DNA of 64,000 nucleotides from Thiorhodovibrio litoralis (GTDB lineage Bacteria > Pseudomonadota > Gammaproteobacteria > Chromatiales > Chromatiaceae): positions 744,001-808,000 of the forward strand of contig NZ_CP121473.1 in the NCBI RefSeq assembly GCF_033954455.1, given 5' to 3'. The notes beneath the pieces were generated by a model that was not told the origin of the DNA, ran no database searches, and saw only the letters and a program-made list of their open reading frames with translations. Positions 1 through 64,000 of the stretch are shown piece by piece. Made by a program: the position numbers and the translations under genes. Position 1 is the first letter of the stretch. Every line of letters starts with the position of its first letter.

Positions 1-135
1 GATTCGCATGGGCGGGCTCCTGTAGCCGCGATGCAATGTCCGGACGGAGCCGAGCATTCATTCGCGATCGGTGACATGTGCATTCGATATAGAATAGCGG
101 CTGGCCTGGCGACAGCAATAGCGGAGGTAGCAAGC

Positions 136-765
136 GTGGCCATCATTGCCGTGGTCAGTAACAAAGGCGGTACCGGCAAGACGACCCTGGCGATGAGCCT
201 GGCCGCCGGCCTGCTGCGCGATGAAAGTGTGATGCTGATCGATGCCGATCCGCAGCAGTCCGCCTATCAATGGCGGCTGGTGGGCGAGGATCGACCCGGC
301 CTGCCGCCGGTGGTGGCCGTGGCGCATGGCTTCGAGTCGACAGTTAAAGCGCTCAGCGAGAGCCACCAGCATCTGGTTATCGACTGCCCGCCGTCGATCA
401 AGTCCGAGCAGAGCGGGCGGGTGCTGCGCCTGGCCGATATTGCGTTGGTGCCGGTGCAGCCCTCGCCGATGGACCTGTGGGCAACCGCGCCGATCGCGCG
501 GGTGATTGCCGAACTGCGTGCCGAGAACCCGCGCCTGAGAGGCTTCATCGTGATGAGCCAGATCGAGCCGCGCACCACCTTGTCGCGCCTGATGCCCGAG
601 GCCGTCGCCGAACTCGACCTTCCGGTCGCGCAAGCCATGCTGCGGCGCCGTTCCATCCACCGCCATTGCGCGCTCGAGGGCCGGACGATTTTCCAAAGCG
701 GACGCCGTGGCGCCGAAGCCGTGGCCGAGATTGACCAACTGATCGAGGAGATATTCCGCCCATGA
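136..765 (+). CDS. ParA-family ATPase
   Basis: P-loop ATPase of the ParA/MinD/Soj class, 209 aa. The N-terminus has the deviant Walker A motif SNKGGTGKTT, followed by the LIDADPQQSA and VIDCPPS motifs that complete the nucleotide site. The GTG at 136 is chosen because GGAGGT lies about 9 nt upstream and the protein then begins right at the first beta strand; an upstream ATG would add a 35-residue tail unlike the family. Its stop overlaps the next start (ATGA), so the two are probably translated together. No ParB or parS is visible. Related orphan ParA proteins position plasmids, chromosomes or protein clusters; the cargo here is unknown. Confidence 0.88.
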   Translation: MAIIAVVSNKGGTGKTTLAMSLAAGLLRDESVMLIDADPQQSAYQWRLVGEDRPGLPPVVAVAHGFESTVKALSESHQHLVIDCPPSIKSEQSGRVLRLADIALVPVQPSPMDLWATAPIARVIAELRAENPRLRGFIVMSQIEPRTTLSRLMPEAVAELDLPVAQAMLRRRSIHRHCALEGRTIFQSGRRGAEAVAEIDQLIEEIFRP

Positions 766-1154
766 CAGCCGCGAGCAAAACCGAACGCCAGTTGATCGAC
801 TCCATTCGCAAGGCCAAGACAGGCGCCGAAGGCGATGCCGAGCAACCAACCGATGCACCCGCAGTTGCCGGGAGTGGATCTAAGCCAAGTTCCTCATCAG
901 CGCCGACCTCATCAGCGCCAACCTCATCAGCGCCGAAAAGTGCTGCTACGGCCGCCGCAGCGAAGCCGTCGGGGCAGACCCCCGCAGCGAGCAAGCCAAG
1001 CACGAGCAAAGCTTCCGCTGGCAGATCGACGGCAACCAGTTCAGTGACCAAAAAACCGGCTGCAAGACAAACAGCCAGCGGCCAGCGTGCCCCAGAGTCA
1101 GCATCTAAGGGAATAGCAGGTTATAGCCTTTCACGCCGGGTTTGGCCGGATTGA
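762..1154 (+). CDS. Low-complexity protein coupled to the ParA-like ATPase
   Basis: A 130-aa protein whose ATG overlaps the stop codon of the ParA-like gene. Only the first ~20 residues (KTERQLIDSIRKAKTG) and the last few (RRVWPD) look structured. The middle is Ala/Ser/Pro/Lys-rich and probably disordered. Part of that middle is encoded by three 15-nt tandem repeats at 892-936. It does not resemble ParB. By analogy with other orphan ParA loci, its short terminal motifs could contact the ATPase or the cargo, but that is inference. Function not recognised. Confidence 0.6.
   Translation: MTAASKTERQLIDSIRKAKTGAEGDAEQPTDAPAVAGSGSKPSSSSAPTSSAPTSSAPKSAATAAAAKPSGQTPAASKPSTSKASAGRSTATSSVTKKPAARQTASGQRAPESASKGIAGYSLSRRVWPD
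892..936 (+). repeat. 3 x 15-nt tandem repeat inside the ParA-partner gene
   Basis: Three consecutive 15-nt units of the form cctcatcagcgccga (the second has one change) encode repeated SSAPT-type blocks in the disordered part of the coding sequence. The unit length is a multiple of three, so copy-number change would keep the reading frame. Confidence 0.85.
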
Positions 1155-1182
1155 TGTCTGGATATTCCAAATGAGCTTCCGG

Positions 1183-1298
1183 TTTTGGGCTGGGTGACGG
1201 GCGCGGGGGTCTCGGCGGCAGGACGCCGCCGGGAAGCAGCCTATTTGAAATTGGGGATGTATTCACGGCGTCCCCCGCGCCCGTCACTCGGCCCAAAA
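1183..1298. repeat. Long imperfect inverted repeat
   Basis: Arms of 27 nt at 1183-1209 and 1272-1298 are reverse complements with two mismatches; the core gtgacgggcgcggggg is perfect. The ~62-nt centre contains a smaller GGCGGC/GCCGCC hairpin. It fills most of the intergenic space after the ParA-partner gene. No T-run follows, so it is not a typical intrinsic terminator. It could be a palindromic repeat element, a structured 3' end or a protein-binding site. Confidence 0.8.
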
Positions 1299-1398
1299 CA
1301 AGCCAAAATACTCTGAAATTCAAAGATAAATCCGTTCAGTAAACCCCGATTGTCTCGGGGCAGTTAAAGTCTTACTTCATCGACAGGAATCAGAACGC

Positions 1399-2361
1399 AT
1401 GATGGAAACTCTCGCCGACGGCGTCTATTGCATCGACACCGGGCTTTACCGGCCGCAGCTTGCTGCCTGTTATCTGATTCGCGCAGGCGACAGCCTGGCT
1501 TTCGTCGATACCGGCGTGGCGCGCGCCCTGCCGCGCTTGCTTAACGCCGTGGCCGAGCTCGGTCTCACGCCCGCGCATGTCGAGGCAGTGATCCCGACCC
1601 ATGTCCATCTCGACCATGCCGGCGCTGCGGGTGCGCTGATGCAGGCCTGCCCCAATGCGCGGCTGATCGTGCATCCGAAGGGTGCGCCCCATCTGATCGA
1701 CCCCTCGAAGCTGATCGCGGGGGCCACAGCCGTCTATGGCGCCGAAGAATTCGAGCGCCATTTTGGGGCTCTGACCCCCATCCCCGAATCCCGCGTTGAG
1801 CTGGCCGAGGATGAGCATCGCATCGACCTTGGCGGGAGGATGTTGCGCTTCATCGACACGCCAGGGCATGCCAATCACCACGGCTGCCTGTTCGATGAGC
1901 GCACGCGCGGCTGGTTTACCGGCGACACCTTCGGTATCGCCTATCCGGAATTCCACACCGATGCCGGACCCTGGCTGTACGCACCGACAACCCCGGTCGC
2001 TTTCGATCCCTCGGCGTGGCAGCAGAGTCTGGACCGCTTGCTCGAGGCCAAGCCGCTGTCGGCCTACCTGACGCACTTCGGTCGTGTCGCTGAGCCTGCC
2101 GCGCTCGTCGGTCAACTTCGGGTGAGTATCGACGCGATGGCCGAGGTCGCCTTGCGCGAGGAGGAGCAACCTGAAGATGGACGAGGGGAGCGGCTCAAGC
2201 GCGCTGTCGCGGACAGTCTGCTGGCCGCCGCGCAAGCCCACGGCGTGAGCCTGGCGCCCGAGCGCATCCGCGAGTTGCTGGCGGTGGATACCGAGCTGAA
2301 CGCCCAGGGGCTCGATGTCTGGCTGAAGCGCCGGCGCAAGCAGCGCGAGGCGGCCGGCTGA
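1399..2361 (+). CDS. Metallo-beta-lactamase-fold hydrolase
   Basis: A 320-aa MBL-fold hydrolase. The metal-binding signature THVHLDHAG is at about residues 72-80, with downstream metal ligands in DTPGHANHHG, FTGDTFG and YLTHFG. This is the glyoxalase II/RNase Z/beta-lactamase superfamily, in which two metal ions usually activate water for hydrolysis. The substrate cannot be told from sequence. The start is one of two adjacent ATG codons with AGGAAT upstream. It stands alone between the inverted repeat and the ubiquinone block. Confidence 0.85.
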   Translation: MMETLADGVYCIDTGLYRPQLAACYLIRAGDSLAFVDTGVARALPRLLNAVAELGLTPAHVEAVIPTHVHLDHAGAAGALMQACPNARLIVHPKGAPHLIDPSKLIAGATAVYGAEEFERHFGALTPIPESRVELAEDEHRIDLGGRMLRFIDTPGHANHHGCLFDERTRGWFTGDTFGIAYPEFHTDAGPWLYAPTTPVAFDPSAWQQSLDRLLEAKPLSAYLTHFGRVAEPAALVGQLRVSIDAMAEVALREEEQPEDGRGERLKRAVADSLLAAAQAHGVSLAPERIRELLAVDTELNAQGLDVWLKRRRKQREAAG

Positions 2362-2572
2362 GAAGACCGGCAAATCTGCGCATCTCAGGGCGGAATTCGT
2401 CCACCGCGGGCTTCCTCACCCTCAGGCTTTGTCAGTGGCTCGACAGGGCGCAGACCCTCTTGCTTGCTTGAGATCAGCCAGAGCTCACCCACCTATCGGG
2501 GGAGAAAGCGGCTGTCCGGGCACCTGCCTCGACGGCTAATTCACCAGATCGCGCCACGGAGTTTTGTTTGTC

Positions 2573-2935
2573 ATGCCTACCCCGACGGAATTCAATTTGC
2601 ACCGCGCCTCAAAGGTGCTCGAAATTGCCTTTGATGACGACGCCCATTTCACCTTTCCCGTTGAGTTCTTGCGGGTGTATTCCCCGTCAGCCGAGGTACA
2701 GGGCCACGGGCCTGGTCAGCGGGTGCTGCAGCTCGGCAAGGAGGAGGTCGGCATCGACAAGATCGAGCCGGTCGGTAACTATGCGGTTTGTCTGCATTTT
2801 GATGACGAGCACAACACCGGCATCTACTCCTGGGAGTATCTCTACAATCTGGGCAAGAACCAGGAAGGGCTCTGGGCCGACTACCTGGCCGAACTCGAAA
2901 AGGCCGGGCACAAGCGCAAGGTGCGCCCGTCCTGA
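2573..2935 (+). CDS. DUF971 domain protein
   Basis: A 120-aa single-domain DUF971 protein (the fold also found at the N-terminus of gamma-butyrobetaine hydroxylase), recognised by its LRVYSPSAEVQGHGPGQ block and the C-terminal YSWEYLYNLG. The ATG at 2573 is preferred over a TTG three codons earlier because GGAG at 2558-2561 is spaced correctly only for the ATG. DUF971 genes commonly lie beside ubiE in Proteobacteria, as here, and some relatives are tied to iron-sulfur protein maturation. The exact role is not established. Confidence 0.85.
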   Translation: MPTPTEFNLHRASKVLEIAFDDDAHFTFPVEFLRVYSPSAEVQGHGPGQRVLQLGKEEVGIDKIEPVGNYAVCLHFDDEHNTGIYSWEYLYNLGKNQEGLWADYLAELEKAGHKRKVRPS

Positions 2936-3081
2936 ACCCCGTCCGGGCAAGGGAGGTGCCTGCCGAACAGGCAGTATCCCAGCTTGGTCGCACACCTTTG
3001 TCGCCACGGTCTCTTGCCCGCGCAAGGTGCGTCTGGCTGGGGTAGAATTGCCAGTTGTTTATCATACAAGAGCGGGAGCCG

Positions 3082-3831
3082 ATGTCAGATCAGGACCAGA
3101 CCCATTTTGGCTATCAGCAGGTGCCAGTCGGGGAAAAACAAGAGCGCGTGCGCGCCGTCTTCGACTCGGTCGCGGACCGCTACGATCTGATGAACGACCT
3201 GATGTCGCTTGGCATCCATCGCCTGTGGAAGCGGCGGCTGATCGAACTCGCCGGCGTGCGCCGCGATCAGCGCGTGCTGGACCTGGCAGCCGGCACCGGC
3301 GACTTGAGCGCGCGTTTCGCCAGCATTGTCGGTGCCAGCGGGCAGGTGGTGATGTCTGACATCAATGCCGCCATGCTGGCGCGCGGGCGCGAGCGCATGG
3401 ACGATGCCGGCGTGATTGGCAACATCCACTATGCCCTGGCCAATGCCGAGGCGCTGCCGTTCGCGTCCGATTCCTTCGACTGCGTCACTATCGGGTTTGG
3501 CCTGCGCAATGTCACCCATAAAGATCACGCGCTCGCCGAGATGCAGCGCATTCTGCGCCCGGGCGGTCGTGGCCTGGTGCTCGAGTTCTCCCACCCGACC
3601 CAGGCGCCTCTGCGCCATGCCTACGATGCCTACTCTTTCTCGGTGTTGCCGGTTCTCGGACGGCTGGTGGTGAAGGACCCGGACAGCTACAAATATCTGG
3701 CCGAGTCCATCCGCATGCATCCGGATCAGGAAAGTCTGCGCGACATGATGGAACAGGCCGGGTTCGAGCGCTGCGAGTATTTCAATATGACCGGCGGCAT
3801 CGTGGCAATCCATAAGGGGTGCAAGTTATGA
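3082..3831 (+). CDS. ubiE: Ubiquinone/menaquinone C-methyltransferase UbiE
   Basis: SAM-dependent class I methyltransferase, 249 aa, which C-methylates the benzoquinone (or demethylmenaquinone) ring in quinone biosynthesis. The family signatures are clear: [17 protein letters not shown] near residue 25, the SAM-binding loop [10 protein letters not shown], and [12 protein letters not shown]. The ATG at 3082 has GGGAG upstream and matches the usual family start. Its stop overlaps the start of ubiJ, and ubiB follows, giving the gammaproteobacterial order ubiE-ubiJ-ubiB. Quinones feed the photosynthetic reaction centre encoded downstream. Confidence 0.97.
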
Positions 3832-4526
3832 GCCCAATTGGCAATCAATCAGCTGATAACCAAGCCAAGACGGGGGCTGAAAACGGCTCTGAGGGCATTC
3901 AGATTCCGGATGCGGTGCTGCTGTCGCTGCAGGAGAGCATCAACCGTTTCCTTGCGCTCGATCCCGAGGGCGCCGAGCGGCTGTCCGACGTGCAGGGCCA
4001 GGTGCTGCTGATTGTGCTGGAGGGCTTCGGCACGCGCGTGTTCGCGGTGCCGGGGCATCATACCGTCGGTATTTATGCCAGCTACGATGCTGAACCGGAT
4101 TGCACCGTGCGCGGAAGCCCCGCCGCGCTGCTGCGTCTGTCGCTGGCGGATCATCGCGAAGACGAGATTTTTTCGGGCGCGATCGAGATCACCGGGGATA
4201 ATCAAGTCGCCCAGCGCATCGGGGATGTCTTTCGTAATCTCGATATCGACTGGGAAGAACAACTCGCTCGGCTGTTCGGCGACGGCATTGCGCGGCGCAT
4301 CAGCCAGCAGGCGCGGAGCGCACGGCAGTGGGCTGAGCGTGGCGGCGATACTCTGACGCAGAATGTGCGCGAATTTTTGCAGGAGGAGGGCGGCCTGCTG
4401 CCAAGCGATATGGAGCTGCGCCAATTCCTCAACGGCGTCGATATCCTGCGCGATGACGTGGCGCGCCTGACCGCCCGCATCGACCGGCTCGCTCCCGCGC
4501 GCCCCTCGCCGATGCCTGAGGCATGA
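3828..4526 (+). CDS. ubiJ: UbiJ, SCP2-domain ubiquinone accessory factor
   Basis: A 232-aa protein with an N-terminal SCP2 (sterol carrier) lipid-binding domain (about residues 25-125) and a C-terminal helical segment rich in charged residues. In E. coli, UbiJ binds isoprenoid quinone intermediates and supports the Ubi complex. Identity rests on the domain and on its position between ubiE and ubiB, with stop/start overlaps of the ATGA type at both ends. The start at 3828 has AAGGGGT upstream. The Gln/Gly-rich first 25 residues look unstructured. Confidence 0.92.
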
Positions 4527-6184
4527 TCGTTCCCATCAGCCAGACCTTGCGGCTGATTCACATCAACCTGGTTCTGCTGCGTCACGGCCTCGATGAGCTG
4601 ATCTTTGCCACGCATCTGTTCCGGCCGTTGCGCTTTCTGCTGTGGCTCTCGCCGCTGCACTGGTGGCGCAAGCGCAAGCCGCTGCAACCTTATCCGGCCC
4701 GGGTGCGTGAGGCACTTGAGGACTTGGGGCCAATCTTTATCAAGTTTGGCCAACTGCTCTCCACTCGGCGCGATCTGCTGCCAGATGACTGGGCCGACGA
4801 GTTGGCCCGCCTGCAGGACCGGGTACCGCCTTTTCCCAGCGATGTTGCCCGCAGGCTGATCGAGAAGGCCTGGGGCTGCCCCATCGATGCCGTGCTCGAT
4901 GACTTCTCCGACCTGCCTCTTGCGTCCGCATCGATCGCGCAGGTCCATACCGGTCGGTTAAAGGACGGGCGCGATGTCATCGTTAAGGTGCTGCGCCCGG
5001 GGATCGAGCGAATCATCGACCGCGATATTGCGCTCATGTACAGCATCGCGCGCCTCGCGCATCGCTACTCCAAAGAGGCGCGCCGTCTGCGGCCGATCGA
5101 AGTGGTCGCCGAGTACGAAAAAACCATCTATGGCGAGCTCGACCTCCAGCGCGAGGCGGCCAATGCCTCGCAATTGCGGCGCAACTGGCTGAACAGCTCG
5201 GCGCTCTACATTCCGGATGTCTGTTGGGACTGGACGCGCCCCACCGTGATGGTGATGGAGCGCATCTATGGTACCCCGGTTGGCGACGTGGCCAAGCTCA
5301 AGGCGCAGGGTATTAGCATGCGCCTGCTCGGCGAGCGTGGGGTGGAGATCTTCTTTACCCAGGTGTTCCGGGATAATTTCTTCCATGCCGACATGCATCC
5401 AGGCAATATTTTCGTCGAGTCGAGCGGGCGCTATATTTCGGTCGATTTCGGCATCGTCGGCAGCCTGACCGAGGAAGACCAGCGCTATCTGGCCGAGAAT
5501 CTGCTCGCCTTTTTCGAGCGCAACTACCGCCGGGTGGCCGAGCTGCATGTGGAGTCCGGCTGGGTGCCGCGCGGCACCCGGGTTGATGAATTCGAGTCCG
5601 CCATCCGTACCGTCAGCGAGCCGATTTTCGAAAAGCCCCTGGCGGAAATTTCCTTTGGGCATTTTCTGGTGCGCCTGTTCCAGACCGCACGGCGTTTCAA
5701 CATGGAGATCCAGCCGCAGCTGGTGCTGCTGGAGAAGACGCTGCTGAATATCGAAGGACTCGGTCGCCAGCTCTACCCCGAGCTTGACCTCTGGACCACC
5801 GCCAAGCCCTTCATGGAACGCTGGATGAAGGAACGCCTCGGCCCACGCGCCCTGCTGCGGCGTACCCGGGCCAATTTCGGCCCCTTTGCCGAGCACTTGC
5901 CGGACCTGCCCATGCTGGCTTATCGGGTGCTCGAAAACATGGAAAGCAACCACCTTGAAGCGCGCGCAATGCGCGAGGAGCAGGCGCGCCTGCAGCGTGA
6001 GCTGCGCGAGCGCCGCACCTTGGTCGGTGTCATCAGCGGTGCCGTGCTGATCGTCTGCGCAACCTTGCTGGTGGTGCTTGGGCCGGGTGGATTACTGCAA
6101 CCTTTGGTCGTGCAAATACTCGCCGCAGCCGGTTTTTTGATTGGCGTGTCCTTGTTGATTAAGCAGTGGCGCGCAGCGGGGTGA
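4523..6184 (+). CDS. ubiB: UbiB, atypical kinase-like ubiquinone biosynthesis protein
   Basis: A 553-aa ABC1/ADCK/UbiB-family protein. Family-specific features are visible: the KxGQ motif in [16 protein letters not shown] (about residue 72), an Ala-rich nucleotide loop ([12 protein letters not shown]), the [10 protein letters not shown] catalytic loop and the VDFGIVGSL metal-binding motif. Two hydrophobic segments at the C-terminus anchor it in the inner membrane. UbiB proteins act as ATPases that help extract or deliver quinone precursors to the Ubi enzymes. It is the last gene of the ubiE-ubiJ-ubiB set, overlapping ubiJ by 4 nt. In E. coli tatABC follows; here tat lies 13 kb away beside his genes. 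Confidence 0.96.
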
Positions 6185-6229
6185 CCCGCCCTTCCTTCTC
6201 CTCCAGCCCCGTCCCCCAGCGCCGTTGTC

Positions 6230-7219
6230 TCACAGCCTGTTCGCGAGATACCAGGCCGCGGTTTGGCGCAGACCTGTTTTGGTCTCGATGGGCGGGGTCC
6301 ATGCGATTCGCTGACAGCTTTGTTGGGTGTCGATTAGCAAGGAGCCGGCAAGCCGTTGCAGTGTCGCCTGCCGGCCGCTGATGGTGGCGAGCGCGTTTAA
6401 GAGGGCGACGGGGATTGGGAGCAGACGCGCGGGTTTTTTCATGCCCGAGGCGAGGGCGTCGATCAACTCGGGCGTGGATAGCGGGCTTGAGTCCGCAGCG
6501 AGCAGAGTCTCGCCAGACGCTGCCGGGTGGTGCAGGCAGTGATTGATCAGGTCGCACAGATTTTCCACTGCGAGCAGACTGCGCTGGTTTTCAATCGCGC
6601 CTAGCGGTAACGGGATGCCGCGCTCGATCAGGCGCAGCAGACGCAGCAGATTTCCTTTCACACCCGGGCCGTGCAACAGTGGCGGGCGGATGATGACGAC
6701 CTGCAGTCCGGTTCGCCCTGCAATGCGTTGCAATGCCTGTTCAGCGGCGAGTTTGGAGCGACCATAAGCATCCTCGGGCGAGGGCGTGTCGCTGGCGCGA
6801 AAAGGCGGGCGGCCATCGGTGCTCTCGCCGTTCACCTTGATGCTGCTGATGAAGACCAACCGACGGACACCGGCTTGCACCGCTGCGTTGGCGAGGTTTT
6901 CGGTTGCCTGCACATTGGCGGCAAAGAAAGCGCGTTCAGGGTTGTTGCTGTGCTCACGCATGACATGAGCGCGGCCAGCGAGATGGACGATGCTGTCAAT
7001 GCCGGCGAGCGCCTCGGCCAATCGGGGAGCTTGTGCCAGGTCGCCAAGTAAGCGGTCCGCGACAGCGCCGGGAGGCAAGACGCCTGCGGTGCGCAGTCCG
7101 GCGATGACTGTCCAGCCGCGCTCGCTCAGGTATGGGCAGAGCGCATTCCCGACGAATCCGGTCGCACCAGTGACAAGTACACTGGCGGCGGTGTCAGTGG
7201 TTAGTCGATCTCGATCCAC
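6230..7219 (-). CDS. NAD-dependent sugar epimerase/dehydratase (extended SDR)
   Basis: A 329-aa extended short-chain dehydrogenase. The N-terminal dinucleotide-binding motif TGATGFVG, the SSIKVNG strand and the catalytic YGRSK (YxxxK) are present, typical of UDP-glucose 4-epimerase-like enzymes acting on nucleotide sugars. The substrate is not predictable; similar genes occur in O-antigen loci, but this one is 41 kb from the polysaccharide locus. The only reasonable start is a GTG that overlaps the 3' end of xthA by 19 nt, implying co-transcription with it. The 3' end converges on ubiB with a 45-bp gap. Confidence 0.85.
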
Positions 7220-8016
7220 ACCGGGCAGTGATCTGAGGGTTTGTCGAGGGCGCGGATGCCATAGTCGATGCCGGCGGCGCGCAGGCGCTCGCGCACCGGG
7301 GCGCTTACCAGTATCAAGTCGATGCGCAGACCGCGCTTGGGCTCACGCTCGAAGGCGCGCGAGCGGTAGTCGAACCAACTGAAACGATCATCGATCTCCG
7401 GGTGCAGGGCGCGAAAGCTGTCCTGCAGGCCCCAGGCCGTCAGGGCCGAAAACCATTCACGCTCCTCGGGCAGGAAGCTGCATTTACCCGAGCGCAGCCA
7501 GCGCTTGGCGTTATCTGCACCGATACCGATATCGCTGTCTAGGGGCGCGACATTCATATCGCCCATCACGACGATGTGCTGATCGGGGGTGAATTCGCGC
7601 CGCAGATAATCGAGCAGATTGGCGTAGAAACGCTCTTTGTAAGGAAACTTGACCGGGTGGTCGCGGCTTTCGCCTTGCGGAAAATACCCGTTGATCACCG
7701 TCAGCTCGCTGCCGTCGCTGAGGGAGAAAACGCCGGTAATGGCACGGCGCTGGGCATCGGCGGTATCGCCCGGGAAGCCCTTGGTGAGCCGTTTTGGCGG
7801 TTTTTTGCTCAGTAGGGCGACGCCATAATGGCCTTTTTGGCCATGATAGGCTGGCTGGTAGCCGAGGGCTTCGACCATGTCGCGCGGAAATTGCTCGTCG
7901 GCGACCTTGGATTCCTGCAGGCCGAGAATGTCGGGGGCGAGCTGTTCTTTGATCGCCTCGAGCTGGTGTGGCCGGGCACGGATGCCATTGATGTTGAATG
8001 AGGTGATAACCGTCAT
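7201..8016 (-). CDS. xthA: Exodeoxyribonuclease III
   Basis: A 271-aa AP endonuclease/3'-5' exonuclease, near the 268 aa of E. coli Xth. Catalytic blocks are intact: [15 protein letters not shown] (metal-binding Glu), [16 protein letters not shown] and the C-terminal SDHCP. It cuts abasic sites and removes blocked 3' ends in base-excision repair. The ATG at 8016 is chosen because it places the protein start at the first beta strand; a TTG five codons upstream would overlap the preceding gene. It sits in a compact minus-strand group with phoU, a 128-aa gene and the epimerase. Confidence 0.95.
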
Positions 8017-8027
8017 AGGGAATGCTT

Positions 8028-8414
8028 TCAACCGTTGGATGCATCTGCGTGCGCCGTCGCCGGCGCGGGAAACTGTTGCCAGATGTCGTGAGTTTCCTGA
8101 TAGCCCATGCGATAGCCGTGGGCGAGCGCCTTCTCCCAGGGTAGCAGTGTCGCGGTCTCACCGCTTGCGGCATCGTCGCGATTGCCGAAGATGTCGGCAA
8201 CTTGCTCGTGCGCACCAAGCTCGCGCAGCGCTCTTGCCATACCGCGCGCATAGCCCTGGTTGTACCAGCGCTGTGCATCGTCCTGTTGGGAGCGGAAGTC
8301 GTCGTTTTCCTCGGTGAGCTCCCGCAACAGGTCGAGCAGTTCCGTCAGGAGCGGATGGCTGTCCGTCTCGCCATTGGCTTGTGCGTGGGGCGCGTCGATT
8401 TGCAGGTGGCTCAT
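8028..8414 (-). CDS. Hypothetical protein between phoU and xthA
   Basis: A 128-aa soluble protein with no family I recognise. It has a heptad-like helix near residues 20-45 ([19 protein letters not shown]), an [15 protein letters not shown] segment and a similar [14 protein letters not shown] segment, so the two GYxxG-type helices may be a repeated motif. Its start overlaps the phoU stop by 4 nt (ATGA) and its stop is 11 nt from xthA, so it is very probably expressed with both. Codon use matches its neighbours, which supports a real gene. Confidence 0.72.
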
Positions 8415-9142
8415 GGCGGTGAGGTGGCGTGACGCAGGGAGTCGATCAGCAGGTCGCGGTTACGGTAGCGCACATCGTCGCCACGGGTGACATAAACGGC
8501 CTGCTCGGCGATATTGGCGCCATGATTGCCGAGCCGCTTGAGCGCATGAGGAATGGCGAGCAGTTCGGCCAGGGCGCGCGGCTGTTGCGCATAATCAGAG
8601 CAAAGAATCTGCTCGCGGGCAGAGCGGGCCTGCTGGTAGAAGGCGCTTTCACGCTCGAATACCGCAATCGCTGGCGCCAACTCAGCTTCCGCCAAGGCGG
8701 TGACACCTTGCTCGAGCATCTGGCAGCTGGCTGCCAGGAGTTGCTCGAGGGATTGCGCTAATGGCGCCGGTGGTGGCGGATGACCCAAATCATGCAGGCG
8801 GATGGCACTGCGCGCCATGCTTGCGGCATGGTCGCCGCAGCGCTCGAGGTCGTTGACGACTTTGGAGATCGCCATCACCAGACGCAGATCGATCGCGGTT
8901 GGCTGGCGTTTGGCGATCACGATGAAGATTTCTTCATCGGCTTCCATTGTCAGGCTGTCGATCTCCGGCTCGCGATCAAGCACCGTGCGCGCGGCGTTCA
9001 GGTCCGGTTGCAGCAGACTGGTAAGTGCCTCGCGGCTTTGGTCGAGTACGCGGCTTTTCATGTCCAGGACAAGGTCGCGCAGACGTGCGAGCTCCTGGTC
9101 ATAGGCACGCATGATATGGCGGCCGCGCTGTGATTTAATCAT
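8411..9142 (-). CDS. phoU: Phosphate-signalling protein PhoU
   Basis: A 243-aa PhoU, made of two three-helix PhoU repeats. Each carries the metal-binding ExxxD-type motif, seen in NDLERCGDHAASMA in the first half and LKRLGNHGANIAEQAVY in the second. PhoU links the PstSCAB phosphate transporter to the PhoR kinase and keeps the Pho regulon off when phosphate is ample. The start at 9142 gives an N-terminus aligning with E. coli PhoU; an ATG four codons upstream and one ten codons downstream are alternatives. No pst or phoB/phoR gene is in the window. Confidence 0.93.
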   Translation of the reverse strand: MIKSQRGRHIMRAYDQELARLRDLVLDMKSRVLDQSREALTSLLQPDLNAARTVLDREPEIDSLTMEADEEIFIVIAKRQPTAIDLRLVMAISKVVNDLERCGDHAASMARSAIRLHDLGHPPPPAPLAQSLEQLLAASCQMLEQGVTALAEAELAPAIAVFERESAFYQQARSAREQILCSDYAQQPRALAELLAIPHALKRLGNHGANIAEQAVYVTRGDDVRYRNRDLLIDSLRHATSPP

Positions 9143-9298
9143 GGTCGAGTGCACTCAAGGCAGCGAAGTGTTGGCAAGATACCAGGTGCCGGGTCTGGTG
9201 CGATGTCGGGCTGACATCCTTGTGATGTTATTTAGTCTCAAGAGCCGGCACGGCCCATTCACAATGTTGTGTCGCAGGCAGGCGGCTGGTCAAGCCGG

Positions 9299-9823
9299 CT
9301 AAGGCAGGATGCTAATGGGGGTGCCATCGCGGACCTTCTCCCAGATTTCGTCCATCGCCGCGTTTTGTACCGCAATGCAACCATCGGTCCAGTCCAACTC
9401 GTCATAATCTCTGACCAAGGGCCCCGGTCGCAGCCAGTTGGGGCGCCCGTGAATCATGATCATGCCGCCAGGTCTCACGCCGATGGCGCGGGCGAACTCG
9501 CGGTCGGCCTGGTTGGGATAGGAAACGTGAATGGACTTGTAAAACTGGCTGTTGGGGTTGCGCCAGTCAAGGATGTAGTCTCCTTCGGGAGTGCGCTCAT
9601 CACCTTCCTGGATTTTGTGGCCTCGCGGCGAGTCGCCAAGGTTGATCGGGTATTCCCGAAACACGCGCCCGTTGTTGACCAGTTGCAGCAAGCGCTGGTG
9701 CTTTTTTACTACCACTTGGTCGGCGAGCGCGGGCTCGGGTGGCGGCTTGACGGCACAGCCACCCAGGCACATGAGGCCCAGGATCATACCCAACAAAAGA
9801 ACGCGCGCATGCCCGAGGCACAT
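9299..9823 (-). CDS. L,D-transpeptidase (YkuD) lipoprotein
   Basis: A YkuD-domain protein of about 174 aa. The catalytic region MIHGRPN followed by WTDGCIAV supplies the His and Cys of the L,D-transpeptidase active site. The N-terminus has a hydrophobic segment ending in a lipobox (CLGGC), so it should be lipid-anchored and face the periplasm, where such enzymes crosslink peptidoglycan or attach proteins to it. The ATG at 9823 gives a normal 22-residue lipoprotein signal; an upstream start at 9928 would add 35 Arg/Ser-rich residues. The neighbouring lgt makes the lipid modification such proteins need. Confidence 0.85.
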   Translation of the reverse strand: MCLGHARVLLLGMILGLMCLGGCAVKPPPEPALADQVVVKKHQRLLQLVNNGRVFREYPINLGDSPRGHKIQEGDERTPEGDYILDWRNPNSQFYKSIHVSYPNQADREFARAIGVRPGGMIMIHGRPNWLRPGPLVRDYDELDWTDGCIAVQNAAMDEIWEKVRDGTPISILP

Positions 9824-10175
9824 GGTTGCAGCCACCCTGGGAGATGGGCGCGCGTGTTTGGCGCTGAGGCACGCAAGCGTGATGACGGTTGTTGTTGAAC
9901 GGGAACGATGGGATGCGGACGGTTTCATGCGGATTGGCTGTGAGTCAGAGGCATGTTGATCTTGGTGCCGGTATTGTGGTCGCAGCGCTGACGTTGTCCG
10001 GCGCGCTGCTGCTCGGCTGGCTGCGACAGGCTTGATGCCGATGGCATCGGAGACTAGCGCAGCTGTTTGCGGATCACAAGGATTTGACGCCTGCGGCTAG
10101 CCCTGGCGCCATGGCATCTATCCTGACAAAGGGGGCATCGGTGCCCGTGCCTGTCTGTGCTAGACTCCGGCCTCT

Positions 10176-11009
10176 ATGTTGACCTATCCCAACATCGATC
10201 CTATCGCGCTCGATTTAGGCCCGCTCCAAGTCCACTGGTATGGGCTTATGTACCTGGTTGGCTTCGCGCTTGCCTGGTCGCTCGGGCGCTGGCGCGCGGC
10301 GCGCAGCCACTATTCCAACCTTTGGTCGGCCGACATGGTCGACGATCTCATCTTCTATGGCGTCATCGGCACCATTGCCGGCGGGCGGCTTGGCTACATG
10401 CTGTTTTACGGTCAGGCGCAGATTCTTGAGAACCCGCTTAACCTGCTCAAGGTCTGGCAGGGCGGGATGTCCTTTCACGGTGGGCTGATCGGCGTGCTGA
10501 TTGCGCTGTGGTTGTTTGCGCGAAAATATCGCCTGCGTTTTTTCGAAGTGGGGGATTTTCTCGCGCCTTTGGTACCTCTGGGTCTCCTCGCCGGTCGCAT
10601 CGGCAATTTTATCAATGGCGAGTTGTGGGGCCACCTAGCCGATGTCCCCTGGGCCATGCGCCTGCCATGCCCGCGGTTTCCCGAATATTGCCAGGGGTTG
10701 CCCGCGGGCGCGCTCTGGTCGCTGCCGCTGCATCCCTCGCAACTCTATGAGGCTGCACTCGAGGGCCTGGTGCTCTTCGTGGCGCTGTGGATTTTTTCCA
10801 GCAAGCCGCGCCCGACCATGGCAGTCTCCGGGGTCTTCCTGCTGCTTTATGGTGTGTTTCGCTTCGGCGTCGAATGGGTGCGGCTCCCGGACGCCCATAT
10901 CGGCTATCTGGCCTTCGGCTGGCTGACCATGGGGCAGGTGCTGAGCCTGCCCATGGTGCTGGCCGGCGGTTTCCTGCTGCTCTGGGCGTACCGGCGTCGT
11001 TCGGCCTGA
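10176..11009 (+). CDS. lgt: Prolipoprotein diacylglyceryl transferase
   Basis: Inner-membrane enzyme of 277 aa that moves diacylglyceryl from phosphatidylglycerol to the lipobox Cys of prolipoproteins, the first step of lipoprotein maturation. About seven hydrophobic segments, the signature [13 protein letters not shown] with its essential Arg, and HPSQLYEA near residue 188 identify it. The second enzyme of the pathway, lspA, is also in the window at 42 kb. The 3' end converges with the NdvB-like gene; no clear terminator lies between them. Confidence 0.96.
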
Positions 11010-11073
11010 GCGGCTGGGGGCTCGCCTGGTCACGCGCCTGGCCACGATAGCGACTCTGTGCCTATCCGTCTGA

Positions 11074-13719
11074 TCAGTGCGGCGGCGTTGCGGCAGCTTT
11101 GTCGGTACTTGCATTGATTAGCGGGTCGTCGATTTTCTCCATGGTGCCGACCAACCCGGCGGGAAGTCGGTGTGAGGCGCTGATGAGCGAAACCGCAACC
11201 GCTGCCAGGTAAGGAATGGCCTGCACCAAGAGCACGCTGGTCCAGACCTTCACATCCAGCATGTAAGCATCCTCGCGCTGCATGATGCAGAAGGCCCCAA
11301 GGCATAGGGCGAGCGCGAACAGGGCTTCTTCGCGCGCATCAAGCAATGCCCTGATCAGTGCCGGCGAGCTGGCCAGCTTGGGTGTGCGCTGGAAAGGCAT
11401 CTTGCCCGAGATCAGCCCAGCGACAATGGCGCGGGCGATGGTGTGCGAGAGCGCGAGTCCCGCCAGGCCTGCGGCGATGCTCTGGCGCCAAGTGGCGGTG
11501 ACCCGGCGACGGTAAAGAAACAGGCTTTTGAGAATTTTAAAGGCAAACAGAACCAGCGGAATCAAGGCCACCGTGATGTAGGGCGGGGTGACCTGATTGG
11601 GGTAAAAGGTCATCGCCAGCGTCCAGCCAAGAGCGGCGAAATTAAATAGCAGGTTGAAGCTGTCTGCGAACCAGGGCAGCCAGCCAGCGACGAAGTGATA
11701 GCGCTGCCCGGCGGAAAGTTCGGTGCGGCGCAGGCCAAACAGCTCGCGCCAATGATGGCCGAGAATGCGCACCGCGCCATAGGCCCAGCGAAAGCGCTGC
11801 TTGCGGAAGTCGGCAAAGCTGTCAGGAATCAGCCCGCGTCCATAGGTGCAGGGAATATACAGCGCCTTGTGCCCGCGCTCGAACAGCCGCAGGCCAAGCT
11901 CGGCGTCCTCGGTGATGCACCACTCGGCCCAGCCTTCGGCGGCTTGCAGCGTCGTGCGGCGAATCATGGTCATGGTGCCATGCTGGATGATGGCATTGCG
12001 CTCGTTGCGGGTGACCATGCCGATATGGAAAAAGCCTCGGTATTCAGCCAGGCACATGGCTTTAAAGGCGTTTTGCCCGCCGTCGCGATAGTCCTGCGGT
12101 GCCTGCACGATGCTCACTTCCTGATCGGCGAAGGCCGGGATCAGGTCGCGCAGCCAGTCGGGTGTGACCACATAGTCGGCATCGATCACGGCGATGACTT
12201 CGGCTTTCGGGTCGGTTTCGCGCAACGCGAAATTGAGCGCGCCTGCCTTAAATCCGGCCAAGGGGTCGACATGGAAAAAGCGGAAGCGCCCGCCCAGACG
12301 CTGGCAATGCGCGCGCACTGGCTGCCAGACATCGGGGTCCTTGGTGTTGTTGTCGATGACCAGCACCTCGAACGCTGGATAATCAAGCTCCGCCAGGGCG
12401 TCCAGGGTTTCGATCAGCAGTTCGGACGGTTCGTTGTAAGCCGGCACATGAATGGAGACAAAGGGTGGGTCTCCGGCCTGATTGCCGCGCACCGGAAAGC
12501 TCCGCCGCCACTGCTTGAGCCAGAATGCCTCGGCCCATTCGTGCGTTTCAGCAACCAGCAGGATGACCACGCCGATGCCGCCAATGAGCAGCAGCACGCC
12601 AACTGCCGTGGTGGCCGGTGTCATGTATTGACGGGTGTAGTCGTAAATAATCCACACCGCCGCGGTCGAGATCGCATAGGTTACCAGCGCGATAAATCCT
12701 TTGCCGGAAGAGGACATGGTCGCGCTGTCGCGATACAGCAGTAACAAAAGCAGCACAGACATGCCGACAGAGAGTGCCGCCAGTTCTTGCCACTGGGGTA
12801 CGCGCACCACCGGCTGGGTGAATTCGAACTTGGGCTCGCGTTCGGCGTTGTAAACGCCCCAGTAGGTGCCAATGGCGCCTTCGATTTGCGTTTTCCACGG
12901 CTGGTCGAAGGCTTCCATCACATAATAGACGTAGCCGGCTTTCTCTGCCTTGGCCAGAAAACGGCGCAGGAAGCGTGTCTGATTGGCCTGCGAGGCCTCG
13001 GCGCCGCGATTGCGCCGCCCGTTGCTGGGCCAGCCGACCTCGCCGATGATGATCTGTTTGTCCGGATAAGCGGCCTGGATTTCCTCGTAGCGATTGAAGG
13101 CGTAACTGACTGCCATATCGATCGGCAGTCCCTCCCAATATGGGAGCAGGTGGATGGCGATGAAATCCACGTGCTCGACCAATTGCGGATATTTAAGCCA
13201 GATGTGCCAGGGCTCCGCGGTGCTGACTGGGAGGTGGGTAATCTTGCGCACGCGCTCGATGTCAGCAATCAGCTCATCGACGGAAACATCTTCGCGCAGG
13301 AGGCTCTCGTTGCCGACCATTACCCGCACGATATTGCTGTGACCCTCACGCAGCAGGCTGATCAGGCGCTTGAGCTCGGCCGCGTTGGCGTCCGGGTCCG
13401 GGCCGATCCAGGCACCCAGAGTGACATTCAAATTGCGCGCGCGCGCGAGCCGCGGGATTTCCTGGAAGGTTTCTTCGAGGCTGTAGGTGCGTATCGCATG
13501 GGCGCGGCTTTCCAGCAGGGCGAGGTCGCTGTCGATTTCCTCGACCGTGGGGAATATCTTCCGCGTCGGATCCTGGTCACTCTGAATCGGTGAGAAGGAG
13601 AATCCCTGAATGCGCGTCGGCCAGGGCGGCTCCGCGGACGGGCGGTTCAGCAGTGCCCAGAGACTGATGGTCAGCACTGCCATCAGCAGTGGAATCATTA
13701 CAGTGGCGAAACGTCTCAT
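11074..13719 (-). CDS. NdvB-like GH17-GT2 beta-glucan synthase
   Basis: An 881-aa membrane protein with two catalytic parts. After an N-terminal anchor, residues ~35-315 form a GH17 (beta-1,3-glucanase/transglucosidase) domain with the acid/base Glu in VGNESL and the nucleophile Glu in GEVGWPSNG. Two hydrophobic segments lead to a processive GT2 domain with DADYV, TEDAELG and the KQRFRW (QxxRW) motif, then several C-terminal membrane helices. This matches NdvB/NdvC proteins that make cyclic or branched beta-glucans in Bradyrhizobium and Pseudomonas. The ATG at 13719 overlaps the stop of the upstream GT39 gene by 4 nt. The product is probably a periplasmic or exported beta-glucan. Confidence 0.88.
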   Translation of the reverse strand: MRRFATVMIPLLMAVLTISLWALLNRPSAEPPWPTRIQGFSFSPIQSDQDPTRKIFPTVEEIDSDLALLESRAHAIRTYSLEETFQEIPRLARARNLNVTLGAWIGPDPDANAAELKRLISLLREGHSNIVRVMVGNESLLREDVSVDELIADIERVRKITHLPVSTAEPWHIWLKYPQLVEHVDFIAIHLLPYWEGLPIDMAVSYAFNRYEEIQAAYPDKQIIIGEVGWPSNGRRNRGAEASQANQTRFLRRFLAKAEKAGYVYYVMEAFDQPWKTQIEGAIGTYWGVYNAEREPKFEFTQPVVRVPQWQELAALSVGMSVLLLLLLYRDSATMSSSGKGFIALVTYAISTAAVWIIYDYTRQYMTPATTAVGVLLLIGGIGVVILLVAETHEWAEAFWLKQWRRSFPVRGNQAGDPPFVSIHVPAYNEPSELLIETLDALAELDYPAFEVLVIDNNTKDPDVWQPVRAHCQRLGGRFRFFHVDPLAGFKAGALNFALRETDPKAEVIAVIDADYVVTPDWLRDLIPAFADQEVSIVQAPQDYRDGGQNAFKAMCLAEYRGFFHIGMVTRNERNAIIQHGTMTMIRRTTLQAAEGWAEWCITEDAELGLRLFERGHKALYIPCTYGRGLIPDSFADFRKQRFRWAYGAVRILGHHWRELFGLRRTELSAGQRYHFVAGWLPWFADSFNLLFNFAALGWTLAMTFYPNQVTPPYITVALIPLVLFAFKILKSLFLYRRRVTATWRQSIAAGLAGLALSHTIARAIVAGLISGKMPFQRTPKLASSPALIRALLDAREEALFALALCLGAFCIMQREDAYMLDVKVWTSVLLVQAIPYLAAVAVSLISASHRLPAGLVGTMEKIDDPLINASTDKAAATPPH

Positions 13720-15548
13720 CGGGAATCCGGGAGCCTGGGCTCGGTTGCCAAGTCGCCATGGTCGCCCGCGGGGCTGGTTTCGGCGGGCACAGCTTGCAGC
13801 CATTGCCAATGACCTGGGAGTGGCCGCAGGGTGCGGTGCCGCGCTGCGGAGCCTTTATCTGAGTCCGGTTCTGATCCCGATTCTGAGTCGGGTTCTGAGC
13901 CGGGATCTGTGTCAGGTTCTGAAGCGAGGGCGGCACTGAGCCGGGCCGAGGGTGTGAGCGCAAAAATGCTGTCAAAACCATCAGGGACTGTCAGTGGCTG
14001 CGCGCTGCCGGGCTCGCCCCAGATTCGGACATTGGGTGCGAGGTGATAGGCAAGGGAAATCAGCTCACCGGTGCCAACACCGCTCGGACTGACCACCAGC
14101 AGCGGGGCTGGCGCGGCATTGATCAAGCGTGCGACATCGCGATTACCCGCGCTGAAATTCTTGTTCCACCAGCTGTCCGCCGCGTAAATGACGGAAAAGG
14201 ACCAGAGCCCCGCTAACACCAGCGCGGCGAGCAGCGCAGCGGCGGCTCGCCGCCACAGGATCGCGGCGCCCGCGAGTGCCTGCCCCAGGCTCCATGCCAG
14301 CATCAGCTGCAAGGCAACCAGGCCGGGCAATGCGTAGCGCGGGTGCTGAGAGCGGCTGCCGCCAAGGAGCAGATCCGGACCAAGCACCACTCCGATGAAG
14401 GTGAGTGCCAAGAGCGGGAGCATCCAGACGGCCGGGCGCGGCGCTGCGCGCAGGTAATACCCCCATGCCCATATGATGGGAAGCAGCAGCAGGGCGCTCA
14501 AGGCAAGAACTTCTCTACGCCCGCCTGCTGGCTGGAGGTCGACAAACACTCGTGTCAGATGAGCGCGCCATGCCAGCAAAATGTCCGTGAGCGGAATGGG
14601 ACGCTCCATCCAGGAGGTAAAATCGTCGACGTGATCAGCAGACACGGCCATCACGACGAGCCAGGGAGTAAACAGCAGCACGGCCGCAACGATGGCGAGA
14701 GCAAAACGCGTGGCCAGTGCGCGTAGCCCCTGTCGCCAGCCAGGGCGATGGGCGCTCGCGAGCAGCCCGAACAAACCATGCATCGGAATCAGCAGCACCG
14801 ATAGCAAATGGGTATAGAGCGCGAGTGCCATCAGCACCGCGTAACCGGCCCATGTGGCTTTGTCGCCGGCGCGCAGGGCACGCACGAAGCAGGCGCTCGC
14901 GGCGATGACCAGGAGGGTCCAGAGTGCGTATTGGCGCCCTTCCTGAGCGTAGAGCAGATGCAGCGGAGAGACCGCCACCAGCAGCGCTGCCAGCGTGGGC
15001 ACCGGCCAGGGCCCCAGCCAGGACAGGCTCCAGTCGGCCGGTTGCTTCCACAGTCCGCGCGCCTCGGTCTGGTTGGATTCCCGCGCGAAGAGCTCGCGCA
15101 TCAGCCAGAAGGCGGCGAGCGGCAGCAAGGCGCCAAACAGGGCCGCGAGCCCGCGCATGGCAATGACCGGCTCAAGCGGCAGCGCGAGCACCGCTCGCAC
15201 CAGCAGGTAGTAGAGTGGCGGATGCTCAGGGTGGCGCATCAGGGCGGTCAGCGCAGCGCCCCAGGAGCCGGGCGGTCCCTGCTGGAAGGCCAACACCTCG
15301 GCGGGCGAGAGCAGGCGCGCGCTGAACAGGCTCTGGTTGACTTCGCTCGCGGTGTGGCCCAGCACCCGGATGAGGGTGAAGACCTCGTCGTGCCAGACCA
15401 ATAAATGATCCAGTCCGAGCAGACGCCACAGGCTGAGCGCCGCAATCAGACTGGTCAGCAGCACCGCGGGCAGTGCGGCCAGCCACAAGGGAGGCCGCGC
15501 GGGCGCGAGCTCTTGCGGAATGATCTGCCGCAGCGCGTTTTGCATCAA
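13716..15548 (-). CDS. GT39-type membrane glycosyltransferase
   Basis: A 610-aa protein with about 10-12 membrane segments and the ArnT/PMT-like (GT39/PMT_2) signatures: the acidic WHDEVFT in the first periplasmic loop and HPPLYYLLVR. Such enzymes move sugars from polyprenyl-phosphate donors to periplasmic acceptors. It lies 7 nt downstream of dcd and is translationally coupled to the NdvB-like synthase, so it may modify or feed that glucan (inference). The C-terminal tail is odd: a stretch rich in Ser/Glu/Pro/Asp encoded by a 12-nt tandem repeat at 13861-13920. Confidence 0.83.
   Translation of the reverse strand: MMQNALRQIIPQELAPARPPLWLAALPAVLLTSLIAALSLWRLLGLDHLLVWHDEVFTLIRVLGHTASEVNQSLFSARLLSPAEVLAFQQGPPGSWGAALTALMRHPEHPPLYYLLVRAVLALPLEPVIAMRGLAALFGALLPLAAFWLMRELFARESNQTEARGLWKQPADWSLSWLGPWPVPTLAALLVAVSPLHLLYAQEGRQYALWTLLVIAASACFVRALRAGDKATWAGYAVLMALALYTHLLSVLLIPMHGLFGLLASAHRPGWRQGLRALATRFALAIVAAVLLFTPWLVVMAVSADHVDDFTSWMERPIPLTDILLAWRAHLTRVFVDLQPAGGRREVLALSALLLLPIIWAWGYYLRAAPRPAVWMLPLLALTFIGVVLGPDLLLGGSRSQHPRYALPGLVALQLMLAWSLGQALAGAAILWRRAAAALLAALVLAGLWSFSVIYAADSWWNKNFSAGNRDVARLINAAPAPLLVVSPSGVGTGELISLAYHLAPNVRIWGEPGSAQPLTVPDGFDSIFALTPSARLSAALASEPDTDPGSEPDSESGSEPDSDKGSAARHRTLRPLPGHWQWLQAVPAETSPAGDHGDLATEPRLPDSR
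13861..13920. repeat. 5 x 12-nt degenerate tandem repeat in the GT39 gene tail
   Basis: Five adjacent 12-nt units based on gagtcgggttct, each with one to four changes, encode the SEPD/SESG-type blocks near the C-terminus of the GT39-type protein. The unit is a multiple of three, so copy changes keep frame. Confidence 0.82.
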
Positions 15549-15555
15549 GCAGGGC

Positions 15556-16125
15556 TCAGGGTTTGGGCAAGGTTACGCCGCGCTGCCCCTGATATTTGCC
15601 TTTGCGGTCACGGTAAGAGCTCTCGCAGACTTCGTCGGATTCAAAAAACAGAATCTGGGCGACACCTTCGTTGGCGTAGATTTTGGCGGGCAGCGGGGTG
15701 GTGTTGGAGAACTCGAGCGTGACATGGCCTTCCCACTCCGGCTCCAGTGGAGTGACATTGACGATGATGCCGCAACGCGCATAGGTGCTCTTGCCCAGAC
15801 ACAGCGTCAGCACATTGCGCGGGATGCGGAAATACTCCACGGTGCGCGCCAGCGCGAAGGAGTTGGGCGGAATCATGCAAACATCGGCGCGCAGATCGAC
15901 AAAGCTCGAGGCGTCGAAGTCTTTCGGGTCGACAATCGCCGAGTTGATGTTGGTGAAAATCTTGAACTCGTCCGCGCAGCGGATATCGTAGCCGTAGCTC
16001 GAGGTGCCATAAGAGATGACATGTCCGCCATCAGGCGCGGTGCGCACTTGGCCCGGCTCGAATGGCTCAATCATGGCGTTCTCGCTCGCCATGCGGCGAA
16101 TCCAGCGGTCGGATTTAATGCTCAA
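15556..16125 (-). CDS. dcd: dCTP deaminase
   Basis: A 189-aa trimeric dCTP deaminase that converts dCTP to dUTP, feeding dTMP synthesis. Family motifs are complete: SSYGYDIRC, the nucleotide-binding KSTYARCGI, the catalytic Glu in [12 protein letters not shown], and the C-terminal [14 protein letters not shown]. Length matches E. coli Dcd (193 aa). It heads a minus-strand group with the two glycosyltransferases, with a 7-nt gap to the GT39 gene. Confidence 0.97.
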
Positions 16126-16181
16126 CTAATGGGCCTCCGTAAAGGGTTGGTCGCCCCGAGCTCAAGGTGCAAGTCATGGCC

Positions 16182-17414
16182 CTAGCTCGCTCCAAACAGC
16201 GGTGCGTCCACCCGGGGCTCGCGCTTGCGCGGCGCGGCCTTTGGGCTCTCTGGCAGCCAGACGATGCTGCCCGCCGGAATGGGAGCGAAGCCGTCGCGGA
16301 TAGGGTTGCGCCAGGCGGGATTGGCGCGAATCAGTTCGTGCACCGGGATCTCATGCTCCCTGGCAAACGCACTCAAGGTCTGGCTGCGGGTAAGACGCAG
16401 CGGCTTGTGGGCGACGGGTGCTTCGTAGCTGATACCGCCAGGGAAGTAAGCGTTCGCGTTTCTTGCGACATAGCGCGCGGCGAGAAATTCCGCGTAGAAA
16501 TTGCGCGAGGCAAAGCCGAAATAGCGCCCTTGGTAGTTCTGGACGATGTTGCCGATGTCGTTGCCATGCATCCGCTTGGCGTTGTTCATCCCGCCGACGC
16601 CATGGTTATAAGAGGTAATCGCGAGCGGCCAGCTGCCGAGCTGACGATGGGCCTCGGCCAGGTAACGCGCGGCGGCGTCCGCGGCGATGAAGGGGTCGAG
16701 TCGCTCATCCATCGCGCCATTGACCGTCATGTAATGGCGGCCGGTTGAGCGAATGAACTGCCACATGCCGGCCGCCCCAGCGCTCGAGCGGGCATTGAGC
16801 TGGAAGGAGGATTCCACATGCGGCAAGTAGGCCAGGTCATCAGGCACACCATGGCGGCGAAAAATCTCCCTGAATTCCTTGTCGTAGCGTCCACTCAACT
16901 CGAGTCCGCGATGAAATCGCTCGCGCAGACCGCGCTGGCTGCGCACGCGCTCGGCGGGGTCGATCAGGGCCGCAGTGCCGCCTGCCTTGCGGAGCTGCGC
17001 TGCGAGCGCGCGTTCCTCGCTGGTGAGCGTGGCATTGCTGGCAACCTTTTGCGCGAGCTGAGTCAATCGGCCGCGCCACGACGCTTTCAGGTGGTCGACG
17101 AAATCCTGCTGGCGACCTGTATAGGATGGTTTGATCGGGCCGGGCAGGGTGGCGACCTGGTAGATCACATCCATGTAGCGGTCATCATGGATGGCCACCT
17201 GTGCGCGGCTCCATTCGGAGTAGACCTTGCGCCAGAAGTCGACGTTGGGCTCGAGACGCGCCGGGATTTCGAAGTCCCTTGTGGCGGACTTGGCGTAATC
17301 GGGTTTGATTGCAGATGTGGTGCAGCCGGTCAGCAGCAGGCTCACTATCGGCAGGAAGATCGCAAGAAGCAGGGCCGCGCAAAGCGGCTGCCGCTGCCAG
17401 GCAGATTGGCGCAT
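16182..17414 (-). CDS. Lytic murein transglycosylase (MltD-like lipoprotein)
   Basis: A 410-aa envelope lipoprotein with an SLT (family 1) domain. The signal peptide ends in the lipobox LLTGC. The catalytic Glu is in HVESSFQLNARSSAGAAGMWQF, followed by the YNHG motif of MltD-type enzymes. One LysM-like segment near the C-terminus (LTRSQTLSAFAREHEIPVHELIRAN) would bind peptidoglycan. These enzymes cut the MurNAc-GlcNAc bond to form 1,6-anhydro ends. E. coli MltD has more LysM repeats, so this is a shorter relative. The ATG at 17414 is preferred to a GTG three codons earlier. Confidence 0.88.
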   Translation of the reverse strand: MRQSAWQRQPLCAALLLAIFLPIVSLLLTGCTTSAIKPDYAKSATRDFEIPARLEPNVDFWRKVYSEWSRAQVAIHDDRYMDVIYQVATLPGPIKPSYTGRQQDFVDHLKASWRGRLTQLAQKVASNATLTSEERALAAQLRKAGGTAALIDPAERVRSQRGLRERFHRGLELSGRYDKEFREIFRRHGVPDDLAYLPHVESSFQLNARSSAGAAGMWQFIRSTGRHYMTVNGAMDERLDPFIAADAAARYLAEAHRQLGSWPLAITSYNHGVGGMNNAKRMHGNDIGNIVQNYQGRYFGFASRNFYAEFLAARYVARNANAYFPGGISYEAPVAHKPLRLTRSQTLSAFAREHEIPVHELIRANPAWRNPIRDGFAPIPAGSIVWLPESPKAAPRKREPRVDAPLFGAS

Positions 17415-17581
17415 GACAAACACTTCAATGAGTCGGAATGGAGCCGGACGGGGTGATCATGTGGCTGGGTGATTTGGTCTCACGCGGGCCAGCGTCACCA
17501 CCATCATCCCCGCCACTACGCCCGCAAACGCCAATTTTACCCCAAAATGCGCCGAAAATTTCGCGGACTAGTGACCGCTGC

Positions 17582-17611
17582 GCCACCGGCGAACCGCGGC
17601 TCGCCGGTGGC
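17582..17611. terminator. Perfect 11-bp stem-loop between mltD-like and XRE genes
   Basis: gccaccggcga at 17582-17592 pairs perfectly with 17601-17611 around an 8-nt loop. It lies downstream of the XRE gene on the minus strand and upstream of the transglycosylase gene. There is no T-run, so it is at most a Rho-assisted or structural terminator. The rest of the 17415-17699 gap holds no gene I can support. Confidence 0.45.
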
Positions 17612-17699
17612 TGGGTTGGGGTAGGCCCCCCGTGTTGCGCGTTTCCCGCGTCTTTAGGCAGGCATATCTTAGTCTGGTCTTAGCCGGCCTTTTCCAGGC

Positions 17700-18080
17700 T
17701 TACTCCGCCATCTCCAGGCGACTGCGCATGGCCGGGACCGAGTATTCGCGCTGTACCTCGCACACGCGCAGGATGGTGTCCTTGCCGCGTTCATCGCTGT
17801 TGCGGAAGGCATCGATCATTTTCCATTCTGTCTTGCTCAGCGGCGACTTGTCGTCCAGGCACATCAGATAGGTTGGCGTCAGGCCGTCGAGTGCGTTGGA
17901 CAGCTCGGCAGCTTCTTCCAGACCCATGCGGCGGATGCCCTGCTCGTAGTTGCTGATGCGTGACTTCGACAGGGAATTGGTGCGCGCGGCCAGCTCAGCC
18001 AGGCTGTAACCATGGGCATTACGGGCGGCGCGCAGGCGTTGGCCAATCTTTTTGGTGAGGTTGATGCTTTCTTCGTCCAT
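17700..18080 (-). CDS. XRE-family transcriptional regulator
   Basis: A 126-aa DNA-binding protein. A Cro/C1-type helix-turn-helix covers about residues 8-65 (IGQRLRAARNAHGYSLAELA with recognition helix around SLSKSRISNYEQG). The remaining C-terminal half is helical and may dimerise. The ATG at 18080 is chosen over an upstream GTG because GAGAGAAAA precedes it and the upstream extension would run into the palindromic operator. It has its own promoter overlapped by a perfect 35-bp palindrome, so autoregulation is likely. No adjacent phage or toxin gene is visible; its other targets are unknown. Confidence 0.87.
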   Translation of the reverse strand: MDEESINLTKKIGQRLRAARNAHGYSLAELAARTNSLSKSRISNYEQGIRRMGLEEAAELSNALDGLTPTYLMCLDDKSPLSKTEWKMIDAFRNSDERGKDTILRVCEVQREYSVPAMRSRLEMAE

Positions 18081-18116
18081 TTTTCTCTCTCGTATTGGGG
18101 TGAAATGTCTTTTCAG

Positions 18117-18187
18117 TGGACGTTTGTAGGGAGATTCCCTACAAACGTCCATGTCTGATATCGTACACTTCCAATCCCAAAGGTCAA
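18117..18187 (-). promoter_or_regulatory. Promoter and 35-bp palindromic operator of the XRE gene
   Basis: A perfect palindrome with 16-bp arms (18117-18132 and 18136-18151) and a 3-nt centre reads tggacgtttgtaggga and its complement. On the minus strand a TTGACC (18187-18182) and TACGAT (18165-18160) pair with 16-bp spacing lies just upstream, so the palindrome sits at the expected transcription start, 37 bp before the XRE start codon. This is the classic layout for an autorepressor binding as a dimer. Confidence 0.8.
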
Positions 18188-18804
18188 GGGATTCTTTTCA
18201 TCGATAACAATCTGAATCCCGTATTTGCCGCTCCATTTCGCTCCGAGTGCCCGCGGCCAGGTAGCGCAGCTTGCTGTTCTAGGTGGAGTGTGGGGGAGAG
18301 GGAGCGACCAAAGTCGCTACTTTTTAAGAGGATGCGTCTGAGCGGTCTGAGTTCGCTGATAGGCGCGATGCCTTGAGGCGCTTGGAAATCGCTTATCGCC
18401 CTGGAAGCAACCGGAGTGAGGCGCTGAAAGACGATCACGAAAAGACAGGAAAACCTGGCAGTCACGGACAAAAAAATCTGCGCCGATACTGTGTCTTTTC
18501 TGGTTCTGCTTTCAGTTTGCCTTTGCGCTCAAAGGGTTGCGGATTCAGGATAAAGTCGCGTTGGCGCCAACTAACGCCAACGGCTCGGCATCTGGAGAGG
18601 TCGAGCCAATATCGTGACAAAGACCCGCAATCCGGCGCGGTGTGCGCTGCCGGCGGAGGGATGGTGATGCTTGGACAGGTGCCGGGCAAGGCAACCCGGG
18701 CGCTGGCAAACCCCAGTGTCGTGCCCGATGTTGACCGGAATCTTAGGTTGGGGTGCCGGCGGGGGTACTTGCCGACTTGGCAAGTGCGTGAGGAGGGTGC
18801 GAGC
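18188..18804. other. Intergenic region with no supported gene
   Basis: About 620 nt between the XRE promoter and the 3' end of tatC. Open frames here have atypical composition or only shadow tatC. One small stem-loop (cgttggcg 18559-18566 with 18575-18582) is visible. No RNA gene or mobile element was recognised. Confidence 0.6.
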
Positions 18805-19995
18805 TCAGCTGTCGAGATCGGTCAGAATGTTGCGCGCGACGCTGCGTTGGTCGGCATTGCCCTCTTCCAGCACGCGATAGAGCAGATGGCGCGCGGCGGC
18901 TGTATTGCCTTCGGTGCGGCGCTGGTTGGCTTGCTCGAGCCAGGCAGCGGCGGTGGCGGGCGTAACCCTTGAGGCGCTCGAACGCGCGGGGCTGTCCTTC
19001 AGTAAGCCAAGCTCTTCGGCCTCAATAGCGTCGAGCTCGGCCTCCATTTCATCCTCCGTGAGCGGGCGGAAGCGCTCGGGGTCATTGATATCGCCGTCAT
19101 CGAGCTCCGCGCCATACTCGCCGCCAGCGGCTCCGGGTGTGGCGGGCGCCTGTGGCAGCTGGGGTGGGCCGCCTGAGTGTGGCGGCGGGTCATCCTCGCC
19201 TGATGTGTCGTCTGCTGCCTGCGCGCGTGCCTCGGCGCCTTTCTGGAAGAAGCGGGAGAACAGGATGCCCGCCTCAAACAGCAGCCACATCGGGATGGCG
19301 AGCAGGGTTTGGGAGACGACATCCGGCGGCGTGAGCAGCATGCCGGCGATAAAGACACCGACGATGACATAGGGGCGTTTCTGCCCCAGCGCAGCAGGCG
19401 TGGTGATGCCGGCAGCGACCAGCAAAATGGTGGCGATGGGGATCTCGAAGGCGACGCCGAAGGCGAAGAACAGTTTAAGGATAAATTCCAGGTAGAAGGC
19501 GATATCCGGCATCTGCTGGACGCCTTCTGGGGTGACCGAAGTGAAGAAGCCGAAAACCAGCGGAAAGACGACAAAGTATGCAAACACCATGCCGAGATAA
19601 AAGAGCACGATGCTGGAGGCGAGCAGCGGCACGGCCAGGCGCTTCTCGTGCCGGTAGAGTCCGGGGGCGATGAAGGCCCACAGCTGATAGAGGATGTAGG
19701 GCATGGCGATGAACATCGCCACCACCAGCGAGAGCTTGAAGGGGGTCAGGAAGGGAGATGCCACTTGGGTGGCGATCATGGTCGCGCCTTCCGGCAGTTG
19801 GGCGCGAATGGGCTTGGCGGCCCAGGTGTAGATGGTGTTCGCGAACGGAAACAGCCCGATAAAGACGATCCCAATAGCCGCGACCATGCGCAGCAGGCGA
19901 TCACGCAGCTCGATCAGATGGTCGATAAAGGGTTGTTCACTCCCGCCGTCATCGGCGCCGATCGGCGGCTTCGGTTGGTGCGCACTCGCACTCAT
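18805..19995 (-). CDS. tatC: Sec-independent translocase TatC with a C-terminal extension
   Basis: The first ~255 residues are a normal TatC: the N-terminal [14 protein letters not shown] motif that binds twin-arginine signals, six membrane segments, and the conserved periplasmic F-x-P and Glu-containing loops. Instead of ending near 258 aa it continues to 396 aa. The extra part is acidic and Pro/Gly-rich (residues ~260-340), ending in a helical block ([20 protein letters not shown]...) that resembles the short C-terminal helical repeat of FimV. TatC is the receptor of the Tat pathway for folded, often cofactor-bearing proteins. Its start overlaps the tatB stop by 4 nt. Confidence 0.94.
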
Positions 19996-20405
19996 GCACG
20001 CGGTTCTCGCTCGGGTGAGGCCTTGTCTACTCCAGGCGCGGCGCCGTCTTGACTGAGCGCAGGGCCGTTTTGGTCAGTCACGGGGCTGTCTTGCTTAGCG
20101 GCATTGCCGCTCTGTCTGGACGCGGATTGCCCTAACCGCGCCGATTTCGACGTGGTCCTGGGGTCGAAATGCTCCTCGAGAATTTCATCAAGAGGCTTGC
20201 GCTCGTTTTGGTGGCGCAGAATCTCGCGCAGCTCTTCTGCTTTGATTTCGCGATCGATTTCGTCCTTTACCGACAGCAATGCGCGACGCCCGCGCCCAAC
20301 CCAGCGTCCGGCTGTGCGCGCCAGGCGCGGCAGCCTCTCTGGCCCCACGACCAGCAGGGCCACGACGGCAATCACTACCAGTTCAAGCGCGCCGATGTCG
20401 AACAT
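19992..20405 (-). CDS. tatB: Sec-independent translocase TatB
   Basis: A 137-aa TatB: short periplasmic N-terminus MFDIGALEL, one membrane helix, the hinge [10 protein letters not shown], then an amphipathic helix and a charged cytoplasmic tail. With TatC it forms the receptor complex for twin-arginine precursors. It is placed between tatA (17-nt gap) and tatC (overlap). The tail after about residue 85 is Ser/Asn/Gln-rich and probably disordered. Confidence 0.95.
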
Positions 20406-20422
20406 GCTGCGGGTATCTCGGG

Positions 20423-20695
20423 TTAGCCGTTAGATTTTGCGGTCTTGGCCTTGTCTGGTTCCGGCGTGGCGGTAGCCCCTTCGGTCTCGGCCCCATCGGC
20501 TTTGGCTGACAGCTGCGCCTTGGCTTTCTCGTCTTCGTCATCCGAGCGCTCGCCGTCAGTCATGGCCGAACGGAAGCCCTTCACCGCGCCGCCAAGGTCG
20601 GAGCCCAGGTTTTTGAGTTTCTTGGTGCCGAAAAGCAAGAGCACGATCACTAAAATGATGAGCAGTTGCCAGATACTGATGCCACCCATTCCCAT
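20423..20695 (-). CDS. tatA: Sec-independent translocase TatA
   Basis: A 90-aa Tat[25 protein letters not shown] gives the single membrane helix and the FGxKKL hinge, followed by the amphipathic helix [16 protein letters not shown] and an acidic tail. It oligomerises to form the Tat translocation site. The start at 20695 has GGGAGG upstream; a second ATG two codons later is also possible. It is first in tatABC, downstream of hisE with a 156-nt gap that could hold its own promoter. Confidence 0.95.
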
Positions 20696-20851
20696 AGAAT
20701 CCTCCCATGTGCCCGTGCATGTCCCAGGCATTGGATGCCAGGGAAAGGCGAGCTTGTGTCTGTGTGATAAAAGCAGCGATAGAAGCAGCCGCGAATCATA
20801 CCGCAACCGCGCGGACCGATGCAGTCAGAAGAGCCAGTTTTGCTAACCCGC

Positions 20852-21178
20852 TCAGGCCCCCGGCTTGCGTGCGGCCTTCTCGGCCAGACCTGAGAGCCCG
20901 AAACGCCGGTCGAGTTCGCCTAGCACGGCGCTCGGGTGCAGGCCCTGATCGGCCAGCAGTACCAGAGTGTGAAACCAGAGGTCCGCCACCTCGGCGACCA
21001 GGTGATCGGGATCGCCATCCTTGGCGGCCATGACGGTCTCGGTGGCTTCCTCGCCGATTTTTTTCAAAATTGCATCCAGGCCCTTGGCATAGAGCTTTGC
21101 GACATAGGAGGACTCCGGCGCGGCCTGCTTGCGCCCCTCAAGGACCTCGGCCAAGCGTTCAAGAATGTTGTCGCTCAT
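20852..21178 (-). CDS. hisE: Phosphoribosyl-ATP pyrophosphatase HisE
   Basis: A 108-aa MazG-fold enzyme that hydrolyses phosphoribosyl-ATP to phosphoribosyl-AMP, step 2 of histidine synthesis. The metal-binding [12 protein letters not shown] and [13 protein letters not shown] motifs are intact. The ATG at 21178 has AAGGAG upstream. It follows hisA by 16 nt. In related genomes hisF and hisI usually lie between hisA and hisE; here they are absent from the spot. Confidence 0.95.
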
Positions 21179-21194
21179 GATGGCTTGTCGCTCC

Positions 21195-21983
21195 TTAGCG
21201 TGACGCGGCGCTGGCGGCGAGGCTGGCGGCGCTGCTGGCGTTGATGCTGTCGGCGAGGCGCTGCCCGGCGGCGAAATCAAGAGTGCCCTCATAGATAGCC
21301 CGCCCGGTAATGGCGCCGTTGATGCCGCCTTTGGTGAGCTGGGCGGCGATTTCTGCCAGGGCGCGCACATCCTCGACCGATGTGATGCCGCCGGAGGCGA
21401 TCACCGGCACATCGATGGCCTCGGCCAGACGGCGGGTGGCCTCAATGTTGGGGCCGGTCAGCATGCCGTCGCGGCCGATATCGGTGTAGATCACCGCACC
21501 GATGCCGTCGGATGCAAACCGCTTGGCCAGGTCTTCGACGCGATGCTCGGTGGTTTCGGCCCAGCCGCGGATGGCGACTTGTCCATCCTTGGCATCCAGT
21601 CCGACTAGAATATGACCTGGGAACGCTTTGCACGCGCGAGCGACGAAGTCGGGCTCGATCACGGCTTGGGTGCCGATGATGCAGTAGCGCACGCCTGCGT
21701 TAAGGTAAGCGCCAATGGTGTCGAGGTCGCGGATGCCGCCGCCAACCTGAATCGGCAGCTGCGGATACTGGGTTGCAATGGCGCGGATCGCCTCGCCATT
21801 GACCGGGGTGCCGGCAAATGCGCCATTGAGGTCGACCAGATGCAATCGACGCGCGCCAGCATTCAACCAGCGGCCGGCCATCTCGACCGGATTGTCGGAA
21901 AAGCGGGTCTCATCCTCCATGCGCCCCTGGCGCAGACGCACGCAACAGCCGTCTTTCAGGTCGATGGCGGGGATCAGAAGCAT
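21195..21983 (-). CDS. hisA: ProFAR isomerase HisA
   Basis: TIM-barrel enzyme that isomerises ProFAR to PRFAR (histidine step 4). The N-terminal [17 protein letters not shown] carries the first catalytic Asp, [12 protein letters not shown] the second acidic residue, and GGIRD and ASGGI are phosphate-binding loops. At 262 aa it is slightly longer than the usual ~245 because of an Ala/Ser-rich C-terminal tail. The ATG at 21983 matches the family start; longer readings upstream would overlap noncoding sequence. hisE follows at 16 nt. Confidence 0.96.
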
Positions 21984-22045
21984 GGCTCGGAGGCTCCCAG
22001 GATGTGATCTTGGAGTGGTAATGGGGTTAATGGCGATGGCCGCGG

Positions 22046-22549
22046 TTAGCGCTGATAGCGCGCGATCGGGTCGGCAGGCTGGCCGAGCGCATAGGAGCGA
22101 CCGGAATCCACCAGTGCGCGCTTGGTCAAGGCTGTCCGCCCGATCAGCATGCGAAAGCGCATGGTATCGCGGTTGGTGAGTGTCAGCTCGATCGGCCACG
22201 AGTCTGGGCCAAGCTGCAGCCGGGTGGCAATGACAAAGCGCTGCTCGCGATGGCCGCCAGAATCCGACACCTGGCGCTGGTCGAGCACGGGGGCGCGGCA
22301 GTTCACGGCGACATCCAGACGCCCCTGTAGCGGATGCACGGCAAAGCGCGCCCAGACGCGGCCGTCGGCATCGGTCTCAGTATCCAGGTCGAAGGCGTGC
22401 AAGGCCGAGGTGCGCGCGCCCGTATCCAGCTTGGCTTTGATTAGCGGGAGCCCGAGTTCGGGCAGTCCGGCCCATTCGCGCCAGCCGAGCACCTTCAGAT
22501 GAGAGCTGGATGACTGGCTTAATGGAAGGCTGGAGGGAAGGTCAGGCAT
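22046..22549 (-). CDS. PF05618 retropepsin-like putative protease
   Basis: A 167-aa protein of the family called ATP-dependent zinc protease or RimK-associated protein (PF05618). The key block is [13 protein letters not shown], a retropepsin-like D-T-G motif, followed by MLIGRTAL. Genes of this family are often adjacent to rimK-like ATP-grasp ligases and AstE-like peptidases. Both partners occur in this window but 17-18 kb away. Proteolytic activity is assumed from the motif only. The ATG at 22549 leaves a 62-nt gap to hisA. Confidence 0.83.
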
Positions 22550-22703
22550 GGCGGTATTGTACGATTTTAGTCCCCATGATATCCGCTGGCTTGCTGTTGC
22601 CGGTCGGGTGTCGCCGGAGCATGGACCTGCGCTTGCGATGCAGATCGCGCTTGCTGCCAGGATACCGATCAGGTAAATGGTTGGGGCAAAATAAGGTGCG
22701 GGC

Positions 22704-22794
22704 AAAAAAAAAGCCCCGTTTGGGGCCTTTGCAGTCGACGCGCTTGCCGACTGCCAAGCGCTAAGCCATCGACTGGAAGCCGATGGCTTAGCGC
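22704..22794 (-). terminator. Tandem stem-loops ending the puc operon
   Basis: Read on the minus strand after pucA2, a perfect 14-bp hairpin (22758-22771 with 22781-22794, 9-nt loop) comes 17 nt after the stop codon. It is followed by a GCCCC-AAAC-GGGGC hairpin (22713-22726) with nine T residues (22712-22704), a typical intrinsic terminator. The first hairpin may protect the mRNA 3' end. Confidence 0.88.
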
Positions 22795-22811
22795 CAACTG
22801 AATGCCGCGTC

Positions 22812-22982
22812 TTAGTTGACGAACAGCATGCCAGCAGGAGCGATCGCGAACACTGCAGCGTGAACTGCGATGCCCAGGACCAGCAGAGAGAAGAACATCG
22901 GCATCAGCCAAGTAGAAGGATTAACGACCATCCAGATTTTCCAGTCGTCTTGGGGGTTTTGGGGCTTAGCGATTTCGGCCAT
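22812..22982 (-). CDS. pucA2: LH2-type light-harvesting alpha subunit, copy 2
   Basis: A 56-aa antenna polypeptide. The N-terminal [17 protein letters not shown] is close to the alpha chain of Phaeospirillum molischianum LH2, including the Asp just before the aromatic residue that there ligates B800. One membrane helix follows with the BChl a ligand His in GIAVHAAVF. After the His there is no Trp or Tyr, the residues that usually hydrogen-bond B850 acetyl groups. It ends at MLFVN with no tail. The product spans the intracytoplasmic membrane and pairs with a beta subunit. It is the last gene of pucB1A1B2A2. Confidence 0.95.
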
Positions 22983-23035
22983 GATAAAGGTCCTCTAAAT
23001 CGGAATTAGGTGTAGGTTTCGGGTAGCAGGTTCGC

Positions 23036-23161
23036 TTAGAACCAGGGCTTGCCGCCGATGACCAGAATGTGAGCAACAGCTGCCAGACCGACGAAAGCGG
23101 TGTAGGTGACCTTGAACTGCTCGTGGAACTCTTTTGCTTGATCAGGGGTAAGACCAGACAT
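23036..23161 (-). CDS. pucB2: LH2-type light-harvesting beta subunit, copy 2
   Basis: A 41-aa beta antenna chain: TPDQAKEFHEQFKVTYTAFVGLA precedes the helix, the BChl ligand His is in AAVAHILV, and it ends GGKPWF with Trp at His+9 as in other beta chains. It differs from copy 1 by a shorter N-terminus and Lys instead of Gln before PWF. GAGGC lies upstream of the ATG. It is 53 nt from pucA2. A 7-bp hairpin (23194-23200 with 23209-23215) lies between pucA1 and this gene. Confidence 0.95.
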   Translation of the reverse strand: MSGLTPDQAKEFHEQFKVTYTAFVGLAAVAHILVIGGKPWF

Positions 23162-23280
23162 TTTGAAGCCTCCTAAATGAGGTTGTAGTGAATACCGAAC
23201 AAGTAGTAGTTCGGTTGAGGAACTCTGTTTAGATCAGCGTTAGCTAGATCAAAATCTGCTAGATCAGAATCAACCAGTGC

Positions 23281-23529
23281 TTATTGTGCAGCTGGAGCAG
23301 CTTCTGCAGCAGGAGCTGGGGCAGCAGCCGCAGGAGCAGCAGCAACCGGAGCTTCATCATTCACGAACAGCATGCCAGCTGGCGCAATGCTGAATACAGC
23401 GGCGTGAACAGCGATACCAAGCACCAGCAGTGACAGCATCATCGGCATCAGCCAGGTCGAAGGATTAACGACCAGCCAGATGCGATAGTCTTGCTCAGCG
23501 GGCTTGTAGTTTAGTACGTCTTGGAACAT
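23281..23529 (-). CDS. pucA1: LH2-type light-harvesting alpha subunit with Ala/Pro-rich tail, copy 1
   Basis: An 82-aa alpha antenna chain. The N-terminal [19 protein letters not shown] and the helix with GIAVHAAVF match copy 2, including the putative B800 Asp and the BChl ligand His. After MLFVND it continues for about 24 residues consisting almost only of Ala and Pro with two Glu and a final Gln. As in copy 2, no Trp or Tyr follows the His. The start has AAGGAG upstream. The 156-nt gap to pucB1 contains a weak stem (ctttatc with gataaag). Confidence 0.94.
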   Translation of the reverse strand: MFQDVLNYKPAEQDYRIWLVVNPSTWLMPMMLSLLVLGIAVHAAVFSIAPAGMLFVNDEAPVAAAPAAAAPAPAAEAAPAAQ

Positions 23530-23685
23530 GTGTGATCTCCTTTTAAACCGAACAGTCTCGACGCGATCCGAATTATTTTGATGGGCTTTTGGGTGACTTT
23601 ACACCAGGGCGATCTTTATCAGTAATGATCTCGATCAGATAAAGGCACCATCAAGAGCGGATCAGTTGCGTGCAAACTCGGGTTA

Positions 23686-23829
23686 TTAGAACCAGGGCTG
23701 ACCGCCGATAACCAGGATGTGAGCAACTGCGGCCAGACCGACAAATGCGGTGTAGGTGACCTTGAACTGCTCATGGAATTCTTTTGCTTGATCAGGCGTC
23801 AAGCCAGATACGCTCTTGGACTCTGCCAT
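23686..23829 (-). CDS. pucB1: LH2-type light-harvesting beta subunit, copy 1
   Basis: A 47-aa beta antenna chain, first gene of the puc operon. From SGLTPDQ onward it matches copy 2 except for Gln in place of Lys near the end; the first six residues (MAESKS) are extra. The central His in AAVAHILV binds BChl a. The upstream 200-nt leader runs to a promoter with two TGT-N12-ACA motifs at 24034-24077. Confidence 0.95.
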   Translation of the reverse strand: MAESKSVSGLTPDQAKEFHEQFKVTYTAFVGLAAVAHILVIGGQPWF

Positions 23830-24033
23830 TTTTTAGACTCTCCCGTTAGGGGTTGAAGACTTTAGCCGCGCGTCTTGCGGCTGAATTCACCGCGACATGT
23901 CCGCAAGGCGGGTGTCGTGATGAGCGCTTTGCCCAGCGGTGCCGGAGGCGAAAGCCGGTCGGAAGAGACCTGTTGGCAAATGCCTGGTGGCGAAACTGGG
24001 CGATTAATCCCTTAACCCTGCTCGATCCATGGG

Positions 24034-24077
24034 TGTCAGTTTAGCCTGACAGAGATAAATGTCAACACTGATGTACA
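24034..24077 (-). promoter_or_regulatory. puc promoter with two PpsR/CrtJ-type sites
   Basis: Two palindromic TGT-N12-ACA motifs lie at 24034-24051 (tgtcagtttagcctgaca) and 24060-24077 (tgtcaacactgatgtaca), 8 bp apart. On the minus strand a sigma70-like promoter overlaps both: TTGACA (24065-24060) is the end of one site and TAAACT (24043-24038) lies inside the other, with 16-bp spacing. TGT-N12-ACA is the known target of PpsR/CrtJ, the aerobic/light repressor of photosynthesis genes. Occupancy would cover both promoter elements. The leader to pucB1 is about 200 nt. An A/T run just upstream could act as an UP element. Confidence 0.82.
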
Positions 24078-24740
24078 GTTTTTTTTTCGCGCACCGGCTT
24101 TTTTTTGGTGAGGTAACCTAATGCAGATTGCCTGCGTGTTTTAAGCCTTTGAAAGAAAAGATAAAAGAGGTGAGGATGGGGTGGTCGGCCGACTCCGGGT
24201 TTGCCAGCCCAGGCCTGTTGCCAAGCCGTTTGGAAGGCCTTGCTGCGTGCGGATGGCGGACATCTTTTTGTTTTGTTATCGCGGCACCTAGATGATCTGG
24301 TCCCCGGGGAAGGGCTGATCAAAGGCGAGCGCCGGGTGGGGTGTCAACTTTGCTTAACGTAAAGAAATATTGACATACCGGCGGTATCCGACTAGATTTT
24401 GTAACATTAGTGCGAGGACTCTTGACTGGAGTATTGCGTCCAGAAAGAGGGTGGCGTTTGGTCCATGCTGCGGCGATGACCTGCATCAAGGCAGACAATA
24501 TAATAGGTTTCGGATCTGGCGTTTGTGCGCAGGGCGGTGCGGGCTTAAGATGACAGCCCTTTCGTAGGCATGGCTCTCTGCCCAAGGGTGGTTTGCTAAG
24601 GGCTGGAAGGGGGCTACTCTGTTAAGGGGGCGCTCTTCGCCAAGGTCAAGCTTCGGCCTCGACTCACTGAGCGTCGGGGCAGGGTGCTGTGTCAGATCTG
24701 CCGTTGCGCGGCGAGCAAGCGAGATCGATAACATATAGAA
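24078..24740 (+). promoter_or_regulatory. bchH upstream region with a sigma70-like promoter
   Basis: The 660 nt between the puc promoter and bchH hold no supportable gene. A good promoter match faces bchH: TTGACA at 24370-24375, 17-bp spacing, TAGATT at 24393-24398. It is about 340 nt from the bchH start, so the leader would be long. No TGT-N12-ACA motif was found next to it. Short open frames on both strands here have no family resemblance. Confidence 0.5.
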
Positions 24741-29500
<4,760 letters not shown>

Positions 29501-30211
29501 GTGACCAATCCGTCTTATCAGCAACGCCGCGGCCAGATCGAGACCTATTTCGACCGCACCGCCGCCGAAGCATGGAAACGGCTGACCTCGGACGGCCCGC
29601 TCGGGCGCATTCGCGAGACGGTGCGTCAGGGCCGTGAGCTGATGCGCCAGACGCTGCTCGACTGGATGCCGCAGGATCTTTCCGGCTGCCGGCTGCTTGA
29701 TGCCGGTTGCGGAACTGGTCTGCTAAGTATCGCCGCAGCCCGTCGCGGAGCAGATGTTGTTGCGGTGGACTTGTCCGCAACCCTGGTTGACCTGGCACGT
29801 GAGAGGGTTCCGCCGGATCTTGGTGATGCAAGCAACGGCTCGGTCGATTTTTCGGTCGGCGACATGCTTGATGCCAGCCGTGGTGAGTTTGATTACATCG
29901 TAGCGATGGACTCCCTGATCCATTACGAGCCCGAGGATGCACTGGCTCTGATCCGTGGTTTTGCAGCTCAGGCGCGCCGCGGGGTAATCTTTACCTTTGC
30001 GCCGCGCACGCCAGCACTGGCGCTGATGCATGCAGTCGGGCAGTTCTTCCCGCGCGGGGATCGCTCTCCAGCCATTGTGCCCATCCCCGAGAAACGCCTG
30101 CATGCGCTGATCGCGGCGGATGATGCGCTGAAGGGCTGGCGTATCGGGCGCAGTGAGCGCATTATTCGTGGTTTCTACACGTCTCAAGGGCTAGAGCTGA
30201 TTCCCGCATGA
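29501..30211 (+). CDS. bchM: Mg-protoporphyrin IX O-methyltransferase BchM
   Basis: A 236-aa SAM-dependent methyltransferase acting right after Mg-chelatase to make Mg-protoporphyrin IX monomethyl ester. It has the class I motif LLDAGCGTGLLS and the family-typical QIETYFDRTAAEAW N-terminus and MDSLIHYEPED segment. It begins with GTG immediately after the bchL stop and overlaps lhaA by 4 nt, so bchH-bchL-bchM-lhaA is one tight operon. Confidence 0.96.
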   Translation: MTNPSYQQRRGQIETYFDRTAAEAWKRLTSDGPLGRIRETVRQGRELMRQTLLDWMPQDLSGCRLLDAGCGTGLLSIAAARRGADVVAVDLSATLVDLARERVPPDLGDASNGSVDFSVGDMLDASRGEFDYIVAMDSLIHYEPEDALALIRGFAAQARRGVIFTFAPRTPALALMHAVGQFFPRGDRSPAIVPIPEKRLHALIAADDALKGWRIGRSERIIRGFYTSQGLELIPA

Positions 30212-31641
30212 TGCTTGCCTACCGCCAACTCGCGCAACGCTGGCTGCGGATCGCGCCCAAGTATCTGCCCTTCGCCGATGTGGCGACACGGGAGTTGCCG
30301 CTCAGCCGTTTGCTGCGGCTGTCGCTGTTTCAGGTCTCGGTGGGCATGGCCGTGGTGCTGCTTAATGGCACCTTGAACCGCGTTATGGTCGTCGAGTTGG
30401 GCGTGTCGACCTGGTTGGTGGCGCTGATGGTCTCGTTGCCGCTGGTGTTCGCGCCGCTGCGTGCGCTGATTGGCTTCCGTTCCGACCATCACCGCTCCGC
30501 GCTTGGCTGGCGGCGGGTGCCCTATATTTGGTTCGGTACCCTGCTGCAGTTTGGCGGCTTCGCGATCATGCCGTTTGCTCTGCTGTTGCTCTCGGGCATG
30601 GGCACAGGGGAAGCACCGCCCTATGCTGGGGAACTGGGCGCCGCCATCGCCTTCCTGCTGGTCGGTGCTGGGCTGCACACCACGCAGACCGCTGGTTTGG
30701 CACTTGCCACCGATCTCGCACCCGAGGAAGCGCGCCCGCGTGTGGTCGCCTTGCTGTATGTCACCCTGCTGGTTGGTATGTTCGGCAGTGCGCTCATCTT
30801 TGGCGCCCTGCTGGCCGATTTCAGTAGCAAACAGCTGATTCAGGTCATTCAAGGCGCTGCGGCTGCCACCATGGTGCTGAATCTGATTGCACTGTGGAAG
30901 CAGGAGGCACGCGATCCGAGCCGCAACCGAGGGGCAACGCGTCCATCCTTCAAGACAGCCTGGGCGGAGTTCATTCGCGGCGGGCGGGCGAGTCGCCTGC
31001 TGGTGGCGGTCGGGCTCGGCACCGCCGGCTTCGGTATGCAGGATATTCTGCTTGAGCCCTACGGCGGTCAGATTCTGCATCTCTCGGTCAGTGCCACCAC
31101 GGTACTGACGGCCATTCTGGCGGCGGGAACCTTATTCGCCTTTGGGCTTGCCGCCCGCCTTCTCGGGCGCGGCTATGACCCTTACCGGCTCAGCGGCTAT
31201 GGTGCGGTGGTTGGCATCATGGCGTTCGTGACGGTGATATTGTCCGCGCCGCTCGGCTCGGTACTTATTTTTCGCGCCGGTACGGCGCTAATCGGATTCG
31301 GCGGCGGGTTGTTTGCCGTCGGAACTTTGACCGCGGCCATGAGCATGTCGCGCAACGGTCAAAGCGGACTGGCACTGGGGGCCTGGGGAGCGGTGCAGGC
31401 GACCGCGCTCGGGCTGGCGATCGCGCTCGGCGGAGCATTGCGCGATTTCTTCTCCCGGCTGGCGGTCGAAGGTGCGCTCGGTCCCGCGTTAACTGGCCCG
31501 AGTGTCGGCTATGCATTCGTCTACCATCTCGAGATTGTCCTGCTTTTCGCAACCCTGATCGCCGTCGGCCCACTCGCGCAGCGCGCGAGCACTGGTCAAG
31601 CGCGATCTTCCTCAAAGCTTGGCCTGGCCGAGCTTCCTTAA
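30208..31641 (+). CDS. lhaA: LhaA/PucC-family light-harvesting assembly protein
   Basis: A 477-aa major-facilitator-like membrane protein with about 12 hydrophobic segments, of the BCD/PucC family. LhaA helps insert or deliver BChl to the LH1 antenna. Recognisable blocks are LSLFQVSVGMAVVLLNGTLNRVMVVELGV and IGFRSDHHRSALGWRRVPYIW. The ATG overlaps the bchM stop (two tandem ATG codons are possible). Its position directly before puhA is the conserved bchM-lhaA-puhA order of purple bacteria, favouring LhaA over PucC. Confidence 0.94.
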   Translation: MMLAYRQLAQRWLRIAPKYLPFADVATRELPLSRLLRLSLFQVSVGMAVVLLNGTLNRVMVVELGVSTWLVALMVSLPLVFAPLRALIGFRSDHHRSALGWRRVPYIWFGTLLQFGGFAIMPFALLLLSGMGTGEAPPYAGELGAAIAFLLVGAGLHTTQTAGLALATDLAPEEARPRVVALLYVTLLVGMFGSALIFGALLADFSSKQLIQVIQGAAAATMVLNLIALWKQEARDPSRNRGATRPSFKTAWAEFIRGGRASRLLVAVGLGTAGFGMQDILLEPYGGQILHLSVSATTVLTAILAAGTLFAFGLAARLLGRGYDPYRLSGYGAVVGIMAFVTVILSAPLGSVLIFRAGTALIGFGGGLFAVGTLTAAMSMSRNGQSGLALGAWGAVQATALGLAIALGGALRDFFSRLAVEGALGPALTGPSVGYAFVYHLEIVLLFATLIAVGPLAQRASTGQARSSSKLGLAELP

Positions 31642-31667
31642 GTCAAACCGCACACGGAGGAATTCCG

Positions 31668-32444
31668 ATGCCATCTGGTTACATTACACAATATATGGAC
31701 GTCGCCCAGCTCACGCTCTGGGCGTTCTGGTTCTTCTTCTTCGGAGTCGTCTACTTCATCCGTCGAGAGGACAAGCGCGAGGGCTATCCTGTCGAATCCC
31801 AGCGCATGTTCGGCAAGATCAAAATGATGGAAGGCTTCCCGCCGCTGCCGGCGCCCAAGACCTTCACTCTGCCCCACAACGGTGGCGAAGTGGTCAAGCC
31901 CAGCCCGGATCGTCCGCAGTACGATTACAAGCTTGAGCCAGTCGAGGACTTCCCGGGGGCGGCCTTCCAGCCGGTCGGTAATCCGATGACTGCCGGTGTT
32001 GGCCCGGGTTCCTATGCTGTGCGTGCAAACAAGCCGGATCTGACCCACGCTGGCGAGGCGCGCATCGTGCCGTTGCGCGTGGCTAAGCACTTCCACGTGG
32101 TCGAACGCGATCCTGATCCGCGCGGCATGACCGTAATCGGTGCCGATGGTGCCGTTGGCGGCAAGGTCACCGAGATCTGGGTTGACCGTGCCGAGCCGCA
32201 AGTGCGCTACCTGGAGCTTGAGACCAACAACAAGAAGAAGGTGCTGCTGCCGATCAACATGTGCAGGGTCAAGGGCAAGCAGCAGGAAGTGAAAGTCCGT
32301 TCCATCAATGGTGCTCACTTCAATGATGCGCCGACCCTGGCCAGCTATGATCAGATCACCCTGGCCGAGGAAGACAAGGTCACGGCCTACTATGGTGGCG
32401 GTACGCTCTATGCGACTCCTGATCGGGCGGAGCCCTTTCTGTGA
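31668..32444 (+). CDS. puhA: Photosynthetic reaction centre H subunit
   Basis: A 258-aa H subunit. One membrane helix near residues 12-33 (LTLWAFWFFFFGVVYFIRRED) anchors it, and the cytoplasmic PRC-barrel domain follows, with the FHVVERDPDPRGMTVIGADG and LPINMCRVK segments conserved in PuhA. It caps the L/M core and shapes proton uptake to QB. A strong GGAGGAATT precedes the ATG. It overlaps puhB by 4 nt. Confidence 0.97.
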   Translation: MPSGYITQYMDVAQLTLWAFWFFFFGVVYFIRREDKREGYPVESQRMFGKIKMMEGFPPLPAPKTFTLPHNGGEVVKPSPDRPQYDYKLEPVEDFPGAAFQPVGNPMTAGVGPGSYAVRANKPDLTHAGEARIVPLRVAKHFHVVERDPDPRGMTVIGADGAVGGKVTEIWVDRAEPQVRYLELETNNKKKVLLPINMCRVKGKQQEVKVRSINGAHFNDAPTLASYDQITLAEEDKVTAYYGGGTLYATPDRAEPFL

Positions 32445-33172
32445 GTGAGTACGAAGTCGAGCCGATTCCCGGCTTGCCTGGGCTCCTCCCCGAGGGGGAG
32501 GAGCTCCTTTGGCAGGGCACCCCGCAGTGGGTGCCCCTTGCCAAGCGGGCCTTTCATGTCCGCGGGGTGCTGTTCTATTTTGGTTTGTTAGTCTTGCTGC
32601 GGGTAGGCTTCATCCTCACCGAGGGTGAAGGCTGGGGCCTGGCGCTGCAGTCCGCTCTATGGCTGGCCTTCCTGGCCTTTGCCGCCGTGGGGATTCTTTC
32701 TCTGTTGGCCTGGCTTTATGCGCGCTCCACCATCTATAGCATCACCAGCCGGCGGGTGGTGATTCGCTCTGGCGTGGTGGTGCCGATGGCGGTTAATCTG
32801 CCATTTAAGAGCATCGAGAGCGCCGGGCTGCGGGTCTATTCGGATGGGGCTGGCGATATTCCGCTGGCGCTGATCCCTGAGCAGAAAGTCAATTATCTGA
32901 TTGTCTGGCCCAATGTCAGGCCATGGACGTTTTCCAAGGCGCAGCCGATGTTGCGCGCGCTGCCGGATGTGGAGAAAACCGCCGAGCTGCTTGCTCATGC
33001 GCTGAAGGCAGCGACTGAGGCCGAGTCCGCTGAGGTGGCTCAGGACCAGAGTTCGCAGCCGTCGGGTTCTGCTACCACACAATCACGCGAGGCGATTCGG
33101 GAATCCACTGAATCCTCCGATGCCGGCGCCAGCTCGGCTGGCGAGCCTTTGCCAACGACACCGTCATCCTGA
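32441..33172 (+). CDS. puhB: Reaction centre assembly protein PuhB
   Basis: A 243-aa membrane protein that assists reaction-centre assembly. It has two or three hydrophobic segments (about residues 40-95) followed by a PH-like (YdbS) domain with STIYSITSRRVVIRSGVVVPM and KSIESAGLRVY. The GTG start overlaps the puhA stop. The last ~45 residues are Ser/Gln/Glu-rich and probably disordered; this tail is longer than expected for the conserved core. Confidence 0.93.
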   Translation: MSEYEVEPIPGLPGLLPEGEELLWQGTPQWVPLAKRAFHVRGVLFYFGLLVLLRVGFILTEGEGWGLALQSALWLAFLAFAAVGILSLLAWLYARSTIYSITSRRVVIRSGVVVPMAVNLPFKSIESAGLRVYSDGAGDIPLALIPEQKVNYLIVWPNVRPWTFSKAQPMLRALPDVEKTAELLAHALKAATEAESAEVAQDQSSQPSGSATTQSREAIRESTESSDAGASSAGEPLPTTPSS

Positions 33173-33199
33173 CGCACCCCGCAAAACGAGGTATTACCC

Positions 33200-33709
33200 T
33201 TGAGTGACCCATTCGAGGGACAGCAGTTTCCGCGTCCCGTGTTGATTGGCGCCGCCATTCTGATCAGTTTCACCATTGCCGTGGCGGCTTTTGTGCGCCT
33301 GACCGGCATTGGTAAGGATGAGAACGAGTTCGCTCCCGCAGTAGTGGAGCGTAAGCTCTATTTTCACGAGATTGACCCAAACACCATTGAAGTCATTGCC
33401 GACGGCGGTCGGATCGCCACCCTCGACGCGAACGATGATGGCTTCATCTTCGGTGTGTTGCGCGGGCTCGGGCATAACCGTAAGGTCAACGAGGCTGACA
33501 TGGGGCAGCCTTATGTGGTCTCGCAGCGCGCCGACGGGCGCATCCTGCTCGAAGACCCGATGACCGGCGACCAACTCGACCTGCGCGCCTATGGCGTGGA
33601 TAATGCCGCCGCTTTTGCAGATCTGCTTCGCGCCGAGCAACAAGGCGCCCCGACAGCAGCGGCGTCTCCGGCGGACGGGTTGCCAGGTCAGCCGCGCGCC
33701 GCCCACTAG
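33200..33709 (+). CDS. puhC: Photosynthetic complex assembly protein PuhC
   Basis: A 169-aa protein with one N-terminal membrane helix (RPVLIGAAILISFTIAVAAFVRL) and a periplasmic domain containing VERKLYFHEIDPNTIEV and DGFIFGVLRGLGHNR, as in PuhC, which supports LH1 and reaction-centre organisation. The start is TTG at 33200 with CGAGGT upstream; no ATG or GTG fits. It follows puhB by 27 nt. In many purple bacteria acsF lies between puhC and puhE; here it does not. Confidence 0.92.
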   Translation: MSDPFEGQQFPRPVLIGAAILISFTIAVAAFVRLTGIGKDENEFAPAVVERKLYFHEIDPNTIEVIADGGRIATLDANDDGFIFGVLRGLGHNRKVNEADMGQPYVVSQRADGRILLEDPMTGDQLDLRAYGVDNAAAFADLLRAEQQGAPTAAASPADGLPGQPRAAH

Positions 33710-33727
33710 CCAACAGCGGTGCTCCCT

Positions 33728-34573
33728 ATGCTGAGCCTCGCGCTCGCGATTCTCTACGCGCTGTTTCTGTGGTGGGTCAGTACGGGCATCATCCTGTTTC
33801 TGAACCGTCTCGCGCCATCAACCTATCGCTGGAGTCTGCTTGGCGGCACCGTGCTGGGTGGGGTTTCGGTCGCGGGGGCCATCTGGTCGTCAGACCGCGC
33901 GGACATCCTCGGCGCCTACCTGGGCTTCACCAGTGGGGTGCTGATCTGGGGCTGGCTCGAGATGACCTACTTCATGAATGCCATCACCGGGCCGAGCAAG
34001 GCGCATTGCCCGCGCAATGTTCATGGTCGGCGGCGTTTCTGGCTGGCTATTCAAACCAGCCTCTATCATGAGTTGGCCGTGGTCGCCGTTGGGCTGCTGC
34101 TGTTCGCCCTGTGCTGGGGGCATGTCAATCAGACCGCCGCATGGACGTTCGCGGTGCTTTGGTGGATGCGCTGGAGCGCTAAGCTCAATTTGTTCTTCGG
34201 CGTGCCCAATCTGAACGAGGATTGGCTGCCGTCGCATCTGCGCTTTCTCACCAGCTATCTGGCCAAGCGCCCGATGAATCTGCTGTTCCCAATGTCGGTG
34301 ACAGTGGCAACCGTGGTGATGGCGCTGCTGGTCGAGCATGCGCTCGACTTCCCTCCCGGCAGCTTCACCGCCCAGGCGGCGGTCCTCGCGGCCAGTCTGC
34401 TGGCGTTGGCGATTCTTGAGCACTGGTTTCTGGTGCTGCCGGTGGCCGATGCGGCCTTGTGGGATTGGGCGTTCGAGCCCAGCCCCACGGAAGCTCCAGC
34501 GGACGTCTCCGCTGAAGCCCCGGATGGCAGCTCGGGGAAGAAGCGTCCGGATTCTTCTGTCTCGTCGAGATAA
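33728..34573 (+). CDS. puhE: Photosynthetic complex assembly protein PuhE
   Basis: A 281-aa DUF3623-family protein with about seven membrane segments. GWLEMTYFMNAITGPSKAHCP and WMRWSAKLNLFFGVPNLNEDWLP are characteristic PuhE motifs. It is linked to reaction-centre and LH1 assembly or BChl handling, but its biochemical role is unresolved. The ATG at 33728 is preferred to a GTG three codons earlier. The gene ends the puhABC-E run and is followed at once by a terminator-like hairpin. The last ~30 residues are Ser/Glu/Pro-rich. Confidence 0.93.
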   Translation: MLSLALAILYALFLWWVSTGIILFLNRLAPSTYRWSLLGGTVLGGVSVAGAIWSSDRADILGAYLGFTSGVLIWGWLEMTYFMNAITGPSKAHCPRNVHGRRRFWLAIQTSLYHELAVVAVGLLLFALCWGHVNQTAAWTFAVLWWMRWSAKLNLFFGVPNLNEDWLPSHLRFLTSYLAKRPMNLLFPMSVTVATVVMALLVEHALDFPPGSFTAQAAVLAASLLALAILEHWFLVLPVADAALWDWAFEPSPTEAPADVSAEAPDGSSGKKRPDSSVSSR

Positions 34574-34596
34574 CCGTCACTTAGACGGCTTTATTT
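34574..34596 (+). terminator. Terminator after puhE
   Basis: A 5-bp stem (CCGTC at 34574-34578, GACGG at 34584-34588, 5-nt loop) begins at the first base after the puhE stop and is followed by CTTTATTT. It is a short intrinsic-terminator match that would end the bchH-puhE transcript. Confidence 0.6.
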
Positions 34597-35103
34597 AGAC
34601 GCGTTCTCGTTTTGAGGCTGTAGCTTCCCCTAACCGTGTTTATCGCCTGTGCCGTTGGTCTGGCAATTTGGCAAAGTGCATGAAAGGGGGTAAGCTTAGA
34701 AAATCGCTTTGTCATTGAGCTGGGTCAGTGTCACTGGCCAATGGCTGACTTATTCTGTGTGGCCTTGCCGCCTTTGGAGAAGCCCCGGAGGACGCCGTAT
34801 GCGTATTCTGCCGGTTCACGTTACGAACCACTTGGCAACTAAAAGACGCCACGCAGAATTCTTATCCTGTGCCCGTAAGCCCGTGGTCACTCGGGTTTGG
34901 GCGCTGATGCCGCGCTTTTCCCTTCCCTGTTTTCTCTTCCATTCAAGTCGCTTTTTCACGCGGCCCATTCTCGCGCTTTTCGCTAGGACGGGACTGGAGC
35001 GCCGCCATGGGCGGTGCGCTCTCCCCGATCGAGGTACCTGGCCGGAAGTTCTTTGCTTTGCGTGCACCAAACTGCCGCTGAACCGCTCCGAGGTTGCCGT
35101 CTG
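34597..35103. other. Gap before the hemN-like gene, no supported gene
   Basis: About 500 nt. One open frame with GGAGG before an ATG at 34799 runs up to the next start codon, but its Cys/Phe/Arg-rich product resembles no family and has non-coding composition. No tRNA or clear regulatory palindrome was seen; this gap should hold the promoter of the hemN-bchJ pair. Confidence 0.5.
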
Positions 35104-36468
35104 ATGACAAGCATGATGCCGATCGATATCTCGCCGGAACTGCTGACGCGATTTAGCCGTTTCGACCGCCCTGGCATGCCAGCGCCAGCAGCGGATGCCT
35201 GGGCCGATGGCTTCACCGGGGAAGATTACCGCCGGGCGCTCGGCGAAATTGGCCGGCATCCGGATGAGACCCTGGCGCTCTATCTGCACATCCCTTTCTG
35301 TCCCGGGCGCTGTCTGTACTGCGGCTGCAATACGACGGTTACGCACAACAGTCAGCGCATCGACGGGTATCTGGACGCTCTCGAGCGCGAGGTGGAGATG
35401 GTGGCGGACGCCATGGCGGCGGGGCGCGAGGTATTGCAGCTGCATGTCGCGGGCGGTACGCCAAACTATCTCAACGACGCCCAACTGACCCGTCTGGTGG
35501 AGTTGGTCGACAGCCGCTTCCGCATTCTGCCAGAGACCGATGCCTCGATTGAATGCGACCCGCGGCGTACCTCTGCCGGCCAGCTCGAGTTGTTGCACGC
35601 GCTGGGCTTTCGCCGTGTGACCTTCGGTGTTCAGGATCTCGAACCGCGCGTGCAGCGCTCCATCGGCCGCATTCAATCGATTGATCTGGTGCGCGATGTC
35701 TACTGGATGGCGCGCGAGATCGGCTTCGATTCCATCGGTTTCGATCTCATCTACGGCCTGCCGGAGCAGACCGCCGAGAGCTTTCAAGCCACCCTGGACG
35801 CCGTGATCGAGATGGCACCCGACCGGGTGTCCTGCTTCGGCTACTCGCGCGGGACCAGTCTGGCCATTCACCAGCATGCCATCGACGTCCATCGGCTCCC
35901 TGACGACATGGACCGCCAACGACTGTTCGAGCAGGCGGTCAAGACGTTCCTGGCCGCCGGCTATGTCTGGGTTGGGCTGGATACCTTCGTGCTCGATACC
36001 GATGATTTGGCCATTGCCCAGGACGAGGGGCGGCTTTCGCGTAACTGCATCGGCTACACCAGTATGCGAGCGGACAATACCATTGGTCTCGGTACCGGCG
36101 CGGCTGGCGAGGTCCATGGTCATTGCGTGCAGAACGAGCCGAACCTGCCAACCTGGGAGGCCATGATCGAACGCAGCGAGCTGCCGATCGCGCGCGGGCA
36201 TCTGCTCAATCCTGCCGACCTGCGCCGGCGCGAGGCCATCGGTCACCTGATCTGTAATCTCGAGCTGCCGCTGGAACTGGCCGAGGGCTGCTTCGACGAC
36301 GAATACCGGCGCCTGGCAGCCTATGCAAGCGATGGCCTGGTCGATGTGGCTGATGACCGCCTGCGGATCACGCCCACCGGTCGCTACCTGCTGCGGCATC
36401 TGTGCACCGAGCATGAGGCCTACTATGCTTGGGACCGCGCGCGCTGGCATTTTGCGAGAACCCTTTGA
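35104..36468 (+). CDS. hemN: Oxygen-independent coproporphyrinogen III oxidase
   Basis: A 454-aa radical SAM enzyme. The [4Fe-4S] motif IPFCPGRCLYCGC, with the extra Cys typical of true HemN, is near residue 65. HVAGGTPNYL and the GFDLIYGLPEQT segment also match HemN rather than the HemW-like paralogs. It decarboxylates coproporphyrinogen III to protoporphyrinogen IX without O2, supplying tetrapyrrole for BChl made under anoxic light. The ATG at 35104 has GAGGT upstream. Its stop overlaps a TTG start of bchJ, so the pair is probably coupled. Confidence 0.92.
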   Translation: MTSMMPIDISPELLTRFSRFDRPGMPAPAADAWADGFTGEDYRRALGEIGRHPDETLALYLHIPFCPGRCLYCGCNTTVTHNSQRIDGYLDALEREVEMVADAMAAGREVLQLHVAGGTPNYLNDAQLTRLVELVDSRFRILPETDASIECDPRRTSAGQLELLHALGFRRVTFGVQDLEPRVQRSIGRIQSIDLVRDVYWMAREIGFDSIGFDLIYGLPEQTAESFQATLDAVIEMAPDRVSCFGYSRGTSLAIHQHAIDVHRLPDDMDRQRLFEQAVKTFLAAGYVWVGLDTFVLDTDDLAIAQDEGRLSRNCIGYTSMRADNTIGLGTGAAGEVHGHCVQNEPNLPTWEAMIERSELPIARGHLLNPADLRRREAIGHLICNLELPLELAEGCFDDEYRRLAAYASDGLVDVADDRLRITPTGRYLLRHLCTEHEAYYAWDRARWHFARTL

Positions 36469-37307
36469 GCCATACTGGGCACAACGCTGGGCGGAACACC
36501 GAGCCTAACCCCCAGCCTATCCCCGGGCCCAACCCTGGTCTTGACCACCGCCATAACGAGGTGGAGCACGAGCAAGGACAGGAAGCTGACGCCGCAGAGG
36601 TCGCGCGTATTGGCCCCAATGCCATCATCCGTGTTGGTGAGGCTCTGACTGCCCTTGAAGAGAACACCCTTGCCGGGCTTGGTCTGAATCCCAGAGAGTC
36701 ATCCTCCAAGCTGAGTGGGGCCGGGAGCGACCGGTCTGAAGGCAGCGCTCTGGCATCTTGTGGAACAACTCCAGGGTTTGAACTCACCGGGATCGGCGCG
36801 AAGATTTTTGCCGATGCGGGCCTAGAGCATTACCTCAATCATCCCCCTTCGGAAATGGTGCCGGAGTCCGAAGTCATCGCCCTGCAGCAGGCATTGCGCG
36901 CCGCGCTTCCGCAAGAGATCGCATCTGCCGTGTCGCGCGATGCCGGCCGTCGCACCGGCGATTATTTGCTCGCGCATCGTATCCCCAAGCCCGCTCAGCG
37001 CCTGCTGAAATTGCTGCCGCCGGGGCCGGCTTGCCGCATGTTGCTAAAGGCCGTGGCCAACAACGCTTGGACCTTTGTCGGCAGTGGTCAGTATGCATTC
37101 ACCATGGGGCGGCCGGTGCGGGTGTCCATTGCCCAGTGTCCGATCTGCCGCGGCGCGACCGCCACCGTGCCGGTTTGCGACTTCTACGCCGGCTCCTTCG
37201 AACGCCTGTGCCAAATCCTGGTCAGCCCGCGGGCGCGCGTACACGAAACCCAGTGCCAGGCGCTGGGTGCTGCGGCCTGTGAGTTCCAGATCGACTGGGG
37301 GCGCTGA
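36465..37307 (+). CDS. bchJ: BchJ, 4-vinyl reductase-type protein
   Basis: The conserved part (from ARIGPNAIIRVGEAL, about residue 48) is a BchJ/V4R-domain protein: TGDYLLAHRIPK, NAWTFVGSGQY and the C-terminal CQALGAAACEFQ Cys-containing region. BchJ was first named a 4-vinyl reductase of bacteriochlorophyll synthesis, though it is now thought to aid tetrapyrrole handling rather than to be the main reductase. The start is uncertain: TTG at 36465 overlaps the hemN stop (TTGA) and gives 280 aa; GTG at 36561 would remove most of an unusual Asn/Pro/His-rich N-terminus and give a length closer to known BchJ (~213 aa). Confidence 0.85.
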   Translation: MSHTGHNAGRNTEPNPQPIPGPNPGLDHRHNEVEHEQGQEADAAEVARIGPNAIIRVGEALTALEENTLAGLGLNPRESSSKLSGAGSDRSEGSALASCGTTPGFELTGIGAKIFADAGLEHYLNHPPSEMVPESEVIALQQALRAALPQEIASAVSRDAGRRTGDYLLAHRIPKPAQRLLKLLPPGPACRMLLKAVANNAWTFVGSGQYAFTMGRPVRVSIAQCPICRGATATVPVCDFYAGSFERLCQILVSPRARVHETQCQALGAAACEFQIDWGR

Positions 37308-37349
37308 GCTTCTCGTGCTTCTCTCTCGCGGTGCCAAGCCGCGCTCTGC

Positions 37350-39440
37350 ATGCTGTCCATCCTTGCTTCGCTGCTGACGGGCCTCGTGCTGGGCTGCGCG
37401 CTGGGGGCGTACCTCCTTCGCCGGCAGTGGCGCGAGCGCCGTCTGGCTACGCTAGCCACCGAAGCCCCCCAAACCCAGCTCCAGCCTGAGCCCCAGTCCG
37501 AGCCGGTTGATCGGAACCTCCGGCAACTCGAGTCCATCCTGGCTACGGTGGCAGATTCGGTATCCCTGGTGGACACCAATTTTGTCTACCTTTACGTCAA
37601 CATGACTTACGAGCGGTTCATCGGCAAGCCACGCGCCGCAATCATGGGGGCGACGGTGGCTGATACCCTCGGCGATGATGTGTTCAGGCAGCACGTCAAG
37701 CCGCGGCTCGAGCGCTGCTTCGACGGCGAAACCGTCTCCTATGATGCCTGGTTCGAATTGCAGCCCGGCGCGCATTTCTTCATGTCGATGACCTATCGGC
37801 CCTACCGTGACAAAACCGGCCGTGTGGTCGGGGCCGCCGTCACCGGGCGAGATATTTCGGCGCTGAAGCGGGCGCGCGATCAGGTAGAGCTGGCACTGGA
37901 GAAGCAGCGCGTGCTCGAGGCCATGCGCGAGAGCGAGCGGCGTTTTCGCATCATGGCCGATGGCGTGCCGCTGATTCTCTGGGTGGCAAATCAGCACGGC
38001 GAGCTGGAGTTTGCCAACGCGGTATTCCGCCGCTTTTTCGCGCTGGCGTCCGATTCTTCGGCTCCGCTGCGGGATCTGTGGCCGCGGGTGTTCCATCGTG
38101 AAGACCTGGAAGTCTTTCAAGGCCGGCTGAAAGAGTCGGTGGCTGATTTCAGTGGTTTTGAGACCGAATGCCGCGTCCGCCGCGGCGATGGTGAGTGGCG
38201 CTGGATGCAAGTATCCGTGGCGCCGCATCGCGGCAGCACTGGCAAGGTGCTTGGCTTTGTCGGGGCGATGCAGGACATCAGTGAACGCCGCCGGGCGGAG
38301 GCCGAGGTGCGCAAGTCGGGTGAGCAGCTGCGCGAGCGCGCCGAACGGCTCGCGCGCTTGACGCTGCAGCTCACCCTGAGCGAGCAGCAAGAGCGTCTGC
38401 GCATCAGTCGGCTGCTGCACGATCATCTGCAACAGGACATGGTGGCGGTTAAGTTCCAGCTCGCGAAGCTCGACGCCAACCCGGCCCTTGCAGGGCAGGA
38501 TGGTCTGGCTCAGGCAAAAGCGCTGATCGAGCAGGCCATCTCTACCGGTCGCACATTAAACGCCGATCTCAATCCGCCGCTGCTGCATCAGAGCAGCTTC
38601 GGTGCCGCCCTGGCCTGGCTGGCGCAGACCAGTCAGACGCGACATGGGCTGCGGGTGCATCTGCAGGTGGTGCGTGATCTGTGGCTCGAGCCCGAGGAGT
38701 TGCGCATCCTGCTGTTTGAGTCGGTGCGTGAGTTGCTGCTCAATGTCGTCAAGCACGCGGGGACAAGCGAGGCGACAGTGGTCCTGGATATCGAGCAGGG
38801 CGAGCAAGTCCTGGTGCTGGTGGACGACGCCGGGCGCGGTCTGGACCCGAACAGCAACGCGCTCGATCAGGGCACTGGGCTGGGTCTGATGGCCATTCGC
38901 GAGCGTCTGACCCTGCTTGGCGGCACCCTGCAGATTGTCAGCGGAGCCGAGATACGCGGCACCAGGATCGCGCTGCGGGTGCCCCTGAGCGAGGGCAGCA
39001 AGAACAAAACGTCGGGCAGCCAGTCCGCTCTTACCGATGGGAGCGAATCAAACTTGCGCCCGGCGCCGGCAGCGAAAAAGATGATTCGTGTTTTGCTGGC
39101 AGACGACCATGTCATGGTCCGTCAGGCGCTGGCGAGTCTGATCAGCGACGAGCCGGACATGCGGGTGGTGGGGGAGGCAGCGGATGGATTCGAGGCGATC
39201 GAGCTGGTGCAGCGCCACCAGCCCGACGCGGTGGTTATTGACTTTTCCATGCCGGAGCTTGATGGGCCCGGGGCGACCCGTGTCATTCGCGCGCGCTGGA
39301 GTCAGGTTCGGGTCATTGGTCTGTCGGTGCAGAACGACCCGAGCTGGATTGAGGAAATGCTTGATGCCGGCGCGGCACATGCGCTGAGCAAGGCTGATGT
39401 CAGCGAGGCGCTGCTCGATTGTCTGCGCGAGACTGTGTGA
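37350..39440 (+). CDS. Hybrid sensor histidine kinase: TM-PAS-PAS-HisKA_3-HATPase-REC
   Basis: A 696-aa hybrid kinase. Order: one N-terminal membrane helix (1-24), two PAS domains (~58-175 and ~195-305), a coiled coil, a NarX/DegS-type DHp domain with the phospho-acceptor His357 in LLHDHLQQD, an HATPase with ESVRELLLNVVKHAG and DDAGRGL, and a C-terminal receiver with Asp631 in VVIDFSMPELDGP. NarX-type kinases usually act on a LuxR-type regulator; here the receiver is fused and has no HTH after it, ending at 696. The output partner is therefore unknown. It starts 42 nt after bchJ, so redox- or light-linked control of photosynthesis genes is a fair guess only. Confidence 0.9.
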   Translation: MLSILASLLTGLVLGCALGAYLLRRQWRERRLATLATEAPQTQLQPEPQSEPVDRNLRQLESILATVADSVSLVDTNFVYLYVNMTYERFIGKPRAAIMGATVADTLGDDVFRQHVKPRLERCFDGETVSYDAWFELQPGAHFFMSMTYRPYRDKTGRVVGAAVTGRDISALKRARDQVELALEKQRVLEAMRESERRFRIMADGVPLILWVANQHGELEFANAVFRRFFALASDSSAPLRDLWPRVFHREDLEVFQGRLKESVADFSGFETECRVRRGDGEWRWMQVSVAPHRGSTGKVLGFVGAMQDISERRRAEAEVRKSGEQLRERAERLARLTLQLTLSEQQERLRISRLLHDHLQQDMVAVKFQLAKLDANPALAGQDGLAQAKALIEQAISTGRTLNADLNPPLLHQSSFGAALAWLAQTSQTRHGLRVHLQVVRDLWLEPEELRILLFESVRELLLNVVKHAGTSEATVVLDIEQGEQVLVLVDDAGRGLDPNSNALDQGTGLGLMAIRERLTLLGGTLQIVSGAEIRGTRIALRVPLSEGSKNKTSGSQSALTDGSESNLRPAPAAKKMIRVLLADDHVMVRQALASLISDEPDMRVVGEAADGFEAIELVQRHQPDAVVIDFSMPELDGPGATRVIRARWSQVRVIGLSVQNDPSWIEEMLDAGAAHALSKADVSEALLDCLRETV

Positions 39441-39524
39441 GAACCATTCGCTCGCGCCGCTGTGGCCGCTTCTTACACTGAATCACAGGGTTTTGATGTC
39501 TACGGTGGGCTGGTAGCGTGCCGG

Positions 39525-40559
39525 TCAGACCGAATCGACGAACAGATCGTCTGGCGGCTCGAGTAGATTCTGAAACCGTTCCACCGACTCAGCCGCCGCT
39601 GCGGTCTGCTCAAAGCGGGCGATATGAAACAGCGCCTCGCCCTCGGTGACCAGCGGGAGGTTGGTGCGACCGATGATGATGCCTCCCGAGGGGGCGGGCA
39701 CCGGTGTGTCGGTGTCGCCGAAGGGGTCGGCGATGGTGGCCAGATGCGCGCCCTTGGTGACCCGCGAGCCGAGCGTTTTGACCTGACGCAGCACGCCGCT
39801 TTGCCCGGCGCGCGCCCACAGGGTCGAGCGGGCGACGGCCGGCGAATGCGTGGCGGAGCGACGGCCACCGCGCACCATCCCGAGATATCGCATCACCGCC
39901 AGAATCCCGCGCAGTCCGGCGCGGATGGCGAACTCATTGAAGCGCAGCGCCTCACCACCTTCGTAGACCATCACCGGCACGCCGAGCGCGGCGGATTCGC
40001 CACGCAGCGAGCCGTCGCGCACCTCGGCATTGATCAGCACCGGTGTGCCAAAGGCACTGGCCAGCTCGAGCATGCCGAAATCATCAAGCGCGGCGCGAAT
40101 CTGTGGCAGATTCTCGCGATGGGCCGCGCCGGTGTGCAGGTCGATGCCGAGATCGCTGTCGCGCACGACCTCTTGCATCAGGGTGGTCGCGAGGCGAGCA
40201 GCCAGGGAGCCACTTTCGGAGCCGGGAAAACTCCGATTGAGATCGCGCCGGTCAGGCAGGTAACGCGACAATCGCACAAAACCGTAAGCATTGACCACGG
40301 GAACGGCGAGCAGGGTGCCGCGCATATTGCGCAGAACCGAGGTCGCGAGCAGACGGCGGATGATCTCAAGCCCGTTGATCTCATCGCCGTGAATGGCGGC
40401 GGTGATAAACAGTCTCGGTCCTGGCAGCCGGCCATGAACCACATGCACAGGCAGGATGACCCGGTTCTGGGTAAAGAGGCTGGGCAGCGGAATGTCGACC
40501 CGGGTGCGGCGGCCAGGGGCGATATGCTGTTCTGCAATCTGGAGCGGTTTTTGGATCAA
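39525..40559 (-). CDS. Succinylglutamate desuccinylase/aspartoacylase-family protein
   Basis: A 344-aa zinc carboxypeptidase-fold protein (AstE/ASPA family). Zinc ligands are visible in HGDEINGLE and DLHTGAAHRENLPQ, with DLNRSFPG between them. The C-terminal ~90 residues form a biotinyl-lipoyl-like beta domain typical of this subfamily. It is likely an amide hydrolase or deacylase; the substrate is unknown. The start is TTG at 40559, 23 nt after rimK. Members of this family are frequently found with RimK-like ligases and PF05618 proteins, suggesting a shared peptide-tagging or untagging role. Confidence 0.85.
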   Translation of the reverse strand: MIQKPLQIAEQHIAPGRRTRVDIPLPSLFTQNRVILPVHVVHGRLPGPRLFITAAIHGDEINGLEIIRRLLATSVLRNMRGTLLAVPVVNAYGFVRLSRYLPDRRDLNRSFPGSESGSLAARLATTLMQEVVRDSDLGIDLHTGAAHRENLPQIRAALDDFGMLELASAFGTPVLINAEVRDGSLRGESAALGVPVMVYEGGEALRFNEFAIRAGLRGILAVMRYLGMVRGGRRSATHSPAVARSTLWARAGQSGVLRQVKTLGSRVTKGAHLATIADPFGDTDTPVPAPSGGIIIGRTNLPLVTEGEALFHIARFEQTAAAAESVERFQNLLEPPDDLFVDSV

Positions 40560-40582
40560 AGGAACCTGTGTCCCTGCTGTCC

Positions 40583-41488
40583 TCAGCCCTTGCCGCGGGT
40601 GCGCGTCTTGCCGGCGGTGGCGTCCTTGACCAGAAAGTCGATGATCATGCCGGCAATGTCTTTGTTGGTGGCCGCCTCAATGCCTTCGAGTCCAGGTGAG
40701 GAGTTGACCTCCATGACCAGTGGGCCGTGATTGGAGCGCAGGATATCCACCCCGGCAACATTCAGCCCCAGGACGCGCGCGGCGCGTACCGCAGTCGAGC
40801 GTTCCTCCGGCGTGATGCGGATAAGGTTTGCGGTGCCACCGCGGTGCAGATTGGAACGGAATTCGCCCTCCTTGCCCTGGCGTTTCATGGCCGCGACCAC
40901 CTTGTCGCCGATCACGAAGCAGCGGATGTCAGTTCCGCGCGATTCCTTGATGTACTCCTGCACCAAAATATTGACCCGCAGTCCCATGAAGGCTTCGATC
41001 ACGCTTTCGGCAGCCTGCGCGGTTTCGGCCAGTACCACACCGATGCCCTGGGTGCCTTCCAGCAGTTTGATCACCAGCGGTGCGCCGCCGACCATTTTGA
41101 TCAGATCCTGAACATCGTCAGGTGCATGCGCAAAGCCGGTGACCGGCAGCCCGATCCCCTTGCGCGACAGCAACTGAAGCGAGCGCAGTTTGTCGCGCGA
41201 GCGCGTGATGGCGACGGATTCGTTCAGCGGATAGACGTTCATCATCTCGAACTGGCGCAGCACGGCGGTACCGTAGAAGGTCACTGAGGCGCCGATGCGC
41301 GGAATGACCGCATCGAAACCCGTCAGGGACTCGCCCTTGTAGTGGATGGACGGGGCATGGGAGGTGATGTTCATGTAGCAGCGCAGCACGTCGACGACCC
41401 GGGCCTCGTGACCGCGCTCGCGGGCAGCCTCCAGGATGCGTCGGGTCGAATAGAGGCCAGCGTTGCGGGAGAGAATGGCAATTTTCAT
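40583..41488 (-). CDS. rimK: RimK-family ATP-grasp glutamate ligase
   Basis: A 301-aa ATP-grasp ligase close in length to E. coli RimK (300 aa), which adds Glu residues to the C-terminus of ribosomal protein S6 and makes poly-alpha-glutamate. Motifs: N-terminal [21 protein letters not shown], the ATP-binding [17 protein letters not shown], and the Mg-binding [25 protein letters not shown]. It sits between lspA (50-nt gap) and the AstE-like gene. A function beyond S6 modification cannot be excluded. Confidence 0.93.
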
Positions 41489-41538
41489 AGGATGAACCTG
41501 AGCTTTTCAGTGGTAGTTCGAAATCACAACGGTTGATT

Positions 41539-42036
41539 TCAAACGTCTTTTCCCGCGCGCAGGGTCTCGATCAGCAGCAGCGCGACGCCAATGGTGATGG
41601 CGCTGTCGGCGATGTTGAACGCGGGCCAATGCCAGTCACCATAATAGACATCGATGAAATCCACCACCCGTCCGGTGCGCAGCCGGTCAATCAAATTGCC
41701 GACGGCGCCGCCGATCAGCAAGGCCAGTGCCGCAGCTGTCATGCGCTCGCGCGCATCGAGCCGCAGCAGCCAGACAACCAGCACGATGGTGACCAGCAGC
41801 GCAAAGGCGGCGAACAGCCAGCGCTGCCAGCCACCGGCATCGGCCAGCAGACTGAAGGCGGCGCCCTCGTTGTGCATCAGGGTCAGATTCAGCATCGGCA
41901 TCAGCGCGACCGGCTCGTGCAGCGGCAGCAGGCGCTCGGCCAGCCATTTGGTCAGCTGATCGAGCAGGATTACTGTAGCCGTTAGCCACAGCCAGCGGGC
42001 GCGGTAGGCAATTCCTTCGGGCGTGGTCATCTGCAT
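41539..42036 (-). CDS. lspA: Lipoprotein signal peptidase
   Basis: A 165-aa inner-membrane aspartyl protease (SPase II) that removes signal peptides from diacylated prolipoproteins. Four membrane helices and the conserved blocks DQLTKW, NEGAAFSLL, GGAVGNLIDRL and VVDFIDV...FNIADSAI supply the two catalytic Asp residues. The ATG at 42036 overlaps the ileS stop by one base (TGATG); an ATG two codons later is an alternative. ileS-lspA is a conserved gammaproteobacterial pair. Confidence 0.97.
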   Translation of the reverse strand: MQMTTPEGIAYRARWLWLTATVILLDQLTKWLAERLLPLHEPVALMPMLNLTLMHNEGAAFSLLADAGGWQRWLFAAFALLVTIVLVVWLLRLDARERMTAAALALLIGGAVGNLIDRLRTGRVVDFIDVYYGDWHWPAFNIADSAITIGVALLLIETLRAGKDV

Positions 42037-44903
42037 CAGGCAAACTGCCGCGTCTCGCCGCCGCCGGCGACATTCTCGACACAACGCCCGCAAAGTAGCG
42101 GATGCTCATCATGGGTGCCGACATCCGCGCAATGGTGCCAGCAACGCACGCATTTCGGGTGCGGGCTTGGGCGCACTAGCACGCGCAGTCCAGCGGTCAC
42201 TTCGCTGGCTTCGGTGGGGGCCTGTTCAAGGTTCTCCACCCGGGCGGCGGAGGTGATAAATACAAAGCGCAGCTCCGAGCCCAGGCGCTTGAGCAGTTCA
42301 GCCAGTGCGGGTTCGGCGTAGAGCACAATCTCCGCGTCCAGCGCGGCGCCAATGGTGCCGGATTGGCGCGCGGCTTCTAACGCCTTGCCGACGGCCGCGC
42401 GGCATTCGAGCAACTGGCCCCAGGCATTGAGGTCGAGCGGATCGGTTGCATCGAGCGCGAACAGCTGGTCGTACCAGAGCGCGGTGAAGACGCTCGGCTC
42501 GCGCGGCCCGGGGACGTGCTGCCAGATCTCCTCGGCGGTGAAGCTCAGAATGGGCGCGAGCCAGCGGCTCATAGCCTCAATGATGTGATACATGGCGCTC
42601 TGGCAGGAGCGGCGCGCCAGGCTGTCTTTCTGGGTGGTGTACTGGCGGTCTTTGATGACATCCAGATAAAAGCCGCCCATGTCGACCACGCAGAAATTGT
42701 GCAGTCGGTGATAGATCAGGTGGAACTGATAGTCCTGATAGGCGCCGATGATCTCTTGCTGCAGCGCCTGGGCGCGCGCGACGGCCCAGCGGTCAAGCGC
42801 GATCATCTCCGCCGGCGCGACCAGATCCCGCTCAGGGTCGAAGCCATGCAGATTGGCCAGCAGAAAGCGCGCGGTGTTGCGAATGCGCCGATAGGCATCG
42901 GCGGTGCGCTTGAGGATCTCATCGGAAACGCCCATCTCGGCGCGGTAGTCGGTCGCCGCCACCCACAGGCGAATGATATCGGCGCCGAGCGTCTTCACCA
43001 CCTGCTGCGGGCTGACCACATTGCCAAGCGATTTGGACATCTTGCGCCCGTCCTGATCGACGGTGAAGCCGTGGGTCAGCACTGTTTTATAGGGCGCGCG
43101 CCCGTGCATGGCGACCGAGGTCAGCAGTGAGGACTGAAACCAGCCGCGATGCTGGTCGGAGCCCTCAAGATACAGATCGGCCGGTGCGCGCAGACCGGCA
43201 CGCTGCTCGAGCACGCAGGCATGGGTGACGCCTGAGTCGAACCAGACATCCAGGGTGTCCGTCACCTTGTTGTAGTTTGCTGCTTCGTCGGCTGGTAGCA
43301 GATCGGCCGGCTGCAGCTCGAACCAGGCATTGATGCCGCCCTGCTCGATACGCTGTGCCACCTGCTCAATCAACTCCGCCGTGCGCGGATGAAGATCGCC
43401 GGTCTGTTTGTGGATGAGTAGCGCGATGGGCACGCCCCAGGTGCGCTGGCGCGAGACGCACCAGTCCGGCCGATTGGCCACCATGCCGTGAATGCGCGAC
43501 TGACCCCAATCCGGCAGCCAGCGCACCTGCTCGATGGCAGCCAGGGCCGCATCGCGCAGGGCGGGGTGGGCTTTGGACTGACCCATGCCGATGAACCACT
43601 GCGGCGTGGCGCGGAAGATGATCGGCGTCTTGTGCCGCCAGCAATGCGGATAGCTGTGGCTGAAGCGCGCCGCGCGCAGCAGGGCGCCGCGCGCCTTGAG
43701 GATCTCGACCACCTGTTCATTGGCGTCGAAGACGTTCTCACCGGCCAGCATTGGCGTGCCGGGAAGGAAGCGCCCATCACCACCGACAGGATTATCCACT
43801 CGCAGCTTGTAGCGGTTGCCGACCAGATAATCTTCCAGACCATGACCGGGCGCGGTATGCACGGCGCCGGTGCCGGCCTCGAGCGTGACATGCTCGCCGA
43901 GAATCACCGGCACCTCACGCTCGTAGAAGGGATGTGCGAGCTTTAGCCCCTCAAAGGCATCTCCGCGCGCATAGGCGATGACCCGGTAATGGTTGATATT
44001 CCAGCGGTCCATGGTGTCCCGAATCAGGCCGTCCGCCACCAGCAGGCGCTCATGCCCGCCATTGCTGCCCGCGGGGCCATCCTCCACCTGCACCAGGGCG
44101 TACTCCAGCTCCGGGTTCAATGCGACCGCCTGATTGGCAGGCAGCGTCCAGGGCGTGGTGGTCCAGATCACGACCGACATCGGCCCCTCGCCGTGCCCAT
44201 CGGGTACCGAATGGCAGCGCGCGAACAGGGCTTCTTCTTCCAGCACCTTGAAGCGCACGTCGATGGCGATGGATTCCTTATCCGCGTATTCCACCTCGGC
44301 CTCGGCCAGGGCCGAGCCGCAGTCGATGCACCAGTGCACAGGCTTAGCGCCCTTGTGCAAGTGCCCGGCATTGATGATGCGTCCAAGCGAGCGCACGATC
44401 TCGGCCTCAAAGGCAGGGGCCATGGTCAGATAGGGGTTGGCCCAGTCGCCGAGAACCCCGAGACGCTTGAAGTCCTCGCGCTGGCATTCCACCTGGCGTG
44501 CCGCGTAGTCGCGGCAGGCGTCGCGGAACTGGGTCGGGGTGATGCGCTGACCGGGCTTGCCCTTCTTCTTTTCCACCTGCAACTCGATTGGCAGCCCGTG
44601 GCAGTCCCAACCCGGCACATAGGGCGCGTCCAGTCCGTCGAGGCTGCGCGACTTGACGATGATGTCCTTGAGAATCTTGTTGACCGCATGGCCGATGTGA
44701 ATGGCGCCGTTCGCATAGGGCGGGCCATCGTGCAGGATGAACTGCTCCGCACCGGCGCGCGCCGCGCGAATTTGGCCATAGACATCGCTCTGCTCCCAAC
44801 GCTTGAGCATCTCCGGCTCGCGTTGGGCCAGATTCGCCTTCATTGGGAAGCCAGTCTTGGGGAGGTTCAGGGTGTTTTTATAGTCGGTGTCGGACTGAGT
44901 CAC
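42036..44903 (-). CDS. ileS: Isoleucyl-tRNA synthetase
   Basis: A 955-aa class Ia synthetase charging tRNA-Ile. The HIGH motif is in [17 protein letters not shown] in [12 protein letters not shown], the editing (CP1) domain lies between them, and a C-terminal Zn finger has [12 protein letters not shown] and LCGRCVENV. The GTG at 44903 is chosen since AAGGA precedes it and the following [17 protein letters not shown] matches known N-termini; an open upstream extension would overlap ribF. It lies 37 nt after ribF. Confidence 0.97.
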
Positions 44904-44940
44904 GAGATTGCTGTCCTTAAAACAAAGAAAATTCCAAAAT

Positions 44941-45891
44941 CTAAAGAGTCGGGCTTGGCGCCGGCGAGGTTGCGAAAAACTCCCGAGCCGCCGCGCTGTC
45001 GCGTGCGATCTGCTCCTGCAGCGCCGCGAGCGACGGGAACTTCTGCTCATGCCGCAACCAGGCGCAGAACTCCACCCGCAGATGGGCGCCATAGATGTCC
45101 TGATCGAAGTCGAACAGATGCACTTCCAGGCGGCTGTCGGTTCCGGCAACAGTCGGGCGCGAGCCCACATTGGCCACTGCGGGACGAGCGACCGGCCCAA
45201 GCCCATGAACGCGCACCGCATAGACCCCTGAAACAGGTGTTGAATGACGGTGAAGATGCAAATTCGCGGTCGGGAAGCCAAGCGTGCGACCGCGCTGGTC
45301 TCCATGTGCCACCCGCCCATGGAGATAGAATGGCCGGCCGAGCAAGCGCTGCGCAAGTGCCAGGTCAGCGTCCGCCAGCGCCGCGCGCACCCGGGTGCTG
45401 CTGATGCGCTCCTGACCGTCGTGCACCGTTGGCAGGTTTGCAACCTCAAAGCCAAAGCGTTCGCCGCACTCGCGCAACAACTGAAAATCACCCGCGCGCT
45501 TGTGCCCGAAACGGAAATCATCCCCGACCAGCAGATAGCGCACGCCAAGCCCTTCAACCAGCAGGCGCGTGACAAAGCTTTCTGGATCGAGCGCGGCCAG
45601 ATGCTGATCGAAACGCAGCACCACCAGCTGCCCGATGCCATCCTCGGCCATGATGCGCGCCTTCTCGCGCAGCCGCGTCAGCCGCGCCGGCGCCTGAGCC
45701 GGTGCGAAGAACTCCATCGGCTGCGGCTCGAAGGTGATCACTGTCGCCACAGCCTGATGCGCGCGCGCAAGATCAATCAGCTGCCGGAAGACCGCCCGAT
45801 GCCCGAGATGCACGCCATCGAAGTTACCAATGGTTGCGACACAGGCCCGGTCGGAGGCGTGCAGGTTGTGAAGGCCGCGAATCAGGCGCAT
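44941..45891 (-). CDS. ribF: Bifunctional riboflavin kinase/FAD synthetase
   Basis: A 316-aa RibF. The N-terminal nucleotidyltransferase domain has [13 protein letters not shown] and the RISSTRVR motif; the C-terminal flavokinase has [11 protein letters not shown] and [14 protein letters not shown]-type motifs (here [14 protein letters not shown]). It converts riboflavin to FMN and FAD in the cytoplasm. It belongs to the conserved murJ-ribF-ileS-lspA string. The 138-nt gap to murJ holds no gene. Confidence 0.96.
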
Positions 45892-46029
45892 GGGACGGGT
45901 CGTTGACTGAGGTCCGAGAAAGCGAGGGTTATGGCAGATGGTTCCGAATCAAATCTTATCACTGCTGTCGGCCTTGAGCAGTATTGCGTCGGCATCGAGT
46001 TCAGCCGTGAGCAGCAGACCCTGGGCGTT

Positions 46030-47625
46030 TCATTCCCCGTGCGCGGGTTGCAGATGGCGCAACCGCAGGCCGAGTGCCAACAGGGTGATCAGGTAGACCA
46101 GAACCCCGCTGAGAATGACGCCGGTCATGAGGAAGGGCCGCTGGAGTGCTGGTGCTTCTGACCAGCCGACGTGCGCCGCGAGAAAGGCGATTAACAATGC
46201 CATCACGGCTGTGCTCAGCATGACCCGGGCGAGCAGTGCCAGCCAGCCAGAGGACAGCTGCGTGCCATCCTCGGCCAAGAGCACGCGCAGCAGCAGCCCT
46301 GCTCCCAGCGCGGCGGCGATGGATGTCCCCAGGGCGAGGCCGGTATGGCCGAGCGGTCCCATCAGCAACAGGCTGAGCAGCAGGTTGGTCGCGATGGTGA
46401 TCAGGCCGATGCGAAGCGGTGTGCGCAGCTGTTCCCGGCTGAAAAAGCCTGGCGCTATGACCTTATGAGCCATGAAAAATGGCAACCCCAGCGCATAGGC
46501 CATCAGCGCCTGGCTGGCCTGAGCGACATCCGTTGGGTTGAATCGCTCTGACAGAAAGAGCGTGACGATCATGGGTTCGGCCAGGATCAGTAGCCCCGCC
46601 GTCGCCGGCAGACCAAGCAGCAGCATCCAACGCAGTCCCCAGTCGAGGGTGGTGTTGAAAGCAGCGGTGTTGCCGTCGTGATGCGTGCGGGCAAGTCGCG
46701 GCAAAATGGCCGTGCCCAGCGCTGCGCCCAGAATGCCAAGTGGAAAATCCATCAGGCGCTCGGCGTAGTAAAGCCAGGAAATACTGCCAGCGACCAGAAA
46801 GGACGCAAGCAGGGTGTCGAGCAGGAGATTGATCTGGGTGATCGACATGCCGACTAGCGTTGGGCCGAGGGCGGCGAGCAGGCGTTTGAGCTCTGGGTTT
46901 TGCAGGTTCACACGCGGAACCACCAGCAGTCCGATGCGCGCCAGCGCCGCCAGCTGCAGGGCCAGTTGCGCGACCCCGCCGATCAGCACACCAAGGGCCA
47001 GGGCGAAAACCGGCTGCTCGAGCCGGGGTGCCAGCAGCAGCGCACAGCCGATCAGCGACAGGTTGAGCAGTGCCGGGGTGAAAGCGGGAATGGCAAAATG
47101 CTCGAAGCGGTTAAGGACGGCACCGGCGAAGGCGGTGAGTCCAACAAAAAATAAATAGGGCAATGTCAGGCGCACCAGCGCGGTGGCGAGCTCATGCTGG
47201 GACGTCTCTGGGCTGAAGCCAGGTGCCAGCAGAAAGACCAGAACGGGGGCTGCAAGCAGTCCCAGCAGCGTCAGCACGAGCAGCAGGGCGCTCAGGGAGC
47301 CTGAGAATTCGCTGATCAGCTCGCGCGTGCGCTGGTCCTGGCTATCTCCGTTGCCAGCGCGCGTCAGCACCGGCACCAGGGTGGCGGCAAAGGCGCCCTC
47401 CGCGAACAGCCGCCGCATCAGATTTGGGATGCGGAAAGCAACGAAGAATGCATCCGTCGCCTGATTGGCGCCGAAGAGTCGCGCAATCAGCATGTCCCGC
47501 ACAAAGCCCAGCAGCCGCGATGCCAGGGTGCCGCCGCCAATGCTGGCAACTGGCCGGGCGAGCGAAGCGGAGGTTTCGGGTAGCGTCATGGCTGTTTGTG
47601 CATTGGATTTTGCGTCATTACGCAT
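46030..47625 (-). CDS. murJ: Lipid II flippase MurJ
   Basis: A 531-aa MOP-superfamily flippase with about 14 membrane segments, translocating lipid II for peptidoglycan synthesis. Family blocks: LASRLLGFVRDMLIARLFG, DAFFVAFRIPNLMRRLFAEGAF and LDFPLGILGAALGTAILP-type segments (here MDFPLGILGAALGTAILP). The start at 47625 is the first ATG; another ATG 12 codons in is also possible since neither has a strong ribosome-binding site. rpsT is transcribed divergently from the 97-bp region upstream. Confidence 0.95.
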   Translation of the reverse strand: MRNDAKSNAQTAMTLPETSASLARPVASIGGGTLASRLLGFVRDMLIARLFGANQATDAFFVAFRIPNLMRRLFAEGAFAATLVPVLTRAGNGDSQDQRTRELISEFSGSLSALLLVLTLLGLLAAPVLVFLLAPGFSPETSQHELATALVRLTLPYLFFVGLTAFAGAVLNRFEHFAIPAFTPALLNLSLIGCALLLAPRLEQPVFALALGVLIGGVAQLALQLAALARIGLLVVPRVNLQNPELKRLLAALGPTLVGMSITQINLLLDTLLASFLVAGSISWLYYAERLMDFPLGILGAALGTAILPRLARTHHDGNTAAFNTTLDWGLRWMLLLGLPATAGLLILAEPMIVTLFLSERFNPTDVAQASQALMAYALGLPFFMAHKVIAPGFFSREQLRTPLRIGLITIATNLLLSLLLMGPLGHTGLALGTSIAAALGAGLLLRVLLAEDGTQLSSGWLALLARVMLSTAVMALLIAFLAAHVGWSEAPALQRPFLMTGVILSGVLVYLITLLALGLRLRHLQPAHGE

Positions 47626-47722
47626 TGACAGGGCTGCGCTGTCACATTAGCATTGATCGACTAACCTGATCGAATTTCTAACCGCTTTATTCTTTATCTA
47701 CAGACGACGAGAGAGGACTCCC

Positions 47723-47989
47723 TTGGCTAACTCCGCTCAAGCCCGCAAGCGCGCCCGTCAGGCCGAAACACATCGTCAGCGCAGTGCCGCGCAGCGCAGC
47801 CAGTTCCGCACCGCGCTCAAAAAGGTGCTCAAAGCTATCGGCGCCGGCGACAAGGACGCGGCCACCGCCGCCTATCAGTCCGCGGTGCCAATCATTGATC
47901 GCGCGGCCAACAAGGGCCTGATTCACGACAACAAGGCCGCGCGCCACAAAAGCCGTCTCAACGCCAGACTGCGCGCCATGGCGTCCTGA
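47723..47989 (+). CDS. rpsT: Ribosomal protein S20
   Basis: An 88-aa basic, helical S20 protein of the 30S subunit, beginning [26 protein letters not shown]. The start is TTG at 47723 after GAGAGGA; E. coli rpsT also uses a UUG start, tied to autoregulation of S20 synthesis, so the unusual codon is probably conserved rather than an error. Its divergent position from murJ is typical of Gammaproteobacteria. Confidence 0.96.
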
Positions 47990-48161
47990 TGCCAAAGGCC
48001 TAAGTGCTTGGCTAACAAGGCTCAAAGACTGAGCCCAATAAGGGCTCTGGCCTGCGCTCAACATGGCCCAAGGCCTGACTTAAAGAAGCAAAGCGCAAAT
48101 AGCCGAGCGCACTGAGAGGCTAAAATCAGCCGTAAGTGCGATTGATTATCAGCCGACTGAC
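47990..48161 (+). other. Structured 3' region of rpsT
   Basis: The 170 nt between rpsT and its terminator contain two overlapping, mutually exclusive hairpins: ggctca (48019-48024) with tgagcc (48030-48035), and gagccc (48031-48036) with gggctc (48042-48047). No open frame is supported. It could be a processed 3' UTR or a small RNA ending at the terminator. Confidence 0.4.
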
Positions 48162-48200
48162 AAAAAAACCGCTGCCCGCATCGCCGGCAGCGGTTTTTTT
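48162..48200 (+). terminator. Intrinsic terminator after rpsT
   Basis: A strong hairpin: aaccgctgcc pairs with ggcagcggtt around a 9-nt loop (48177-48185), flanked by an A-run and followed by seven T residues. The A/T symmetry would allow function in both directions. Confidence 0.92.
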
Positions 48201-48244
48201 ATGTTGCTATAGATGATTGGCAATTCGTGTAGAGGACTGCAGCC

Positions 48245-49291
48245 ATGCCGAATCAACCGAGCGACCAGACAACGGAGTCGGGTCTTTTCACCGCGACGGA
48301 TGAGGCCGACGGCCGCCTGCGCATCCAAATGCCCAAGGAACTCTCGGTGGTGGAGGCGGTGCCCTTTCGCAACGCCTTCCGCTCGGTGTGTGAGGTGCCG
48401 GACCCGCCGCGCGAGCTGGTGCTGGATTTTGGCAAAACGCGCTTTCTTGACAGCAGTGGAATCGGCGCGCTCTCTGGCTGCATGAAGATCGCCAAGGCGC
48501 GGGATGTCGATCTGGCGCTGGCCTCGGTCGGGCCGGAGGTGCGCGCGGTGCTAACGCTGACTGGGCTGGATCGGGTGCTGCGCATCCTGAGCGATGATTC
48601 ATCTGGTGGTCTGACGGGTGCGCCAACGGGCGCCCAGGCGGCGTCCGCGCGCGCGCCAAGCGCTGCTGATTTGCCGGTCACCCATGCCTCGATTCGCTCC
48701 AGGACCAAGCGCGTGCTTGATGTCATCGGCGCGCTGGTGGGGCTGGGTATCACTGGTGTTCTGTTCGTCCCCATCGCCATTGCGATCAAGCGCGAGAGTC
48801 CGGGGCCGGTGCTTTTTGGCCAGACGCGCTGCGGTTGGATGGGCCGGCGCTTCACCCTGTATAAGTTCCGCTCCATGGTCGCGGACGCCGAGGCGCGCAA
48901 GAGCGAAGTGAAGAACGAAGCCGAGGGCGCGATCTTCAAGGCCAAGGATGATCCGCGCATCACCCGGATCGGGCGGTTGCTGCGTCGCACCAGCCTGGAT
49001 GAATTGCCGCAGTTCTGGAATGTGCTGCAGGGCTCGATGAGCCTGGTCGGCACCCGCCCGCCCACCCCGGATGAAATCGATCAGTACGATGTGCCGGAAT
49101 GGCGCCGGCTGGACGTGAAGCCGGGGATTACCGGCGAGTGGCAGGTCAACGGGCGTTCATCGATTAAGAGCTTCGAGGACATTATTCGCCTCGATCTGCG
49201 CTATCAGCGCAACTGGAGCCTGTGGTACGACATCCGCCTGCTGTTCAAGACCGTGGCTGTGGTGTTCAGCAAGGACAGCGGGGCCATGTGA
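48245..49291 (+). CDS. STAS-domain/initiating sugar transferase fusion
   Basis: A 348-aa fusion. Residues ~25-115 form a STAS domain with the core LDFGKTRFLDSSGIGALSG (Asp69-Ser70-Ser71-Gly72), the place phosphorylated in SpoIIAA-type anti-anti-sigma factors. After a Ser/Ala-rich linker, residues ~150-348 are a monotopic bacterial sugar-transferase (polyisoprenyl-phosphate hexose-1-P transferase): one membrane segment after RTKRVLDVIGALVGL, KFRSMVADAE, the catalytic Asp-Glu in SLDELPQFWNVLQGSMSLVGTRPP, and ITGEWQVNGRS. It should load the first sugar-phosphate onto undecaprenyl phosphate. GAGGA precedes the ATG. STAS fusion is not usual for this family; the WecB-like gene at 62400 shares it. 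Confidence 0.92.
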   Translation: MPNQPSDQTTESGLFTATDEADGRLRIQMPKELSVVEAVPFRNAFRSVCEVPDPPRELVLDFGKTRFLDSSGIGALSGCMKIAKARDVDLALASVGPEVRAVLTLTGLDRVLRILSDDSSGGLTGAPTGAQAASARAPSAADLPVTHASIRSRTKRVLDVIGALVGLGITGVLFVPIAIAIKRESPGPVLFGQTRCGWMGRRFTLYKFRSMVADAEARKSEVKNEAEGAIFKAKDDPRITRIGRLLRRTSLDELPQFWNVLQGSMSLVGTRPPTPDEIDQYDVPEWRRLDVKPGITGEWQVNGRSSIKSFEDIIRLDLRYQRNWSLWYDIRLLFKTVAVVFSKDSGAM

Positions 49292-50556
49292 TGACGACAG
49301 GTTCGCCCACCGCGCCAGCCATTCTGTTTCTGACCCCGGAATTGCCCTATCCGCCGCACAGCGGTGGGCGTATCAAGAGCTGGAAGCTGATCGAGTGGCT
49401 GGGCAATCGTTATCGCCTCGGTGTCGCCTGCGCGCTTAAGGGCGATGACGAGCAGCATCTGGCGGCCTTCCGCGCACGCGCGCGGCTGCATGGTCAAGAG
49501 GCCGGCCAACACGCTGATCAGCAGGCGGGTCACCAGGCTGATCTGGTTGCCGAGCCGGTGAAGATGCCGCGCTCGCTCAAGGCCCTGCTGCGCAGTTACC
49601 TAAAGCGCATTCCGCTCAATGTGCTGCGCACCCGCTCCGACACCTTGGCGCGAAAGATCGCCGCGCTGGCGCCGCGCTATGACCTGATCTTCTGTGATCA
49701 CTATGAGGTGTTTCAGTACGTGCCGGATGACTTCACCGGGCCGGTTATTCTGCACGAGCACAACGCCTATTTCCTGATGTGGCGGCGCTATGCCGAGTCC
49801 GGCGGCAATCCGCTGATGCGCCTGGCCAGTTATCTGGAATCGGTGCGGGTGCGTCGCTATGAGCTGGCCGCCTGCGCGCGCGCCGATCTGATTTTCGCCT
49901 CGCCAAACGACATCGACAGCCTGGTCGCCACGGGCGCCGAGCGCGCCAAGTGCCGGGTGACCTATCACCTCGGCGATGAGGCGACGCTCAATCGTCCGCC
50001 GCTCGATTATGACCAAACCGAGCTGGCGCTGCTCTATGTCGGCACCCTGACATGGGAGGCCAATGTCGATGGGTTGCTGTGGTTCCTGGCCGAGGTCTGG
50101 CCGGGGCTGGTTGCCAAACATCCAGACGTGCGACTGCGCATCGCCGGCAAAAATCCCGATGTCCGTCTGCAACAGGCCGCAGCCGCGCATCCTGGTGTCG
50201 AATTGCTCGGCTTTGTCGACGACCTGGAACCGCTGTTCCAGCGTAGCCGGGTGTTCGTCGCGCCGCTGCGCTTTGGCGCCGGCATCAAGGTCAAGGTGCT
50301 GAGCGGCATGGGCCGTGGCCTGCCGACAGTGACCACCTCCGTCGGCAGCGAGGGGCTGGCTGTTGAGAACGGCGTCCAGGCCGCCATTGCCGACCAGGCG
50401 CCCGAGACCATTACCGCCATCGACCGACTCTTGACCGATCGCGCCCATTGGGAAGCCATGGCCAACGCCGCGCGCGAACTGATCGCGGAGCATTACACCT
50501 GGGATCGGGTGCTCGGCGACATGCAGCGTGAAATCGACGGCCTGTTGCAGCGATGA
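49291..50556 (+). CDS. Glycosyltransferase, GT4-like (GT-B fold)
   Basis: A 421-aa GT-B glycosyltransferase. The N-terminal half starts ILFLTPELPYPPHSGGRIKSW, and the C-terminal half has YVGTLTWEANVDGLLWFL, ELLGFVDDLEPLFQRSRVFVAPLRFGAGIKVKVL and a Ser-Glu-Gly donor site, like the sugar transferases of PEP-CTERM/EPS loci. A His/Gln-rich insert is present near residue 70. It starts at TGATG, overlapping the priming transferase stop by one base, so it probably adds a following sugar. The C-terminal codons run into a 15-nt tandem repeat. Confidence 0.87.
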   Translation: MTTGSPTAPAILFLTPELPYPPHSGGRIKSWKLIEWLGNRYRLGVACALKGDDEQHLAAFRARARLHGQEAGQHADQQAGHQADLVAEPVKMPRSLKALLRSYLKRIPLNVLRTRSDTLARKIAALAPRYDLIFCDHYEVFQYVPDDFTGPVILHEHNAYFLMWRRYAESGGNPLMRLASYLESVRVRRYELAACARADLIFASPNDIDSLVATGAERAKCRVTYHLGDEATLNRPPLDYDQTELALLYVGTLTWEANVDGLLWFLAEVWPGLVAKHPDVRLRIAGKNPDVRLQQAAAAHPGVELLGFVDDLEPLFQRSRVFVAPLRFGAGIKVKVLSGMGRGLPTVTTSVGSEGLAVENGVQAAIADQAPETITAIDRLLTDRAHWEAMANAARELIAEHYTWDRVLGDMQREIDGLLQR

Positions 50557-50607
50557 CCGTTACAGCAATGAGCCTTGCAGCGATGACCCTTGCAGCGATG
50601 CCCCTTG
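50548..50607 (+). repeat. 4 x 15-nt tandem repeat spanning the GT4 stop codon
   Basis: Four adjacent units based on cagcgatgacccttg begin inside the last codons of the GT4-like gene, include its TGA stop and continue into the intergenic space. Unit differences are one to four bases. Confidence 0.85.
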
Positions 50608-50656
50608 ATCCGATGGCAGAGATTGGCCATCCAAGCATGAGGTCGGCGCCGCGAGC

Positions 50657-51691
50657 ATGAACCCGCGTGTCTACATCATTCTGGTCAACTGGAACGGCTG
50701 GCGCGACAGTATCGAGTGCCTGGAGTCCTTACTGCGCCTCGACTACGACAACTTTCGCGTGCTGCTGTGCGATAACGCATCAGCAGACGGCTCCCTGGAT
50801 CATATCGCCGCTTGGGCCGCCGGCGAGGCAGCGTATTCCGCGCCAGCCGATTCTCCGCTCGCCCATCTGACCACACCAGCGTTGCCAAAACCGCTCGCCT
50901 TCGCGCGCCTCAACCGCGCCGCCGCCGAACTGGGCGAGCTGTCCGATGACCCGCCACTGGTGCTGGTCGACACCGGCGCCAATCTTGGCTTTGCCGGAGG
51001 TAACAATGTCGGTCTGCGCCATGCCCTCGCGCGTGGCGATGCCGACTATGTCTGGCTGCTCAACAACGATACTGTCGTCGATCCCTCCTGTCTCGGCGCC
51101 ATGGTCCGCCGCCTGCAACAGGCCGGCCAGCCGGCGATGTGCGGCTCGCGCATCCTGTTCTACGAGAACCCCGGCGTGGTGCAAGCGCTCGGCGGCGGGC
51201 GTTTCAATCGCTGGACCGCCATCTGTTCGCAGTCCCTCGGGCGCTTTCTGCCGGCGGAGCAGCCGATCGATGCGGCCGACTATGAGCGGCGGATGACTTA
51301 CATCGTCGGCTGCTCCTGGCTGTTGCCCAAGCAGTTTCTCGACGAGGTCGGTCTGATGGACGAGCGCTATTTTCTCTACTACGAAGAAGTTGACTGGGTG
51401 CTGGCGGCGCAAGGACGCTACGCGCTCTGCTATGCCGACGATGCCCGGGTCTATCACAAGGAAGGCAGCAGCATCGGCTCGCCCACCGGCGAGCGTCCGT
51501 CATCCAAGCTGTCGGATTTCTACATCTTTCGCAACAAGCTCTGGATCACCGCCAAGCATTTCCCGCTCGGCTTGCCGACGGTCTATCTGTTCTCGCTGGT
51601 GCAGGCCGTGCGCCGGGCGGTGCGGGGGCAATGGGACAAGTGTTGGCTAATTCTGGCGGTTTTGTTGGGCAAGCGGCGCTGTAAGCGCTGA
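50657..51691 (+). CDS. GT2-family (rhamnosyltransferase-like) glycosyltransferase
   Basis: A 344-aa GT-A enzyme: YIILVNWNGWRDSIECLESLL, the donor-binding DNASADGS, ANLGFAGGNNVGL, the metal-binding LLNNDTVVDP, and DERYFLYYEEVDW are typical of WbbL/rhamnosyltransferase-like GT2. An insertion (Ala/Leu/Pro-rich, about residues 55-90) splits the fold's first part. It acts in the cytoplasm on the lipid-linked glycan. Its 3' end overlaps the convergent polymerase gene by 45 nt. Confidence 0.88.
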   Translation: MNPRVYIILVNWNGWRDSIECLESLLRLDYDNFRVLLCDNASADGSLDHIAAWAAGEAAYSAPADSPLAHLTTPALPKPLAFARLNRAAAELGELSDDPPLVLVDTGANLGFAGGNNVGLRHALARGDADYVWLLNNDTVVDPSCLGAMVRRLQQAGQPAMCGSRILFYENPGVVQALGGGRFNRWTAICSQSLGRFLPAEQPIDAADYERRMTYIVGCSWLLPKQFLDEVGLMDERYFLYYEEVDWVLAAQGRYALCYADDARVYHKEGSSIGSPTGERPSSKLSDFYIFRNKLWITAKHFPLGLPTVYLFSLVQAVRRAVRGQWDKCWLILAVLLGKRRCKR

Positions 51692-52924
51692 GGCTTCAAC
51701 CCTGAGTCCCAGCTCCTCGTAGTAACCAGCGGTCAGGGCAATGGCAAAAGCGGCCGTGGTGAGCCCCTGCATGTAGGCAAGGCCAGGATTGAGGATCAAA
51801 TTCAGCGCCAGGGCGGTCATCATCATCAACAACGACCAGATGACCGGGTTATGGGCGCCATGCTGCTTGCGATAGGCCCAGTTGACCCGCAGCAGGCGCA
51901 GCAGGACCAGAAAGAGGAAATACACGTAGAGCCCGACACCGACCAGGCCCCATTTGAACGCGGTGCCGATGATGCCGAGGTCGGTTGGGAAAAACTTGTA
52001 GCCGAAAATATCCTGATAGGTCTTGCTGTAACCGCTGGATTGGCCATAACCAAACACGGGATGTTCCATGATGGTCTTCCACGCCAGGATATAGGATTTG
52101 GCGCGTACCTCGGCGCCATCGGCGTGCATGAAGGAATCAATCAAAAAGCCGCTGAGGCCGATCAGCAGCATTAGGCCGAGCGGCAAGACCAGCACCAGCA
52201 GGTTCATGCGATTCGCGCGACTGAGAAACAGCGGATAGATCATCATCGCCAGGGCCACGGTGGCCATTTGCGAGCGGGCCATGATCAATGACCACACGTA
52301 GCCGACCATCCCCAACACCAGCAGCCAGCCGAGCTTTTCCACTACCCGGTTGTGCTGGACCAGTCGAATCAGAGCGAAGCAGGTCAGGATGATCAGCGCG
52401 AAGGTGGGCGGTTTGAGCCGATAGCCGCGCCATTCGTCGTAGGTGACCAGATAGGACATGTAGCCGGTCGAGAAATAGGCGGCTTCCAGATCGACGCGAT
52501 GGTAGCTCAGGATGTAATTGAGAATGATAATGATCAGGCTGACGACGAAAAGCTTCTCGAGTGTCGCCAGCGGCAGGCCGAGGCGATAAAGAAAATACAG
52601 CGTCGGCGCCAAAAAGATGATCATGAACTCGCGCGAGGCGAATAGGCTTGGCACAATGCCCACGCCGGCGTTGAGCGCGAAGGTGAGCGAGGAGCTGAAC
52701 ATGATGTAGCCAACCAGCACCGGCGCGCTCCAGAACCACCAGGTCCAGCGGATGGCGCGGTCGGTCAGTGCCGTGTAGAGCGCGCCATAGAAGAAGAGCG
52801 CGAAGGTGAGCGCCAGCCCCAGCTCCTGGAAGCGGTTGTTGAGAAAATACTTGCCACCCTGGTAGCCGGCGAAAAAAATCAGGACCAGCAGAAAGCCGAT
52901 GATGCTCTGGACGGAAACGCGCAC
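51647..52924 (-). CDS. O-antigen ligase/polymerase-like membrane protein (Wzy-like)
   Basis: A 425-aa integral membrane protein with about 11-12 hydrophobic segments and a large periplasmic loop containing the AWKTIMEHPVFGYGQSSGYSKTY motif (the H-P-x-x-G-x-G pattern of Wzy_C/WaaL proteins). It probably polymerises the repeat units in the periplasm. It is the only gene of the polysaccharide set on the minus strand apart from the toxin-antitoxin pair, converging with the GT2 gene, so it must be transcribed separately. Confidence 0.85.
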   Translation of the reverse strand: MRVSVQSIIGFLLVLIFFAGYQGGKYFLNNRFQELGLALTFALFFYGALYTALTDRAIRWTWWFWSAPVLVGYIMFSSSLTFALNAGVGIVPSLFASREFMIIFLAPTLYFLYRLGLPLATLEKLFVVSLIIIILNYILSYHRVDLEAAYFSTGYMSYLVTYDEWRGYRLKPPTFALIILTCFALIRLVQHNRVVEKLGWLLVLGMVGYVWSLIMARSQMATVALAMMIYPLFLSRANRMNLLVLVLPLGLMLLIGLSGFLIDSFMHADGAEVRAKSYILAWKTIMEHPVFGYGQSSGYSKTYQDIFGYKFFPTDLGIIGTAFKWGLVGVGLYVYFLFLVLLRLLRVNWAYRKQHGAHNPVIWSLLMMMTALALNLILNPGLAYMQGLTTAAFAIALTAGYYEELGLRVEASALTAPLAQQNRQN

Positions 52925-52944
52925 GCTGGTCTATCCCCAGATGG

Positions 52945-52988
52945 ACTCAAGACGGGCTCAAGATGGGCTCAAAACGGTCTCAAGCCGG
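52945..52988 (+). repeat. 4 x 11-nt tandem repeat upstream of the Wzy-like gene
   Basis: Four units based on gctcaagacgg (52945-52955, 52956-52966, 52967-52977, 52978-52988) lie 20 nt upstream of the start of the Wzy-like gene and 14 nt before the next plus-strand start. Eleven bp is close to one helical turn, so copy-number change would shift promoter elements. Confidence 0.8.
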
Positions 52989-53001
52989 GTGATTCACTGT
53001 G

Positions 53002-53289
53002 ATGAGACGTGAAAAGCCCGGTCGTGTCAGGGCCAGCCGCCTGCGGGTGACCACCGATCTGTTCTTCGCGATGGTCATGTTGCTGGTGATCATTCTCGGC
53101 TTTCTCGCCGCCGTGCTGGGACTGCTTTACTGGAGCAAGGTTGATTTGGGAATCGATTTGTTCGACCGTCATCTGTTTGCTGGTCAGCATCCTGTCACGT
53201 TGCCTATCTGCCAGGCTGCATTTCTCGCCGCAACGTCGGCACTGACGGCCCCTCTTTGCCAAGGTCAATCATGCAAAAAACCGTCCTAG
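53002..53289 (+). CDS. Small putative membrane protein
   Basis: A possible 95-aa protein with a basic N-terminus and one convincing membrane helix (FFAMVMLLVIILGFLAAVLGLLYW). The last third is less convincing and overlaps the next gene by 19 nt. There is no strong ribosome-binding site. It could be a small inner-membrane accessory of the polysaccharide locus, or a chance reading frame. Confidence 0.4.
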   Translation: MRREKPGRVRASRLRVTTDLFFAMVMLLVIILGFLAAVLGLLYWSKVDLGIDLFDRHLFAGQHPVTLPICQAAFLAATSALTAPLCQGQSCKKPS

Positions 53290-54146
53290 TCACCCCAAGC
53301 TATGCGCCCGACTTTGAGCGCTGCCGCATTCTTTGTGACAGTGTGCGCCAGCATGTTGGCGGCCATGCCGAGCATGTCATTATCGTCGATCACCAGGACG
53401 AAGCACTGTTTTCCCAGTTGGCCGGTGATGGCACTCGCTTGCTCATCAAGCAGGACATGTTGCCTGGCTGGCTGTATCAGCTGCCCTTCGCGCGCAAATG
53501 GTGGCTGAATCTGTGTGGGCTGCCGGTGCGTGGCTGGATATTGCAGCAGATCGTCAAGCTATCTGTCGGCGAGGCGATTGACGCGGATTTGTATCTTTTT
53601 GCCGACTCGGATGTCGCCTTTGTCCGTCCGTTCGATGTCGGCAGTCTGGTGGACGCGGCCGGCCGCGTGCGCCTCTATGGCGGCGCGCGCAAGCCCCAGG
53701 ATATCGCCGATCCGCGCCATCAGGCGTGGTATCGGCATGCCGGTAAAGTGTTTGACCTGACCGGGCCGGACTATCAACAACGCGATTATGTCAGCCAGCT
53801 GGTCGCCTGGCGGCGCGATACCCTAGTGCGTCTGACCCAACGCATTGGCGAGCATGGCCGGCGCAACTGGCAGGCCGTGCTGGCCAATACCCTGGATTTC
53901 TCGGAATATACCCTCTACGGTGTTTTTGCCGAACATGTCCTCGGCGAAGACTGCGGCCATCTCCTGGTCGATACCGAACTCTGCGACTGCTCCTGGCATC
54001 ATGCGATCAACACCCAGGCGGATCTCAAGCGGTTCATCGAGCAGGTGCCGCCATCATTTCCCGCGGTGCTGATTCAATCAAACCTCGGCATCGCACCGGC
54101 GGATTATGCCCAGGTGCTACAAGACCGGTCCGCGGTTGGTTCCTGA
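53271..54146 (+). CDS. DUF6492-type putative glycosyltransferase
   Basis: A 291-aa protein beginning KTVLVTPSYAPDFERCRILCDSV with a later LYLFADSDVAFVRPFD that resembles the metal-binding DxD motif of GT-A enzymes. This matches the DUF6492 group, commonly found in polysaccharide loci. WKWW-like residues (RKWWLNLCGLPVRGW) lie between. The reaction is not established. The ATG at 53271 has AAGGT upstream. It follows the polymerase region and precedes the toxin-antitoxin pair. Confidence 0.75.
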   Translation: MQKTVLVTPSYAPDFERCRILCDSVRQHVGGHAEHVIIVDHQDEALFSQLAGDGTRLLIKQDMLPGWLYQLPFARKWWLNLCGLPVRGWILQQIVKLSVGEAIDADLYLFADSDVAFVRPFDVGSLVDAAGRVRLYGGARKPQDIADPRHQAWYRHAGKVFDLTGPDYQQRDYVSQLVAWRRDTLVRLTQRIGEHGRRNWQAVLANTLDFSEYTLYGVFAEHVLGEDCGHLLVDTELCDCSWHHAINTQADLKRFIEQVPPSFPAVLIQSNLGIAPADYAQVLQDRSAVGS

Positions 54147-54193
54147 ATGCAGGGCGGTGCCAGAGGCCGGTGGGTAAGAGCGTCCCAATGCGC

Positions 54194-54508
54194 TCAGGCG
54201 GCCTTGGCCTCCAGCGGTTGCGCGACCAGCTTGACGCCCAGGGCATGGCAAACTTTGTAGATGGTCTCGAAACGCGGGTCGGCGCCGGCGCGGAGTGCTT
54301 TGTAAAGGGCTTCGCGGGTGATTCCGCTGGCCTTTGCAATTTCTGTCATACCGCGGGCGCGGGCGGCGGTGCCAAGCGCTTGCGCCAAAGCGTTTGGATC
54401 GTTCTCCTCCAGCACGATGGTGAGATATTCAGCGATTGCTTGGTCGTCTTCCAAGTGCTCGGTGATATCGAATTCGGGCAGATCGGCGATGCGAATTTTT
54501 TCAGTCAT
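54194..54508 (-). CDS. Antitoxin of the HI1420 type (HTH)
   Basis: A 104-aa antidote with a C-terminal Cro/C1-like helix-turn-helix (MTEIAKASGITREALYKALR) and an N-terminal FDITEHLEDDQAIAEYLTIVLEE segment, as in addiction-module antidotes of the HI1420 family. It would neutralise the toxin encoded 5 nt upstream and repress the operon. The toxin-first order is typical of this family. Confidence 0.9.
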   Translation of the reverse strand: MTEKIRIADLPEFDITEHLEDDQAIAEYLTIVLEENDPNALAQALGTAARARGMTEIAKASGITREALYKALRAGADPRFETIYKVCHALGVKLVAQPLEAKAA

Positions 54509-54513
54509 GGGTC

Positions 54514-54810
54514 TTAGTCCTCGAATTTGGAAGCCAACGCAATGGCTTTGGCGATATCAGTCTGCTGAGTGGATTTCTCCCCGCCGCCAAGCATCAGGAT
54601 CAGGACCGGGCCTCGTTGGGTATAGTACATGCGCCATCCAGGGCCAAAGAACTCGCGCATCTCAAACACTCCATCGCCAACTGGCTTGACGTCGCCCAGG
54701 TTGCCAAACTGCGCTTTTTCAAGTCTCCGTGCCAGACGTCGCTTTACGGAGCCGTCTTTAATGCCCGAAAGCCAAGCACCAAACTCAGGCGTTTGTCTGA
54801 TGGTGAACAT
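54514..54810 (-). CDS. RelE/ParE-superfamily toxin of the HI1419 type
   Basis: A 98-aa addiction-module killer: FTIRQTPEFGAWLSGIKD, the RRLEKAQFGNLGDVKPVGDGVFEMREFFGPGWRMYY core and a C-terminal AKAIALA helix match the HI1419/HigB-like family, usually mRNA interferases acting with the ribosome. The ATG at 54810 matches the family start; an ATG 15 codons upstream is possible. The pair lies on the minus strand inside the polysaccharide locus, between the DUF6492 gene and the lipoprotein. Confidence 0.9.
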   Translation of the reverse strand: MFTIRQTPEFGAWLSGIKDGSVKRRLARRLEKAQFGNLGDVKPVGDGVFEMREFFGPGWRMYYTQRGPVLILMLGGGEKSTQQTDIAKAIALASKFED

Positions 54811-54943
54811 CGCGGGAGCGTAATCGAATGGATACGGTTTCGTCAACGCGCTCATGTCTCAGACAGGCTTCGGGTTAGAATAGCGCGCGCTAATCGCCAG
54901 CAAAACACGCTGAAATCACGGGCCGTTCAGGTATCGTTACTTG

Positions 54944-55834
54944 ATGTCTATCCACCTTCCTCTCGCCCTAATCGCGCTGGCGCTGCTGCTCAACGGCTGC
55001 GCGACCTCGGGGCCGGTGGGTTCGCGGCAGGTGGTCACCGAGGATGGGTATCGCGAGGCGGACCAGGTTGTTGAGCGCATTCCGGAGCGCTTCACGCCGA
55101 TGTCGGCGTCCGTGCTCGCGGCCGAGAAGGAGTTGCCGGTGAAGTTCAGTAGCGGCTTTTTGTTGATCGACGACGCGGGTGCGATGCGCGAAAAATTGCC
55201 GGCGCCGTTCGATTCCCGCGCCGGGCTGGCGAGCGTGCTGGCGCGGCGGCTCAAAGCAACGCTTGTCCAGCCTGGCTATGATGGGCGCGAAACCAGTGGC
55301 CCGGTTGCGCTGACAGCCGTCTCTTTGCACGAACTCGACAGCGGCTGGTCGCCTAAACTAGCCGATGGGCTGGCCGCGCTTGCGCCACGGCTTTCCGCGA
55401 CCACCAGGAATACCTTCAGCACCGCGCTGATCATCCTCAGTCGCGCCGAGCGTGTCGATGAGGCCGCCGTGCGTCAAGTAGCCGAGATGCGGGGCCGGTT
55501 TGGCGAGCGCTTGTGCGTCCATCTGGTCACGGTGGGCGACCCAAGCGCCTGCTTCAAACTGAAGACGTTCGATGCGTGCGGAACCGCGGTCACCGGCGCC
55601 TCGATCGCGGAGCCCGAGGCCATGGCAGCCTTTGCGCTGCGTGTCTTCTACGGTGATCCGCTCGACAGCGATGGCGATGGGGTGGCGAACTACCAGGACC
55701 GGTGCCCGCGCACCGGACGCGGGACGCGGGTGAACTGGAACGGTTGTCCGTTCGACGAATCGCGCCTGATGAAGCTCTTACCGCGAGAAATCACGGAGCA
55801 AGGCTGGGCCTTGCCGCCGCCCTCGAGCCTTTAG
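54944..55834 (+). CDS. Envelope lipoprotein with a thrombospondin type-3-like Ca-binding motif
   Basis: A 296-aa lipoprotein: signal peptide ending in the lipobox LLNGC. The middle (about residues 60-225) resembles a von Willebrand A-like fold (NTFSTALIILSRAERVDEAAV, LCVHLVTVGDPSA) but lacks the DxSxS metal site. Near the C-terminus DPLDSDGDGVANYQDRCPRT is a thrombospondin-3/EF-type Ca2+ loop, as used by OmpA-like envelope proteins. It has no OmpA domain. It ends 4 nt before the export gene, suggesting an outer-membrane role in polymer export or anchoring. Confidence 0.8.
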   Translation: MSIHLPLALIALALLLNGCATSGPVGSRQVVTEDGYREADQVVERIPERFTPMSASVLAAEKELPVKFSSGFLLIDDAGAMREKLPAPFDSRAGLASVLARRLKATLVQPGYDGRETSGPVALTAVSLHELDSGWSPKLADGLAALAPRLSATTRNTFSTALIILSRAERVDEAAVRQVAEMRGRFGERLCVHLVTVGDPSACFKLKTFDACGTAVTGASIAEPEAMAAFALRVFYGDPLDSDGDGVANYQDRCPRTGRGTRVNWNGCPFDESRLMKLLPREITEQGWALPPPSSL

Positions 55835-55838
55835 CGAG

Positions 55839-58715
55839 ATGCGTGCCACTGCTTTTCTGATCATTCTCCTGCCGGCTTTTTGTGGGCTGGCAATCGCGTT
55901 CAGCTTGACTGCAAATGCGCAGCAACTGCCCATTTTCGACTCGCTCGATGAGCGTCAATTGATTGATCAAATGCGCGCCGCGCCATCCGGGCAGGATGAA
56001 CCGCTCGCGCAGCCCGAGGTCGAGACGCAAGACGCCCCCGCGCCGAGCGATGTCGAGCCGGAAGAGCCCTCGGCCATCGAGCAGAAAGTGGCCGAGAGCC
56101 TGAACGAGGTCACCCTTGAAGAGAAGATCCAGCAGCAGCTGGTGCAGCCGGAGCTGAGCCAGTTTGGCTATGACCTCTTTGATCAGGCGCCAACCACCTT
56201 CGCGCCCGTGACCGACCTGCCGGTGCCGAGCGATTACATCATCGGGCCGGGCGATACGTTGATCGTGCAGGTCTACGGCAAGCTCAATGTCGAGTACAAG
56301 CTGGTCGTCACCCGCGACGGGCGTCTGCTGGTGCCGGAACTGGGGCCGGTGCAGGTCGGCGGGCTGAAGTTTGACCAGGCGCAAAATCTCCTGAGCGAGC
56401 GCTTTGCGCGGCAGATTATCGGTGCCAAGGCGGTGGTGACCATGGGGGATCTGCGCACCATCACCGTTTTGGTGGTGGGGGAGGTGGTCAAGCCCGGTGA
56501 CTACAGCGTCAGCGGTCTGGCGACCCTGTTCAACACGCTGATCACCACGGGTGGCGTCAAGCGCATCGGCAGTCTGCGCGATATCCAACTTAAGCGTCGC
56601 GGCAAGACGCTGGCGACCCTCGATCTCTATGACGTGCTTCTGCGGGGAGATACCTCGGGCGACGTGACCCTGCAACATCAGGATGTCATCTTCGTGCCGC
56701 CGATCGGCCCCACCGTGGGCATCGGCGGCGAGGTGCAACGCCCGGCGATTTACGAGCTGCTCGGCTCGGATGAGGGCCCGGATGCCGACCCCAATGCCAC
56801 ACTCGGCACCGTGGGCGAGCTGATCGACCTCGCCGGCGGGCTGATGCCAACCGCCTCGCTCGCCGATGCCCATATCGAGCGCATTCAAGACGGCGAACGC
56901 TACACGTTGATCGCGGTTCCGCTCGACACGTCCGCCGGACGCGACACCGGGATTCAGGCGGGCGATATTCTGCGCATCTTTCCGGTCAGCCGTGCCATGG
57001 AGGATGTCGTGCTGCTCAGCGGTCATGTGCTGCGCCCCGGTGGCTTTCAGTTTCGCCCCGGCATGCGGGTGTCGGATCTGCTCAGCTCCCCGCGCCAGCT
57101 CAGGCCCAATGCCGATGTCTCCTTCGGCCTGCTGCGGCGCGAGAACCCGGACAGCCGCCGCCTTCAGATCGGCTATCTGGACATCGCGCGCATTTTCCGC
57201 CAGCCGGGTGGGCGCGCCGATGTTGAACTCAGACCCCGCGACGAGATTATCGTGTTCGATCTGCGCCAGCCGCGGGCGCAGCGGGTGGCGAATCTGGTGC
57301 GCGACCTGCGAACCCAGGCCGAGCCCGGGCGTTACCCGCCGATGGTGGTCGAGGTGCGCGGCCAGGTGCGCAACACCGGCGCCTTTCCACTGGCGGCGCG
57401 CGCGCGGCTGCTCGATGTAATCGGCTTCGCCGGCGGCGCCTTGGAGGAAGCCGATACGGGCTATGGGCTGATTGCCCGCCAGCACTCCACCGACGGTCGC
57501 CTGGAGTTCCTGAGTTTCAGCCTGAAGCGTGCCCAGGCCAGCACGCGCACTCCGGAGAATCCGCTGATCTATCCCGAGGATCGGATCTTTGTTTTCGACC
57601 GTAATGAGGAGCGCACGACCCTGATCGGCGATGAGCTCGACCGGCTGGTCGCGCAGACACCCTATGGCGAGGCCTCGCCGGTGGTCTATGTGCGCGGCGA
57701 GGTGCGCCACCCCGGGCGCTATCCGCTCGAACCCGGCATGCAACTGGCCGATCTGCTGCAAGCCGCCGGTGGGCTGACCGAGGAGTCCTTTGGCCTGTCG
57801 GCCGAGCTGACGCGTTTTGAGCTGCTGGCCGGCGAATATCAGGCCATCGAGCATCGCCAGGTGGAGCTGGCTGGAGTGGCCACCGAGGTCAATGGCGGCG
57901 ACATCCTGCAGCCGCATGATGAGCTGGTGCTGCATCGCAAGCCCGACTGGCAACGGCGCGCGAGCGTGACCCTGGCCGGCGAGGTGCGCTTCCCTGGCGA
58001 CTATCCCATTTCGCGCGGCGATACCCTGTGTCAGGTGATCAAGCGTGCCGGTGGTTTGTCCGACGGCGCCTATCCCTTCGGCGCGGTCTTCATTCGCGAG
58101 CGGGTGCGCGCGCAGCAACAGGAGGCGCTAGATCGCATTCAGGACAATCTCGACGATCTGCTGGTCAGACTGTCCCTATCCTTCGGGGCCAAGAACGACG
58201 AAAAGACCCCGGCCGGGGAGCGCAAGCAGGACTTGATCAAGGTCATCAATGAACTGAAGCGCAGCGAGGCCATCGGGCGCCTGGTCATCGATCTCGAAGG
58301 CGCCATGGATTGCTCTGGCGAGGCCAATATCACACTGCAGGACGGCGATCGGCTGACCGTGCCGACCATGGCTCATGAGGTGACAGTGGTCGGCGAGGTC
58401 TATCATCCAACCTCCCATCTGTACCGCAAGAAACTCAACAGTGCTGATTATGTCGAACTGAGCGGCGGCACCACCGTGCTGGCGCGGCGCAATCATGTCT
58501 TCGTGATCCAGGCCAATGGCGAGGTCATGTCCGTGCGTGGCGGCGACTGGCAACACGGCGCCGGGCGCGTCACCATCACCCCCGGCGCGACCATCTATGT
58601 ACCGCTAAATGTGGATCGGATGAATCGCCTCGAAAGCGCCGAGTCCTGGTCACAGATCCTCTACCACCTAGGCATCACCGCGGCGAGCCTGAACGTGATC
58701 GGGCTGTTTGACTGA
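55839..58715 (+). CDS. Multi-SLBB polysaccharide export protein (Wza-like)
   Basis: A 958-aa exported protein. A signal peptide (about 1-28) is followed by an acidic Pro/Glu-rich stretch, then the polysaccharide export (PES) domain starting at YIIGPGDTLIVQVYGKLN, and several SLBB domains seen as repeated VxGEVxxPGxY/F motifs (VVGEVVKPGDYSV, GIGGEVQRPAIYE, LSGHVLRPGGFQF, VRGQVRNTGAF, VRGEVRHPGRYPL, LAGEVRFPGDYPI). It is far longer than Wza (~380 aa), as in multi-SLBB secretins of other EPS loci. It probably forms the periplasmic/outer-membrane exit for the polymer. Confidence 0.92.
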   Translation: MRATAFLIILLPAFCGLAIAFSLTANAQQLPIFDSLDERQLIDQMRAAPSGQDEPLAQPEVETQDAPAPSDVEPEEPSAIEQKVAESLNEVTLEEKIQQQLVQPELSQFGYDLFDQAPTTFAPVTDLPVPSDYIIGPGDTLIVQVYGKLNVEYKLVVTRDGRLLVPELGPVQVGGLKFDQAQNLLSERFARQIIGAKAVVTMGDLRTITVLVVGEVVKPGDYSVSGLATLFNTLITTGGVKRIGSLRDIQLKRRGKTLATLDLYDVLLRGDTSGDVTLQHQDVIFVPPIGPTVGIGGEVQRPAIYELLGSDEGPDADPNATLGTVGELIDLAGGLMPTASLADAHIERIQDGERYTLIAVPLDTSAGRDTGIQAGDILRIFPVSRAMEDVVLLSGHVLRPGGFQFRPGMRVSDLLSSPRQLRPNADVSFGLLRRENPDSRRLQIGYLDIARIFRQPGGRADVELRPRDEIIVFDLRQPRAQRVANLVRDLRTQAEPGRYPPMVVEVRGQVRNTGAFPLAARARLLDVIGFAGGALEEADTGYGLIARQHSTDGRLEFLSFSLKRAQASTRTPENPLIYPEDRIFVFDRNEERTTLIGDELDRLVAQTPYGEASPVVYVRGEVRHPGRYPLEPGMQLADLLQAAGGLTEESFGLSAELTRFELLAGEYQAIEHRQVELAGVATEVNGGDILQPHDELVLHRKPDWQRRASVTLAGEVRFPGDYPISRGDTLCQVIKRAGGLSDGAYPFGAVFIRERVRAQQQEALDRIQDNLDDLLVRLSLSFGAKNDEKTPAGERKQDLIKVINELKRSEAIGRLVIDLEGAMDCSGEANITLQDGDRLTVPTMAHEVTVVGEVYHPTSHLYRKKLNSADYVELSGGTTVLARRNHVFVIQANGEVMSVRGGDWQHGAGRVTITPGATIYVPLNVDRMNRLESAESWSQILYHLGITAASLNVIGLFD

Positions 58716-58749
58716 TGTCGCCGTACCGCCTTGAGATTGCATCACCCTG

Positions 58750-60006
58750 ATGAGCACGCCCGATCAGGATAACCAACCCAACGCCGCGCGCCAGTCGCTG
58801 GTCGCATCGAATCAGCCGGCGCTGCCCTATGGGCTCGAGGACGAGATCGACCTGATCGAGTATCTGGTCGCGGTGTTTCGCAACAAGCATTGGATTCTGC
58901 TGCTGGCATTCCTGATGGCCGGGGCCGGCTTCGGGCTTGCCAAGGTGCTGCCGCATCGCTATGAGGCGTCGGTCCAGTTGGCGCTGCGCGATCAGGTGAA
59001 TCCGGGTGGTGTGGCGCCGGATGAGCGTCGCGCGCCCCAGGCGCTGACCTTGGTCGAGCAGAGTTTCGTGTTGCGCAATGTGAATGAAAATTATCGCCAC
59101 ATTGTGATGGCGCGCATGCGCAGCCGCACCTTCACCCTGCACTTCATCGAACACCGCAACCTCTTACCGGCGCTGTTTGAAAAGCAGTGGGATGCGGAAA
59201 AAAACGCCTGGCGCGATGATTTCAAGCCGGACATCAACCTGGCTGTGCGACTGTTTCGCGAGCAGGTGCGCACTGTCGTGCACAACCCTGAGAACGACCT
59301 GATGCGGGTCTATGTGCGCTGGAGCAATCCCAGGCTGGCGGCGGACTGGGCCAATGCCTTTGTGCATGACTTCAACGACTACTGGCGCGAGCGTGTCATC
59401 GAAGAAAGCGACCGCAAACGCGCCTTCCTGCTCGAGCAGTTGCGCGAGACCTCGGTGGTCGATCTGGAAAAATCCATCTACCGCATGATCGAGGCCGAAA
59501 CCGCCGTTGAAATGCTGGCCCGCGCGCGCGATAACTATGTGCTGGAAGTGCTCGATGCGGCGGTTCCGCCGGACTACAAGTTCAGCCCATCGACCAAGCG
59601 TCTGGTGCTGATGGGGTTTTTCGGTGGCTTTGGCCTCGGAGTGGTCGGCGCCATCGGTTCCGTGCTGGTCCGGCGCATCTTCAAGGCCATGCAGGCCTAT
59701 CGGGCGCGTACCGAAAGCCGGCCGCTGGCGCGTCGCGAGTCCGGTGGCCGCGCCGGCGGTCAGTCAGGCCGCGATTTCGATGCTGGTTTTGGTGATGATT
59801 TCGGCGGTGATGACACGGGTGATCCTGGCGGTGATTCCATGGCCGGCCTCCGCGATGATGCCAGCGATGAGCCCAGCGGCGATCCCAGCATCGATCCCAG
59901 CAGAGGCCCCGAATCCGGCCTCGGATCTGATTCCACAACGGGCCCTAGATCCGGCTCCACCCCTGGCTCGGCGCGACGCGAGCCCTACCTGAGCGACCTC
60001 GATTGA
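58750..60006 (+). CDS. Wzz-type chain-length determinant
   Basis: A 418-aa polysaccharide co-polymerase. IDLIEYLVAVFRNKHWILLLAFLMAGAGFGL gives the cytoplasmic start and first membrane helix; RLVLMGFFGGFGLGVVGAIGSVLV (about residue 280) is the second. Between them is a periplasmic helical domain. It should set polymer length with the Wzy-like protein. No tyrosine kinase domain is attached. After residue ~320 a ~100-residue cytoplasmic tail consists mainly of Gly, Asp, Ser and Pro, which is unusual. It overlaps the flippase gene by 4 nt. Confidence 0.9.
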   Translation: MSTPDQDNQPNAARQSLVASNQPALPYGLEDEIDLIEYLVAVFRNKHWILLLAFLMAGAGFGLAKVLPHRYEASVQLALRDQVNPGGVAPDERRAPQALTLVEQSFVLRNVNENYRHIVMARMRSRTFTLHFIEHRNLLPALFEKQWDAEKNAWRDDFKPDINLAVRLFREQVRTVVHNPENDLMRVYVRWSNPRLAADWANAFVHDFNDYWRERVIEESDRKRAFLLEQLRETSVVDLEKSIYRMIEAETAVEMLARARDNYVLEVLDAAVPPDYKFSPSTKRLVLMGFFGGFGLGVVGAIGSVLVRRIFKAMQAYRARTESRPLARRESGGRAGGQSGRDFDAGFGDDFGGDDTGDPGGDSMAGLRDDASDEPSGDPSIDPSRGPESGLGSDSTTGPRSGSTPGSARREPYLSDLD

Positions 60007-61442
60007 AGACCGAGCCAACCAATCCAAGCGCGCGACTAAGCGCAAAATTGCGCAAGGCCTTGCCGGCACTCGCGGTGCGCGGAGGTGGCCTCGGCTTGCA
60101 GATCGCGATGAGCATCGTCATCGCCCGGTTGCTCGGCGCCGAAGGCATGGGGCTTTATACCCTCTATGTCACCTGGCTGGTGCTCTTTGCTGATCTGATT
60201 GGGATCGGCATGCCGGTCTATGCGCTGCGCACCGTGGCGGCGCTCAAGGCACAGGGGCAGGGCATGGCCGTGGGTGCCTTTCTCTGGCGGGCGCTTGGGC
60301 TGGTCTTTTTAATCGGCGCCGCGCTGATGCTGTTGCCCTGGTTTTTCGCCGCGCCCATGGCCGCCGTGGTCGCCGACGATGCCAGCCTTGCTCCAGCGCT
60401 GAAGGTGGCCGCTGCTGGTGCACTGCTCTTTGCCGGCATGCGCATTTTGGCCGAAGCTCTGAAGGGCGCCGGCGCCACGCAGCGCGCGCTTTTTGCTGAA
60501 TCCGCCATCATCCCGCTGGTGGTGCTGGGGCTGCTGCCGCTGCTGGTGGCGCGGGGCTGGCTGAACGGGGAGCATCTGTTGTGGCTGCATGTCTTGTCCG
60601 TGGCGCTTGCCTTGTGCCTGACGCTGGCATTCTGGTTGGCCGCCAAACCGCGGGACGATGACCAGAACATCGATCGAGGTGATGGCCGCTTGCCCCAGGC
60701 CGCCAAATCCCGCGCTTATGATCAAAATCGGAGTGAGAAGCCAGCGCTGTTAGCCGCGCGGCCCCAAGACGCCAAGCCGCCGTCGCCACGGGTGATCTCA
60801 TCCGCCTTGCCGCCGCTCTGGGGCGGGACCTTGCTCAACATGGCCTACGTCAGCCTGCCAATCCTGATCCTGCCGCAGTTTGCCAACGTCGACGAATTGG
60901 GCCTGTTCGGCGCGGCTTTTCGGTTGATTAATTTGGTCACCGTTATTCTGGTGACCCTAGCGGCCATTTTCGGCCCCCAGTTCGCAGCGGCTTATGCGCT
61001 GAAAGATGCTGCAGGGCTGCGGCGGCTGCTCAAGCGCAGTCAGCAGTTCTCGCTCATCCTTTACGGGCCGGTGTTCATCGCGTTCACGGTCTTTGCCGCC
61101 CCGGTGCTTGGGCTCTTTGGCGAGGAGTTTCGCGCGGCCGCCATGCTGCTCGCGATCATGGCCCTGGGGCAGTTGGTCAATGCCGCCACCGGTCTGGTCG
61201 GCTACCTGCTGAACATGATGCACCGCGAGCGCACCGAGTTTCTAATTCTGCTCGTCACCGGCGTGCTGATGACCGCCGCGATGATAGTCGGCGGCATGCA
61301 GGCGGGCGTGCTCGGCGTGACCTTCGCCTACAGTGGCGGCTTGATGCTTAAAAATCTCCTGTCCCTGGTCTTCTCCCTCAAGGCGCTGCGCGACCTGGAA
61401 AAGGCTAAGGCGCCCTTGTCTGAATCCGAGTTCCAACCATGA
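60003..61442 (+). CDS. Wzx-type polysaccharide flippase
   Basis: A 479-aa MOP/MATE-superfamily protein with about 12-14 membrane segments, moving lipid-linked repeat units across the inner membrane. Starts near VRGGGLGLQIAMSIVIARLLGAEGMGLYTL, typical of the family. The start is TTG at 60003, overlapping the wzz stop as TTGA; no ATG fits better. An Asp/Lys/Ala-rich cytoplasmic insert (about residues 215-260) sits between helices. It overlaps the sulfotransferase by 4 nt. Confidence 0.88.
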   Translation: MKTEPTNPSARLSAKLRKALPALAVRGGGLGLQIAMSIVIARLLGAEGMGLYTLYVTWLVLFADLIGIGMPVYALRTVAALKAQGQGMAVGAFLWRALGLVFLIGAALMLLPWFFAAPMAAVVADDASLAPALKVAAAGALLFAGMRILAEALKGAGATQRALFAESAIIPLVVLGLLPLLVARGWLNGEHLLWLHVLSVALALCLTLAFWLAAKPRDDDQNIDRGDGRLPQAAKSRAYDQNRSEKPALLAARPQDAKPPSPRVISSALPPLWGGTLLNMAYVSLPILILPQFANVDELGLFGAAFRLINLVTVILVTLAAIFGPQFAAAYALKDAAGLRRLLKRSQQFSLILYGPVFIAFTVFAAPVLGLFGEEFRAAAMLLAIMALGQLVNAATGLVGYLLNMMHRERTEFLILLVTGVLMTAAMIVGGMQAGVLGVTFAYSGGLMLKNLLSLVFSLKALRDLEKAKAPLSESEFQP

Positions 61443-62386
61443 CCACCGCAAAGCCGCTTGATTTCGTCATCATCGGTGCGCAGAAGTCCGGCACCACCTC
61501 GCTGTTTCGCTATCTGGAAAAGCACCCGGAGCTGTTCCTGCCGCCGGAGAAGGAGCTGCCGTTTTTTAGTCGCGATGACCTGTTCAGTGCCGGCTGGCCG
61601 GCCCTGGTGGCAGAGCATTTCGGCGGTGCGCAATCCTATCAGCTGTGGGGGACCGCGAGTCCGCAGTATCTGGCCGACCCGCGCGTAGCCAAGCGTTTGG
61701 CCGAGGCCAACCCGAACATGCGCCTGATCGCGCTGCTGCGCAATCCGATTGATCGCGCCTTCTCGCATTTCACCATGTCGCTGCGCCGGGGGATGGAGAC
61801 GCGCGATTTCGCCCAGGCCGCGAGCGAATTGCTCAACCCCGAGGCCCTGGCGCGCGACCGCGACGCCATCCCGCCCGATTATGCCGAGGGCTACGCGCAG
61901 GCCAATGAGGAGGTGACACGCTATTATTTTGTCTGGAGCGAGTATGCCCGGGCGCTGGAGCGCTTTCTGAGCGAATTCCCGCGCGAGCAGTTGCTGATCC
62001 TTTTCATGGAGGACATGCAGCGCGAGCCCCAGGCGAGCATCGACGCGGTGCTGGAATTTCTCGGACTGCCAGCGGATTATCAGCCGCCAAATCTCGGCAA
62101 GGTGTATCACAAGGGCGGCGGGCGTCAGCTCATCCCCAATGCCTGGCGCGAGGCGCTCAAGCGCAACGGCGTCTTTCGCGCGGTCTGGGACCGGGTGCCG
62201 CCACGCACTCGCGGCATCATCAACTATTGGTACGATCAGCTCAATGTGCGCAAGGGCAAGGGGGCCGGGATCGTCGCGCCCACACCGGAGACGCGCCAGC
62301 GGCTGGCGGAGCATTTCGCCCCCGATGTGCGCCAGGTCGAGGAACTCGCCGGCAAGCCGGCGCCTTGGGCCGATTTCGCGCAATGA
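61439..62386 (+). CDS. PAPS-dependent sulfotransferase
   Basis: A 315-aa cytosolic-type sulfotransferase. The 5'-phosphosulfate loop is FVIIGAQKSGTTSL near residue 10 and the 3'-phosphate-binding motif LRNPIDRAFSHF near residue 100; YPP-like and VYHKGG segments follow as in NodH/heparan-type sulfotransferases. It moves sulfate from PAPS to an acceptor, here probably the glycan of the surrounding locus, so the exported polymer may be sulfated. It overlaps the wzx stop (ATGA) and lies 13 nt before the WecB-like gene. Confidence 0.92.
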   Translation: MTTAKPLDFVIIGAQKSGTTSLFRYLEKHPELFLPPEKELPFFSRDDLFSAGWPALVAEHFGGAQSYQLWGTASPQYLADPRVAKRLAEANPNMRLIALLRNPIDRAFSHFTMSLRRGMETRDFAQAASELLNPEALARDRDAIPPDYAEGYAQANEEVTRYYFVWSEYARALERFLSEFPREQLLILFMEDMQREPQASIDAVLEFLGLPADYQPPNLGKVYHKGGGRQLIPNAWREALKRNGVFRAVWDRVPPRTRGIINYWYDQLNVRKGKGAGIVAPTPETRQRLAEHFAPDVRQVEELAGKPAPWADFAQ

Positions 62387-62399
62387 AGCAGGTGGGCGC

Positions 62400-64000
62400 A
62401 TGAATCAGAACAACCAGCCATCGGGCCAGGTCACACTCATCCTCGGGATTCCGGTCGATGATCTGACCCCGGAGCTGGTGGTCGAGCGTACCCTGGCCTT
62501 GATTGCAGCCTATCGCCGGGATGGTCGGGCGCGCCAGATCGTCACCGTCAATGTGGATTTTCTGACCAATGCCCTCGGCTGGACGCCCTGGTCGGCGCCG
62601 CGCCACCCGGAGCTGCTGGAGATTCTGCGCCGCGCCGATCTGGTCACCGCCGACGGCATGCCGGTGGTGTGGCTCGCGCGGCTGCTGGGTACCCCGCTGC
62701 GCGGTCGCGTCACCGGGGCCGATCTGGTCCCGGCGCTGGCCGCCGCGCTGGCGCGGAGCGGGCAATCGCTCTACCTGCTTGGCGGACGTGGCGAGGTCGG
62801 GCAGCAGGCGGCGGATAAACTGGTGGCGGAGCATCCCGATCTGCGCATCGCCGGCGTGCATTCGCCCTTCGTGCAGACCGAGGGCGAGGCCATGCTGCTG
62901 TCGGATGAGGAAGACGCCGAGATCGTCGCGCGCATCAATGCCGTCGAGCCGGATGTGCTGCTGATCGGCTTCGGCAACCCCAAGCAGGAGATCTGGTTTC
63001 ACCGCAATCGCCACCGGCTCAAGGCCGGGGTCAGCATCGGCATCGGCGGCACCTTTGAGTTCATCGTCGGGCGGGTGGCGCGCGCGCCCGTGTGGATGCA
63101 GCGCACCGGTCTGGAGTGGATCTGGCGCATCAGCCAGGACCCGAAACGCCTGTGGAAGCGCTATGCCGTTGGCTTCGCCAAGCTGGGCGTGATGACCGTG
63201 CCGCTGGTGGCGCATTATCACCTGCAACGCCGGCTTCAGGGCCTGCGTCAAAGATGGCGAAAATCCCGGACTGACCAGGCAAGTGCTGACCGCGCGAACC
63301 CTGATCTGACGAACCAGACGCGGGCACCAGCGCCGCAACAGGACGCCACCCTCGCGGCCGATGCCGCTGCCGCATCCCGACGCCGAATGCTGCTTTTGCC
63401 CGAGGTCGCCGATGCCGCCTGGGTCAAGACCCAACAGCCTCAAGCCGACACCCCGGATCAGGCCGAGCTGGTGGTGGATTTCACTCAGGTCCGCTTTCTG
63501 GATTCGAGCGCGCTCGGTTATCTCGCCCGCCTGTGGAAGTCGCGCCAGAATGCCGGTGCACCCGTTCGCGCCGAGGGACTCGAACGGACCCCGGCGGCCA
63601 GTCTGCTGAAAATGACCCGAACCTGGGATCTGTTCAAACAGGGCATTGCCACCGTGGCGGACGCGGACCAGCCCGTGGCGAACCAAGATCCGCAAGCCTC
63701 CAAAATCCCCGGCATCGCCGACTGGCAGTTCTCCCTGGCCGAGTCTCCAGATATCGCCATTGCCATGCCCGGCAACCGACTGGACGCGGACCGGGCCCGA
63801 CGCCTGGACCTGGATGCCTTGGCCGCGCAACTCGGCAACCGGCATCTGCTGCTCGACCTCAGCGACCTGGCCTTTATTGACAGCACCGGGCTTGGCGCCC
63901 TGTTCCGCCTGCAACGCAAGCTCCAAGGGCATGACCGTCGGCTGCTCCTGTGCGCGCCACAACCAGCGGTGCGTCAGTTGCTGGATATTACCCGCCTGAC
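62400..64000 (+). CDS. WecB/TagA-type glycosyltransferase with two STAS domains (partial)
   Basis: Open from the ATG at 62400 to the window edge (533 codons, 3' end missing). Residues 1-~255 are a GT26 enzyme: VTVNVDFLTNA, the catalytic ADGMPVVWLARLLG, the donor site GFGNPKQEIWFHRN and IGGTFEFIVGRVARAP. A basic, Ala/Gln-rich linker leads to STAS 1 (VVDFTQVRFLDSSALGYLARLW, Asp368-Ser369-Ser370) and STAS 2 (LLDLSDLAFIDSTGLGALFRL, Asp494-Ser495-Thr496). GT26 proteins add ManNAc-type sugars to a lipid-linked acceptor. The start has GCAGGTGGG upstream. The double STAS tail mirrors the STAS domain on the priming transferase at 48245. Confidence 0.92.
   Translation, partial: MNQNNQPSGQVTLILGIPVDDLTPELVVERTLALIAAYRRDGRARQIVTVNVDFLTNALGWTPWSAPRHPELLEILRRADLVTADGMPVVWLARLLGTPLRGRVTGADLVPALAAALARSGQSLYLLGGRGEVGQQAADKLVAEHPDLRIAGVHSPFVQTEGEAMLLSDEEDAEIVARINAVEPDVLLIGFGNPKQEIWFHRNRHRLKAGVSIGIGGTFEFIVGRVARAPVWMQRTGLEWIWRISQDPKRLWKRYAVGFAKLGVMTVPLVAHYHLQRRLQGLRQRWRKSRTDQASADRANPDLTNQTRAPAPQQDATLAADAAAASRRRMLLLPEVADAAWVKTQQPQADTPDQAELVVDFTQVRFLDSSALGYLARLWKSRQNAGAPVRAEGLERTPAASLLKMTRTWDLFKQGIATVADADQPVANQDPQASKIPGIADWQFSLAESPDIAIAMPGNRLDADRARRLDLDALAAQLGNRHLLLDLSDLAFIDSTGLGALFRLQRKLQGHDRRLLLCAPQPAVRQLLDITRL

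Follow-up and report, generated by a model that had tools for sequence, protein, structure and literature searches.

In the window, by which we mean the whole 64,000-nucleotide stretch of the Thiorhodovibrio litoralis chromosome analysed here, four antenna genes are read from the minus strand in the order beta-alpha-beta-alpha (pucBABA), and bchH is transcribed divergently from them (Table 1). The first-pass annotation had recognized an LH2 operon, and this identity is borne out by the beta and alpha chains, whose best matches are B800-850 chains in solved structures; beta 1, alpha 1 and alpha 2, the chains tested for it, all match PF00556. Alpha chain 1 (23281-23529) carries a long Ala/Pro tail that is absent from alpha chain 2. 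Thiorhodovibrio frisius strain 970 is described as being without LHII.

Table 1 Features of the LH2–bchH locus and one further copy of the overlapping double site. Positions are those of the window unless a locus is given; matrix ranks are among 139,915 positions.
Feature	Position	Strand	Basis
LH2 alpha chain 2	22812..22982	-	PF00556
LH2 beta chain 2	23036..23161	-	95% identity to beta 1 over matched stretch
LH2 alpha chain 1 (pucA), 82 aa	23281..23529	-	best matches B800-850 alpha chains; PF00556
LH2 beta chain 1 (pucB), 47 aa	23686..23829	-	best matches B800-850 beta chains; PF00556
Downstream PpsR/CrtJ-type palindrome, LH2 promoter, TGTCAGGCTAAACTGACA	24034..24051	-	exact TGT-N12-ACA; matrix rank 1/139,915
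Putative -10 TAAACT, LH2 promoter, 16 bp from -35	24038..24043	-	sequence; R. capsulatus bchC register
Putative -35 TTGACA, LH2 promoter	24060..24065	-	sequence; register conserved in 65 genomes of family
Upstream PpsR/CrtJ-type palindrome, LH2 promoter, TGTACATCAGTGTTGACA	24060..24077	-	exact TGT-N12-ACA; matrix rank 4/139,915
Overlapping double PpsR-type site, bchH promoter, TGTCAACTTTGCTTAACGTAAAGAAATATTGACA	24342..24375	+	boxes rank 3 and 6/139,915
Putative bchH promoter TTGACA-N17-TAGATT	24370..24398	+	sequence; conserved in G076, G004, G028, G019
bchH, magnesium chelatase H subunit, divergent from LH2	24741..28559	+	PF02514 and PF11965
34-bp overlapping double site, further copy	L041:9557-9590		

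A scan of the 64-kb window placed two exact TGT-N12-ACA palindromes at 24034-24051 (TGTCAGTTTAGCCTGACA) and 24060-24077 (TGTCAACACTGATGTACA), separated by exactly 8 bp. Read on the minus strand, the resulting 44-bp element is TGTACATCAGTG-TTGACA-TTTATCTC-TGTCAGGC-TAAACT-GACA, where TTTATCTC is tttatctc. The claim that tandem TGT-N12-ACA sites lie over the puc promoter therefore stands, since both sites are exact, TTGACA-N16-TAAACT is embedded in them and LH2 genes follow downstream. The -10 does fall inside one palindrome, the downstream one, as had been stated, but the -35, which had been attributed to outer bases, is formed by the inner half of the upstream palindrome, on the side towards the genes. 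From the register of the R. capsulatus bchC palindromes (-47 to -30 and -21 to -4; PMC5362033), transcription is predicted to start near 24030. The stretch in which the LH2 leader is predicted to start (23998-24033, GATTAATCC..TTAACCCTGCTCGATCCATGGGT) is near-identical in genomes G076 and G004. Both also share a T run at 24078-24087 (an A-tract when read on the promoter strand), which abuts the -35 palindrome on its upstream side and could be an UP element.

The first-pass annotation had proposed a genome-wide count of such pairs, and this count singled out the LH2 promoter: the host genome, a single contig of 5,466,623 bases, holds two TGT-N12-ACA pairs with spacers of 0-30 bp, only one of them (24034-24077) at exactly 8 bp, and the expectation derived from other spacings in PpsR-encoding relatives is about 0.06 pairs per spacing per genome. 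The only other pair (L010; G000:C1:4193215-4193253) has a 3-bp spacer. A box matrix trained on antenna boxes from other genera, with this genus left out, and used to rank 139,915 positions, additionally recovered an 8-bp pair with one mismatch at 4588293-4588336, upstream of a gene that reads as bchC, the one with the classic pair in R. capsulatus; a third box lies 7 bp further on (L215:18293-18361; G000:C1:4588293-4588361).

We surveyed 194 genomes of the family, 75 of them encoding PpsR and 74 carrying an exact 8-bp pair, and counted pairs at spacers of 0-30 bp. At 8 bp, genomes with PpsR contain 206 pairs, whereas every other spacing averages 4.4, a 47-fold enrichment; in those without it the figures are 10 and 10.1, that is, no enrichment. 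At least one exact 8-bp pair is present in 68 of 75 genomes with PpsR versus 6 of 119 without (P = 1e-36, Fisher's test, a value that overstates independence because the genomes share ancestry); the contrast between spacings, drawn within one set of genomes, suffers less from this effect. The promoter-embedded pattern TGT-N9-TTGACA-N8-TGT-N5-TANNNT-N-ACA was found in 65 genomes of the family, and its reversed control in none. Among the loci fetched, which do not cover all 206 sites, an LH beta gene lies downstream of 37 of 38 promoter-embedded pairs, with the remaining sequence ending after 108 bp, and several pairs that do not fit the strict promoter pattern lie next to other genes or to genes of no assigned identity. 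G028, a genome of the same genus that encodes PpsR and has no 8-bp pair, was ruled out as a counterexample because this LH2 operon is absent there.

The first-pass reading had been made to depend on a ppsR/crtJ gene in the genome, and a profile search located one (TIGR02040, 524 bits, above the cut-off). It lies at 4,415,998-4,417,434, away from the LH2 locus on the same chromosome, flanked by bchF and by a UbiA-family gene whose sequence reads as bchG. The predicted protein combines PAS domains with a Fis-type helix-turn-helix (HTH_8) and aligns along the R. sphaeroides PpsR structure 4hh2. It has just two cysteines, C107 and C428, of which C428 is the helix-turn-helix cysteine of PpsR/CrtJ proteins. 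The model of a disulfide between two cysteines may therefore not hold for it. Domain searches of the host genome gave no clear candidate for a B12-binding AerR/PpaA antirepressor (PF02310 has four matches, of which just one is short, a 250-aa protein at 4395061 beside a methyltransferase-like gene and not ppsR) or for an AppA partner, with one short BLUF protein present. The presence of host ppsR, the co-occurrence of 8-bp pairs with PpsR and a geometry equal to that of R. capsulatus bchC and close to that of Rubrivivax pucB (9 bp) together support the proposed identity of the LH2 pair as PpsR/CrtJ-type sites on the LH2 promoter.

Tandem PpsR sites that cover a sigma-70 promoter are known from characterised bacteria, and the LH2 pair thus belongs to an established operator type. 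Its geometry is proven for the CrtJ operator of R. capsulatus bchC, where of two TGT-N12-ACA sites 8 bp apart one covers the -35 and the other the -10 (PMC5362033, PMC6199135) and the pair responds to redox (PMC5362033), although the gene is bchC and not LH2; the puc sites of R. capsulatus are far apart, at 240 bp (PMC4452267). Another case is pucB of Rubrivivax gelatinosus, likewise an LH2 gene with paired PpsR sites on its promoter, footprinted over the -35 and -10, but with a spacing of 9 bp and one site of the form TGT-N12-ACG (PMC4452267). Redox-dependent binding by Rubrivivax PpsR was seen at 9 bp and not at 8 bp, and the MT1 probe, which carries a perfect 8-bp pair, was bound tightly regardless of redox state (PMC4452267).

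By analogy with these relatives, we consider it very probable that the 44-bp element serves the LH2 operon as its operator-promoter. The host PpsR/CrtJ homologue would bind both palindromes cooperatively and, covering both the -35 and the -10, would block RNA polymerase until its release, with bchH and bchF controlled by this repressor as well, by way of the overlapping site described below. Binding and repression at this promoter are extrapolated from characterised relatives that share the arrangement, and repression of LH2 by PpsR is strongly expected. The releasing signal may be oxygen or redox, light or an antirepressor. Aerobic control is a reasonable default but may not apply: the perfect 8-bp pair is redox-insensitive in Rubrivivax, whereas the bchC pair is redox-responsive in R. 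capsulatus.

The bchH promoter carries a different arrangement. No 8-bp TGT-N12-ACA pair was found upstream of bchH, which agrees with the first-pass annotation; its suggestion that the divergent units may consequently be regulated differently is not supported, because a conserved double PpsR-type site occupies 24342-24375. This 34-bp element consists of two PpsR-type boxes that share 2 bp through ACGT (ACA and TGT), and its last six bases, TTGACA, are the putative bchH -35; the bchH transcript is predicted to start a few bases beyond 24398. Since the boxes overlap by 2 bp, the spacer is -2 instead of +8, 10 bp or roughly one helical turn less. Each box is one base off TGT-N12-ACA (TGT-N12-ACG and CGT-N12-ACA), and we therefore class the element as PpsR-like and not as a standard PpsR/CrtJ operator. 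It is kept before bchH in G076, G004, G028 and G019; G032 has it too, but there a bchN-like stretch intervenes. The host has two copies, at the bchH promoter and in the bchF–ppsR intergenic region facing bchF (G000:C1:4415556-4415589), and the boxes of the latter rank 8 and 9 of 139,915 with the matrix trained without this genus. G028 has a third copy near LH1-like beta genes (L216:13148-13181; G028:C1:838148-838181).

Across the family, TGTCA-N9-WACGTW-N9-TGACA occurs at 33 sites in 23 genomes, all of which encode PpsR except for one genome that is 84% complete, and an off-register pattern with 10 instead of 9 unspecified bases has no match in the 194 genomes. Of 28 copies with a recognisable promoter in fetched loci, 21 face bchF, 6 face bchH and 1 faces a bchN-like stretch. 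For a wider survey, 80 ppsR loci were fetched by the ppsR protein alone (L104-L183) and the 1500 bp upstream of ppsR were scanned, which recovered TGT-N12-ACGT-N12-ACA in 62 loci from several bacterial classes: 16 of 17 Chromatiaceae loci, the 17th being without upstream sequence, and 46 of 63 others. Carriers include Hyphomicrobium, Methylobacterium, Sphingomonadales, Acetobacteraceae, Ectothiorhodospira and one Acidobacteria bin, and 61 of the 62 have a correctly oriented bchF downstream. In the same 80 loci, control patterns with other spacings averaged 0 and 0.3 matches and other centre tetramers gave 0 or 1; one control with 9 matches proved to be the same element with an extra CA. Five Beijerinckiaceae/Rhabdaerophilum loci have, in place of the overlapping element, a 7-bp TGT-N12-ACA pair with one mismatch, which suggests that overlapping and spaced forms are interchangeable.

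We found no description of an overlapping PpsR site in the accessible literature, with many subscription papers lying outside the search. In the alphaproteobacterium Dinoroseobacter shibae, whose bchF is light-controlled, paired PpsR sites cover the -10 and -35 of this gene and half-site mutations derepress it, but the sites are described as separate motifs and not as an overlapping ACGT-centred element (PMC10890935). In Congregibacter litoralis, a gammaproteobacterium like the host, 12 of 15 predicted PpsR sites are tandem and 7-8 nt apart; these sites are predictions only, and the accessible part of that report does not mention an overlapping form (PMC2654016).

Three other interpretations were weighed against these readings. 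Chance might have brought two common motifs together over a promoter to give the LH2 pair, and single TGT-N12-ACA sites are indeed about as frequent in the window as expected at random (8 versus 6.2), but the pair is unique in the genome, is kept in G076, G004 and G019, which have the same LH2–bchH arrangement, and belongs to a class with spacing-specific enrichment; a chance origin is extremely improbable and we rejected it as contradicted by this conservation. PpsR might also bind the pair but mainly activate or tune LH2, or repress it independently of oxygen, instead of being an aerobic repressor. Rubrivivax PpsR has been reported as both repressor and activator, the perfect 8-bp probe is redox-insensitive there (PMC4452267), and members of the host genus live mostly under anaerobic to microaerophilic conditions. 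However, we regard this as unlikely because coverage of both the -35 and the -10 favours occlusion, ppsR deletion in Rubrivivax raised pucB about 190-fold aerobically (PMC4452267) and D. shibae bchF was derepressed by the half-site mutations (PMC10890935).

For bchH, the missing 8-bp pair and the one-base deviation of each overlapping box could mean that this gene is outside PpsR control, that the 34-bp element belongs to another regulator and that the divergent units are regulated differently. We think this improbable, because the matrix built from antenna boxes of other genera ranks the bchH boxes among its highest-scoring positions (3 and 6 of 139,915), the element is confined to PpsR-encoding genomes apart from the incomplete one, it ends in the -35 of bchH or bchF, and a spaced TGT-N12-ACA pair takes its place in the five loci noted above. 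Binding of the overlapping form by PpsR is the most economical reading of the sequences, and the divergent bchH promoter is most likely under the same repressor as LH2 via its overlapping double site.

The overlapping element is probably a second, so far overlooked operator form of PpsR: in this 34-bp sequence, TGT-N12-ACGT-N12-ACA, two boxes share 2 bp and stand nearer to each other by one helical turn than in the 8-bp tandem. In purple sulfur bacteria this form would sit on the -35 of bchF and bchH, as opposed to the 8-bp tandem on antenna operons and bchC, and its bchF version would be widespread in phototrophic Proteobacteria and missed by TGT-N12-ACA scans. With the LH2 pair, a repressor architecture already known elsewhere is extended to a purple sulfur bacterium, and experiments gain a precisely defined site. 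The overlapping site is of greater consequence: should PpsR bind it, standard motif scans undercount the regulon. An example, if this is true, would be Sediminicoccus, in which a 2024 study placed PpsR sites only before bchC and puc (PMC10949492), whereas all four Acetobacteraceae-labelled loci in our survey (L146, L152, L156 and L174) have an overlapping site directed towards bchF. The contacts that two PpsR dimers can make with each other on DNA would, moreover, be constrained by spacers of -2 and +8 bp.
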